A stretch of DNA of 64,000 bases. It comes from Marvania coccoides (lineage: Eukaryota > Chlorophyta > Trebouxiophyceae > Chlorellales > Chlorellaceae). The notes beneath the pieces are model-generated. The model made no database searches. It was not told the origin of the DNA and saw nothing but the letters and a program-made list of their open reading frames with translations. Shown here in pieces: positions 1 to 64,000 of the stretch. A program made the position numbers and the translations under genes. The DNA lies in the NCBI GenBank assembly GCA_963854735.1, contig OY978107.1, forward strand, positions 689,501 to 753,500. The letters run 5' to 3'. Each line of letters starts with the position of its first letter. Positions within the stretch are counted from its first letter, which is position 1.

Positions 1-2
1 CG

Positions 3-575
3 TTTTGCGAGCTACGCTTCCCACGCCTGTCACAGCTCACCTTCAGCGAGCTTGCGATCAGCGAAGACGACTTTGCTTTTCTGGCGGCGGTAGCCGCTGG
101 TGTGCCTTGCCTGAAATCCCTTACCTTGGTGCCAGAAGAATTTTACAAGAAGATTAACGATGTAGCTGATGATGGGGAGGAGGGGGAGGAGGAAGACGGC
201 GTTGTATTATTCGAAGGGTACGACGCTTTAGAGTCTCTATTTCACGAAGCTCAATATGACGCCTTGTCTGAGCTGACGCTGGGTGGCGGGTTTGACTTTG
301 AAGACGATGACGAAATGAAACTGCTGGTGGAGAGGGGTGCAGTGCAAATGCCGAGGCTGCGGCGCCTGGTGCTGGAAAATGCGACGTTGACAGCAGCGGG
401 GCTGGATACGCTGCTGTGGGCTGGCGTGCAGGGCAGGTGGCCGCAGCTGCAGGAGCTAGGCGTGCGTGCGCTGGACGTGAGAGACTCTCGCGGAAGGAAT
501 ATTGCGCCTGACGTGGGTCTTGTGCTGGGCAGCCTGTGGCCGGGGATCAAGCTGTCCGTGGCTCCAGCTCGTTGA
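3..575 (+). CDS. Leucine-rich-repeat-like protein, C-terminal part
   Basis: The frame is open from the left edge of the window to a TGA, so this is the 3' end of a longer gene or its last exon. The readable 190 residues hold repeated leucine-rich strands, for example RLSQLTFSEL, CLKSLTLV, ALSELTLGGG, LRRLVLENATL and LQELGVRAL, spaced like an LRR array. An acidic loop rich in Glu and Asp interrupts the array, roughly 50 residues into the visible part. No ATG lies near the start of the visible part; the first in-frame Met candidates are internal, so the N-terminus and any F-box or kinase partner domain lie outside the window. The role is probably protein-protein recognition. The LRR character is clear; the family is not identified. 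Confidence 0.6.
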   Translation, partial: FCELRFPRLSQLTFSELAISEDDFAFLAAVAAGVPCLKSLTLVPEEFYKKINDVADDGEEGEEEDGVVLFEGYDALESLFHEAQYDALSELTLGGGFDFEDDDEMKLLVERGAVQMPRLRRLVLENATLTAAGLDTLLWAGVQGRWPQLQELGVRALDVRDSRGRNIAPDVGLVLGSLWPGIKLSVAPAR

Positions 576-676
576 ACTAGTTGATACTTTTATAAATAGC
601 TCGCATGCTTGATCTTTTTTTCCCCATGTGTTCAGAACACTTTTTCTGGCGGGGGGTGCGATCTCAAGTGTTTTGG

Positions 677-821
677 TATGCCCAATATACTCCGAGGATA
701 ATTATAAATTATAAAAGAAAACACAATAATTTTTTTTCTCTTCTGGGGTTACACAGCCTACTATTTTAAGCTCCTCCTAAATCTCAACAAAAATAAGATT
801 TAAGAGACCCCAGGGGGAGGA
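677..821 (+). repeat. Dispersed short repeat, copy 1
   Basis: It opens with TATGCCCAATATACTCCGAG followed by GATAATTA. After an AT-rich middle it ends with TCAACAAAAATAAGATTTAA and then GAGACCCCAGGGGGAGG. The same head and tail recur near 46.3 kb, the head recurs near 55.0 kb, and the head recurs in reverse at 29.3 kb. Origin unknown; it may be a small non-autonomous mobile element. Confidence 0.6.
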
Positions 822-1540
822 CGCCTGTAGTACGTGCACTGTTCCTACTCTAAGATTTCCCATCGTCCATGAACTATCGAGTGTACCATAATCAAAGACG
901 TTCTTATTCTACAATAGATTGTAGCGTTGCCATCGCAATTTGTGTTAAAATAAAAAAAATGGTCCAGGAATTGCACACCCCCGTGTGTTTATATAGAAAT
1001 GGTAAGTGAATGGATCTCACCTGCAGAATTGTAGGGAAAGGAGGGCGAGAAATGCGTCCAAGAAAGTTTCCGGACAACAATTTCTTGCCGCCTTTCATCT
1101 ATATTTGCGAAAAATTGGGCGCAAAAACATTGCGCCAAAGTTAAAGCATGCATATTAGGAGGAGGTGAGTGCAGGCAATAGAAGAGACCACTGTGCCGGG
1201 CTCCGAAGAGTTCTCCGACAGATAACGACATTTTGAAAACATCATGCGAATAGTCAACGTATTGAAATTCAGGGAAATTTAATTTGGGAAGATGGGACAA
1301 TTAAAGCAATAATACCGTTCATGCAAATGAGCCAAGGATAAATTTAGCATCAGAAAAATAGACTTTCAAACAACGTTTGCTACCAGTTCAAACTCCAGGA
1401 GACCCCTTCTCCATGGCAGGTTGAATTGACATTATCTCCTAGGGCACACACCCGAAGGCAGATTTTGATCTTACTCCCAAAACGAGTAGGGATGAAGCAA
1501 CACTGGCGACAACGATTATATTTGTAATTTCTCCAAAAAT

Positions 1541-1571
1541 GGGGGGGGGAGGGTGTGTGTGTGTGTGTGTG
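1541..1571. repeat. G-run plus (GT)n microsatellite
   Basis: Nine G residues, a short GAGG bridge, then about nine GT units. Simple sequence in intergenic DNA. Confidence 0.85.
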
Positions 1572-1801
1572 CTAGCAGAGGAAAACTATTTATATAGGAG
1601 TAATGAAGAGGGGAAAGACAAGATTCAGTCATACATTACTCAGTCCGTGTAAATGTTGATTATATGGAGGGAAAAAAGAAAACACGCTCGTTGAAAAAAT
1701 GGAATCAGCGGGCGGAAAAATAAAACTGTAATAACGAGAAAGTAACGGAGTTTCGAAATAAGAGGTTGTTTAAAAAAGTTCCAAGGAGATGCCCAAGTAA
1801 C

Positions 1802-3206
1802 TCAATGCAGCAGTAAGTCCAGCGTCTCCCATAAAATCACCGCTGCTAATACCACCACAACTCCCAGCCGCCCATCCATCGCCTCCACCCTCCCCAGCTC
1901 GCTTTCTTTCTCCCTGAGGTCATGCAGAGCCAGCGACAGCTCCCATTCCGACGGCCCCCCCGGCCACACCACCTGCTCCGCATCCAGCGCAATAAAATCC
2001 CGCCAGGCTGTTCGTTCCAGCCGCCAAATTATCAGCCCTGGCGCCAGCAGCCCCCAGAAGATCATGTAGAAGAGGTGCACTTGGCGGCAGGCGGTGAGCG
2101 CGGTGACTGCGGCTGTGGGATGCTCTATGGCTGCCAGAGGGTGCACTCCCGCTGCAAGCATGTTGGCCCACTCGACGATGGTGCCGTAGGCTGTGGCCGC
2201 GGTGGCTGGGCGATACTCGGCGGCCCACTCGCAAATATTCATTTCGAAGGGCGCGGCGATGGCCAGCAGCACGGGCTGCGCCAGGCAGAAGTTGCTGAAC
2301 TGTAGGCGGTACACGAGGACGTTGAGACCTGCAAACAAATTACGCAATAATTACGTCAACGGAAGGGCGAAGAGAAGGAAGAGGGAGAAGGGTTGATGCT
2401 GAAAGAAAACAATGCCTCGCTGGGTTGGGTGCCCCTTTTTGCGAGCAAAGATCAAGAAAAACAAATGCCTCGCTGGTCTTGGCAACATTGATCTAGTGCT
2501 TAATGCTCTCACAATGCCAGACAACGGCGCTAGAGAGGGTGAGGCCCACAAATAGTAGAAAAGGCTGGTCAGTTGCGCCAAGGCCGCCTTTCAGGTCGAC
2601 TCCCAGCCACAGCAGCATGGGAGGCACACACACGTGGTTGATAAAGAAACTGCAAAATAAATGGACAGGCACACGTTGGTACTATAAGCATGGTATTATT
2701 TATACCAAAGCAGTGATGTTTTTCCCGGAGATCGTATGTCCAACAACTTAATAGAAATCAACGGGCTATCCTGCTCACTGCAATATCCACAAGCGGTCTC
2801 TCCATTTGAAGTACTGCTCCAGGGAGTAGCGCTGAAGGATCGCTGGCCATGAACACATGGCGGCCAGGACGACTGGAAAGAAAAAGCTCAGGCCGCCGCC
2901 GTGCTCCTTGAGCAGCGAAAGAGCCGTGGAGAGGTAAATGGCGCCCCCCAGCCACAACAGGCGAAAGTCATACATCGCATGACGAGATGCCAAATATCTG
3001 AAAAGGGCAGGGTGGAGTGAGCGGGGGAAAAAAGAAGAAAAAAATGAAGGGGGGAAGGGGCGGAAAGAGTGCATCTTTCGGGGTGGGTGGGTGGTAGAGG
3101 TTGAAGAAGGTTTGACAGAGGGAATTTACCTGGAGAAGCCTTCATTTTGGAGGCGCTGCACCACCTTTGGCGGGGCCGTCTGCTGCGACGGAGTGCTGTG
3201 AGCCAT
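1802..3206 (-). CDS. Multi-spanning membrane protein, unknown family
   Basis: Four exons on the minus strand (3130-3206, 2779-2997, 2513-2649, 1802-2328) join in frame with GT-AG borders to give 319 aa. The start is the ATG at 3206, the first in frame before the acceptor of exon 2. The N-terminal 25 residues are polar (MAHSTPSQQT). Several hydrophobic segments follow, including LLWLGGAIYLSTAL, FFFPVVLAAMCSWPAIL, PPMLLWLGV, LAQPVLLAIAAPF, FYMIFWGLLAPGLII and a C-terminal VVVVLAAVILWETLDLLL. This suggests six to eight membrane spans with no obvious signal peptide. No enzymatic motif was recognised. The role is unknown; a plastid or endomembrane location is possible. The gene model is well supported by matching splice phases. 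Confidence 0.72.
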
Positions 3207-4317
3207 AGCCAACAAAGAGACGCCCCCGCGTTAATCCATCCGTTTGAAGGTTTGTTTGCGCTTTTCAGCAACCAAATAGGTTCGATTTTATCGGACACGT
3301 GTGCTGGTGTGCTGGATTTATTTATTTTTCAGTTGATCGTACAAGGAGATATTGAGTAAGGTTGGCCTCCCAAACTTATAGCTTGCCCTCGCACATTTTG
3401 TCAAAAAGAAATTGATATATTAAACACATTTGAGATATTGAGTCTGTATTGGCTGGTCACCAACCCCAGGTGCCGTTTCGCACTTTGAGGCTTAGAGAGC
3501 GGGACCATGTTCCAATTTTATTTATTCTCTTCATGACCTCACAACAGTCGATCCCAAAGTCTCATAATCTTTTCAATCAGTCTCTACCGTTTTTTTGGAT
3601 TTTTTTTGAATCGTCAATAATTTCTCAATCGCATTACTTCCCTCGCGTGTTCTAGATTGTTGGTGGCTGCATCGTCTAGAATTATGGCTGGGCAAGCGCC
3701 CTTTGGTTGTTCCCACTGTCAATTTTTGGGGGTTTGGGTCACCAGGTGTGCATGAAATCCACTTCTGGGGTGGCGTGGCAGGGCGCAGATGGCCTAGATA
3801 ATAATAAAATGAAAGATGCAACGATCGAGCGAGGCGTGCCCACTGCGCAGCTCTCTATCTTCCTCACGACGGAGCTCAAATTGGCCGCTCCCTTAATGCT
3901 GACTGCTCCTCAAAAGGCGCTGCCCTGTGAAGACACCGACAACGACGACATGTTTTTTCTACACTGTCGTTCGCTGAACCTGGAAGCGTTTCGTGGGAAG
4001 CGATACTTGTTGTTGTTAATTTAAAATCTTCCACTCTTTCTCGTCAAACTACCTTTTTTAGCTTTGTTTTTTCTAAGCTTGCTGCGAGAGATTAATTCGT
4101 TCGATGTTTAGTGGTAGCACGGCCCTGCCGCTAGAGTCAGCGAACCGGCCGTGATATAAAAGGGTACGGCAGGCTCGGGAGGCCAGACTTGACAGCGTGA
4201 ACGTTGACCAGCTTGCAGAACGACCTGCAGCCAAGTGCACACACAGCCACGAACACAACAGATCGTCGGGAAAATATTACATACCAACCAGATGCAAACT
4301 CGGCTAAAACATAAGAC

Positions 4318-4912
4318 TTACTTGTCGAGCACATCTGTCAAGGTGCTCCCCGGCGTCCTGATGGCCTTATTGGCGACCCTCTGGTCACGGATGGATGCCA
4401 CCCAATAAGAATCATCCTCGAGGGGCCGCAGCACTTTGGGAACCCTTTCAGAAGGCGAACCAGCATACTTTTCAAGCACCCTCAGCACAATCTCCCCGCC
4501 CTGAACATCAAGGACAGCCTTGGCAATGGCCTGCATATCGTTCACAATAATCATAAAGTGAAAAGCCGCAAACACCAAGGATGGAATAAAGACAATGACG
4601 CAAATAATGCGAAAAGGCATTCAATGCAGTCAAACTTTAAAAGAAAGTACGCCGATACCAACAATTTACCCCGGGTCCCCGCAAGTTCGCCTGTTTCTTC
4701 TTCTTATAACAATTCTTCAAACACATGCCCGAAGACACCCTCTTGACCATCATGAATATGTTCCGCTACAGAATACTCAGTATCCAAATGAGGAAAGCCT
4801 CCCACGCCTTCACACACTCCCCACTCGACAGCAGGCTGGCAACGACAGGCACCATGACCTGAGGCACCTTCCGAGTGCACTGTATCAGCACCTGCCAAAG
4901 CAGGCAGGAGGG
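4318..4912 (-). pseudogene. Symplekin C-terminal-like remnant
   Basis: Two open blocks on the minus strand resemble the C-terminal helical repeats of symplekin, the scaffold of the mRNA 3'-end processing complex. The first (about 4912-4770) reads with CLLWQVLIQCTRKVPQ and VKAWEAFLIW. The second follows a good acceptor at 4535 and reads AIAKAVLDVQGGEIVLRVLE, ending near PGSTLTDVLDK. In symplekin the same order is seen: a MRTVIQ-type helix, a VW-GF helix, a QL-x-x-VF helix and a final P-x-S-x-LT. The blocks cannot be joined in frame with a GT donor: the first runs into TAG and the available donors are out of phase. No symplekin N-terminal part (normally about 1000 residues) exists upstream. It therefore looks like a decayed fragment. 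The family call is from remembered similarity and is tentative. Confidence 0.4.
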
Positions 4913-5468
4913 CTGCACCTCCCCGAAGTGGTCAACAAGCAATTAACCACGCTAAAAAGAAATATTCAATAGGTAATTAAGCAACCACGCCACCGGACAA
5001 AAAGTCTGCGGACCTAGTCCAGGCCTCCATGTCGCTGGCCGCATTGGACCACTAGGCGTCGAAGATGGTGTCTGGACAGCGCAACACCGATCCCCCATCT
5101 CGCGCAATAAATGGAGCCGAAGCGCCCACCGTCTTGGACTGGGCAGCTCGGGGCTTGCACCTGGGCATTGCAAACAGCCAGGAAACCTGCGAGCTTGAAG
5201 TAATACAGATTAAAACAATTTTCAGTAATGACACTGGCGAGTACGAGAAGCTGCGTGGTTGGATATAAGCTTTTCTTTTCTTTTCCTTTGTTATTCTTTT
5301 CTCTGTTTCTTTTAGCGGATGGTTTTTCTTTATTCTCATTTTCATTCATCAATTTATTATTTTTATTTCTGCTTGCACTTCGGTGCCAGTCTGCTATGTT
5401 GCCTTATTTGCTTCTTTGTGCGGACTTTTAACCTGTAATTTATTTATGTATGTATGCATATCATTTGA

Positions 5469-5774
5469 ATGCCTAGGCTTTGCTCAGACACGCAGTGGCC
5501 TGTTTCGGCTGCTCGCCAGGTGGAGGAGACACCAACGAACAGAAGTACGGTTCGAGATTCCCCTCACAAGCCCGGAGCTCGCCGAAAACCGCAGTCAGCG
5601 AGAGCGTTGAAACCGTTTTCCGGCCCGATCTCCCAAAGTCTGCGCTGCATGCGCGCCCCTGCGCCCCCCACTGACGGCAAACGTCTATTCAAGGCTGCCG
5701 CCGCGCGCGCTGGCGTTATTACCCGCCATTCCGGCGGCCAGCTCCAAAAGAAACGAAAATCGAGCGATTATTGA
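5469..5774 (+). CDS. Possible small basic protein
   Basis: An ATG-initiated frame of 101 codons lies in a GC-rich island inside otherwise AT-rich DNA. It encodes a proline-, arginine- and serine-rich product ending in a basic stretch (QLQKKRKSSDY) that resembles a nuclear localisation signal. There is no recognised domain and no supporting splice structure. It could equally be a chance ORF in GC-rich regulatory DNA or a 3' exon of something unrecognised. Confidence 0.2.
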   Translation: MPRLCSDTQWPVSAARQVEETPTNRSTVRDSPHKPGARRKPQSARALKPFSGPISQSLRCMRAPAPPTDGKRLFKAAAARAGVITRHSGGQLQKKRKSSDY

Positions 5775-6842
5775 CTACAGTCTGAACGACCGACACCCAA
5801 AACTCTGTTTGGAGGTTTGGACGTTTTGGAGGTTTTACATATGGTTGTAACGTCTACTACCAAGGTTGGTGCAAGCCGAAGTGTCACTCACCCCGCCACA
5901 GTAAGGCCGAGTACCCCCTTCCACCGGTGGGATCAACCTCAGGTACTGGGGGCGTACGGATACAGCATTACGCCGATACCGCACCGTCGCCCACAATGTA
6001 AGGCTCTGGCCCCTGCCTTCCTGAGTCCCCCAACGGCGCGACCGACATGATTAAAAAAATGGGGGGAAAGAAGGACTCTCCGGACGGCAAACGGCCCGTC
6101 CGGTTTGGGGTTCGCGTTTGGGCAATGCTGGCTTCAGAACAAAAAAGCATTCTTTAATTTGATAAAAAAATTTGACAAAAATGCCATTTCTCCTCCCGTC
6201 ACATTTATTTCCTTCTGAGAAGGAGCTACAGCAGCGGAGCGGCACCACTGCCATTGTAGGGGGCTTTTTCAGCTCCTCGTAGGAGCGGAGCGGCAGGCCA
6301 AGCAAAGCAAAGCTGCCCATGACCAAGCTGGCTCCTGGCCCCCCATGCTTTTCCGGCCGTCATAGAAATTGCGGGTGATTAGTTGGGCGCTGTAGCAGCG
6401 GCTGAGCCAGGCTTAAAGAGGATTGTCGGCTGCCAAGCTTTGCTGGTGCGAGAGCGAACTGAGCTAGGTGACTTTGCACCGAAATTCTAGCAGTTGTTTA
6501 TACCAATTAATTTTCTCAAGAAATCAACCAACCACCTAAACATGAGCGCCTAAAGAAACCAATCATGACGTCATGAACCAGCTGCTAAAAAAGGACCATG
6601 CCTTCAAGCCATCCTCCCTCACGAACGCCTCTGCCGCCTCATGCGTCAGCAGCTTCCGCAATCCCTCGGTTTCTGTCCCGCTCACACCAGGTCATAAATA
6701 AAAAATTACTGAAGAAGCCCCTCAGATTCAGCGTGGCTTCATAGGCTTCCATCTGAAAATGAACAGAGAGCACAATTATGTAGAATTTTGTTTTTTACTC
6801 GATTTATTTATATTTTATTTTCGCTGATCAACGCAGCCCTGG

Positions 6843-8727
6843 ATGCTGGCTGGCCGACTCGCGTTCCAAACTTTCGTCCGATCAATTCGTATGTCCACAG
6901 CAGCCGCCGATTCCGTCAAGCGCGCCAAGATGACAAAGACCATCGGCACCCACAGCGGAACCTTCCACTGCGACGAGGCCCTGGGCTGCTTTCTGCTGCA
7001 CCAGACCTCCAAGTTTGCCGGTGCCAGCATCGTCCGCTCCAGAGACCCTGTCGTGCTCAACGAACTCGACATTCTCATTGACGTTGGCGGCGTCTATGAC
7101 CCGGGTGAGCCCCACCCCCTCCATCCCCCCCTAAATCCCTCTAAAAACGCTCCCAGCTGCTTTTTTCACCCCAACTCCGCAAGATTTTGAACCTCCACAA
7201 GAGGACGTGGTTATATTGATTTTCCACCAAATTTTCGCTCACCAACACCTCCTTACTCCCTCTTTTCAACTATTGCTCTTTTAATATGCCACCAGCCACC
7301 GACCGCTACGACCACCACCAGCGAGGGTTTGCTGAAATTTTCGGCAACGGCTTCACCACCAAGCTCTCCTCCGCGGGGCTGGTGTACAAGCACTACGGCC
7401 GGGAGATCGTGGCCAAGGTCATGGGCGTGGAGGAAAGTCACCCTGACGTTAGCGTAGTTTACAATACAGTGTATCGTAATTTTATGGAGGCGGTGGATGC
7501 CATAGACAATGGGGTCAACCAGTGGGAATCTGACGCGCCGCCCAAGTATCTGAACAACACCCACCTATCGGCGCGGGTGGGCAACCTCAATCCCAAGTGG
7601 AATGAAGAGTCCAGTGGTGAGTCTGTAGTAGTGTAGTAGGAAAAAGTTGCGGAAAATGACGTGTATTGGGGAAAGGAAATTATTTGTTGGATATCGTTGT
7701 TGTTTGTTTTGGGGAGGGGAGAAGAAATGAGATACAGCGAAGCGTTGTCGGGGTATATTGTATCAATAGGGCAGGGGGGAGGGGGCAGGGAGGGGGGGGG
7801 GAATTATATAAAAGCACCATTTTTATCTATTGGGCAATGGGTATTTTATTCATTTTATATCTTTTACCCCCTGCAATATTTTATTCTTTCAATAATTTGG
7901 TTTTAGCATCTATTTGTTTTTGTCTTTACTGGCCCTGCAGATGACACGCTGTTGAAGGGGTTCATGGCTGCCGTGGCTCTCACAGGCGAGGAGTTCATGG
8001 AGGCGCTGACTTACTGCGCGAAAACGTGGCTGCCTGCGCGCGCCATGGTGCTGGCAGACCTGGAGGCCCGCGCCTCGGTGGACCCGTCAGGTGAGAAACA
8101 AAAACCAAATAAGCAGAAAGAGCAATGCAGCAAGCTTGAATTTCTATCAAAACAGTATACACACTTATATGTGTTTCATTATATATATATTTTTGAACTG
8201 CTTAGAGCGCTCTCTTTTTGCCCTCCACATGCATAGTAGAAAACCACATTCGTTTGAATACTTCATAATGTGTATATATATTTTTCCGCTGTGGTTCCCC
8301 TTCCCCTCCCTGCAGGTGCCATCATGAAGCTCAACAACTACTGTCCCTGGAAGGAGCACCTATACCAGCTGGAGGAGGAGCTCGGCGTAGTAGGGGAGGT
8401 CAAGTGAGCGCTTTTTACATTTCAGCTAAATTTTGAAATTTCTCCGTTTATAATTTTTTTCCTCGCTTGTCACTGTTTAGGTACGTGCTGTACGAGGATG
8501 ACCGCGAGAAGAAGTGGAGGATCCAGGCCGTGGGCGTGGGGCCGGGTAGCTTTGAGTCTCGTAAAGCTCTGCCCAAGGCGTGGCGAGGGTTGCGGGACGA
8601 CGAGCTTTCTTCCGCGATTAACATCCCTGGCTGCACCTTTGTGCACGCTTCTGGGTTCATTGGAGGGAATGCGACGTACGAGGGCGTGCTGGAGATGGCC
8701 AAGCAGGCCGTCGCCATGGCAGAATAG
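6843..8727 (+). CDS. MYG1: MYG1-type DHH-fold exonuclease
   Basis: Five exons (6843-7104, 7296-7616, 7941-8090, 8316-8403, 8481-8727) join in frame to 355 aa, the usual MYG1 length. MYG1/GAMM1 proteins are 3'-5' RNA exonucleases of the DHH-like superfamily, acting in nucleus and mitochondria in animals. Visible family blocks are IGTHSGTFHCDEALG near residue 35, LIDVGGVYDP, RYDHHQRGF (the DHH-like metal motif), LSSAGLVYKHYG, and the C-terminal GVGPGSFESRKALP with CTFVHASGFIGG. The N-terminal 30 residues are basic and hydrophobic (MLAGRLAFQTFVRSIRM) and fit a mitochondrial presequence; a second Met follows at the end of this segment. Borders are all GT-AG and phase-consistent. Confidence 0.93.
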
Positions 8728-9148
8728 AATGAGAAGAAACTGAAACTTCATTTTCCTTTCACGAGTATCTTTGTCCTCTCAGATCCAAATTTTCGCGCGG
8801 CTTTCAACGAGGGCTAGCTGCATGGAAGCAATTATATCAAATAAAAAAGGCAAAGCTGTCGGCGCTCATGAATTTTGCATGCATCGCATTGCTGCTGTTT
8901 ACATGGACATGATGAACTGCAATTTACCATACGGTACCGTGCTCCAGTTTGAGCTTACCGCCTTAAGGGCATGCAAGGTCAAGGGAGCTGGGACCACTCG
9001 AATAAAAACATTTTGGCCACAAAATGATTATGTGAAAAGTTTGTTTTATTTAATCATTTGATTGGTATAAACTAGCTTGAAAACAAGATGATTGCTTTAC
9101 CCAGAGGCCTAAATCGTTAAAAATGTTACATTAAAAATAAAAAATAAA
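8728..9148. other. Intergenic between MYG1 and MutS2
   Basis: About 420 bp of AT-rich DNA holding the MYG1 3' region and MutS2 upstream region. No gene or RNA recognised. Confidence 0.6.
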
Positions 9149-12100
9149 ATGCGATCAACGTCATCTCTCCGGGCAGCGCTGCCTTGTGGGCTCCCACGGA
9201 GAATGCGCACCACACCCCTCCCACACAATCAATGCCGCTTTCACGGGCAATGCGCCTTCCAGCTTCCCAAACCTCCCCGCGGACGAGCAACAAAATCACC
9301 GCCGCCTCCAGCAGCAAGCACAAAACAAACGACGACGCCAGCTAACCCCCCTGCGGCGCTCTGGGACACCTCCGCAGACGCCTCCCACCTCGGACCAGCA
9401 GCACAGGCCGCTCTGGCGTCTCTAGAGTGGGAGCGCCTCACCGCTTATGTTTCGCGATTTGCTCAAACTGCCCTGGGCCAGCGCGCGTGCGCTGGGCTGC
9501 TCCCAGCCACCGACCCCGTCGGCTGCAACGCCCTGCTGGCGGAGACCCGCGCGGCGGAGGCCCTGGAGGCTGAATATGCGGCAGAACTGGATTTTGGAGG
9601 GGTGCAAACAGCGCAGGCGGCAGAAGCACTGGCCCGCGCCTCCAGGGGCGGTCTGCTGAGCGGACCGGCGCTGCACGCGGTGTCCTCGCTGCTGGCGGGA
9701 GCGGCCAAGCTGCAGCGCTCCATTGCATCCGCGGCCAGGTAAATGAATATATTACTCAATTGTTTGCCACCCATGACTGTGGCACCGTGTTTCACCATAC
9801 CTTCACTCAAACCCTCAATCTAAAACTCGCTATGCTATTGATTGCACTGAAACTGTATGTAGGGAGGCTAGGGCCACTGGAAACACCGCCCTCGATCCAC
9901 TCACTGCAGTCTTCGACCGCCTTGAAACTCTGCCACAGCTGGGCGCCTCCATCGCTTTCGCCGTCCGGGACGACGGCACCGTGCGCGAGAACGCCAGCGA
10001 CGAAGTCAAGAGAGCGGCAGCGAGGGTGCGCACGATAGAGGGCCGGCTGCGAAATTTATTGGGCGGCAGGGCCGGAGAAGTTTCAGAGCACGGAGGGAGG
10101 CTGTGTTTAGCGGTTCCAGCGGCTTCCGGAGGTCCCCCTCCCAGGGGCATTCTCCTGGGCACCGCTCCAGGCGGCTCAGTGTGGTTTGTGGAGCCGCCAG
10201 CAGCGGTGCCACTCAACAACGATATGGCCGATGCAAAGGGCGAGCTGGCTGCAGCGGAGGAGGCGGTGCTGTGGCGGTTGACGGGGCAGGTGGGTCTGGC
10301 TGCGGAGTCGTTGGAGACTGCGTTGTGTGCCGTGGTGTGGCTGGACGCAGCGGCGGCAAGATCGCGGTACGGGCGGTGGATTGAAGGGGCCATGCCGCAG
10401 CTGATTGAGTTTCCCAAGACGGGTAAAGCCAGGGGAGGGTCAAAAAAGAGAGGTGGAAGCGGTAAGAGCGGTAGAAATGCTGTTTTCATGTTAGAGGGGG
10501 ACGTGTATGCTTTTTATGGGAAAGAATGCATGCTTGATATTGACGAGTCATGCTCATCGCTTAAAACTAATGCTGTGAATACATATGCTCCAGGGTTTGG
10601 GGTTGCCGTGGAAGAAAGCGGCGTGCATGCGGCAGGGGAAGAGGAAGAAAGATCCCCCGACGTGCTGTCCACCAAGTACATCGTCTACCTGCGCCAACTG
10701 AAGCACCCTCTGCTGCTGGCCAAGCACCTCGCGGCAAAAGCGGACTTCGAGCGCGGCGGCGGCACCTCAAACCAGCCTGCTTCCAGCAACGCAAGGGAGC
10801 AGAGGCTGCCAGGGTGGCGGCCGGAGCGCCGGCGCCTTTCTTCCGACTTAGAGGACGAAGAAAGCGCGAATATGGCGGCGCGCAACGCGCCCCCGGTCCC
10901 CATCGACCTTTTAATCGAAGCTTCCACCAAAGCAGTCATCATCACTGGCCCAAACACAGGTCCGAAAAAGTTTTTTTTTATTTTTTTTATTTTTTTCATT
11001 TTTTTTCATTTTTTTTATTCCATATAAGTTCAACCATCTGATTTTGGTTTTACGATTTGCAATACGCATAACACCCGCGCTGGGTTTCTTCCGCAGGCGG
11101 GAAGACAGCAACGATGAAGGCGCTGGGCTTAGCGGTGGCGGCCGCGCGGGCGGGGCTGCCGGTGCCCGCTGCCGCGCCCGCGCTGCTCCCTTGCTTTGAC
11201 GCTGTCCTTGCGGACATTGGCGATGAGCAGAGCCTCACGGCCAGCCTTTCCACCTTCAGCGGGCATTTACGGAGGATCGAGGCGCTGCGGAAAGAGTCTT
11301 CTGGGCGGTCGTTGGTGCTGTTGGACGAGCTGGGCACCGGGACCGACCCAGCAGAGGGTGCTGCGCTGGGCATTGCCCTGCTGCGCGTGCTGAGCAGGGG
11401 AGGAAACGGCGGCGCAGCGCTCTCAGTAGCTACCACCCACCACAGCGCCTTAACAGCGTTAAAATACGACGCTTCCTCCTCCTCCACGTCCTCCGCACCC
11501 GCCTCGTCACCGCCGTCAGCATCAGTCGCTGGGAGGAAGAACAAAAAAGAAAGTGCGGGCGGCAGCGGGTTTGATTTCACGCTGGCTGCTCTAGACGGCT
11601 CCAGCGGCCGGTTCGAGAACGCGTCGGTCGAGTTTGACGAGGCGCGTCTGGCTCCCACGTACCGGCTGCTGTGGGGCGTGCCTGGGCGCAGCAATGCCCT
11701 GAATATAGCAGAGCGGTTGGGGCTCGAGAGAGAGGTGGTTGAGGCGGCGAGGGAGAGGCTGGGGGTGGCTGCAGCGGCGGTGAACGACACCATTATACAG
11801 CTGGAGGAGCTGCGGAAGGGCCTGGACGCGGACGAGGCGGCGACGAGGGAAGCGGAGCATGCAGCAGCGGCGGCGACGGCCAAGGCGACCGCCCTGAGGT
11901 AAGTCGTTGGGTGGGGGACTAGGGATTTGGAAGAGGGTAGGTATTTGCGTCGTTATTATTCGCCGGTTTGTTGCTCCAAGTTCATTTGGAGAAAAAATGG
12001 TTCAAATTTCTTGTGTTTTGGAAAAAAGTTGTTGTTCAAACTCAATTTGATTATTTTCTCCATATGAATTGTATTAATTATTGATGGTGGCGAAGCGTGT

Positions 12101-14654
12101 GCGCTTCGCCGTCAAGCAGAGGGCATCCCCTGGAGCCGTTTTTCGATCATTTATTTCGGACTTGTCTTCGTTCTCGCGGTACGCCGTTCCGTGTGTTCTC
12201 TTCCTTGGAATATGTATTCATTCGATATGGCCAAGAGGCGGTGCGAGGGGCTCAGCCGACGTCTGGCCCCCCCACCTGGCTAAACAATCACACCCAACTC
12301 TCGTGATCTACGTCTACAGCGGCTCAGACCCCGAGTACGCAGCCAACCTCGCCTTCTTCGTGCAAGAAGCAGTTCAGGTGAGCTCGCAGCGCAAAGCTTC
12401 CACTCTTTAGACCCCCGATCCAATCTCACTTTTTCACTGCCACTCTTAGCTTCAAATCCTTGCTCATACTTTATGTTTACATCCTCATTTCTTCTCATTT
12501 CTTTATACGTACTCCAGGCTGACGATGGGTGCGATTACGTCTTCGTACTGCAGCAGGACGCAGCGTGGCGGGACCCCCCGCTGGCGCCGCTGCCGCCCAA
12601 TGCCCGCTACCTGCGCCACCCCAACGAGTGCTTCGACCTGGGCACGGTGGGGTGGGTGCTGCGCACGCAAGTAGGGGACATCAGGTAAGACATCAATCAC
12701 TCAACTCTGCTACACTGAGCGATTTCCTTTACACTTACATTTTCGCCACCCACAAAATTATTAATCGCTGAGCTCTACTGTACCCACTTTTGAGCTCAGA
12801 AGTCTTGCTCTTCTTTCTTTGCAATCTACTATTACATTCCCCGTTTTAACCACCAATATTCCTCCAATTGTTTCCCCTGCAGTCGCTATCGTTACTTTGT
12901 GTGGGTAAACTCCTCAGTGCGGGGGCCCTTTCTCCCGCCCTACCTCCGCGGCCGCCTCCACTGGACCCGCCCCTTCACCTCCAAGCTGGAAGACCCTTTA
13001 AACGCAGTAAAATTAGTGGGAGCCACGATTTCATGTGGCGGCGCTCTGGGCTCCGCTCCTGCCCCTCACGTGCAGTCCTACGCCGCTGCCACTGACAGCA
13101 CAGGGCTGAATGTGCTGCTAGGCACCCCGGGCGTCCTAGACGCATGCTGGAAATCGCTGGGAGACGTGGTAAGACAGCAGAATATAAAGTTGCATGTGAA
13201 ATGCCGTGTTTTTTCCCCTGCATGCTGTGTTTTTGTCTCCTTCAAGGCTGATGCCCCCATTATGGTGCTGTGTGCAGGTACTGCACTCTGAAATTGGCGC
13301 CAGTACCGCCATTCTGGACGCTGGCTTTGGCATCGACAGCCTCCAGCTGCGGTACCAGGGCCTTGACTGGAGGCGACCAGAATTACGTGATTCCAATGCA
13401 CCATGCAACGCCGGGCTCAACCCTCTGCAGCCTGGGTTCAACGACGGCGCGGATGTGGACCCCTTTGAGGTTCTTTTCGTGAAAGTCAAGGCCGCCTTTT
13501 TGGAAGCGGAGTGGCGGCACGCTGTGGCCGCTGTCGCCGCCTCCCGCTGGGTCACCACGCTGGCGGCTGGGAACGAAGCTGCACAGCGTGCTGCGCTGCG
13601 CAATGCATGGGCGGACGCCGGGCTGAGCGAGGCGGCGGCGGCAAAAGCGGAGCGGCGCGGCCAAGCGTGCTTCGACGCTGAGTTTTACCTGACGGCGAAC
13701 GCCAACGACCTGGGGTTCTTCAGAAAGCTGGAGGACCCTGAGGGGGAGGCCTGGGACCAGTTTTTGGAGCAGGGAGTCTACGAGGGTCGGCCCCATCGCT
13801 GGAAGTGCTGAAAAAAAAATACGTTTATAGCGGCGTGGCAGGATTTTTTAATTGGTAACTTTCTCTCTCACATGACACGCAATTTCTGGCTGCAATTTAG
13901 TGCTCTATTTTCTTCCCCAGATATGTTTGGCATTGATAAAGGCACGTTTATTCTGGGAGCGCCGACCAAGTTGTGTTGGAATTCGCCAATGGATGTGCGA
14001 AGCCATCCCTGCGCCCTTTTCTCTGGAAATTTCAACGTTGCTTAGCTTCTTTTCGAAAGGCAGAAGTTTTTCACTGCCGGAATTATTTGATGCCAGTAGA
14101 CGAAACTTGTTTCGAATTCTACCCATCAAATCACTCTTTTCTGCGCTGTTTTCTCCCTTCTCTCCTCTTTTTCTGGGGGCATGCGTGGGTGGCCATTTAG
14201 GGGTTCTTTTAAAAGAAAATCGATTTCAACCAATCTTTCTTTTCTTTCTTTCTTCACAACTTTCTTCACTGTTTTTCACAGGCGAGCCACCGCCGAGCGT
14301 CGCGCCCAGATGGAGGCCGACCAAGGCGCCGCAGTGCGGGCGGCGGTCCACTCTGCCAGAGCCCAAATCACTACGGCGAAGCGGAACGCCGGCGGCGCCG
14401 GTAAACGCACTCCAGGCCTGCCAGGCGTCGCCCAAGCAGTCGCCCTGGCGGCGCAGCAAGCAGAATCGACCAGCAAGAAAGCAGCGGGCGCGTCTTCTGC
14501 TTCGAATTGGGGGCCGGCTGTCGGCAATTTCGTGTTTGTGCCTCGATTGAATGCCAAAGCGAAAGTGGTAGCGGTGGGTGCTAATGGCGAGCTGACGCTG
14601 CAGGCAGGCTTGATGAAGGTCACTGCCGCCGCAGCCGAAGTGAGAAAGGCATAA
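9149..14654 (+). CDS. MUTS2: MutS2-family ATPase, plastid-type, without Smr domain
   Basis: Exons 9149-9738, 9863-10959, 11097-11898 and 14282-14654 join exactly in frame to 953 aa. The N-terminal 50 or so residues are Ser/Arg/Pro-rich and look like a transit peptide. The MutS core follows. The Walker A motif GPNTGGKTATMK is split by intron 2 (around residue 560), and Walker B SLVLLDELGTGTDP lies about 75 residues later. A coiled-coil clamp region with many Ala and Glu follows, then the MutS2 KOW-like domain in the last exon (VGNFVFVPRL...LTLQAGLMKV). The protein stops directly after this domain, so the Smr nuclease domain normally at the C-terminus is missing. Bacterial MutS2 acts on recombination intermediates and collided ribosomes; the plastid role is inferred only. 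A Gly/Lys/Arg-rich insertion (GGSKKRGGSGKSG) lies before the ATPase. Intron 3 is 2.38 kb and contains another gene. Confidence 0.87.
12084..13811 (+). CDS. Type II membrane protein, glycosyltransferase-like, nested in MutS2 intron
   Basis: Four exons (12084-12377, 12518-12684, 12883-13168, 13278-13811) give 426 aa with consistent phases. The start is the ATG at 12084; the preceding TTG is not used. A basic N-terminus is followed by one membrane anchor (YAVPCVLFLGICIHSIW, about residues 33-49), the layout of a Golgi type II enzyme. The lumenal part begins TLVIYVYSGSDPEYAANLAF and includes VFVLQQDAA, ECFDLGTVGWVL, YRYFVWVNSSVRGPFLP and LVGATISCGG. Paired blocks of this sort (variable loop, FVWVNSSVRGP, then a G-x-T segment) are typical of a conserved algal family that I believe is glycosyltransferase-like, but I cannot assign a CAZy family. 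The C-terminal third is alanine-rich and helical and ends in YEGRPHRWKC. The gene lies entirely between MutS2 exons 3 and 4 on the same strand. Confidence 0.8.
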
Positions 14655-14863
14655 TAATGTCGTGTTTTTCTTAATGACGATGCAATGTGTACATGTATTC
14701 TTTTGTATTTCCATTTTTTCTTGCTATTAAAAATAAGCACTGATTGACAATTTTTACATACGGAATTTTTGAATCTGCATTTGAATGGTTTCTAACATTA
14801 TAACGCGGTGTGAAACAAAGCATGGTCGCTATAAATATTATACAATAATTATAAATAACCCCG

Positions 14864-16035
14864 TCAATATATCGGAACTGAAGCATCGACCCTGGAGTAC
14901 GCATCAATGCCGCCGCTCACGTTCCGAACGTTCGTAAACCCGGACTCCACCAAAAACTGCATCAACAATGGGGGGGGGCCAAACAAGGTAAGAAGACACC
15001 TCGAGCAATGAAAACAACGAGAATACAACGAGAATTGTTAAAATGAAAAAAAAAAAAAACTTGCCTGGGCTGCCTGCATGCTGCGTATTCCGTGGTGGCA
15101 CAGCACCAGGGTCTCTTTGTCTTTGTCAAACATCTCGGTCACGCGAGGGGCCCACTGCTGGAAGGCGCTGAGCGACAGCACAGCATCCTTGAAGCGAGGA
15201 ATCGCCGCCAAATCTACCTCCCAATCCTCTGCAAAAGAAAGAACGAAACGAAAGATAACGCGTGAATTATCAGTGTAGAACACTTCAAATTTCGAAATAC
15301 CGATTATTTTGCTTAATAAATCACTCCATCTGCTCATTATATATCCGCGCCTGAAAATCAAATTGTGTGTACTCCTGTTGGAAAGAAAAAAAGATAGAAG
15401 GGATGAATAAAGATCGCACCTCTGACGTCGATAAACTGGTAGGCTTCCATCAAGCTCGGGTCCGCCGCTCCCGCTGCCAGCAGCTCTGCGAGCTCGTCCA
15501 CAGAAATGTTGCTGACGCTGACTTCAGCCCTCTCTCCCGTCACAACTACCACGTGCGCGCCAAATTTGGTGACGCAGGTCGCAACCTCCCCCACTGTTAC
15601 GGTCCAAAAATGAGAAAACGGAACGAAGTTAGTGCCAAAACCTGTGAAATTCCAAGCATATTCTTGTATAATTAATTGTAAGAAAATTAGTTTGCGCGCA
15701 CCTGCAGCGGTGAAGGCTACGTCGTTGAATTCGGGGGCCGTGCGCCCTTTAGAGAGCCAGCCCAGATCGCCGCCGTGCTTCGCAGACGGGCACTGAGAGA
15801 GCTGCTCAGCCAGCTTGGCAATGTCCTCCCCGCCCTGGACGCGGGTCTTCAGCTCCTCCAGCAGCGACTCTTGGCCTGGCGGCAAAAGGATGTGGCTCAC
15901 GCGACGTTGGCGAGGGGAGGAGGGAGCCGCGGAGTACGCTGCGGCACGGATGGGGGCCAGGGAGCGCGCGTGGGGCGGGGCTGGCAGCCGCACGGCCCGG
16001 AACAGTGTCCGCGCGATTCCAGAGATGCCTGCCAT
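14864..16035 (-). CDS. STR12: PpiC rotamase-rhodanese fusion protein
   Basis: Four exons (15702-16035, 15420-15593, 15065-15228, 14864-14956) give 254 aa. The first 35 residues are a basic organellar presequence (MAGISGIARTLFRAVRLPAP). A parvulin PpiC domain follows (RRVSHILL, ARKL-type helix with CPSAKHGGDLGWLSKG, then a KFGAHVVVV strand). The rhodanese domain begins near FIDVREDWEV, has its active-site cysteine in LVLCHHGIRSMQAAQ and ends with NVSGGIDAYSRVD. The order matches Arabidopsis STR12 (At5g19370), a plastid rhodanese/PpiC protein; its substrate is not known. The start is the first in-frame ATG. The last intron has GC-AG borders; only that donor keeps the rhodanese frame. It lies tail-to-tail with MutS2, 209 bp apart. 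Confidence 0.9.
14957..15064 (-). other. GC-AG intron in STR12
   Basis: Read on the minus strand, the donor is CCCAG|GCAAGT and the acceptor is GATGCAG|TTTTTGG. Using the GT two bases further on gives the wrong frame, whereas the GC donor restores the conserved rhodanese C-terminus (SMQAAQ|FLVESGF). GCAAGT is the classic strong GC donor. Confidence 0.85.
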
Positions 16036-16435
16036 CGAAATAACGCTGGAATTTCGAGCGAAAGGAGGTTTGATTAAATATTTGCTCGTATTTTTTGGGG
16101 GCGGGTCAAGCTTGGTATGTATTTTTTGAGTCCTCCTGCACACTTTGCCATTCAATACGGATTAAATGGGCCACGATAGTACGAAATAAAAAACACACTG
16201 CGGAGAGCGCCAGCGCCTTTTTCCTCGTTGGGGTGCAGCAAAACTTGCCAGCTCGACAAGCAAAACTCTAGCTCGCAAAGTGTCGAAGCAGGCCCCCTTT
16301 ATTTATCTTTACTAATAAATTCGCGTCTAAAGGTGAGTGCCCGGAGCCGGAGGCCTCTTTTTGAGTTCCGCTTTCGTTTCGTTGTCGAACATTCTCATCT
16401 CTTGTCCACCTCTTTTGTCCACCATTCGTCCAGTC
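16036..16435. promoter_or_regulatory. Divergent intergenic region STR12 / ORF 16436
   Basis: 400 bp between divergent start codons, expected to hold both promoters. No clear TATA or CCAAT element was picked out by eye. The function is inferred from position only. Confidence 0.4.
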
Positions 16436-16747
16436 ATGGCAACTCTGGAGACCATAATCGACTACCACCGTAAGAACGGCGGCGAGGCCCTTATCACGGC
16501 AGTGCAGACCTCGTGGGCTAGGTACACAAACGCCCCGCTGCCCATCGAGACACCTGTGCCTACGTTCTTGACTGACGTGCAAGCCCAAAGATACGACGAG
16601 AAGTCCGAGCAGCATTTGATGTTTCTCGAGGCTTACTTTGCCATAGCAAAGATCTTTCACGAGACACCGGTGGACGTTGCCTACCCCGAACTTCACCCTG
16701 CCCGCCGCAGGTGGAGTTGCTGGTCATGCAAGACGGTTACGGACTAG
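16436..16747 (+). CDS. Unknown small protein
   Basis: An ATG frame of 103 codons begins MATLETIIDYHRKNGGEA and has regular coding character through about FLEAYFAIAKIFHETP. After that two models are possible. Read through, it ends in a Cys/Trp/Arg-rich tail at 16747. With a 46-nt intron (donor CACCG|GTGGAC, acceptor CCGCAG|GTGGAG, 16670 to 16711) it continues VELLVMQDGYGLGPYASV to a stop at 16902. The very short intron is at the lower limit of size, so the first model is listed. No family recognised. It is divergent from STR12. Confidence 0.5.
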   Translation: MATLETIIDYHRKNGGEALITAVQTSWARYTNAPLPIETPVPTFLTDVQAQRYDEKSEQHLMFLEAYFAIAKIFHETPVDVAYPELHPARRRWSCWSCKTVTD

Positions 16748-17241
16748 GACCGTATGCATCAGTGAAAGCTGGCCATTCTTATTGCGATATGGGAGAGAAA
16801 AAAAACGTCCCTGGCGTCGGAACGTCACAACACCCTTTTCAACATGATGCAACTGTTACAAATAAAACAAACCGTTCTAAAGCTATTAGTATAAAGGAAT
16901 AGGTATTATTGAAACTGGAACTTTGAACAAATACATTATTAATGCATGTCTTTATTATTCACAGTTGTGGGCCAATGGAAAAAAAATGTATGCTGAACTA
17001 GCTTTAAAAAAAAAAAGGCAGCCTAATAAATGTAAGAAAACGATATGTACGTCATCACCTGCCAATCAATAACTTAGTACAAAGAAGCACCGCTGCTGAG
17101 TTGAGAGAGCACAAAACAGTCACAACAACAAAAAAAATCCAAAGGGTCTCGACGGCACTTGTTAAGTTTCATAAACAGTGTTATCTTGTTAAGTTTAAAC
17201 ATGCTAGTTTGCAATCTTCTGCAGCAGTCCAAATATGTTTA
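16748..17241. other. Intergenic, convergent ends
   Basis: AT-rich DNA with A-runs, between the unknown ORF and the trypsin gene stop codon. It may include an alternative last exon of the ORF to 16902. Nothing else recognised. Confidence 0.5.
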
Positions 17242-19248
17242 TTATCGTCGGGACATAATACCGCTGATGTAATTGTAATTCCACGGCGTCCGCGCCCATC
17301 CTTGCTTTTTGCTGGGCCCTTTGAACAGAGTGCACATTGGCGAGCTCTTTCTCCACGTCATGTGGCGGCATTTGGGGTTGAGTCGGCACGCGTTGCAGCA
17401 GGCAGCCGCTGACGAAATTGCGCGGCCTCTGGTGTACCGCACCAGCAGCTGCGTGCCGCCTGCGTTGCCGTACGACACGTAGTGCTCCTGCTCGCAGTAG
17501 GTGGTGCCCTTGGCAAGGGTTCTACAATACCACCGACGGCAAAGTAACATAAAATGAAATCAGTAAGGAAGAAAGATCAACGAGGGACAGCTAGCGCAAA
17601 TATCTAAACATCAAATCAGCATCTCGCGGTCAAATGTAAAAATACAATCTAGAACATATTTAGACAACGGCCCTTCTTAACCAAAAACCGCGTATTTCAC
17701 ACTTTCCACTCACCCTGTGTTGTTTCCAGAGGTCCACGTGCTCCACAGCGTCCTCTTTTCCACCCTGAATATCAAGGTGCACCTTTTCGTGGCGCTGTGC
17801 CATGACCAGTGCCTGTAGGTGGCGGTCACCTTGGCAGCGTTGCAGCACTCCCCAGCGCTCTTAATGTTGTGCAGCGTCGTGTTCCTGGAGCCGTAGTAAC
17901 GGTGCCCCACGTGCGACGAGCACTTGATCTTGGGCGTCTCCAGCCCCCCCAGGTTCTTCAGCGTGATTTGGTCGTCAATCCAAGCAGCTTGGAGGCCTAC
18001 GTTGGTGTACACGCCGGGAAACTCATTGCCGCACTTGTACCCGTACGACGTGAGCCCTGCGAGCTGGCGCTTCAGCGGGGTGGTGGTTTTGTTCATCATC
18101 AGCGGGCCCCCGGAGTCCCCAAGGCAGGAATCGGCAAAGTTTGCCGGATTGGCTCCAGCGCAGACGTTGCCCTTCCAGACGGGAGGGTAGCTGGGGTTGG
18201 TGGCATACTGGGTGCTGCACGTGCCGTGGGGCACGAAAGGCACCACGGCAGTCCTGCAATCGGAGAAAAACGATAGGGGGTTAGAGGTAAGAAAACGAGG
18301 CAGGAGATACTATGCTGTTATTTTAAAAAGAAAGAATGGACAGGAAAGTCGCGTTGAGCACGAAGCTTAAATAAAGAAAGCTTATAATTCAGCAAAAAAG
18401 AAGCGACATGATGGGGACTAGGTGGTGGACTTTGAGGGATGTATTATATTTCAACTGCATTATCTTATTATACCATGCACCAAAAATGCCTTTCATTTAT
18501 AACCCACCTCAGCACACTCGGCAGGGAGTACGGGTCGCTGTAGTCGGTGTACCCCCACCCAGCAATTTGAAACTGCTGCCCCTGGCTGAAGGTGGTTTTC
18601 AGGGCGAGCTCCACCGGGGCGACGCTGCTGGGCGTGTTGAACCACATCAACGCCATGTCGCCTTGGGTTCCAATGCCGCCGTCCCAGACGTAGCTAGGGT
18701 GGCGGATGGCGCCGGCCACGATGCGCTCCTCAGCCCCAGGAACTTTGTTGGTAGGTAAAGAGATGTCGCGCTGGTTGAGCTTCACCCGGATGGGGCTCGG
18801 CCACTTGTTTTCTTCGGTGTAGGGGGTGGAAACTTCCCCGGGGAGGGCGTTGGGGAGGGAGGAGGAGCACTTTGAGTTCACGCAGTGCCCAGCTGTAATG
18901 AAGACCCGGGGCATGATGAGCGAGCCGGCGCAGATCTGTTCCACCCCGGAACCGCACTCCATAGGGGACCGAACGTAGCCCACGTACGAAAAATCGTCAT
19001 TTGTTGAAGTTTCCCAGCCGTTGACGACGCGGGCCTCCAGCTCCTGCTGCAGGGTGCGGCTGGTGGAGCGCTCCATCGAAGCGTCCAGGGGGGGATCGAT
19101 GTCGACGGAGAGAGGTTCAGCTGCGAAAAAACGGGAGGAGTCAGAGTGAGCAGCGCGGACATGCCGAGCATTGCCACGGCACCCAAGACAACGCACCATT
19201 TGCTGCGCCCAGCAGTAGAAGTGTGTATAGTAAATACATGGATGTCAT
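17242..19248 (-). CDS. Secreted trypsin-like serine protease with two C-terminal Cys-rich modules
   Basis: Four exons (19197-19248, 18508-19120, 17714-18253, 17242-17521) give 494 aa. The first exon encodes only a signal peptide (MTSMYLLYTLLLLGAANA). A propeptide ends at an activation-type site AR|VVNGWET near residue 48. The S1 peptidase domain has the His in ITAGHC, the Asp in GDMALM and the Ser in CLGDSGGP. The pocket residue six before the Ser is Asp (FADSCLGDSG), predicting cleavage after Lys or Arg. GVYTNVG and IDDQI close the domain. Two repeated segments of about 75-80 residues follow, each with an AxxCCN motif, a later W or R-rich HW/MTW motif and C-T-L-I/F (GECCNAAK...RCTLIF and ACCNACRL...MCTLFKG), resembling PAN/apple-like lectin modules. 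The product is probably secreted or vacuolar and anchored to glycans; that is inference. Confidence 0.88.
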
Positions 19249-19906
19249 GTTGGTGTCAGAATCGCAAATCCACCCAAGTCTTAAAGTAATCTATCACGAT
19301 TTTGATTGCTAGATTCTTCACTTCATGTCTTTAAATCCTGTTGAATGCCCGTGCAATGGGCTGGAAATGGTAAAATAATAATAACAAATTAGATGTCGGC
19401 CCCCTCCGCGCTTGTGATGAGGAAGAGAGCAGAGGACGCGTTTGGTCGACTCCGTTAGGTGTTTCGTCGACGGCGTCCAGAAATCTGTCCAGATGCCTGT
19501 CCCCGAACACCCCATTAGCACTCAATTTCGTCATAATATTTGATGGAGGGGTTTTGTAGTGGTGGATAGGTAAGGGAGGGTAGTGAAACAACCCTTAATC
19601 ACTACCTCATATGTGGAGTTTTGGCACCTCACCACACCCTCAGACTGGCGTTTGACGAGCTCCCAACATCGCCTGCGTCAATCACTGCTGCAGGCTGTGA
19701 GGCTCTCAGTTACAGCCCCTTCCCTCTCTTCGACACAGAAAATATACAAACGTTATTAAATTGAAACCATTAGGTGATGTTGATAATTTCAAATGGTATA
19801 TATAGTACATGTACACGTCAAAGGAGAAATTAAGGAAAGGAAAAGAAAAAAGAAAATATATAGCACACAATAATCAACATGGATTCAATTATAGTAATGC
19901 GGGCTT
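19249..19906. other. Intergenic between trypsin and type I membrane protein genes
   Basis: Holds the trypsin upstream region. A minus-strand open frame (19591-19318) includes MTKLSANGVFGDRHLDRF but has no splice partner and no recognised family. No TATA element or RNA gene recognised. Confidence 0.5.
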
Positions 19907-21379
19907 TTATGTTTGAGTGCGGCCAGTGTTGGCATACCAGACGCCAGGCATGGCGCTGCTGCCGTAGCCAGATGCTGGGAGTCCCACAGCAGGCGGAGCA
20001 GCTGTACTGTCTTCTGTTTGCGCTAGAGGAATCCCAACAGCAGGGCGCTGGTTGTTAGTGACATTATAAGAGCTACTGTAAACGGGCGAGGGTGCGCTTG
20101 GCGGGTAGCTTGATGGTGCTGAACCCATGGCGGCGAGCTGGGCTGCCTGCTGCGCCTGCTGAGCTTTTTTTCTTCGGGGAAGAATGCAGCAGGCCAGCGG
20201 GAGGAACACCATGAGGGCGATGGCAGCAAACATGAAGATCCACCAAAACCTGAGAAGAAAGAAAGAGGGGTCTTGCAAGGCCGTAGAAGAAAAATAACAT
20301 AAAAATGTGTGCAATTTGCACTGGCTGTTTGTATTATATTTGTATTCATGTTATCTCACCACTGAGCTCCGCCAGCGTCAGTTGAGCAGGAGCTTCTGAC
20401 ACTGAAGTTTACCTGCGCAATGGGAATACGTACACAAATTTAAATTAAATCCACCACTTGCAGATCTTGCCATCATTTTCTCCCTCGCAGCTTCCTCCAA
20501 CCCTTTTAATTTCTCCTCATGGGAAAACATCAACCTCATCATGCTTTCGTCTGCTGCTGCTTTTCTGAAGCAAATAAAATGCATTCGTCTGAACTCACGT
20601 TCACAGAGACTGTGGAGGCCTCCGCCCCCGCGCTGCAGTTGTTTTGGATAAACAGCAGCCCCTGGCGCTCAGATTCCGCACAAACCAGCGCGATCGAGTC
20701 GAAAACAACGCCGGTGGATGCAATGTTACCTACAACCACGTTGCCGATGCCCTCAGCGAAGACTTGGTTGCACAGGGCGGAGGTGTCATTGGACGGGACT
20801 GGTTGATCTCGAGAGAATGCCTCGCTGTAGTGGTCTTTGGTGTAGGGCGGGCAGGTGTTCGAGGCGGAAGAGAGGCATACACCGTAGATATACATTTGAG
20901 AGATGCTGCATGGCGGGAGGTGGATTTTCATTGTTGTAAAAAATGCCGAGAGTACTAATTGCGATACGAAAGAGGGTCAGGGATGCGAAAGCAGCAACTG
21001 GGAGGTTGGAATCGACTATAATGGGGCTCAACGCGGACGCATCCTTAGAAAGGATAAGAAATGACGGGTTTTTCGACTGAAAAGAACAGCGGCGGGGCGG
21101 CGTCCCTTCTACATTTTACTCCACAACTCACGAAATTTCGGAAGGTGAGCAGCCGGAGGCCAGCTGAGGCGTCGCCGTCAGGCTCAGGGATCCCACCACC
21201 GAGTAGGCTGGGATTCGCAGGGGCTCGACGTAGCAAGTGGATGCGGGGACGGTGGCGTTCACGATGAGCGAGGCTGGGGGCTCGCCGGAAGCCAGGCGGG
21301 TATTGGTGGTGGCCCTCACCCCAAACAGCGAGGCCAGGGAGAGGGCCAGCAGCAGGTGCTTGGCTGTGCAGCGGTTCAT
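19907..21379 (-). CDS. Type I single-span membrane protein, unknown
   Basis: Four exons (21132-21379, 20599-20905, 20360-20412, 19907-20249) give 316 aa. A signal peptide (HLLLALSLASLFGVRATT) is followed by an ectodomain of about 190 residues with around ten cysteines and several N-glycosylation sequons (NATV, NDTS, NCSA, NFSV). Then comes one transmembrane helix (WWIFMFAAIALMVFLPLACC) with a basic stop-transfer LPRRKK. The cytosolic tail of about 90 residues is rich in Ala, Pro, Ser, Tyr and Gln (QQAQQAAQLAA, then SYPPSAPSPVYSSSY) and could hold sorting or WW/SH3-binding motifs. It looks like a cell-surface or endomembrane receptor or cargo protein. No family recognised. It is divergent from ARF1. 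Confidence 0.78.
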
Positions 21380-21702
21380 TTTGTTGGGTTAGAATCCTAG
21401 TTAAAGTGTTGAAGCGCGTGTGGAAAATTTGGTATCCGGCATGGTGAGCATTGCTTTTGGGTTGATTAGACCAGAATTTATCGCGCAATTGTGCAGATAT
21501 CCAGCCCTTTTGTCCGTCGCGAATGGGTCTGAGGTACATCGGCTGTACTTTTTTCTGTGCCGATGAAAAAAGGGGGGCAAAAGCAAAATTATCACTCATA
21601 GGTACATACTAAATTTTATAACGCACGATTTAGACACAGCGAGCGTCTGGAGGCTGGCGCATCCTCTCACACTAGGAAGGGCGTTTTAGCAGTTTGTCAA
21701 AG
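21380..21702. promoter_or_regulatory. Divergent intergenic region membrane protein / ARF1
   Basis: 323 bp between opposing start codons, presumed to carry both promoters. No strong element identified by eye. Confidence 0.4.
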
Positions 21703-22693
<991 letters not shown>

Positions 22694-23571
22694 GCAAAGA
22701 CATATTTCCCTCCCGCTCGCCGCCGCCACCGCTTTCTTTTTCAGCGAGGCGGTGCGGGGGTGGGTGATTCTTTAGCCTAGCCGACCGAGCGATAGTAACG
22801 ATGACCCTAGAATTCTTCTGCCCCTTAAAAAGTGCGCTGCTGTGTTAAAATTTCTCCCTTTATCATTCATTTTGGACCGGAACATTAGAACATTAGTGAC
22901 CCTACCTTCTAAAATTCCATTTGTTTCTCTCTATGCGCTGAACCCTGACGGCCGCCCGGCTGAGACAGCAGCCACCCCCCCTCTTGCCGTCCTTTTTTTC
23001 CCTCACCGTTCTTCTTCTTCTTATAAGATCTGTTCCCCCCAATCTGGCCCCTTGTCCCTCTGTCTCTGCGGCACGCGCGTCCGCTCTGCGCGACCTTGAT
23101 GCCAAGTGAGCTACCAGAGGGGGCGGTGCCATGTGCTGCCGCTGTCAACAGGAGGGCTCGGGTCTCTATGCTTAAAAAGAAAGAAACGCATCAACAACAA
23201 TCTTCTTCTGTTGCACTGACCTTTGTAAATTTGCGTCGTGGCAAAAAAGAACGAGAGAGAGACAAGAGAGAGCGGTTGGCGTAAGAAAGATATAACGGCA
23301 GAGGAAAGGGGTGGCTGGTCTTATTTCTGCTCTGATGGCGAAATTGGCAAATGAAGCGCTTTCGTCACCATGCTGAAGTCAGCTCAACAAAGCATTCTGC
23401 CGTCAGTCTGCAGCATCCTTTTGCTGCGTGAAAAAATCAAAGAACAGTCATTACAACATTTTATTCGCACAAAAATCAAAGTAGTAGACAATCATATTAA
23501 TCAATACATACATATATTTGGGGCCAACTTCCGAATAAACCGTTCTCTTTCTTTCTTTCGTTTTTCTTCTT
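22694..23571. other. Intergenic, convergent 3' ends of ARF1 and CGL160
   Basis: 880 bp holding the 3' regions of two convergent genes. The plus strand is pyrimidine-rich between 22900 and 23100. No RNA or coding feature recognised. Confidence 0.55.
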
Positions 23572-25036
23572 CTACCCGTTCATCATTTTCTTTGCAAACG
23601 CACGATCGACGTTAGTCACGTCAAAATCGCCGTCACTGCCATCCTGCTGCCCGCCTTCTCCCTCTGCCCCATCATCGCTGTTGGTGGCCTCTTTGTAGGG
23701 CGCTGAGAGCTCGTTGAAGAGGGCGATGCTCTGTCGTCCCACCACCGCAAATTTGTAGGTGAAGAAGCCCACAAGCATGGGCAGCAGCTGCAGCGTGAGG
23801 CCGGAAGACTCGGCAACCAGGGTGTTGTAGCGGTTGTAGCCTGGCAGGAAGAAAAAAAAGAAAGGGGTAAGTTTGAAGGCAATTAAAAAACAACTGTGGA
23901 TGGAGGTGCTTCGTAATTTAGCGAGATTAAAAAGAAAACCCGCGGCATTATTTAATATTAATGCAGAAACAGGAGCCCGTAAAGAAAGAGAAATAAAGAG
24001 CACAATTAAAAACAACAACTCACCAAGCGCTAAAATGATGGGGATCAACAGCCTGTTCTGTCCAATGGCGGCCCCAATCCCACCCGCCCCAAACGAGTCC
24101 ACGCTACGGTTCAGCAGCCGCAGGTAGAGCAGCCCTCCCAGCGCCCCCACGGCGTAACTCGCCGACACGTCCCTCCCGTAAAATGCAAACGTGGCAGCCA
24201 CGCCGGCGGCGGTCAGCCCCGTGGCCCACGCCTGCAGCTCTGCTTTGAGCTCGTCGTACCGCGCGTTCTCCGCCGCCAGCTGCGCCGCATTTTCCTCTAT
24301 CTGGGCCGGTGTCGGCGTCGCTACCACTTTCCGAGAGTACCGCCCCCCTCGGTCCCACGTTCGCACCTCCCCGCGGAACGCAGGCACCTCTGCATACCCC
24401 GCCGACACCCCCGAACGCTTTTTCCCCCGTTCACCCGCCTGCTGCACTGCCGGTTTGGGCCGCGGCAGCAGCTGCGCGCTCAAATCAACGTCCATGCTGT
24501 TCAAATCCACTTTGTTGGTGAGCGACAGGAATCCTTTGCCCTCCCCTCCCTTCTCCGCGGCCTCTGCGGCCTCTTTGCGCCCCTCCTCGATCTGCCGCCT
24601 CAAATTTTCTTCGTAGTCCAGAGCCTCCGACCAATTGGAGTTCCAAATGAAGTCGCTCTGCCACCGCCCGCCGCGCTTGGTGGGGTCGGTCTGCAGGCTG
24701 CTACGCACTGGGTACACCGTCGCTGCAGCATCATTGAAAGGGGAAGGAAAAAAAAACGTTTTTAGGGCGGTGGAGTCGACGGCAGTGTTCTTAAGAGGGC
24801 TTGAGTTTTGGAGGGAGAGGCGGCGTGGCTGCCGAAAACGTACCACCGGGGTCTACTTCTGCGAAAAAGCCGCTGTCTGGCCGCTTTGGGTTGGTGCTCT
24901 TCTTGGGTGGTGGCCGGGGCGGGCCTGCATTCGTGCGCACGGACAAGGAGCGAGTCGGCAGGGGGCGGGCGGTGTGGAGCTTGATTTTTTCGAGGATGGA
25001 GGAGGCGTGCGAGGGGCCTGGGAGTGCCACACGCAT
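23572..25036 (-). CDS. CGL160: CGL160-like chloroplast ATP synthase assembly factor
   Basis: Three exons (24844-25036, 24024-24722, 23572-23840) give 386 aa. The N-terminal 60 residues are basic and Pro-rich and fit a plastid transit peptide (start MRVALPGPSHASSI). A soluble green-lineage domain follows, including WQSDFIWNSNWSEALDYEE, and then the C-terminal AtpI/UncI-like membrane domain. Its spans are around AWATGLTAAGVAATFAFYG, YAVGALGGLLYLRLL, LLIPIILALGYNRYN and LQLLPMLVGFFTYKFAVV. Arabidopsis CGL160 helps assemble the c-ring and couple CF1 to CFo in thylakoids; the same role is inferred here. The tail is acidic (DDGAEGEGG). It is divergent from SPEF1 with 349 bp between starts. Confidence 0.88.
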
Positions 25037-25385
25037 GTTGAGATTTTTTTCAGAAATAAAAAGGGACAAGAGGGTTGGCTGCCGGGGTATGAGCAGCCGG
25101 GGCGCCTGCCGAGTTGAATATTTTGTAGAGAATATATCAAAATTGTGATTTTGTGGCCAATTTTCTGTTGTTTTATTTCGTCGAGGTATCCGTGAATGTT
25201 TCTGAGCTGAGTGCAGCTGCTGTTGTGAACACCGCAGTTTTTAAATTGTGTATACTAATTCAAGCTCAGCTACATATTTTGTGAGCGAGTCAATCTTCCC
25301 TGCACGTCTTGAATCGACTGGTAGTTGCTCTCAACCAATTGTACATTTACAAGAGCTGCATACCAGCTGAACATACGCAAGCAGC
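25037..25385. promoter_or_regulatory. Divergent intergenic region CGL160 / SPEF1
   Basis: 349 bp between opposing start codons of a plastid and a flagellar gene. Presumed to contain two core promoters; no motif assigned. Confidence 0.4.
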
Positions 25386-26315
25386 ATGCTTTCCGACGTC
25401 TCAGAAGAAGAACTGTCCGAGCTGTACGCTTGGGTGGACACCATCCCTCTCTCCAAGCCCAAACGTTCGATTGCAAGGGACATGTCTGACGCTGTGTGCG
25501 TGGCAGAGATGGTGGCGCACTACTTTCCCAAGCTTGTGCAACTCCACAACTACAGGTGTGTAATCCACGCCACTCCACCCCCTCGCATTTTTCAACCAAC
25601 GTCCTTGCCTGTCAAAAATCATTTTTGCTCTTGCCAACAATTTTTCTGCAGCGCATCCAGCAACTCGGCTCAGAAGGTTTACAACTGGTCGACCCTGAAC
25701 CAAAAGGTGTTCCGGAAGCTGGGATTCTCGCTGCCGCGGGACGCTTACGAGGCAGCAGCGTTTGCCACTCCCGGCACTATCGAACCCATTCTGAAGCTGC
25801 TGCGCACCAAACTGGCGCAGTACCAAGCCAAGCAGCGGCGAAACGCCGCCGATGGCGGCTTCTACGGGTCTCCAGCGGCCTTTCACGACAGTGGCGAGTC
25901 TTCTGGCAGCCCCATTGAGGCGTCGCCTTACCTGTTGCCGTCTTCCTACCAACAAAACCACCGCCAGACAGCGCCCTCTCCTGGGCCTGCACCTGCGGTG
26001 GCAGCCGCGCTGTCCACTTCCAGCAACGACGACGCCTCCGACCTCATCGCCAGCTTCCCGGGAGCTTCCTCCGCCAGCGCTGCAAATGTGAGGCCCGCTG
26101 TGGAGCGTTATGCGGCAGGCGGGCGAGGCATCAGCGCTGCACGCGAGGCCGCCGCCCACCAGGAGGAGGTGCAAGAGCTGCGGGAGATGAACAGCATCTT
26201 GGAGGTTAAAACAGCAAAGCTGGAGCAGTTGCTACGGCTAAAGGATGCCAAGATTGCGGCGCTGACGGCGCGGCTGCACGCGGCGGGGCTGATTTCAACC
26301 GGGAGGACGCCATGA
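25386..26315 (+). CDS. SPEF1: SPEF1/CLAMP calponin-homology microtubule protein
   Basis: Two exons (25386-25555, 25652-26315) give 277 aa. Residues 1-110 form the SPEF1-type calponin-homology domain: ELYAWVDTIPLSKPKRSIAR, MSDAVCVAEMVAHYFPKLV, LHNYR, KVYNWSTLNQKVFRKLGFSL and PILKLLRTKL all match the family order. A Ser/Pro/Ala-rich linker follows, then a C-terminal coiled coil with heptads (about 235-270, EVQELREMNSILEVKTAKLE). SPEF1 bundles microtubules and stabilises the central pair of motile cilia. Its presence implies the organism builds, or recently built, motile flagella. The splice site is canonical and frame-consistent. Confidence 0.93.
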   Translation: MLSDVSEEELSELYAWVDTIPLSKPKRSIARDMSDAVCVAEMVAHYFPKLVQLHNYRCVIHATPPPRIFQPTSLPVKNHFCSCQQFFCSASSNSAQKVYNWSTLNQKVFRKLGFSLPRDAYEAAAFATPGTIEPILKLLRTKLAQYQAKQRRNAADGGFYGSPAAFHDSGESSGSPIEASPYLLPSSYQQNHRQTAPSPGPAPAVAAALSTSSNDDASDLIASFPGASSASAANVRPAVERYAAGGRGISAAREAAAHQEEVQELREMNSILEVKTAKLEQLLRLKDAKIAALTARLHAAGLISTGRTP

Positions 26316-26673
26316 GAGGTTTAAAAGAGGGCGCAAAGAAGGAGTGGGTGGGTATGGGGACTTGGCTGTATCTGTGAGGGCTATTAAGAGTTAGCATGAC
26401 GTGGTTTTTTTTGTGATGACTGAATTAGTACTATCAATAACGGTAGCAGTGACTGACTTGTGTTTCGAGAGAGGTTTCTTTCTCTTTGTACTGCATTTCT
26501 ATAAAGATTTGATGATGTGAACAGGTGGAAAATGGATGAATGTGAGGGAGAAATTCTGTGAAGTCATTGATTGATTTCCCACACTGAACTAGCTAAGAAT
26601 TAACTGCCTAGGGTTACTAGGGAGCTGAAATTGTAAAGAAAGTTGTCGAGTGTATCTATCTGTCTCCTCCAGC
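26316..26673. other. Intergenic, convergent 3' ends of SPEF1 and ERCC6L2
   Basis: 358 bp of AT-rich 3' flank; nothing recognised. Confidence 0.6.
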
Positions 26674-27148
26674 CTAGCGCTCCATCTGCTTCTCCGCCTC
26701 TTTGCCAGCCCTCCACTTATCCTCGCCGTACCGCCGCCTCACGGCATTCCGCTCGCTCTCATTCATCTCCAGCAGATTCCGCGCAGCTTCCTCCGCCTTC
26801 ACCCCCAACCACCCCGCCAATCGGTCCAGCAGCACCTCTTTTGCCAATTCCCCGGCAGCCCGCTTGCGCCCCCTTCCACCCTTTCCTCCGCCGCCTTCCC
26901 CCGCCCCGTGCCCCTTCATGGAGGAGGTCAGCACCGCGTCGTGCCGCAGCATGCCCGCCACGCTGCCCTCAGCACGCAGCATGCTTTCTTCCGCCTCGAA
27001 TTCCGGCAGATCTGGCGCCACGCCAGCGTCCAAATCGAAGCGCTGCTCACCTGCTCCGCCCACCGCCAGTCCGTCCTCATCTTCCTCCTCCCCCTCCGGC
27101 AGCTCCTCAATCCCAAGAATGGAGCCCACTTGACCACCGCTGCCGCCG

Positions 27149-27185
<37 letters not shown>

Positions 27186-30100
27186 TAGTTCCGCCTGCAG
27201 CAGCGGGCTGAGCTGAAGCGCTGCTGCCGATGGCTCTGCCATCTCCATCGTCGCTGCTGCTGGCGATGGTGTCCAGCGCGAAGACGCGGTCGTGCTCTGA
27301 CCGCAGCAGGTTGGCCAGCCCCCACAGCTCTCCTTGCTGTCCTGTGCCCTTCATGCCGGCGAAGATGCGGCGTCCGCCGTCGGTGCCGTCCACAGCGAGC
27401 TACACAAGAAATAAAGAGACATTTGAAGCACAAGCAGAGCGGCCCCCAAAACATATGAAAATTTGTATTTTTTTCTGGAGGTTAAAAGATGTGGCAGTGA
27501 AGTGTAAAAGAGTGCTCACATCCGAATGCTGCTGCTTCGACAGCTGCCGCATGTAGATGGTTTCTTCGATGGTGCCTGCCGCTACCAGGCGGTACACCGC
27601 GACGTTCCGCGCCTGGCCGATGCGGTACGCGCGGTCCATGGCTTGGAGATCAGAGGCAGGGTTCCAGGAGGGCTCTGCAGCAAAATTAATATGTACATTA
27701 AAAATATTAAACTATCCGAGAGGGGATTCATCCCTCTGGCATCTTCATCAATCGTTTTCACGGGGGTGGGAGGGGGCAGAATTGTTTTCAACGTTATAAT
27801 TGAGGAATTAGTGAAATAATGGCGAGGCAAGATGGCTTATATCGCAGGTATACATTGAGAGCGAAAACCTGCGATTTGAATGGGAATAATAATAACGCAA
27901 GAAAACAATGAACGTCTCACCCAAGATAACTACTCGGTCAGCGCCCGTCAGGTTGAGCCCTACCCCTCCCGCCAGGGTGGAAACGAGGAACAAAAATGTG
28001 GCGGAATGGGGGGAGTTGAAATTGTCCACCAGCTCTTGACGGTCGCCGACCGGAGTCTCGCCAGTGAGCATGCACGACGAGTATCCAGCCTCGTCTGTGA
28101 TCTTCCTGATGATGTGGAGCATGCGCACGGACTGGGAAAACACCAGCACCTGTTTTCGAGGTAAAAGAAGGGGAAAATGGGTCTCAGCGAGCTGATTTTT
28201 TGCCTGAATTTGTGATTTCTTACTTTGTGTGGCAGGCCGTGCTGCCCCTTGTTGTCCGCAGACCACTGGCTCAGCAGCGTCATGAGCGCCTTGAGCTTGC
28301 CGCATGTGTCGGTCTTCAGCAGCTTCTCGTACTTGATCTCCTGCGAAGAAACATAAATATATTTGGGGCGTCTTTCCGCAAATCCATTTTGGCTTCGAGC
28401 GCAACCAAAATACTTTCGTACCTGCAGCGGGCCTCCCGTCTTCTCCAGGTCCTCCCCCAGCACCGCCTGCACGCAGAAAAACACATGCATTGCCATTTCG
28501 CAGCCTTAAAACGCGCCACAATTATAGACTTTATCATAATATCTCACCCCCGCCAACTCCTTGTCCCACTCGAACCGCTGCGGGTTGGCCGCTTTGTCAG
28601 CCCTCCTGGACTTGACCAGGTCGAGGTGCAGCGACACCTTGCGCAGCAGCATGAGCACCGGCATCGTGATGCACAGCGGGCACAATCTCTTTAACCTTCC
28701 GAACCTGCCACACACAAGGTATTTGGGGGGGAAAGGGGGAGTTAACTATTCAATCCTCCGTGTTCACAGTTAAAATACTTCAAATGTAAGAAAATCAGAC
28801 CAATAACCCTCGAAACAGCATGAAAAAAAATTAATTCAAACATATATATTTCCACGCTCCACGATGTCCAGAAGCTTTGCTAGTCTGCTGTACACTCGCT
28901 ATATGCATTTCAAACCCAATTCTCAGCCCTTCTTATGCCCAGCTCAGCTCCTAATATTAAAACTAAACCACTCACATCGACTTGCACCAGCACCCGTTGA
29001 AGCGGTGGTTCTTGCAGCCGCGAGGGTTGCTGGCAGGGTCGCGCGGGTTGTCGCAGTCGCAGTAGTGGTAGTGGGGGTACAGCACGCCGCCCTGCAAACA
29101 TATCCAATACCAAAGAAAAGAAAGGGATGTGAGAAAATGAATCATAGCGGGAAGAAATTGAAAAGAAAGCAAATGACACTCCTCAAACAGAGGATTGATC
29201 AAAGAATGCGCTTGAATTTGGGCAGAAATCGACTGCGGCTTAGAATACGCGCTTAATCTACAGAGAAATCCACAGAGTCCACTTTCACCAGTCGATTCTT
29301 TCATTCATTCGCCACATACATACATACATACAGACTGAGCTTAATTATCCTCGGTGCTTATTGGGCACATGAAAAAATACATTACAGGGTTACCCACCTG
29401 CTCAAAGCCGAGCCTCCAGTACCCAGGGCAGTTCTCAGCGTCGCAGTCCATGATTGTTTCCGTAGATCCGCAGGGGCACACCCCGCCAGCCATGGCCCGC
29501 AGCAGCATTTTCACGTCTGGCAGCTCCAGCACTCGCTTGTACGCCGCCAGCTGGATGGGGGCCTAGAATTGAAATACAGTTCATAATGAGCTTTATTCTT
29601 TATACCATAACAAAAGAATTCCAGCAGAAGATTCTTACCAAGCTGCAGAACACCACCAGGTCCTTTTTCGTGGGCAGCTGGTGCTTGATAATATTCTTGT
29701 TGCGGCGCAGCAGGCAGGGGGCGAGCTTGGAGGCCAGCGCCGCCTGCGCCCGCCTGCCCTGCAGAAAAAGAAAAAGAGACGAGAACAGAGGAGGAAACAG
29801 TCAGCAGGGCAGGAAAATCGTAGCATGCAGTTAAGCTTCAGACTCTATGGTGCACTAACAAACAAAAACAGCAATTGAAAAGGCCGCGAATAGTAAGCTA
29901 TAAATCAGCAATAATAACCAGCTCTATTGTATATCTTGTATCTATTCCGCCCCTTGCGCCCTTTCTTGACAAATGAAACAAGCGACAAAAAGAAACACAG
30001 AGAGTACGCCAGAAGTACCTCGGCGATGAGCTCAGGCGAGTCCTCCGCTGCAGTGCTCATCCCGGCCTTAATAGGCCGCGCGTAGCGAGCGTTAAAGGAG

Positions 30101-32204
30101 TCCACGGACCCCATTTTGCCCGGCACCAGCAGATTCAGCAAGCTGTAGAGCTCCGCGTAGTCGTTGGGCATTGGCGTGCCGGTGAGGCCGTAGCGCAGGG
30201 GGGTGGGCACGCGAGAGGCGGCCTTAGCGTTCTCCGTCCTAGGATTCTTCAGGTTGTGCGCCTGGAAATTAAGGAGAATACGCATGTTGGATCGATCATG
30301 TTCAATGCAACCGCAATAAAAAAAAAAAAAAAAAAAAGAAAAAAAAAAGGCAGTACCTCGTCAAAAATTACAGCATGCCATGGTACTCCTAAAACCATCG
30401 ATCCAGGGCTCTTCAGCATGTGGTAGGTCGTGATGCCGACCTCCGCATGCCCGGCCATGATATCAGCCAATCCCTGCAGCACCAACACCTCGAATTTAAC
30501 CATTGCATTCTCGGGAATAGTCAAATTTTTGAGAGGAAAGAAAACAAACCCGCTGCAGCAATTATTTATTCACGAAGAAAGACAGAAAACCTTGCCTTTT
30601 CGCGGGAGTGGCCGTGCAGAATAGCCACCCGGAACTCGCCCCACTGGTTGAACTCGTTCGCCCAGTTCTGCAGCAGGGTCATGGGGCACACCACCAGGAT
30701 CGGTGCAGGGTCGCTGTACCGCACCTCAGAAGGTATTACGAAATGCTTTGTACCGCTCGACCCAAGCCCTCCTTCCTCCTCCGACAGGTACTCCAGCTTG
30801 GGCAGCTGGGGGTGGCGTTTGTCCACAGCCCTGTTGCCTGTTTTGTCTAAGATCGCTGCCACGAAGGCGACCGCCTGCAGGGTCTTTCCGAGGCCCATGT
30901 CGTCGGCTAGGAGGGCCCCACGGCCGGCGGCGTACGCCTTGAGCAGGAACTCCACGCCGGCGCCCTGGTAGGGGCGCAGCCGTTTGGCGATGGAGCCGGC
31001 CACAGTCATAGCCTGAGTAGAGGGGGGGAGGAAAAGAAAAGAAAATGAGATGATCAGCTTTGCAGTAGTGTTTAAAATTAAAATGGATAGCTGGGGAATT
31101 GGGCAAAAGGAAGAAGTGCAAATTAAATTAAATTGCGCTTTAAAATTCCACATCTGATAAATTTCCTTTTGTGTTTCCGTGTGCTGTTGCTTCAATTCAG
31201 GCAAAAAAAATCACGAGTCGACGTACCAAGTGAATGGCGTCCTCTTGGGTGTCAGCCGGCAGGGTGTTGCCGTCCTCATCGAACAAAAACTCCAGGCTGT
31301 GGGCCTCATCGCTGCCCTCACCAGCTGCCGCCGCGGCCGCCGTTGCCGCCGCCTCCTGCTGCTGAGCCTGCTGCGGCGGTGCCCGGTGAGCGCCACCCTC
31401 CGCAGAAGGCGTCCGTAGCCCCAGCACCTCATCCAGGCTCACCAGGGGGCCTTCATCTGCCTTCTGCCGTCCCCGCAAGCTCTTCTTCCTCGTTCCCGCC
31501 GTCTTTCTGCGCACAGCAGAGGGGGCCCCGCTCCGATTCTTTCGCCGCTCCTCCTGCTCCTCCTCTTCATCCTCCCACTCCTCCCCTTCGTAGTACGCTT
31601 CCTCCTCTTCCTCTTCCCTCTCGCTGATGTCTTCATTTCCGCCTGCGGAGCGCAGATGGCCCACAGGCGGCGCGTTCTTAGCCGCAGCATTCGGCTTGAC
31701 ACGATTTTTCGCGCGAGGTTTGACCGCCGCAGCGGCCGCAGTGGAGGACGTAGCACCCCTCGGAGACTTCAATGCCGCCGCAGTGGGAGGGCTGTAAACC
31801 CCCCCCGTCTCGCCACCGTGGGTGGGAGATGAAGCTGGGGGGTGCGCTGAGTGCGGGGGCACGGTCTGGGTGGTGGCCGAGTGGTACCCTAGCCCAGCGA
31901 GGATGCTGTCTACGTAAGGGGACCTCCGAGGCTGCGGGTAGAGGCGGTTGTCCGAGGGCTGCTGCGTTATCGCATCGGGCAAGCGCTGGTACAGGGCGGC
32001 GGGGAAAGAAACCGGGCGGGCAGCCGCAGCCGCAGCAGCCGCAGCAGCAGCAGCGCTTTCGGTCGCTGCTGTGGGTTTTTCAGTGTTTGGCAGAGCGGGG
32101 GCAGCAGCAGAAGGTGGGGCGCTGCTCTTCCCGCCCCCGGTGGTTGTGTCGGCACTTCCTCCGAGGGCCTTGAACTTTGCCGCACGGGCGGCGAGGCTCG
32201 ACAT
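26674..32204 (-). CDS. ERCC6L2: ERCC6L2/SWI2-type SNF2 DNA-dependent ATPase
   Basis: Thirteen exons give 1194 aa: 31227-32204, 30596-31012, 30357-30473, 30019-30261, 29639-29758, 29398-29562, 28976-29091, 28548-28704, 28422-28466, 28224-28340, 27921-28149, 27520-27674, 26674-27399. The first 326 residues are disordered, Ala- and acid-rich ([19 protein letters not shown]). The SNF2 core has motif [10 protein letters not shown] (about 361-370), DEAH (about 503-506, split by an intron), [29 protein letters not shown] and [16 protein letters not shown]6L2-specific features are [20 protein letters not shown], Cys-rich segments ([17 protein letters not shown] and [17 protein letters not shown]) and [11 protein letters not shown] after motif VI. 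ERCC6L2 and plant SWI2/CHR9 act in DNA double-strand-break repair and replication stress. One intron is GC-AG; a dispersed repeat lies in intron 6; a poly-Ala tract is encoded by a GCA repeat. Confidence 0.92.
27150..27185. repeat. Coding (GCA)n repeat in ERCC6L2
   Basis: About a dozen CTG units on the plus strand encode a poly-alanine run in the ERCC6L2 C-terminal disordered region. Likely length-polymorphic. Confidence 0.8.
29341..29375 (-). repeat. Dispersed short repeat, copy 2 (head only, inverted)
   Basis: Reverse complement reads TTTTTTCATGTGCCCAATAA then GCACCGAGGATAATTA, matching the head of the copies at 46.3 and 55.0 kb nearly base for base. It lies in intron 6 of ERCC6L2, about 20 bp past the donor. 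The tail block is absent. Confidence 0.65.
30474..30595 (-). other. GC-AG intron in ERCC6L2
   Basis: Minus-strand donor CGAAAAG|GCAAGG, acceptor GTGCTGCAG|GGATTGG. Joining at the GC donor gives [18 protein letters not shown], the correct spacing between the HGN/HGH motif and the LTTYE-type motif of ERCC6L2. The nearby GT donor shifts the frame. Confidence 0.8.
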
Positions 32205-32552
32205 GGTTTCTAGCTAAAAGAGAGTGTTTCGTGATCGAAAAATCACGTTGTGTGAAAATTGAATGTGGGTGTTCAGCGTCATTGTTACGGTTCGCAGCTG
32301 CTCTTGGTTATTTTCAAATTATTTTTGTAGCCAAGGACGCGACAAGGAGGGTTTTAAACACCGTGCTGGGCTTCTGCCTGCTTCGCTCCCTAGTGAAATT
32401 TGTGAATACGATTTCGGGCATTTGCATAAAAAATCGAACTCGCAATATACTTGTAAAGTCATGGGACACCGCTGAGACGCCCAACATTTAACAGACGCTT
32501 GCTTGTATCAAAACCGAATTTTAAAAATCACGTTGGCAGAGAGAGCAGCACG
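32205..32552. promoter_or_regulatory. Shared upstream region of ERCC6L2 and PRIM2
   Basis: 348 bp between divergent starts. A 13-bp direct repeat AAAAATCACGTTG occurs at 32238-32250, near the ERCC6L2 start, and again at 32523-32535, 18 bp before the PRIM2 ATG. This is a candidate common control element; the factor is unknown. Confidence 0.5.
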
Positions 32553-34735
32553 ATGGCTTGGGTGGCGACCAACAAGATCCTGAGCAGCACAAAGGTGGCT
32601 GCTTTGGCCGCAGCCCCCTCGTCGCGCTCCTCCCGCTCCACGTTGAGCATGTACCGAGAAATGCCCGGTGGAGAGGTCGCGCTGGAGGAGTTTGAGCGGT
32701 TTGCGTTGGACCGATTGAAAGGTGAGATTACAGTGCACCCATGCACCCATTGGACCTTCATTTTTTCAAAAAATCAAACATCCCCTCTCTCAACAACTTT
32801 TGAAAAATCAATCGTGTTTGCAGTGCTGCGGGGCATCGAGGATCTCAAGGTAAAGGGCTTCCGGCCTGATCAGATGCAGGACAAGGTCATGGCGCTGGTG
32901 GAGGCCCACTTGAAGGGCACCACGCGCGAGGAGACTGCCCGCAAGGATCAAATTTCTCACTTTGTGGTGCGCTTGGGCTTTTGCCTCACCGAAGACAAGC
33001 GCAAGTGGCTGCTGGCGCAGGAGTGCGACCTCTTCCGCGCCAGGTTCCGCGCTCTGCTGGGCGACGAGCAGCGCGCCTTCATGACTTCCAGCGCCCTCCC
33101 CTTTTCAACGCTGCCGCGCGACGAGTTTGAGGAAGTCAAGGCCGGTGCGTTGCTTCTGAATTTGTGGTTGCCTAGAAAGATTCTTAAGAAAGAACTCTAC
33201 ATATCTACCTAGATTTGGATGTTTTCTCTCTTCTACCTCTATTTTTGAACCCCAACGCTGCCTCCTATTAAACCCAGCTGTTTAGCTAAGCTGTTTAGCT
33301 AACCCTCTCTTGCTTCAACCTCCCCCCAGGCCTGGTTGCCACCGCTCTGGCCGTCACTGGGTCCCTCCAGCAGGCTACTGCCGTAGCCCAGGGCTCCTCA
33401 GCACACGAATCTTTCTACAAAGTCAACTTCGAGTCGGTGCCAGATCTGGTGGCCTCCCGCCGCGTCTACCTGCGCAAGGGCTACGCCTACGTCTCCCGCG
33501 ACCAGGTACGAGCCACTCCACTCTTCCGGATTCCCATTAACTCCACAACCTTCCAATTTCACCTCGCCTGCCCCCCAAAATTTCACCACAATTTAGCACT
33601 TCATCATGCCCATTTTTTTTTGCATTTTTCGACCTGCAATTCACGCTTCTTTCTCTCCTCGACCTATTGTGCGTGCATAGGTGGGCTCCCTGGTGGTGCA
33701 GCCCTTCCGGGCAGAAATGTCAAAGGCAATGGTGAAGCTCGCCCGAGACTGGAACTCGTTCATGGCAGTGCAAGAGGCAGACCGGCTGGCCCCGCTGGTG
33801 GAGGGCTTGAGTCAGCGGTACCTGGGTCCAGACTACTCAGACCCCTCCAAACGAGGCGTAGTGGGGCAAGTCACGGCTGCCGCCATTCCTCGCCTTTCCA
33901 AAGAGTCGTTCCCGCTGTGCATGGCGACCATGGCCGCGGCGCTGCACGACCAGCACCACCTGAAGCACACCGGGCGTATGCAGCTGGGGCTGTTCTTGAA
34001 GGGCATCGGGCTGCCGATGGAGGAGGCGCTGCGGTTCTGGCGCACCGAAATGGCGGCACACGCCCCTGGAGACAAATTTGACAAGGAGTACGCGTACAAC
34101 ATCCGCCACAACTACGGAAAGGAGGGCAAGCGGCAGGATTACACCCCCCATTCGTGCGCTTCGGTGATCGGGACAACGCCGGGTGTGGGGCAGGTTCACG
34201 GCTGCCCCTACCGGCTGTTTGGGGAGGAGGCGCTGCGGGCGGCGCTGTCGCGGCTGCAGGTGAGCGGTTTGGGGGGTAGAGAGAGGCTCGAATTTCATTC
34301 GTTTTGATGTATTTTTGGCTGTTATTGGCGGTGGCATTATTTGATCTTTGAACCAGTTTTTCTACCACGGGTCCCCCTTTTTTCTTCTATTATTTTCAAG
34401 CAATACATACATATAAAGATATTGCCCCTTCTGACACTTTGCATGTTTTTTTTCCCTTTGAGCAGGTGGCGCCTACAGCAGCGGAGGAGGCGGTGGCCAA
34501 GGCCAAGGCTGGGCACTACCAGCTGGCCTGCGCTGCCACCTGGGAGGGCAAAATGGGGTGCTCGTGCGACACCGGCATCAACCACCCCAACCAATACTAC
34601 GAGGAAAGCAGGAAAGTGCTGGAGGGTGGAAAGGCGGAAGGCGACGGTGAAGGCGGCAGCGGCGCTGGTGGTGCAAGGCGGCCGGGCAGCGCGGGGGGTG
34701 ACCAGGGGCCCGCGAAAATGCAGCGGGTTGCGTGA
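32553..34735 (+). CDS. PRIM2: DNA primase large subunit (4Fe-4S)
   Basis: Five exons (32553-32721, 32824-33144, 33330-33505, 33681-34259, 34466-34735) give 504 aa, the expected length. PRIM2 pairs with PRIM1 in the polymerase alpha-primase complex and makes RNA primers for replication. The N-terminal half has the family blocks MYREMPGGEVALEEFERFAL, HFVVRLGFCLTEDKRKWLL and the YVSRDQVGSLVVQPFR junction. The four cluster cysteines are all visible: SFPLC, PHSC, GCPYRL and YQLACAATWE. KHTGRMQLGLFLKGIGLPM and YNIRHNYGKEGKRQDYTPHS are diagnostic. The C-terminal 40 residues are Gly/Ala/Lys-rich and disordered. It shares its upstream region with ERCC6L2. Confidence 0.96.
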
Positions 34736-35802
34736 CATGAAAATAACATGCAGCGTTATTTTATTAGAACATGGCAGGCGTAGAGTGGTCAATCGTTTCA
34801 ATCATTCATGCCGACTGTTATGAGAGGTACACTGCTTCAAAAAATGACCTTTTCCCTTTTCTATGTATTTTATTCATTTAACTTTGACAGAACCTGCAAT
34901 GCATTTCTTCAATCTGAGGACCTTCAGCAAGCTAAGGGAGAAAATAACATGGAGGCGGGCGGGTGGGATTTTCAAGTAAAGTCGGAGCACAGGCAGCCGC
35001 AGCAGCTTGGCTTCCCAGCATAGGAACAGCTGAGGACTCACAGTCGTCAATACCTTCTATTTGCTGTGCACCGGATTGTTCCCCACCTCGACATCTTTCT
35101 TTTTGTGAAAATTCAAAAAATCTCGCCGGCAGCTTGTTTTCGCCCCCTGCCAGCGGGTTTCGCATCAATGCCGAGTACTTTGAGTGCTAATTCTGTATAA
35201 AGGGCGGCCTCGTTCGCGTTGGTTGAAGCTGATACCACCATCTTTGGCATCTTCATTCCGCCTGAAGGGCCAACCAGCAGCGGATAACATTACAGTAGAA
35301 CAGTGTGTGATTTATTATTTATTTCGAGCCGCTCTGCGGGGCATTTGGCTTTGAAATTAAACAGAAACCGCAAAGGGGAGACGGCGAGTCACTTTCAAGA
35401 TCAAACGCTCTGCGGGCGCTGTGCGAAGGCAACATTCCCATGTAATTATTGGTCTTAGATGTAGAAAACAAAAGTCAACGCCCCGCAACCCTGCAAGCAT
35501 ACATTCAATATTTACTCCGCACATCAATCTTTTCAGGTGAGCACTAGTTCAGGCATATTGGGGGGCTGCACAACCCGAGGGAAGGGATGCTACAACTAAT
35601 GATGACATGCCCCCAACTGTGGCATTTAATCGCCGGCAAGCCTTCTGTGTGCAACTCTACACAGCACCAAGTGCCTGATGCCCTCTCTCGGCGCTTTTCA
35701 TTGCAGGCATTTTGCGTGCCCCTGCAATCACACGCGACCCCCTGCACCCGCAGTTTGGCCACACAACCGCCCTGATCAGCCCGCAAACGCGTCAGCATCA
35801 TC
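34736..35802. other. Intergenic upstream of the PLATZ gene
   Basis: 1.07 kb. TATAAAG at 35196-35202 is a possible core promoter for the PLATZ transcript. An AG acceptor-like site (TTTTCATTGCAG, about 35695-35706) could end a 5'-UTR intron. No other gene recognised. Confidence 0.4.
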
Positions 35803-37564
35803 ATGCAGCAGGTGAGAGCCCGTTTCCGTGATTGCAAGAGCAACACATATTTCGTTGACGACTGGATTTCCTACTTGTGCCTTCACGGAAATTCAAGTTG
35901 CACAAGATTTCTGCACTGTATTATCTTGGCCTATACCATGCTATCACCCCGCATTGCTACCCCCCCGGTTGCAGGCCTCGATCACCGAATTTCAACATCT
36001 GACTGCGGTCAAGAGCGACCAAGTTCCAGCCTGGCTCCCTGGCATGCTCCAAGAATGCGATAAAGGGTGAGGTTTTGCCCTGCAATGCGCCGCAGCTGTC
36101 ACGCAAGGGGCCGGCCCAGCGCCCCCATTCTTACACATGTCAATCCCACAACCCAAATTTGCGCAAGCCTCCTAACAGCAACCCCTCCCCCACCCTATGC
36201 TGCAGCATCGACCTGGATTCAGACAATGTGCACGCTGCCGCGTGGCTTCACGCGATGGGCATCTCTCGACCTTCCTCTGCTCAGGTCCCTCCGACGCCCT
36301 TTGCCGCCTCCAAGCGCGCAGCCAAGCAGTTCAGCGAGGGCGCCGTGCCCTCGCTGTTCGTCCCCACCTTCCCCACCAGCAACACCTCCTCCATCGAGGT
36401 TGTAGACGCCAACTCGCCCACCCACAAGCAAATCACCCCCAAAAGCGCTGCTGCGGAGACTGCCAACACCGCCACCTCCGACACCGCCAACTACCGCGCC
36501 AACGACCGCACCACCTCTCAGACTGACACCTTGAGCTCCGCGGCGTTTGTGGCTGCGCTCAACGCCCCCCCTCGCCGCATTCCCAGCCCCCCCGTCCCTC
36601 CCAGCAAGGCCTGCTCCTCCTGCCCCGCCATCGACCCCTCCTGGCCGGAGGCCATCGTGGACGTCCACTTCTTCGGCACCTGCCCCACCCACGCGGGCTA
36701 CCGCAAGAACGAGCTCAACTTTTACTGCCTGGGGTGCGGCCCCGAGGGGAAGAGCGCCTCCATGTGCCAGTACTGCGTCCCTGGGCACGCCGCCTGCTGC
36801 AGCGGCCACTCCATCCAGGCAAGCTTTATTCTTGTAACGAAGTCTGCCATTTACTGCACTGCTATCTCGCCTGGTTTAAAGCGCTTTGCATATTTTCTCA
36901 TTCCGTTCTCCTGCAATTCCTTCGGAATGTTAAAATTCCTTATTTTGCCCTGGTTTTGAGGCTGTGAAATGCATTATTAAACAATTTGAAACACGTTGTA
37001 TTGTATTATATTGTACTGCAGATGTACCGCTACATGTACCACGACATAATTCGCGTGGCAGCGGTCGCCGACCTGCTGGACCTCTCCGGCATCCAGCAGT
37101 ACCGCGCCAACGGACACCCAGCTGTGCACCTGCGCCCCATGGGTCCCCCCGCCAACAAGAGCCCCTACTCCTCCCTGTGCAAGGGCGACTGTGGTCGGTT
37201 CCTGGACCCGATGTGGAATTTCTGCAGCCTGTCCTGCAAGCTGGGCCTGGCGGTTCCCTCCAACCCTGCCACAGGTGAAGGCATGCCCAAGGTGGGCGTC
37301 GCCCGCGCCGCACCCCGGCAGCCGAAATCGGCTGCCAAGGGCGCGAACCTGCAGTCCGCCGCCGGCTCGGCTGGCGTCGCCACGGCGGCGCAGAGCGAGG
37401 AGGGCTTCCGTAAGCGCAAGGTGTCGTCCTGGCTGTCTGAGGACGATTACTTGCCGTACTCGGGCCTCATGCGCAGCAGGAGCTCCTCGGTGGCCCTGAA
37501 GTTGCCGCTGGTTGGCGCCAAAAAGCGCAAGGCAGCAGTGCCCATGCGCAGTCCCGTCTTGTGA
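35803..37564 (+). CDS. PLATZ-family zinc-dependent DNA-binding protein
   Basis: Four exons (35803-35811, 35975-36066, 36206-36818, 37022-37564) give 418 aa. The first coding exon is only 9 nt (MQQ), so the start is the least certain part. The PLATZ core spans exons 3-4: WPEAIVDVHFFGTCPTHAGY, NELNFYCLGC, MCQYCVPGHAACCSGHSIQ, then MYRYMYHDIIRVAAVADLLD, ISGVQ-like LSGIQQYRANG and FCSLSCKLGLAV. These Cys/His residues form the two zinc sites. Plant PLATZ proteins bind A/T-rich DNA and act in transcription, partly through RNA polymerase III factors. A Ser/Thr/Pro-rich region precedes the core, and basic clusters FRKRKVSS and KKRKAAVP near the C-terminus look like nuclear localisation signals. Intron 3 is GC-AG. 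A conserved LPGML(Q) helix lies in exon 2. Confidence 0.88.
36819..37021 (+). other. GC-AG intron in PLATZ gene
   Basis: Donor ATCCAG|GCAAGC, acceptor GTACTGCAG|ATGTACC. Joining here gives GHSIQ|MYRYMYHDIIRV, the conserved PLATZ spacing (H...QIRR.SYHDVIRV). The next GT would insert unrelated residues. Confidence 0.85.
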
Positions 37565-38240
37565 CGAGATTTCGGCCATTATTGTAAAGCCTGTTTTTAT
37601 TGCTGACGCTTGATGTTTTCTTTGATATGCCACTCGACTGAGGAGTTTCGCCACCGCTGCAAACACCTACTAAATTTTTATATTTCTGACTCTTTGGCGA
37701 AGGAATAAGTAATTCCTCTCCCCATTCAAAGTATCCCTGAATTGTACGCTTTATAGCGGTATGTTTGCCCGCTTTTGTCATCGAATATTGGTGATTTCTC
37801 TTTCATATCTACTCGCGTGTTTTGCCACGAATGCTCTTTTGAAAAACATGCCCGCCATTTGCAACGCCTTGGCTTGAAATTTAGATCTGAATTTCGTTTT
37901 GAATATGTCTTAGCGCTGCCCTTCTTCTTTGTAGCTTGAAACGTTTACGTGACCCCCCCCGTTGAAAACTATAAGCATCAATTTTATTATTATTTTGCAC
38001 CGACGTCGATTTTTTTCTTTCTCTCAAATGAAATGACTTGTCTTATCTCTCACTTTCCATCTTCCATTTTTCTATCTGGCTGCTGTTGCCTTGTTGCTAC
38101 AAACGCGTCCTTCTTTCATTTACCTTCTTTCAAGCATTTTTTGTCTTCGGTCAAACCCTTGTCAACGGCGCCGGCCATTCATCTTCTGTAATTTTAGACC
38201 TGCAACTGCAAAAACTAAAAAAAATAAAAAAGGTAGAAGC
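37565..38240. other. Intergenic PLATZ to PIH1 gene
   Basis: 676 bp of T-rich DNA. TGTAAA shortly after the PLATZ stop (about 37582) is a green-algal-type polyadenylation signal candidate. Nothing else recognised. Confidence 0.45.
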
Positions 38241-39567
38241 ATGGAAACCACGGGAGATGAGCTGCTGTCGCTGCTCACAGGAGCCAATCTCGGGCAAGAT
38301 GTGAGAAAAATAAATGATCAAATCCGCATTTTCAGGTGTCCAAGAAATTCACGTTTCATGTTAATGTGTAGGCCGATGAGAACACGTTGCTGCCCGACCA
38401 GCCCGACATTCATCCTACACCTTGGTAAAGCACCAAACGTCCACCTCCCTTTTTTCGCCGCTTTCTCATCTCCCCCCTCTATCCCCACTTAATGTTTAAT
38501 CCCTCGCCCTTCTCTTCCACCTCCTTCTCAACTTCCACTGCAGCTTCACCATTAAAACCAAGGACGCCACCGGCCAAAAGGTCTTCATCAACGTCTGCAC
38601 ATCTCCGCTGCTGCCACCGCCGCCGCCTTCCTGGCCGCGTTCTGGTGCCCCCATGGACCCCCTCATAGAGGCCTTCCTCACCTCCGGAAACCTCCCTCAA
38701 GACGCGATGACGCAGGCGATGGTGCAGCTTAACATTCCTTTTCGGCTATCGGAGCCTCGGCCTGACCTGGACCATGCAGAAGCCATCTGCACTGTGCTGG
38801 ACGCCGTGTGCAACCCCGCAGCCGTGGAGGCAGCGCATTCCTTTCGCCCGCTGAAGAGCTTCATGGTTTGCCTGCTGCTGGAGGAGGCGAAGTCGGCGTT
38901 GGGGCGGGAGCTGGATTTAAACTTTAAGCTGCCGAGGATGAGGAGTAAAGGCCGGCCGGCGCCGCTGCTGCCGCTGGGGGGTGGTGCTGTTGGGGGCGTG
39001 GATGGCGGGGAGCTGCGAATGCCAGGGAAAACACGTGCAGCAGCGTCAAAGGTTCGTTCAGCCAAAATTCAAGAGGTGCCGCCGCCCCTGCCGCCCGCTG
39101 CTGGTGGTGGGGGTGGTGACGCAACTGCGGCGACGAAGGCGGCGGTAGAAAAGAAAGAAAATGGGCCGCTGCGTTACACATTGAAATACTATTCTGAAGA
39201 AAGAACCGACGAGGAGGCGCTGAAATTGAATAAATTGCAAAGGCTGGGCGGCGGGGCGGTCCTGACAGTTAAATTTTCAGAGGCGGAGGCGGCCAGGGTG
39301 GCAGCGCAGGTGGACAGCGTTCGAATTTTGGTGGGAGGGGATTGCTGGGTGCAAATCTTTGTGCCAGGGCGGGAGCCGCTGCGGGTGGCGCTGCCGCTGG
39401 GCGTAAGACTTTCTTCTTCGCTTTCTTTTGATGAAAAAGAAAGTGCGGGTGACGGGGCTGTAGCGGAAATGGATGTCGAGAGTGGGACGTTGAGTGTGCG
39501 GCTCCCCTTTGCGCCGTTTGTGGAGCTGGGATGGAGGAAAGGCGCGGCTGCCAGCAGCGCCTCGTGA
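38241..39567 (+). CDS. PIH1-domain protein, dynein-assembly type
   Basis: Three exons (38241-38300, 38372-38424, 38544-39567) give 378 aa. Exon 2 must begin after TAG at 38371; starting at the earlier AG would read into a stop. The PIH1 core is FTIKTKDATGQKVFINVCTS followed by a proline run, then IPFRLSEPRPDLDHA, and a VLDAVCNPAAV helix with FMVCLLLEEA. A Gly/Ala/Pro-rich linker leads to a C-terminal CS-like beta domain (VLTVKFSEAE...TLSVRLPFAPF). PIH1D and MOT48/TWI1 proteins are HSP90/R2TP cochaperones, several of them needed to preassemble axonemal dyneins. I cannot tell PIH1D1 from the ciliary paralogues by eye. It lies tail-to-tail with the BIG gene, 254 bp apart. Confidence 0.87.
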
Positions 39568-39821
39568 TTTAATATTGACATTTATTTTTATTAGTTTTTG
39601 AAGGCTTTAATGGAATACCGTCCTATCCCTTAAAAATTATGAGTTATATAGTTATGTACTGCGTTACAACGGAGGGGGGTACGGAGAAAACAAAATCTGT
39701 ACAAATTTAAAATGAAAACAATGCAATGAATTTTAAACTGGAATTTCTCTTGGTTTAAGAGTACTCTTAAAATTAGGGGGGTTCTAAGCAAAAGGGGTAA
39801 TTATAATCGTTTTTTTCTCTC

Positions 39822-42800
39822 TCAGACAGCGGCGGCCAGCGCCATGCCGCCCTGCGACCGCATCAGCTGCTGCACCGCCCTCCTCACCAGCAGCTCCGGG
39901 GAGCACACCAACCTGGCCGCCTGCGCAAACACCTCCCTCCGCGCCTCTCCCCACGCCTCAGCCGGCATGTCACACAGCATCAGCAGCGAATCTCGCACCA
40001 GCGGCGCTCGCAGTGCGTCCTCCCACCCAATTTCGATTTTTTTCCCCGTCGGGGTGGCCGGGGTTGTACTGCCGCTTGTACTGCCATTCGCCAGGATCCT
40101 CTCCAGCGCGGGGGAAGCCTGCACTCGCGCCGCAGCTGCGTGCACCTCCTTGAGGGCCCTGGCAGCCAGCCGGGCCTGGCAGGAGCGTTGCAGCCCCTCC
40201 ACCGCCTCAGGGCCGCTGCAGTCGGAAGCTGCTGGGTGCTGCGCGCACCGCTGCAGCGCCGCCAGCAGCGCCAGGCCCCCCTCCACCTCGTGCCGGATCA
40301 GCGCGGGCTGCAGGGGCGCGTCCCATGGTCCAGCAATGCTGACACTGCCGTACAAAGCGGTACGCGCAGGCGCATTACCATTCGTGGGTGAGTTGGCATG
40401 CAGCGGTGCAGGTGCGTCGAACGAGGGGTACATGCGCGCGTCTACTGCGGGCGGGGACTGTATGAGCAGCGCCAGGGCCGCTCTTTTAGAGGGGTCCGAG
40501 TTGACGGCCGCCGCAGACTCCACCGCTGCTTCTAGGGCGGCAAACAGACCCGATTGCACCGCAATCGGCATGGACTCTGGCCACTTTTGCAGCAGCTCCG
40601 CCACGCACCGCACCGCCAGCAGCGAGACCCGGCAGGCGTGCCGCACAAAGGCGCTGCGCTCGCCCAGCGACTCCGCCGCCGCCGCTGCGTCCTCCGCGGA
40701 CTGGGAAGGCTCGAAATTCAACGCAGGCTGCGCGGCGGCGATATTCACCGCAGTGGCACCCGCGCACACCATGTCTGCCAGCGTGGTTTCCACATAATGC
40801 CACCCTTCAAGGCCCAGCCTCGGGCCCGCTTCCCTGAGCAGCTCGTGCAGCTGTCGCGCGCCCAGCGCAGCGGCCGCGGGCTCCTCCGCCTCAGCGTAGC
40901 TCCGCACCAGTCGCAGCGCGGGCGGGAGCAGCGCCTCTGCGCGTGGGAATAAAGGCACCCCAACCTCCGCCGCTCTGCTTGCTGTGCTTTCTTCGCCCCC
41001 CACCAGCCCCCAAACGTCCGGTAGGTGAGTTTCCGCATGGCGCAGCACGCGCTTCACGCCCTCCACGCTCTGCTGTTCTGCAGAGGCCATGGGCAGCGAC
41101 ACAGTCAGGCGGGGAGTCGGCCGCCGCTGCACCACTGGTGTTGCCGCTGAGGGCGCTGCAGGAGGGTTGGGGGGGCGGCCAGTGAGGGCTAGAAGGGGGG
41201 CGATGGAGGCGTCGAAGACGGCGGGCCAGAGCTCGGGCGGGAAGGCGTCGGCGTGCGCTTGCAATATTTGGAAAAGCACGGCGGCGGCGGTATCTGCTTC
41301 GGCAGGGCGGGAATCTGCGCGAGCGACGGCGGCGAGCGGGCCTAAGATGGCCAGCCAGGCGTCGCGCAGAGCGGGGAGGTCGGTGGGGGCCGCGGCGGAG
41401 GATGAGGAAGGGGCGGAGGTTGCCTCTGCCAGGCGGCGAGCAAGAGTCTGCACAAGTAAGGGAGAAAGAATCACGTTTTAACGTTATGTAGGATAGGGGG
41501 GAAACAAAGAGAATCGTAGATTAAGTTCCCATTTGTAAGTAAAATAAATAGAGTATAACAAAATAAACCAAAGGGGCGTGGCACGGTTTTTCTCAGCTAA
41601 AAAACAAATTTTGGTATCATGATTAAGAAATATCAATTAAACCCCTTGAAAAAAATAAATTGTCTTATCAAGAATCATCGAGAAGCTGCCTGCCCCATTG
41701 GCTTGAACCTCATTATCATCCAAAATAAAAAAACCCGCATCCTCACCTGCGCGCATAGAAATAAGGGGGGAAACGGTGAGCTAGAGACTTAAATATGCAA
41801 ACAAATAGATTATTGAAAAAGTTGACAATGGAAAAAAATACAGTAGGGGGGCTCTCTCAGTGGAAAGAAGACAAATTTGAGTTTAAGGTATCACGGTTGA
41901 CATCAGAAGTATAAAACAGCACAGTAGTTTGTTCATCATTGAGAATTCCCCTTCCTTCTTCTCCAAACAGTTTAAAAATCTTGTATAATACATGTCATCA
42001 CGTAATGCCCATGCCAATACTAACCTGGAACATGTACAGCGCAGTGGGCGCGAGGTCGGCGGTGGCTTGCGTTGGCGCTGCGATTGCTGCCAGCGCGGCG
42101 GCCACGCTCTCCCGCAGGCACCCGTGACCTGCTTCGCCTTCGTAGAGGGCGTTGAACACCCCGGACATGGCGTCCAGCGCCTGAGCTACCACCGCAGGGG
42201 CGGGGTCGGCAGCAGCCACTGCCAGCGCCTCGATAACACACCTATAAGCAGTCAGAAAAGGAGGGAGAATCAATTTAAACATTGCTTGGTATGCATGAAG
42301 GTTGTTATGGGTGGGTAGGCTTCCTTAGAGATGAGGAATAAGAAGAAGAAATGGGCGATATTTTGAGAATAAAAACCGCCCAAATGGTGGTCAAATTAAT
42401 GCCAAATTATAGCACATGTCAAAGAAAAATATGCGGAACAATAGAAGAGACTCAAAGAGAACAAAAAAGAGAGACAACTAGAATAAAATAAGTTAGAAAC
42501 CGACCTCCACCCAGAGCCGATACGAGCTCCATGTGCTGTCACCGCGTGGGACACGCACGCCACCGCCAGCTCCCTCACTGGGGGGCTGTCACTGCAGCGC
42601 AGCACCGCGGTGAATGGCCGCAAGGCGTCGCCCTGCGAGGTGAAACCCGCGAGCTCCGCCCGGCACAGCAGGCGGTCGGCCAGCTGGCGCAGAGCGTCCA
42701 CTGCGTACATAGCGACGTAGGGGTCTGAGTGGCAGGCTGCGGAGACGAGGTGCTGGGAGACGACGGTCCAGAGGCGCTGCCAGACCAGGCGGATGCGGTC

Positions 42801-45800
42801 GACGTTGCGGAAGGCGGCCTGCGGAAGGAGAACAGGTGGATATATACTAGTAGAGAAGGGTTTATGGGGGTGTGGTTGAAAATTGGCACGCGCGTTCACA
42901 GTGACGTGTTGTAATGAAGTGCGATGGTTGAAATCGTAGTATTCGAGGAAGAAAGAATAAACTTGAAAAAGAAATCAAAATTCGGCAGGCATTCAACATA
43001 TAAATCAATCTTTATCTTTACCTCGACCAGGCGCTGCAGCAGGTACACCCGCGGCCGCACCCCCACCACCCCGGGGTCAAGCTCCTCCTGCGACACCGCC
43101 GCCAGGGCTCGGAAGAAAGTTAACACGGCATCTCCGTCCAATCCCGCACTGTGCGTGAAAATCTTATCCACAGGCACAGCGCCGGAGGTCTCAGCCCATA
43201 ACACAGCCCCCATGCCCGGGGAGGCACGCACGGACAGCGGGCCCATGTGCTCGCTCATGATCGTGGTGGCAGCCACGTCGGCAGCGCCGGAATGAGCGCT
43301 GCCGCCGCCGCCCAACCCGACCCTCGCAAAGAGTCTGCTGAGGGAGGAGGGCGCGGGGGAGGGCGGGGAAGGGGGCGATGTGGTGGGTCGCGGGTGGGAA
43401 ATGCCCGATCCGCTGCGCTGGAGCTGGTGCTGCTGCTGGGCGGCGGCGGCGGCGGCAGAGGGTGAGCCCACCCCTCCGGAGCCATTTCCGCTGCTTCTAT
43501 AGTCGGAGGTGTACACCCCGGCTGTGAGGTCGGTTTTTAACGCCTCCAGCTCGCTCAGCGCGCGCAGCAGAACCACCCATGCGCTCCCCAGGGCTCCAGC
43601 TTCCCCGCAGCTTCCCAGCGACACCAGCCGCGACAGAGTGGCGACCTGGCGGGCCTCTTGAGGAGTGTGCGGCGGCGCAGGGTCCCCCAGGTAGGCTGCA
43701 GCTGCCAGACCTGCCACCAGGGTCTCGCACAGCTGCTCCAGGCGCAGCAGGGCGGCCAAGCGGACCGCTTGTTCATACCCATCGAGAGCGGCGGCAGTTT
43801 CCAGCAGAGAAGTGGCACCCTCGAGGGCGGCTGAGAGGGCTTTGGACACGGGGACGCCGCACACCTGTTTTATCAAAGGATACAACACGCATGAAGTCGA
43901 TCGATGAGTGGTTTGGAAGAAAATAATATAATAAAATATAATGAAATAAAAGAGTTTTTTGACACTTTGCAAGGACGCTTTGAGGTTTTGGAGGAGGAAG
44001 GGTGTGTGAAAAAAGGGTAAAAAAATTACCTGCATCATGGGGCGGGCGTGCTCGGCGTGCGTGGCCACGTGCCACATCGCACCAGCGCCGCCAACCCACC
44101 CCGGGCCTCCACCGCCCACCGACCCCGCCTCCAACAGCTGCCCTGTAAGCTCCAGCAACCGGCGGCGCTCCACATCCACGCCGTGCTGCTTGTCCCACGA
44201 CGCGCCGGCCCAGAAGGGCGCTGCCAGCTGCGACAGCCCCACCGCCGCCGCCAGCCGCGCCCGCTTACTTGAGGACTCTTTCGACTCGCCATTGGGAGTG
44301 GCGCCGCTGCCGAAGTGGCGCGTGACTTCCACGCCCTTGGGGGGCCACTGCCGCACCGCGATCTCCTCGGCCACTACCCTGCGGTACAGCTCCTGCGTTG
44401 GCGGTGGAAAGAAAGAAAGAAAGTATAATGTTGTTTGAATCATTGGTAGAGGAGAGGAGAAACAAGGAGTAGCAATAGATAGTAATAGATCAATAGACAT
44501 AGCAAACGGCGCGCGATAAATGAAATAAAAATAATAACCGACAGGGGGTTACTACACCAACTCAAAACCCCCGCTGACGCTATTCAAGCCCTGTTGCACT
44601 GATTCTTGCTCTATAATTTCTACTACCGCTCACCTTGACTTCATCCGCAGGCAGGATGGCTCTGAACTCGCCCCTCTCGTCCTGAAACACGCACATCGTC
44701 ACAAAATCGTCCACAGAGATGCGTCCCTCAGCCATGGGGTTATGGGCGTCGGTGTTCAGCATGATGATTGCAAACGCCAGCAGGTACGGGGCGTCGGCGG
44801 TGGGGAATTTGCCCGGGTTGTCTGCGCAGTAGCGCTCCGCGAACTTCTCGACGATGCGGTCGATTTTCTGGGCCTCGCCAGGCAGGCGGAAGCCCACCAG
44901 CAGGCGGCGCAAGGCGGCGTCGACGGAGAGCCCCGAGAAGTCCTCGCCATTCACGTAAGCGTGCATGACCTGCACGGAGGGAAGTGCAATAGGGTTAGAA
45001 AGGAGAAGAACGTTTCGTTTGGGACAAAATGCAATAGTACACAGTCACTGGGCATACAGAAATAAACAACTGGGCATATGAAAAAAACACTTGGACGAGT
45101 AGCACTAAAACAGCTCTGTTGATTACAGATTTGCAGCCTTCTACGAGTCTTACCGCAATGTTTTCCTCCGCATGCTCCCCCAGCAGCTCCCCCACCGCCC
45201 CGGGGTCCAATCGATCCGTCTCAGCCCTCAAAAAAGTCGCTGCCGCCACAGGCCCCCTCCCCACCGCCCCGCTCTCCACCAGAGCGGCCAGCCCCTTCGC
45301 TGGATTGCGATTGAACACGTACACGCCGCCTTCCAGCCCCGCCTTGATGGCTTTGTCAGTCTGAATGCGGTGCAACACGTCATGCTGCAGTACATCGCCA
45401 TACGCTGGCAGCGGTACCACCATATCGCCTTCCCTATCCTCAGAAAAAGACCCTCGCGCGCGATTCTCCCCCACAATCGCTGTGTCGGTCGTCTTCAACG
45501 GGCCAGCCCAGGTGTCTATGGATTTGACGGCTGCTAGGAGCGCTTTGAGTGCCGCTGAGCGTGCTTTGGGCAGCGCTGCTGTGGGCAGCGGCAGGCGAGA
45601 CAACCCGCTGCCGCCGGAGGTGAGGATGACGTACTTGGAGAGCACTTTGGCGGTGCGTTCGAAGAGGTTGGCCGCCTGAAGGTTGCAGTCGTAGTTTACA
45701 AAAACGTCAACCAGCACTTGGGCGGAGGTGCAGACCTCGCCAAGCCCACGCAACGCAGCTAAAACCTGGGAAAAGGAAAATGCCATGTATAATATCGTGG

Positions 45801-48709
45801 GTAATAAAAAAATGGTGGTTTTGACGCAAAACTTTCACTCGTTTGTGGGCGAAAAAGTGTTGAAATTGATTTCGGAAAGAGGAGAGCACGAAAGAAAGGG
45901 CTGCAGTGCGCATTTATTTACCTGGTGGGGAGAGTCGGGGACCTCTGCTTCCAGCGGGCGCAGCAGGAGCAAGGGATAGAGCGCACCGACCTCGGCCTTC
46001 AAAAATTCACGCAGGCGAGGGGAAGAAAGGATGGCGCCCAGAATGGACACCGCGCCATCCACCGCCTCGTCGTACGGCGACATGCAGTTACGCAGCAGCG
46101 CGCGGCACAGCGGCTGGCGCAGCTGCTGAGCAAACTCGCGGCGCACCTGAGAAGCAAAAAAAAACGATGTAATAGTTTCAACAGGATACAGCTCAGTAAA
46201 CGAGTTTGAAATGAAGATCAATGGGGCTTTGGGGGCAATTTATATACAAAAATTGAGTATTCACGTCATCGTTATTTTTGCAATGAAGAGTTGTTGTTCA
46301 TTTTTCATATGCCCGATAAGCACCGAGGATAATTAGTATGTATATGTATATATATATGTATATGTATATGTATAATAAAAGCCCAGTCTTATTTCTCAAC
46401 AAAAATAAGATTTAAAGAGACCCCAGGGGGGGTCATGGACATGCACGTTTCCTTTTCTTTCATACCTGGTTCCAGTCGTGGGCCGGGTTGGTGAGCACCT
46501 TGACCAGCATGTCGAGGGCCAGCAGCTTCCCTGTGTGCATGTAGGTCTCAGCAGCGCCAATGCCAGTCTCGCGCGCTGCCAACTGCAACAACAAAAGAGG
46601 AAGAACGAAATTTGTTATATTTAATCAACAAAATGAGAATGAGTTAAATAAAGAGGCTCTTGGGGAGGGCAGGCATAAAAAAGCGTTTTCCCATCCTCTC
46701 AAGACTGAAAAGCAAAATATGAAGTGCACCGCGGTTTCCCCCTATTTAGCACAAAATTTGCACTCATAAAAACACTCCATAAAAAACAGCCCCAACATTA
46801 CCAGACCCCCCATCTTTTCTCCTCTCTCACCTTGCACATGGCGTTCAACACTATTACAGCGTCCCGCTCCGGTACCGTCAATCGGCGCCACTCTGCAGCT
46901 CTTCGGTCCCTCATCAACGCTCTCCTGGGGTCAGGAGGGGTATCCACGCGCGGCAGCCGCCCGTGAGATTCGCTCTCCTCGACCTTCTCGCCCCTCGGGG
47001 AAATGCCGATGGCGGCAGCGGCAGCAGCGGTGATGGCGGTGGTGATTTTCGCAGGTTTTGAGGTCTTAATGGCGGTGGGGGGGATCAGCCCCACGTCTTC
47101 CGCGCCTTGCAGCGGCGCCAGGGAGTCCAGCGCCATCTCCAGCCCCCGCAGGTCCGCCTGCTCAGCCAAGCTTGCCAGCTGGGCGGTGCGGGTGTCCTCC
47201 AGATGCCGCTGCTGCGCCGCCGCAGCAGACGCTGCCGCCTCCGAATCCTTCCCGCTGCTTCCTGGCGCCGCCTCCACTGCTGCGGGCTGGTCAGGGGGAT
47301 GGAACGGGAGGCCGGCAGTGGCAGTGATCGGGGTTCTGGGGGATTGGCCCCCTCCGCCCGCTGCAAAAGCGGCCAAAGCCGCTGCCTCCGCCAGAGCGGG
47401 GTTGGAGTCGGAGTCTGGCATGAACGCGGCTGCTGCCGCGAGGCTGGAGAGGTCGGCAGAGGCACCGGCGACGGCGGGAAGCGGCCAGGTGGCAGCCGGC
47501 GGGCTGCCCCCTTCCTCCTCGTCGCGGGGGGTGAAGCGGCGCAGTGGGGACATCATAGGGGTGCCACCCGGGGTCTACAAGGCGAAAACATGTTGAAATT
47601 AGAAAAGAAAAAAACAAAAAATTCTGCCAGGAAATGGACCTCTTGCCCCCTCCAGAGAGCTTCAGCACAGCTGTATCCACGTTTCACAATGCAAAGAACA
47701 ATTGCCATTTCATCGAGTCTTCTTACTCCAACCCCCTGTTCTCTTCACCCGACCCCCCCCGCCCCCCCGACCACCCATTCAACATGAATATAACTTAAAA
47801 AACTGCTACTCACGACGATCTGCTGCACCACCCGCTTCGCAATGGTGTTGAGCATCTGCAGCAGCGCCGACCGCGCCGTGTTTTTTACGTCCTCCGACGC
47901 GCCGCCCACGGCAATGTTGAAAACAGTGCGAACGGCCTGCATCAGGGTGTCCCCGTGCGAGGCAAAGTGCTCCGCGGTGGCCAGCGTGAGCATCGTTTTT
48001 ACCACCGCCAGCTCCACCTGAAATAACAAGCCAATTGAACCCACCAAAAGTGAGAGAGAATGGCACCGAACTTATTGCTGTATTGTTCTGACAAATTTTG
48101 AAGAAGTTGCACTCATTTTGAAGCAGATAAAAATGAGAACGATGCAGTAACCGTAGAATGTATTATTATTACTATTTTTATGTGCTCCCAAAACAATAGT
48201 CTGCCAACCCACCTGCGCGTTGTGGCTGTTTGCTGCCTTTGCCGTCATTCCAACGACAGACGTGACCAGATTGGAGGCGTCATCCAGGCGACCGCTGGCG
48301 CGGGTCTCACCCTGGAGGTAGGCATACGCTACAAGCTTGTGGAGGCAGGCCAGAGCGGGCTCAGCAAATTTGGGGGAGCCCTGGGCAAGGGAAGACCGGA
48401 GCACCGAGATGAGAGGCTCGGTGACCGCGTCGGTGAAGGGCACGCTGAGGCAGCTCCCTGGCTGGCCAAACTCATTGCCGCGCAGCAGATCTGGACAGAT
48501 GGGGGGCGAAACGCACGGGAAAAGGTGTTGAACACAACTGAAAATAGAGGATGAATGTGATCGTCGGAAGTTGACTGACCTTTCAGTGTTTGACATGCAT
48601 CGCGAAGGTTTTTTAACTCTTGGCTGCGGCCGTTGTTTGCCAAGCTGAGGATGACGTCCAGTTGTCTTAAGAAGAACGACTCGATGTTGACATTATGTCC
48701 GGAGGCCAT
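39822..48709 (-). CDS. BIG: BIG-type Sec7 ARF guanine-nucleotide exchange factor
   Basis: Thirteen exons join to 2002 aa: 48580-48709, 48213-48490, 47814-48017, 46831-47574, 46466-46582, 45922-46146, 45154-45765, 44634-44969, 44030-44392, 43022-43864, 42505-42818, 42025-42241, 39822-41447. The order is that of large brefeldin-sensitive GEFs. A DCB region begins [15 protein letters not shown] with [18 protein letters not shown]. Then come an HUS-type segment with [19 protein letters not shown], the Sec7 domain (about 715-890), and HDS repeats with [20 protein letters not shown]. The Sec7 catalytic Glu lies in [14 protein letters not shown] near residue 802, followed by [14 protein letters not shown]. 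It loads GTP on ARF1 at the trans-Golgi or endosomes; an ARF1 gene lies 17 kb away. Long Ala/Pro/Ser-rich insertions in exons 4 and 10 and the final 542-codon exon make it longer than plant BIG proteins. Confidence 0.92.
46302..46434 (+). repeat. Dispersed short repeat, copy 3 (full)
   Basis: Head TCATATGCCCGATAAGCACC then GAGGATAATTA, a middle of TATG/TATA microsatellite (about 46335-46374), and tail CTTATTTCTCAACAAAAATA followed by AGATTTAAAGAGACCCCAGG. CTTATTT and AAATAAG in the tail can pair as a short hairpin. It lies inside BIG intron 5. Confidence 0.7.
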
Positions 48710-48959
48710 GTTATTTTTTTCTGGTAGCGGCGATTCCACCACCCTGGATGGTTTAGCTCCACATAATGATCAAATTACAATTGAACCCCCCCCCAGAAAT
48801 TGTGAGCAGTTGTCTTCTTTCTTTTGAACTGAAAAAACAAAAAAATACGGCTTTCCGGCATTTGTCAACTCAATTTTAATCTTTGAATATAGCAAAGACA
48901 TCCAAGCCCCTGGAAATACACAGCAAATCGAAAGCAGCCCGCCATTGGAAATAACCAAC
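48710..48959. promoter_or_regulatory. Divergent region BIG / SpoVS-domain gene
   Basis: 250 bp between opposing start codons, the tightest divergent pair here. It contains GCCATTGG (inverted CCAAT-type box) about 15 bp before the SpoVS-domain ATG. Function inferred. Confidence 0.4.
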
Positions 48960-50308
48960 ATGTCCGTGCCCACAAACACAGTAGAGGACAGAAGCAGGTG
49001 AGCGCCCTATTGTTGTGGTGATCCAATAAAGCGAATGTCGCAGCGAGTCGCCAGACTTCTATTACTGCGGAAAACAAAGCTGAGGAGTCACTTCATCTTT
49101 TTTTTTTTACCATATGCAGGCCCAGCCAGTCTTCCGACGGCGACCAAGACATGCAGGACGACTCTGTGAAATTATCAGATTTTATTATGGTGGGTTTGGG
49201 GGCTGTTGCGAGCCGCACAGCGAGTGGCACGTATGCGCGATGTTCGATGCCCCCTCCTTTTCGCACGAAAAGAGGATCTCACCACTGACTTCTATAGAAT
49301 CATCATACTGACTCCCCTCTCATGTTTTTTCTATCTCTTTGCTACTACCCTAACAGGTCTCTTCCCGTGACGACGTTCAACGCCTGGCTGGAAAAATTGC
49401 CTGGAACGCGCGGCGTGAAGGAAACGTGCCCATGCTGGCCTCAGGCGCTGCCTCCATCAACACAGCTGTGCAGGTAAATATTTAGCTCCTCCATTTTTTG
49501 TGGTTGCGCCTGTGATACAACTTGAAATTGAACCACTTATTTAATATATTCGTCCTCAGGCGATTGCCATGGCTCGGGACTACCTGGGCGATGATGAGGA
49601 ACCCAGGGAGCTGCTGTGCCAGCCTGCATTCCGCTCGGACAAGCACTCCAAATCTCTCGCGTTCTATCTGACAACCAGCCGCTTTAGAAAAACAGACCTG
49701 GACACTAGCGTGAGTTCCTCGTTATACTTTGTAGAGGGAAGGGCTTATTTTCGGCCGTCAACCTCGTTCGTTAGAGCTCAGCAGCGCAATGAACCCTACA
49801 AAGCCTGAAGCTGAATTGTTCTTTCTTTTCAACCGTGTTGCAGTCCGCATCGTTCACTGTGTCCAAGGCGTCCAAGCATTCGGTTGTGGCTGGGGCCATC
49901 GCAGCTCGCGTGAGTAATATTGAAACTAACAACTGTTTTTTATTCCCACGCTCAGTGGCCGACCTTGAGCCCAATTCACAAGCAAAGAAAAATTTCCCTA
50001 CATAACCGTGCTTATGAAAATACACTAAATTTGAAGTGCTGCATTGTGTTTCATATTAATTATCAATGATTTTTCTTCTTGTTCCATTGCAGGCTCGTGA
50101 GGGGGTTGGTCCCATCGTGACTGCCATTGGCGAGGAGGCGGCCTGCAACGCGCTCATGGCCACCTGCAAGGCGCGGCTGTACCTCGAGGAGGACAACTTG
50201 GACGTCCGATTTGTGGCTGTGGTAGAAAATGTTGAAAAGACCGGCGGCGACGGCATCACAAAGATGCTGCAGGCGCTGAAGCTCAGGATATACGTGGAAG
50301 AGGTGTGA
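48960..50308 (+). CDS. Tandem SpoVS-domain protein
   Basis: Six exons (48960-48997, 49120-49189, 49357-49473, 49560-49709, 49844-49909, 50093-50308) give 218 aa. After a polar 34-residue N-terminus (RPSQSSDGDQDMQDD) come two copies of the SpoVS fold. Copy 1 (about 35-120) reads FIMVSSRDDVQRLAGKIAWN, VPMLASGAASINTAVQAIAM and ARDYL. Copy 2 (about 127-218) reads SFTVSKASKHSVVAGAIAAR, VTAIGEEAACNALMATCKAR and LDVRFVAVVENVEK. The pattern VSS...AGAIA...AIG.GA.NQA.KA.A.AR is the bacterial SpoVS signature, an Alba-like nucleic-acid-binding fold that in bacteria affects sporulation and septation. The role in algae is not known. There is no transit peptide or membrane segment, so nucleus or cytosol is likely. 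Typical short introns show it is a genuine nuclear gene. Confidence 0.85.
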
Positions 50309-51190
50309 AAAATAATTACACGTGAAAGAGAGTGAAGGCAGGAGGTTGTTTATATATATAGAAACATCATACTAGTGACGGATATATATATACATTTACG
50401 TTAATTTTGCCTGCCATAGCCACGATACCTAACATGGAAAATGTGAATATCGCCAGTATTGAAATTCTTTGTTAATACTATTATTTGCGTTGAGTACACT
50501 ACAGCCTTTTCATTAATTTTTACTACCCGCTCCTTTTCCCCCCTCCTTTTCCCCCCTATCTGTGCGTATCTACTGGTGAACATTCAACGCCATTGCCCCC
50601 CTTTTCCTCGTTTCGTACTCCACTTTTATAAATTAACGTTGACTCTTTTCCCCATACAATGATTTATAAATACTAGTATGGTATAGTTTCTACGACTGTA
50701 CCAAGAGAGGAATCGGGCGGGCATAATAAACCACTCACCCTTTGACCTGCAACACTGCCGAGTATAGCCGACCATGGAGGCAGCGGGAGAATGGCGCAGC
50801 CAACTGCAACGACTGCAAAAAAACTTAAGGAATTTTAACCTATTAAAACATTGAGCTGCCGACGGCAATCCCTCCCCGCCAGCAGCGTTCTTCCACAGCC
50901 CATCTGGTTTGCGGAGCACGTCTGCACATCTGAAGCCTCCAGCATGGCCTCAAAATGGAGAAGAAAAGCCAGTCATTTTTTGAGATCTAGGAGGATTCTT
51001 TCCAAACCCAAAATTTCTTTTTTGGTTGCGAGGCAGCACCCTAAACTCGCTCTGCATACCGTTGCCCCACGTTTTTACATTTTATTTGTTACCCACTATT
51101 GGTTCTGACAGGCGTGCTGAAGGCGTAGCGCTTGATTTTCACGAAAATTTTCGTCGGACTCGCAAATCGATTTCTGTTTCGGAAATAGCC
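50309..51190. other. Intergenic after SpoVS-domain gene
   Basis: 880 bp. A plus-strand open frame near 50866-51108 (ATG GCC... basic residues) lacks support. Upstream DNA of the 69-aa protein gene lies at the right end. Nothing firm. Confidence 0.5.
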
Positions 51191-51718
51191 ATGGGAGGCT
51201 TCACTCAGTTCATCGTGCGCAAGTAAGACTCAATACTGCATTTGTCGCAACTGCGGGGGCCTCCAGGCCGCGTTTTTTCGGTTAATGAGCATATCAAACT
51301 TTTCATCTCGAATTTTTTGTGCGCCTGCGCCAGCGACGTGCTCCTCCAACTCCACACCCTTCCCTAAATCCACCAGAAAGTACCGACGATGCTTTAAGGT
51401 TGACCAATTTCGGCTTTCATCCTCTATTTTTGCAGGCACAATGCCATTGGCGCCACCCTCTTCTCGGCCTCAGTGCTGGGCTCGTTTTACTACACGATGG
51501 TGAATGGCAGGAGCGCTTTTGTCGACGCCCACACCCTCATCACAGGTGCGGGCAATTTTGGTGACCCCTAAGCTCATCCAACAAATGAAACAGCATGCTC
51601 GCTTTTATTTTATTTTCTTCTCCTCACGTTCCTCATTTTTGCTGCTGCAGGGAAGGCTGACGATGACATGACCGCCCCGGCCAAGGCCAGCTATACCTAC
51701 CAGCTCAAATTCCGCTGA
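51191..51718 (+). CDS. 69-aa single-span membrane protein
   Basis: Three small exons (51191-51222, 51436-51545, 51651-51718) join in frame to 69 aa. It begins MGGFTQFIVRKHNAIGATLF and has one hydrophobic segment (GATLFSASVLGSFYYTMV) with positive charge before it. It ends with TYQLKFR. Size and layout resemble accessory subunits of mitochondrial respiratory complexes or ATP synthase, but I do not recognise the family. All borders are GT-AG with correct phase, so the gene is real despite its size. Confidence 0.72.
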
Positions 51719-53025
51719 GCGAGAGATTTTCACCTCCTTTTTCAATGCGGAGCCAAATCATTTTCCTTCCGATTCCGTCTGCTTCTCAGATTTTTCATAC
51801 GCTATTTTTGACACCAATTTTTCTTCTTCATCCAATATATACTGGGCCCTCCAGCAACCTGTTTTTTCTTCTTCCGCATAATGTTTTTCTTCGCGCGCCA
51901 AGGCGTTTTTCCTTCTCTTTTCGATGTGCCGATACGCCGATGTGATTTTTACGTATGATTGATCCCCCCCCCCCCCTGCATGAACCAACTTCTACAGGCT
52001 ACCAACGAGTGAACACTGTCCTTTTTTCTCAGGGCCACTGCAAGTTTTCCCCCTTTTTTCTTTTTGCGGTTTTGTGTGGCTACCATGATAATTTGCCCCT
52101 GCTTTTTCCGTGCGCCTTCTTGTTTTTAAGCTACGCGAGCTGATGCCCGCGGACACTCTCGAGGCCACCCAAGTTTTTCCTTTTCTCCCTTTTTCTTTTG
52201 TAAAGAGCGATCGAAGCAATTATTTCCTGTCTGCTAATTTTCCTTCGACGTGCCTGTCCCTTTTTCCCTTCCTGTGGCGTATTTATCTTTTTCTCCACTG
52301 CAAGCTGAACTTGCAGGGAGCCATTTTCCCCCAATGGCTGCGCTGCACCTTTTCCTTCAATTTTCGAGTGATGATCTGTTTTTTTTTTTAGAACACTCTA
52401 CGATGATAACGATGAAAAGCTGTGTATTTCTTCTTTTACCCTCAATTTTCTTGCTTCTTGCTTTTTATCTTCCATCGCCCCTCCCAAAGCGAGCTGGAAC
52501 TCGCCTCCTGGACTTTTTTTCACCCACCCACCCCACCTCTTTCACCTCCTCAAAAAAATGCTAGCGATGCTGACGATAATCACAGGGTTTTTTATAGCGT
52601 AAATGATTAGTACTAGTTTTTTCTTTCTACCTTGCTGTACTCCTGTTAGCGACGAAAGACAAATTTTTTCGACCCTAATTCTTTCTTTTTCCACCCTTCT
52701 TAGCGCACACTTATTAAAAAATCTCGTCGTTCTTCGTGTTTTGTTTTTCTTCTCGGGGAGTTTACACCTCTAATACGACAGATTCCATCCTTTGTAAGAA
52801 CAAATCCACTATAATCCATTCACATCTCACACAGCAGCAAGCACAAAAGCACACACACACACAAAATTCATCATCTACTTCATCTTCATCATTGATCGGT
52901 TCATTAGACGCAGAGGCGGGGGGAAAAGGCATTAAAAAGTAAACATATCAACGTTTCTTTCCTTCCTCCCGCCCTACGCCATCAGCAGCAGCACGTCACA
53001 CATGCCCTTTTCCTCACGCACCCAT
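51719..53025. other. 1.3-kb intergenic, strongly pyrimidine-rich plus strand
   Basis: Between two convergent gene ends, the plus strand is dominated by long T/C tracts from about 51720 to 52780, with a C-run at 51963-51976 and a (CA)n run at 52850-52862. No gene recognised. Confidence 0.6.
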
Positions 53026-54221
53026 TTAGAAGGTGGAGGAGAAAGCGGAGAGGGAGCCGAGGGCGCCCTTGCCGGTGGTCAGCGCCTGTACCAGGAATCC
53101 GAAGCAGGCGACCATCGCGAGTCGGCCGTGCTTGATCTCGGCCTCCTTCAGGGAGGCGCCCTTCTCGGAGCCAGCCAGGTTCAGGGGGTCGAACGCACCA
53201 CCAGGGTAGCACCGCTTCTCGGTGTCGGTGGTAGTGTTACGGAAGAGCTCGACGCCGCCCATGAGCACGGAGTTGGCGACCGCCAGCTGGTTGATGTCAA
53301 AGGGGAGGTCGAAGTTGGCGTACTGGGGCTGGCCGTACTCCAGACCAATGGCGTCCTGCCATGCCACACCGGTGGAGGCCTCGGCGGCGAGCACGCCGAG
53401 CGCGCCCAGCATGGCCCAGCGGCCGTGCATCAGCTCGCACTCGCGGAAGCGCTGCAGGCCGAATACCTCGGAGTAGGGAGCCAGGGAGTCGGTGGACACC
53501 TCGTCGGCGACGGAGGTGAAGGAGCCGATCACGCGGCCGGCCTTGTTGACGGCGGCGTTCTGGTCCAGGGCATCGATATCGATCTGGAGGTACCTGTTTT
53601 GTGGGGAGCGGAGTGGGATTGGGACGAAATATCAGTGAGAAAAAAGTGATAAAATCGGCGAAGATTTTTTCGGATTTGGGGTGTGGGTGTAGGGTGTGGG
53701 GGTGGGACTCACTCAGTGGGCTTGGAGAGACCCAGGGGGTCGAAGCCGCGGTCGCCGGGCAGAGATCCGTCCAGCCAGTCGGGGCGGGTGGTGGAGGGCA
53801 GCCACAGGGCATCTGAAAAAAGGAGAAATTAAGGGGACCGGGTGAGTAAAATAGGTCAGAAAGCTTTGAAACGGCGGTATTGATTGAAAGGGGCCCGAGA
53901 AAACGAAGATTGAGCTCGTTGAAGAGATGGATATGGAATTTGTAAAAAGTTGAAAATCGTCAGTATTCGCCTCGTTCGCGCTGCCAGGCTTCCAATTGTG
54001 CAATAGCGAGGTGAAGTGCTGGCGAACGACGCGTAAGGAGGACGGCAGCGGTAAAAAATCTTGTTTTATCCAGTTTGATGGGAAGATCTCTCACCGCCAG
54101 AGCTGGTCTTCTTCGTCACAGTCTTCTTGACGGTGGAAGGCTTCGCGACGGTCTTTTTAGACACGGTGCCGGCCTTAGTTCCGGCCTTAGTTCCGGTCTT
54201 GAACAGAGCAGTGACCTTCAT
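53026..54221 (-). CDS. LHCB4: CP29 minor light-harvesting protein of photosystem II
   Basis: Three exons (54095-54221, 53713-53812, 53026-53593) give 264 aa. The N-terminus is Lys/Thr-rich with short repeats ([14 protein letters not shown]) and fits the phosphorylated, retained N-terminus known for algal CP29. Then come [20 protein letters not shown] and [20 protein letters not shown], which are CP29-specific. Helix B has [20 protein letters not shown] with the chlorophyll-binding Glu/Arg, helix C is around [17 protein letters not shown], and helix A is [20 protein letters not shown]. It links trimeric LHCII and LHCI to the photosystem II core and takes part in state transitions. The CDS shows strongly biased, C/G-ending codons typical of a highly expressed gene. 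Confidence 0.95.
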
Positions 54222-55583
54222 TTTAGCGGAATTTATAAGGAGAAATGGAGCAAAGCGACGGCGAGGGCGCTGCTAAACAAGCCGTGATTAAAACGAAGAA
54301 GAAGAGAATGGGGCGAAGAGAGAACGCTGTTTCATTCATCCCAAATCCGAGCTCACCCTTTCTTTCATGATCCCGGATTTTTTTAGCTTTTTGACTATCA
54401 ATGAGCTTCGGGCACATGGCTGGCCTTGATTGATATACGCCAGAAACGCATTCGCCTGGACTGTGCTACACCGAACATGCCAAGTTTTCTGAGAGAGCAT
54501 TTAAGTGAAAGTAAATAGCAAGCAGCCAGAATTCCGCTACAGCGCCGCTGGAGGAGCCCTGCAAAAGAATGCCCAAAGCATGGAAGCCAGTGCGTGCAGT
54601 TATGAATTTTAGCACCCCCAGAACAGGGAGTACCATCCCCACAGAGGACTTTGGCATGCCGCTTGAGGAGCGTTCTGACTATAATTGAAAAATCGTGTGG
54701 CAGCTGGTGCAACTAAGAGCATGCGCGAAAACACAGAAAACGCGAAAGACTCCGATTCTCTTTCGGGGCTTCCTTGCGGTGTTTGAAACTGGCCTCGCTT
54801 AATGGAGGGCCACGCCTGGATACTGAAAAAGAGCCTGCCAAAGTAACTATTCCCAAAAAGCACCAGCGGAAAAAAATCTGCCAATTTAGGACGCATGTCA
54901 CCAATTTAGTCGGCATGGCTCGCTCTTTGGATGGCGCGCAGTCCTGAAATCCAAACACCAAGATTCAGGAGAATTTTGACAGGGCAGCAATTGGTGACCA
55001 TAAAGAACGGACTGCTTAGAAGGGTGTGACCGTTTTTTCATATGCCCACCAAGCACCGAGGATAATAAGTCTCAATCTTATTTTTCAACAAACATAAAAA
55101 TTATTTTTGTGTTCAAAGTTTTGATGGCAGCAGGAATGCTTTCCATTTGGCGCAAAGTGATTCAGAACCGTACACCCTAATGCCTGTTTTTTAGCTTAGC
55201 ATCAAGATACACGGCAACGATTGTGTGCATCAGCATTTAACTATCAGCATTTGGAGGTGCTAAACTCAGCCCCCCCCCCCCCCCCGCCTATGCGGCCAAA
55301 TTATGAAAACAGCAAGCCACTGGAATGGACAGGCGCCCGGTGACAATGGCTCTCAAGCCCCTGGAATGCTGAAGGCCGGTTCCATTCGTCCGGGTTGGGT
55401 CTCCTCGTTCTCGGCTGCTTTGGAGTATTGGTGAAGAAAGAGGCGTTCTCAACCAATTTTCTCGCTGTTTTTATTTTTCAATATCTGAGTCTGTTAAGAA
55501 TAACATATTCTTGCGCGTCGTTCAGTTGCAACCGCGCATGCATATGTATTATTAAACGTTTTTTCATCAATAAAAATCGAGAG
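54222..55583. other. Intergenic between CP29 and DUS3
   Basis: 1.36 kb divergent region with the CP29 promoter side at left. It includes a dispersed repeat copy and a C-run at about 55270-55285. No coding feature recognised. Confidence 0.55.
55033..55100 (+). repeat. Dispersed short repeat, copy 4
   Basis: Head TTTTTTCATATGCCCACCAA then GCACCGAGGATAATA, followed directly by TCAATCTTATTTTTCAACAA, a shortened tail. The central spacer seen in copies 1 and 3 is missing. Confidence 0.6.
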
Positions 55584-58500
55584 ATGGCTGCAGCTCTTGA
55601 GCAAGAATCGGCCGAGGCGAGGATGGCGCGGCAGGAGGCCCCCATCAAATATGAATTCGTGAGGCCAGCCCACGCCCGCGAGCCGTTTCCTCGCCTGGCT
55701 GCCGCTGACGGCGCCCCACCCACCAACGGCCCCACAATCGACAGTTCCAGAAGCAAAAACCAGATGAAAAGGGTAAGAGGCAGAGGCAGCACGTGTTCTT
55801 AAAGTCTGCAGCGCCTTACGTATCCCCGAACAATTCACTTCATGGCCATTTTTTCCGCCACTGTTAATTTTTATCTTGCTTAACTATTATATTTGGCCTG
55901 TTCAGGACCGCGCCATCGCGCGGCAGTCGGATGGCACCCTGTGTTCTGCCTACCTGCAAGGAAAATGCAAATTTGGCGATGCCTGCAAGTTCAATCACGA
56001 CATTGCCAAGTATTTGGCAGAAAAACCGGCAGATCTGCCTGGAAGCTGCCCGTTTTACCACACCGCCGAGCCCTGCCGCCACGGTAAGAAGCTATCCTTC
56101 TTATTATCATACATTTCTCTTCCGTTCGACTAATAATTGCCTGCGACTTGCCTATAATAACATTTTTTCCCCCGCTCTTATGTCTCCGTTCTTTCTTCTC
56201 AGGCCTGATGTGCCGCTGGGCAAGCACCCACAAGCACCACACCGAGCTGGAGAAGCAGCAACTGGAGGCCATCGCTGCTGCCGCCGCCGCCAAACCCCCG
56301 CTCACCACCGGTGGCGCCATCGCTCCCACAGCTGCCGGCGAGAATGGAGCTGACAAGCCCATGAAGGATGCGTGGTGGAAGAACGACGGGAGCGTGCCCG
56401 AGGGCGTGCTGCCTGTGGAGCCTGCTGCTTCTGTCCTTCCTTTCATCAACAACCTTTCAAAAGACAGAGTGGTCAAGCTGCGCAAGGGAGAGTACGATTT
56501 CAGCAAAGCCGACGCGGTGCTGCAGAGCCTAGGCGTGCGCAACACCGCGAAAGCGAGGGACAAGGGGGGGGCCCGCAGGAAAAACGCCGCTGCTGCTGCC
56601 CTTGGCGAAGGAGACGCTGGCGAGGCTGTCTCTGCGGCAAAGCGCCAGAAGCTGGAGTCTGGGGCTGCTGCTCAAGGTTCTACCGACGCTGAGTTCCTGC
56701 AGCGGACGCTGGGCGGTGCCGGCGGCGGCGGCGGCGGCGCCGCCGCGGTGGCAAGCGGCGCCGCTGCCGAGGCCGCCAGGGAGCGCCGCACCATCGATTT
56801 TCGCGGAAAAACGTTTTTAGCGCCGTTGACGACTGTAGGCAACCTCCCCTTTCGTCGGCTGTGCAAGGGCTTGGGTGCTGACGTGACCTGCGGAGAAATG
56901 GCGCTGGCCACCAACCTGCTCCAGGGGCAGGCCAGCGAGTGGGCGCTGCTGAAGCGGCACCCGGAGGAAGACTGCTTTGGGGTGCAGGTCAGTTTATTTT
57001 CCCTCTCTATTTTTAGTGAGCGATATTGATATTTCTTTTCATAAAAAATAAATAAAATTAAAAAAAATGCCGCGGATAAAAATTTAGTTATATTCTGAGT
57101 TTTGGGTTAAATATGGAAGCATGCACTAGTATAAAACTTCAGAATATTAACGCGAGTAGCTCATTTCCCCCCCTTTTTTAGGTCTGTGGGGGGTTTGGCG
57201 ACGCTATGGGGCGGTGTGCGCAGCTGATTGAGGAGAACGCAGAGGTAGACTTCGTGGACATCAACTTTGGGTGCCCCATCGACGTCGTCATCAAGTAAGC
57301 CACCCCCCCTCCCAATCCTCGAAAAATTTCGCATTCCTGCATTACTTCTCCGCCTCCGCAAAACTTTTCGACACATTTTTCTCTCCTCTCCGCTGATCAA
57401 ACTAATTCATTTGCTACTGCTTATTTGAAACTCTCTCCCCTGCAGCAAAGGTGCCGGGTCTGCCTGCCTGCTGCGCCCTCAGCGCATGCAGGACATCGTG
57501 CGCAGCATGACCTCCATTCTTTCTTGCCCACTGACCTTGAAAATGCGAAAGGGGTACGACGACGGCAAGGACGTGGCGCACGAGCTGGTGCCCAAGGTAG
57601 GGGCGTGGGGAGCCACCGCGGTGACGCTGCACGGGCGCTCCAGAGAGCAGCGATACTCCAGGTGAGGAAATCCGAGGGAAAGGTGGGAGCGGTAGAAACG
57701 CGGTTAAATCTGTCGATAATGGAAGATGGGCAGGGGAAATTGCCGCTGTCACCCCAGCAGCTTCTTCTTCTTCTTCTTCTTCTTCTTCTTCTTCTTCTTC
57801 TTCTTCTTCTTCTTCTTCTTCTTCTTCTTCTTCTTCTTCTTCTTCTTCTTCTTCTTCTTCTTCTTCTTCTTCTTCTTCTTCTTCTTCTTCTTCTTCTTCT
57901 TCTTCTTCTTCTTCTTCTTCTTCTTTTGCTCTTCCTTGGTGTTTCTTTAGTTTTGATTTAATTTAAATCTTGTCGGCGCCTTTTTTCTCTCTTCTTATTC
58001 AAAAACACCCCTTCTAGACCCCGAATCCCTCTCGCCACCTCCTCCCTTGATTTTTTCCTAACACTTATTCCTTCTCCTCCCACCCACAGGATGGCCGACT
58101 GGGGCTACATCAAGAAGTGCTCTTCTGCGGCCTCCGCCGCCGGCGTGCAGCTCATCGGCAACGGCGACGTAATGTCCTGGCAAGACCACGAGAAGGCGGT
58201 GGCCGACCCGGGCATCGCCACCACCTACGTCGCCCGAGGCGCCCTCATCAAGCCGTGGGTTTTCACAGAAATAAGAGAGAAGCGCGACTGGGACATCAGC
58301 GCAGCAGAGCGGTTGGACCTCGTGCGCAAGTTCGTTCGGCACGGGCTGGAGCACTGGGGATCGGACGCGTGGGGCGTGCAGACCACGCGGCGGTTCATTT
58401 TGGAGTGGCTGTCGTTTGCCAACCGCTATGTCCCAGTGGGGCTGCTGGAGGCGCTGCCGCAGGCCACCAACTGGCGCCCCGCCGCCTTCGTTGGGAGGTA

Positions 58501-58928
58501 CGAATCTCATGCTGCTTTTACCCCCCTTCGTTTTTCCTCCAAAGCTCTCTTTCTTTTGAAGGTCCTAATTTTGCTTCAAAAACTACTGAGCTATTTCCTT
58601 CGTTTTTTCATTTTTAATATTGCTGTACGACTTCCGAAACCTGGTTATCCTAAATTTTAGCATTCAACAGCATACATCCAGTTTTTTTACAAATCTTTCT
58701 TTACTTTTCTAGACCTTTTCCTCTGGCTGCAGGTCCGACCTGGAGACGCTGCTGGCTAGTCCCGATCCCCTCGACTGGATCAGAATCTCAGAGCTGGCGG
58801 GGCTGGGCCCCGCGCCTGCTGGGTTCGTGTTTCGCCCTAAGCACAAGGCTACCTCTTATGTGGCTCCCAAGAAAGCAGCCAAGGAGGGCGGAGTGGAGGC
58901 GGTTGCGGAAGAGCAAGAGAACGGCTGA
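55584..58928 (+). CDS. DUS3: tRNA-dihydrouridine(47) synthase DUS3
   Basis: Seven exons (55584-55772, 55906-56083, 56203-56987, 57182-57294, 57446-57661, 58090-58497, 58733-58928) give 694 aa. DUS3 reduces uridine 47 of tRNA (and some mRNA uridines) with FMN and NADPH. The N-terminal part has two CCCH zinc fingers, C-x7-C-x5-C-x3-H and C-x8-C-x5-C, typical of Dus3. A basic Ala-rich linker follows. The catalytic TIM barrel starts at [20 protein letters not shown], with [27 protein letters not shown] (catalytic Cys), [47 protein letters not shown] and [12 protein letters not shown]. The C-terminal helical domain ends in a Lys/Glu-rich tail. Intron 5 contains a very long CTT repeat. A zinc-ribbon gene converges 133 bp downstream. 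Confidence 0.95.
57761..57925 (+). repeat. (CTT)55 microsatellite in DUS3 intron
   Basis: About 165 bp of almost perfect CTT units, inside a 428-nt intron. On the plus (transcribed sense) strand it is pure pyrimidine. Confidence 0.95.
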
Positions 58929-59061
58929 AGCTGCATGCAAAAATGAGGATTCGCGTAATGGGGGAATGGGAGAGGTTTGATTGCTTGACTGGGTGGTTAC
59001 ATCGTGTTAAACACTGTGAATTGAAGAGGGAAAAAAAAAAGCAAGTAGCAAATTTTCTGTT

Positions 59062-59379
59062 TCAGCCAGGGTACTGCGCCCCGCAGCGTTGGCAGCGGTA
59101 GGAGAGCTTGGTGGAGCCCACGCGGCACAGCGGGATGAAACAGAAGCTGAAGCGGGAGTAGGTCTGTGGGAGATTCGATTTTATATTTATAGAATGGAAG
59201 GAATTAGAATTCGACAAAGAGAAGGGGGGGGGGGATCTCTGCACCCACGCTTGCTTGCGCACCTTGTACTGCACCACTCCGTCTTTAGCCTGGCAGTTTG
59301 GACAGAAGCGGCCTTGAGTCTCGACAGGCCGGTTTCGCTTTGAAGTGCCGCAGACAAAGATGAGCGGGATGCAGTCCAT
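59062..59379 (-). CDS. Small zinc-ribbon protein (zf-ribbon 15 type)
   Basis: Two exons (59263-59379, 59062-59163) give 72 aa. It begins MDCIPLIFVCGTSKRNRPVE, has CPNCQAKD near residue 26, then FSFCFIPLCRVGSTKLSYRC with CQRCGA near the end. The two CxxC pairs flank a hydrophobic strand, the pattern of the fungal and plant zinc-ribbon 15 family (FFxGTxxxxK, CPNC, FFIPLxPxG, CxxCG). Function of that family is unclear. The splice is GT-AG in phase 0. Confidence 0.8.
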   Translation of the reverse strand: MDCIPLIFVCGTSKRNRPVETQGRFCPNCQAKDGVVQYKVRKQAWVQRSPPPFSLSNSNSFHSINIKSNLPQTYSRFSFCFIPLCRVGSTKLSYRCQRCGAQYPG

Positions 59380-60277
59380 GCCGTCTTGGGGTTATCCTTT
59401 CCGGGTATTTTGCGTGCGAATGTCCCTGTGAGCTGTTTGGATGGGGGACAGTGGGCGACGGTGTGAAATCCTGAATGGAAGAGGAGAGCGATATAGTATG
59501 GCGAAAATTCCGCGGTTGTAAAGTTTCAAATGGCTGATGTATTTGACTTCTAAAAAGAGGGACAGCGCACAGATGATTTACAAGTTTTTCCTAGGGCACA
59601 AAAATAATGCATTATCCAGCTGCCCCAGAGCTTCCAATTTAAGACGAAGCTTTGTATACCAACCATGCAAGTCGTCACAATTTAAAGTCCATATTTTTAT
59701 GCGTAAGGGACAGCCCTACCCAGGCTGAAGGTTCATCAGCAGTATTTTCTTCAGGCTGTGTACACCGATGGATTCGTGACAAAAACACCCTCGTTATGGT
59801 CAGCGATGGGCTAATCCTAGCACGCCAGCTCCTTTCAGAAACGCTATTTATTCAACCCATTCCCTTATTTCATGTGAGAAAGCTGGCAAATAGCAGGGGC
59901 AGCAAAATCCTGCCGGTGGACCCTGCCGGCGGCGTTGAATGTGGGCTCAGCCAAAGTGCTGGCCTCTTCTTATCTGAGCACTGCTGTCAGGCAGCACGGA
60001 GGAGCAGGCGAGCTCGCCAAATCTTTAGCGGAAATTCCTTGCATGGGCCTTTCCTCTCCCGCAAGGCGCAAAAAAAGTTGGTCGTTACTTCTTGCCTGCA
60101 TATGAAAGAGCGCATTGCCTGCGGATTGCATAATTTGCTGTACGAAGTGTTTAATTACATCGAAAACATGTCAAGCGCGCGCCAATTGGAGATATAGCTG
60201 CGTTCTTCGTACTTGAATATTTATTTCATCCGGGCGGGCACACTCGCAGTTGAGGCTGCTGGTTGCAGCGAACGAGC
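59380..60277. other. Divergent intergenic zinc-ribbon / sulfotransferase
   Basis: 900 bp. A plus-strand open frame at 59652-60197 has no recognised motif and weak coding character. No RNA gene recognised. Confidence 0.5.
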
Positions 60278-62916
60278 ATGATGAAGCTGACGAGAATACC
60301 AGCTTCAAAAAGGTGTGCCTTTCTCTCTATTTTCTATTGCCCCGAGTTTGCCTCAACGAAAAATGTTTTTTCTGACCCACTTCCTGTTTGCAGGAGATCG
60401 GCCTCCAAATACATCCTACTCACGATTCCCGTCATATTTTTGATATTTATTCTGTCGAGGTGCGGCCTTTGAAGGGAGAGCACTACTCCCGCCTTTGATG
60501 TTTGCGTCTCAACAGCACCTTGCCTTTTATCATTCCAGCCTATGCTAACCTCTGAATTACCGATCGCCAAATGAATCCAGGGGAAAACCCGTGAGTGAGC
60601 CCTCCAAAAGCCGCGAATTCGCGCACACACCGTCTGGCGGTCTTAAGTCGACTTCTTCCTCCGCTGCCAAGGGAAAGCCCGCTGGGGACGGCTCGCTGCA
60701 CGCCGACACCGGCGCATCAAAGCCTAAGACCACATCCACCAGCCCGGACAATGATTACGAGGAGGATGACGACACGGCGGCAGCAGCAGCAGTGAACAAA
60801 TCGAAGTCAGGGGGCGATGCCTCTGACAAAAAGGGGGCGAAGGTGCGCGACGTTGACCTGGATGACGACGACGACATGGAAGATGATGACTACAACCGCC
60901 CTGCCTCAAAGGAAAAAAAAACATCGGCGTCGACAAAGCCTGCCAAGCCTGTGAAGGAAATGGATTTAGATCGGGACGACGATGAGGAGCTGGACGACGA
61001 CGACGATGACGTGCCCCGCCTGCCCGCGCCCCTGCACAAGAAATCGCGGTTTGAGCAGCACAAGAAAGTATCCGATGAGTATGTTGATTACGAGGACCAT
61101 AATAGCAGCAAGAAAGAGGAGGAGGGGGAGGACTACGGCGATACCAAGTCTGGCGCTGCAGCTGAGGACGATGACTACGACATGGAGCTGAAGAAGCGGC
61201 CGTCGTCGTCCCGGCACAAGGCTAAAAACGATGACTACTTGCTGGCGGAGGAGGGCGGAGAGAAAGAAGAGGACGACTACGAGGCAGAGGTGGACGCGGA
61301 TGAGGCGGCGGAGCAAGCGGAGGATGTGGCCGGCTTGATGGACGAGACTGAAGACGGAGCAGAAGATGAGGAAGAGCGCGGGAGCGGCATTGGCGTTGGC
61401 GGCGCCAATGCCGCTTCTTCTTCTTCTGCGACCTTCAAGGCGGCGCCTTCCCCCGCGGTGGTGGACCGCGTGTTTGGCATTCGGCAGGACGAAGACGTGA
61501 ACGATGTGTTAGAGTGGATGCGCAATTGCAAGACGCTGAGCTGCATCATCAAAGCCAACGACCGCCTGCAGGGCCGCACCCGGTTCAACTTCCCGCACTA
61601 CTTCCTGGTGGGCTGGCAGAAGTGCGCCACCACCAGCGTCAACGCCTACCTGCGCCATCACCCCCAGTGAGTTCTCGTTTTACATAGAGCTTAACTGCAG
61701 TAGTATGCAGAAAACGCTGCGATGATATTTGAGGGGGGTGAAAAACAGTGTTTATAGGGTGCTCCTTTTCAAGTAATGACGGTATTCGATTCAACGCTAG
61801 GTACCTGCCTGGAATTAAGAAGGAACCCCACTGGTTCAGCGTGTGCCAGAACAATCTCGACGCGCCGCACTGCCTGGTGAAGAACGAGAGCCAGTACCTG
61901 CAAGAGTTCCTGCGGCTGAACGAAGCCGTGGACTCGCGGCTGGAGATGGTGACCCTGGACGCCTCGGCGGACTACGCCCAGAAGGGCGGGCCGCTGGCAA
62001 GGCGGCTGTATCGCCTTTTCCCGTGGCTGAAAGTGGTTATTATGGTGCGGGAGCCCATCTCGCGCCTGATTTCCTACACCCGCATGCACACCCAGTCTAC
62101 GTTCCAGCAGTGGAAGGCCTGCCCCAAGGCCAATTCGCTGTTCATGTGCCTGCGGCCCCACCTGAGTGAGTTGTTTATTCAAATTAATTCACACACGCTT
62201 GATTCATTGATAGCAGCATTCTAGCTAAAATCCCGGGATTTTATGCTCATGATTTCGTCTTCAAAACCAGTAAATATTGGACAAAATCAGCGTAATTTCT
62301 GGTCGGGGTTTGATCGGTGTTTCCTTTCTTTCTCATTTGTCCCTCCCCTTTTACCTGCAGTGCCCGGCGCGCTCAACAGCAACTACTCCCACCCGCTGCA
62401 AGGCTGGCTGCAGACCTTCCCCACCGAGCAGATCCACGTCATTCAGTTCGAAGAGCTGCAAGAAGCGCCCGAGCGCGTGCTGTACGAGCTCAAATCCTTC
62501 CTAGGAATGGACGTTGACCTGCCGGAGCGACCCATGTCCAACGTCAACTCTCGCAGGGCGGGCACTGGGTACGTCAGGGACCCTTTTTCCTCAATTTTCT
62601 TCATAGACCCCCCCCCCCCCCCCCAAATGGCGTTTATTCCAGATATGTTATTACAACTAGCTACCTGAAAACTGCGTCAATTGAATTGGGAATTAATGCT
62701 GGTTTTCTTTGGGTACGTAGGTACAACATGCGGCGGGGGCAGTACATGAAGCTGGTGCGAATGGTGAGGAGCGACGCTGAGCGCACAGCTGACCTTCTAG
62801 ACCGGTACGGTCTGGCAGACAAGGCAGCGTGGATGGCTCGCTGGGAGGCGGTGTGGAACGACTTCTTAAACCGATGCCCAGAGGGCGCCACCAACTGCCT
62901 CCTGGATTCCAACTGA
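60278..62916 (+). CDS. Type II membrane sulfotransferase with acidic stem
   Basis: Six exons (60278-60312, 60394-60459, 60581-61666, 61801-62165, 62361-62568, 62721-62916) give 651 aa. A basic cytosolic N-terminus (MMKLTRIPASKRRSASK) precedes one membrane anchor (YILLTIPVIFLIFILS). The lumenal stem, about 250 residues, is exceptionally acidic with Asp/Glu runs and scattered Lys and Ser. The catalytic domain begins FPHYFLVGWQKCATTSVNAY, the PAPS 5'-phosphosulfate loop, and has VVIMVREPISRLISYTRMHT as the 3'-phosphate site. Later come EQIHVIQFEELQEAPERVL and a C-terminal Cys-containing tail. This is the Sulfotransfer_1 layout of Golgi carbohydrate sulfotransferases (heparan-sulfate type). The target is probably a cell-wall or matrix polysaccharide; that is inference. 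Confidence 0.88.
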
Positions 62917-63549
62917 TTTTTCATTTCCCCCTCTTTTTAACAATTATTTTTTTCTTCCGATGACGGTGAAACGGCAGGAGTTGCTTCCTTGCACAGCGGC
63001 ACAGTGATACAAAATATAAGCAATAATGTCCAGTTCTAAGATGTTTCATTTTATTTGTTGCTAGCTAGACAATACGGTTCCTCCAAGTCTGCATTTGTTT
63101 TTGCTTTAATTTCGTTTCTATGTGTTGAGCGCATAATCGCATGAGGAGGCAGCTTGGCGTGGGGCCCTGGTAGTAGAGTGCACAGCACATCAAACAGCGA
63201 CAAGAGCAGTGGGAGTAAGAGCAGCGCATGAGGAGGCATATGGTAGTTGGTTGTCGGCAACTGCCGCCGGCTTCTTCCGCTCTCGTGATGCTAGAACTGC
63301 ACCTGTCGAGGTTCGCTGTATGTAGTCCGAGTGCAGTTTGCAAAGCTTCGATGCTTGAACACGTAAAGAAGGCAATTGAGAAGGGCTTGGGGCAAGCGTG
63401 TCAAAAATAAAATAAAAAAATGTACTGTATTAGATTTTTAAACCATTTATTTGTTTTTCTGTCTGAAAACATGACCAAGGGATTTGCATTGATGGAACAT
63501 AGCTAACACGGCGTTAACAGTCAGCATCGGTCGTTTTTTCAAATTCGAA
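62917..63549. other. Intergenic upstream of partial gene
   Basis: 633 bp of mostly AT-rich DNA containing a C/G-rich block around 63130-63330. Nothing recognised. Confidence 0.5.
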
Positions 63550-64000
63550 ATGCACAAAACTCCATCTAAAACGCCGGGAGTCAAGACTCCGGGCGTGTCC
63601 CGAACGCCCCTCTCCAGAACACCACTTGGGCGGTTCACGCCTGGCCGAACATCGCTGCGCTATGGCGGGAGGTGCGGCTCAATTTTCGACTCGATCTCTC
63701 GCTGAGGACGATATTTCATCAACCGCCGATTGCCTGCAGGAAATGTGACATTGGCACGGTGCTGAGGACGGCAGTGCCGATCTGCCTGGTTGCCTTCCTT
63801 TACTTCGCTAGGTGAGCATCATGTCTTTGAACTGCCGAGCTGCTGGCGTTGCCCTCTCTCTGCTCTCTCTGCCGCGTCCCTCACACTTGCGCTGCCCCTC
63901 AGGCCCCGCGGCAGCGCCCACGATTTTGAGGACCCCGACGACCGCGGCTCTTTCATTAGAAGCGCCGACAGGAACAACGGCGTCGATTTTATTCACACCG
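63550..64000 (+). CDS. Type II membrane protein, N-terminal part (sulfotransferase-like exon plan)
   Basis: Three exons are visible (63550-63671, 63740-63811, 63903 onward), cut by the window end. Exon 1 encodes a cytosolic tail with repeated TP motifs (KTPSKTPGVKTPGVSRTPL) and ends in GG|R. Exon 2 encodes one transmembrane helix (RTAVPICLVAFLYFA). Exon 3 begins a polar stem (RPRGSAHDFEDPDDRGSFI). The introns are at the same places and phase (phase 2, after an Arg codon) as in the sulfotransferase just upstream, so a tandem duplicate is likely, but the catalytic domain is outside the window. Confidence 0.6.

Follow-up and report, generated by a model that had tools for sequence, protein, structure and literature searches.

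A two-domain SpoVS gene of the green alga Marvania coccoides and its place in a eukaryotic family of paired, likely RNA-binding SpoVS proteins

The green alga Marvania coccoides carries, within a 64,000-nucleotide stretch of contig OY978107.1 that we analysed as a whole (the window), a gene whose single protein chain holds two SpoVS domains, and as far as we have seen this pairing is not a single curiosity but the mark of a conserved and apparently uncharacterised eukaryotic family. In many members outside the green algae the N-terminus shows a peptide like the N-terminal UAP56-binding motif of ALYREF, followed by RG repeats, and because so many copies start with a tag resembling that of an mRNA-export adaptor, the family likely binds RNA; this motif on paired SpoVS proteins is what is new here. 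Our main reading of the window protein, to which we give a probability of about 0.45, is that its two SpoVS domains form an Alba-like pair, as predicted by modelling, and that it would be an RNA-binding, mRNP-associated protein. In the available text of earlier work SpoVS is called bacterial (PMC11621453), matters for sporulation in Bacillus (PMC8510167), and has an actual role described as not established (PMC3141063).

The initial annotation had proposed a six-exon, 218-residue protein built of two SpoVS domains, a proposal borne out by the exon model together with matches to the Pfam SpoVS family (PF04232) in both halves. The gene is laid out as follows.

48960..50308, plus strand: paired-SpoVS gene, entire coding region from start to stop codon, six exons
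48960..48997, plus strand: exon 1 (aa 1-13), short acidic N-terminal tail with no UAP56-binding-type motif, not RG-rich
49120..49189, plus strand: exon 2 (aa 13-36), remainder of the tail and first strand of domain 1
49357..49473, plus strand: exon 3 (aa 37-75), first part of SpoVS domain 1
49560..49709, plus strand: exon 4 (aa 76-125), second part of SpoVS domain 1 and linker
49844..49909, plus strand: exon 5 (aa 126-147), first part of SpoVS domain 2
50093..50308, plus strand: exon 6 (aa 148-218 and stop), second part of SpoVS domain 2

Spliced, the six exons come to 657 nt (218 amino acids and a stop codon), and all five introns (122, 167, 86, 134 and 183 bases) are of the GT-AG type, with an in-frame stop met on reading through every one of them. 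By protein search this is the sole SpoVS locus in the assembly (22.46 Mb in 15 contigs): at E up to 1 there were five exon matches, every one at this locus, and a family search of the assembly likewise gave one SpoVS match. Among stop-to-stop frames of at least 30 aa between 47000 and 52000, inspection by eye revealed no upstream exon that would supply a tag or an RG-rich N-terminus. The residues preceding the first SpoVS domain of one relative, P0001, resemble an unspliced intron, and the boundary of exon 3 fits in that this intron-like stretch ends at the same place as the acceptor of the window exon (49357). On the minus strand a DCB domain of the Mon2/Sec7/BIG1 type lies at 47745-48071 (35.8 bits, cut-off 25.6), in a gene that apparently starts at about 48710 and runs divergently from the SpoVS gene.

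Against PF04232, with its curated cut-off of 24 bits, the whole protein scores 87.1 bits (E 6.5e-25) over two stretches, and each half is significant alone, the first at 45.5 bits (E 6.6e-12) and the second at 46.2 bits (E 3.9e-12), so that each separately belongs to the same sequence family as bacterial SpoVS, including the Thermus protein (2EH1/2EK0). The one clear sequence match in the PDB is Thermus SpoVS (E 6e-6, via the first half); the N-terminal tail has no PDB match, and the protein has no NCBIfam match at E up to 1. Unlike bacterial SpoVS, the window protein has two domains per chain and is encoded by an intron-containing gene, and its second half is set apart from the bacterial rows in our tree. 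The suggestion that the first copy has diverged more stands in part: its end branch in the tree is longer (0.34 vs 0.13 for the second domain), but the halves score alike, not only with Pfam but also with a model built from bacterial sequences only (39.4 and 39.3 bits).

Each half is predicted to take the beta-alpha-beta-alpha-beta-beta fold of the Alba type. An AlphaFold2 model of a 52%-identical homologue has two Alba-type domains (pLDDT 88.8, pTM 0.80), and its domain 2 superposes on Thermus SpoVS, which places the protein, by way of this homologue, in both the SpoVS and the Alba-type folds, as the initial annotation had expected; the structure comparisons were filled by matches to domain 2, and the fold match is thus that of domain 2. 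After SpoVS, the best-ranked matches include archaeal Alba and Alba-DNA chains. Packed against each other, the two halves are predicted to stand in for the two subunits of the bacterial SpoVS dimer, and the two-domain model with its pTM of 0.80 is consistent with the proposed intramolecular dimer. With respect to the Alba superfamily (archaeal Alba, Rpp20/Rpp25), the window protein differs in that its sequence family is SpoVS, not Alba, and in having two domains per chain.

A protein search with the window protein gave 17 homologues, the closest at 63% and 57% identity. Among named green algae, paired homologues occur in Nannochloris (52%) and Auxenochlorella (47%, in a record named EZY7, which we take to stand for 'early zygote'), both Trebouxiophyceae, and in Dunaliella (40%), one of the Chlorophyceae; the Auxenochlorella and Dunaliella records are full-length paired homologues known by annotation alone. 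A Prototheca homologue of 119 aa has one domain, and a EukProt homologue among the matches has an RG-rich N-terminus. A first profile search gave 922 matches at E <= 0.001, the best 120 of which add the haptophytes Diacronema lutheri and Prymnesium parvum, the thraustochytrid Hondaea fermentalgiana and several code-named transcriptome proteins; a second gave 75 matches. We take the code CFRG to be Creolimax and Rmarinus to be Rhodelphis marinus. Within a set of 195 proteins (194 fetched and the window protein), 72 have at least two domains above 20 bits and none at or above 100 bits with the bacterial-only model, 58 of them non-green and 14 green ('green' by source name for P0004, P0005, P0015 and P0016, and from identity or tree position for the others). 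The tandem protein first noted in this alga is thus real, but as an account of one alga's protein the description was too narrow, the pairing being found in non-green eukaryote groups as well. Two eukaryote-type proteins, P0019 and P0020, have four SpoVS domains each, a doubled pair. Elsewhere in the set two bacterial-like copies share the single chain of P0143 and P0136 has four weaker ones, and multi-copy SpoVS chains may exist in bacteria too.

The case for RNA comes from the N-termini of the relatives. A regular expression for the tag, written after the tails had been seen and applied to the first 40 residues, was counted in tails of at least 30 aa for non-green and at least 20 aa for green paired proteins, which excluded 10 of the 58 and 2 of the 14 respectively. 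It matches 20 of 48 non-green proteins and is absent from the other 28, whereas in 1000 shuffles of the same tails the mean was 0.12 and the highest count 2. By the same expression none of the 12 green paired proteins, the window protein included, has the tag, nor does any of 113 proteins with a bacterial-like domain, 73 of which have at least 20 residues before it. A check independent of the expression, in which BLOSUM62 scores were taken against nine ALYREF residues with a threshold of 18, agreed: 17 of the 48 non-green tails reach it (shuffle mean 0.085, maximum 2), as do 0 of 12 green tails and 0 of 73 bacterial-type extensions. P0126 and P0130 are identical to ALYREF across all nine residues. 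The window protein scores 12 at best, and the green relative P0013, which starts with MDDLI, comes near the threshold at 17; this start is possibly a remnant of the tag. The bearers are not independent of one another, at least five changes being needed on the tree (counted on 36 of the 40 first-domain rows, 14 with the motif), and the missing tag of P0001 and P0003 says little, since the tails of both look like an unspliced intron.

Tail searches gave mixed results. The best PDB match of the P0030 tail is human ALYREF (THO complex subunit 4; 8r7l_D, E 2.6e-6, and 7znk_L, E 1e-5), with strong composition bias accounting for 26 of 30 bits, and the tail of P0138, another tagged relative, has no significant match to the ALYREF-like ALYREF2 (REF2), reaching E 4.8 only. 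A further motif, R-x-x-P[YI], which we take to be like the PY nuclear import signal, occurs in 20 of the 48 non-green tails and in 7 of the 12 green ones; shuffling, applied to the non-green tails, gave a mean of 5.6 and a maximum of 13. It is absent from the window protein.

ALYREF itself, according to the accessible parts of the two sources, carries UAP56-binding motifs at its two termini and is RG-rich on either side of its RRM (PMC7744094), and its N-terminal motif binds the RecA2 lobe of UAP56 at 28 uM (PMC12823420). Many non-green paired relatives thus share with adaptors of the ALYREF/UIF type an N-terminal UAP56-binding-type motif and an RG-rich tail, and have the SpoVS pair where ALYREF has its RRM, a domain absent from the five families listed in a Pfam scan of 55 members of the set (A4). 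Since they have no RRM, the tagged relatives may be said to work like ALYREF, not to be ALYREF. In these proteins the motif and RG tail would dock the protein on the UAP56 helicase and on RNA, with the SpoVS pair taking the place of the RRM. The N-terminal signals of the non-green relatives point to mRNA export or mRNPs, and the paired family as a whole likely consists of RNA-binding, mRNP- or export-adaptor-like proteins.

The window copy we read as a shortened member of this family. Having neither tag nor RG tail and being acidic (pI 5.2, net -5), it is by its sequence not an ALYREF-like adaptor, and these same features, unlike those of typical nucleic-acid binders, count against an RNA reading. 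It would belong to a green-algal lineage in which the tag was lost or was absent from the start, and would keep only the RNA- or RNP-binding core, perhaps in a regulatory role; the most economical reading is that it has given up the export link but likely still binds RNA or an RNP. The Marvania genome also encodes a match to FoP_duplication (53.2 bits against a cut-off of 24.6), a domain that we take to be that of ALYREF-type proteins, so that no replacement for ALYREF need be sought in the SpoVS gene. Under the terms searched, the available portion of PMC8510167 held no mention of nucleic-acid binding by SpoVS.

A rather unlikely reading, though one that several observations favour, is that the green-algal branch has lost nucleic-acid binding altogether and serves as a protein-protein scaffold or developmental regulator in the sexual cycle, the zygote or chloroplast-to-nucleus signalling. 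The acidity of the window protein and its missing RG tail would fit, as would the record name EZY7 in Auxenochlorella; and in the parts available of two further papers, Cre06.g258850 of Chlamydomonas is among the CCM genes changed more than 8-fold in the gun4 mutant (PMC8320531), and a SpoVS marker in Gonium stands at 0/78 with the mating-locus marker LEU1S, as we read the table (PMC4856071). This reading draws on names and expression and offers no mechanism, and the fold is a nucleic-acid-binding one. Nor did the literature furnish a zygote role: the one match to EZY7 concerned, by its title, yeast mannosylation, and the EZY papers, in the text available, make no mention of SpoVS. That the protein instead binds DNA or chromatin in the manner of Alba is improbable; archaeal Alba and Alba-DNA chains do stand high among the fold matches, but the window protein is acidic and the tails of its relatives are of the RNA-export kind.

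The tree bears on the origin of the pairing. It holds 100 domains (40 first and 40 second domains, from 40 of the 72 paired proteins, and 20 bacterial-type), and leaves out the loci of a contig scan, of which 80 out of 489 had been retained, most under Chloroflexi or Anaerolineae titles; with only 88 alignment columns retained and a bootstrap that had not converged, its deep forks are weak. A branch (76/77, not starred) sets the first domains apart from the rest. The second domains need three changes, with P0040, P0044, P0134 and P0145 apart and P0055 among the bacterial rows, and neither a single second-domain group (p-AU 0.257) nor a single eukaryote group against the bacteria (p-AU 0.409) is rejected. 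The two domains of the window protein, each beside Nannochloris, as suits a likely trebouxiophyte host, fall in mirrored green groups of 11 rows (98/92 and 99/92). A tree in which every green domain, whether first or second, is made to join one group is rejected (p-AU 0.0165, for a group named after the tree had been seen). The phylogeny against bacterial SpoVS that the initial annotation had proposed thus speaks against a duplication within the green algae, and because first and second halves separate as well, the pairing predates the sampled green algae, compatibly with either a single eukaryotic origin or spread by transfer. A recent bacterial transfer or contamination bringing a tandem copy of its own, for which one might cite the commonness of the domain in bacteria and the two bacterial-like copies of P0143, is ruled out for practical purposes by the five introns, the orthologues in named green algae and the mirrored groups with their rejected green-only duplication, the copies of P0143 grouping with each other among the bacterial rows.

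We tentatively suggest, as a scenario somewhat less probable than our reading of the window protein, that early eukaryotes took up a bacterial SpoVS and duplicated it a single time to give an Alba-like pair in one chain, which on gaining a UAP56-binding tag and an RG tail would have become a second, RRM-free, ALYREF-like export adaptor, patchy across protists, while the green algae, Marvania among them, would have kept the pair, shed the tag and put the protein to another RNA-linked role.

In the open-access literature, to which our search was confined (subscription papers lay outside its scope) and in such text as it offered, we found no description of a eukaryotic paired-SpoVS family or of its tag, no assay on any of its members, and no account of function or family for the green-algal SpoVS and EZY7 annotations; PF04232, and SpoVS together with YunD, gave no match there, and PMC8119650 proved to concern SpoVK. 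The algal SpoVS data in print, as far as the accessible text goes, are at the level of annotation (Chlamydomonas Cre06.g258850 and the Gonium marker), and Cre06.g258850 is a candidate relative of the window protein through its annotation as 'Stage V sporulation protein S'. The surprise lies more in the tagged relatives than in the window copy. A eukaryotic SpoVS pair with an mRNA-export-type tag gives a concrete, testable hypothesis for SpoVS, namely RNA or RNP binding. It also hints that protists may employ an export adaptor whose fold is not that of the RRM. In Marvania the family is represented by one compact gene, and the annotated SpoVS gene of Chlamydomonas would permit a test in a model alga.
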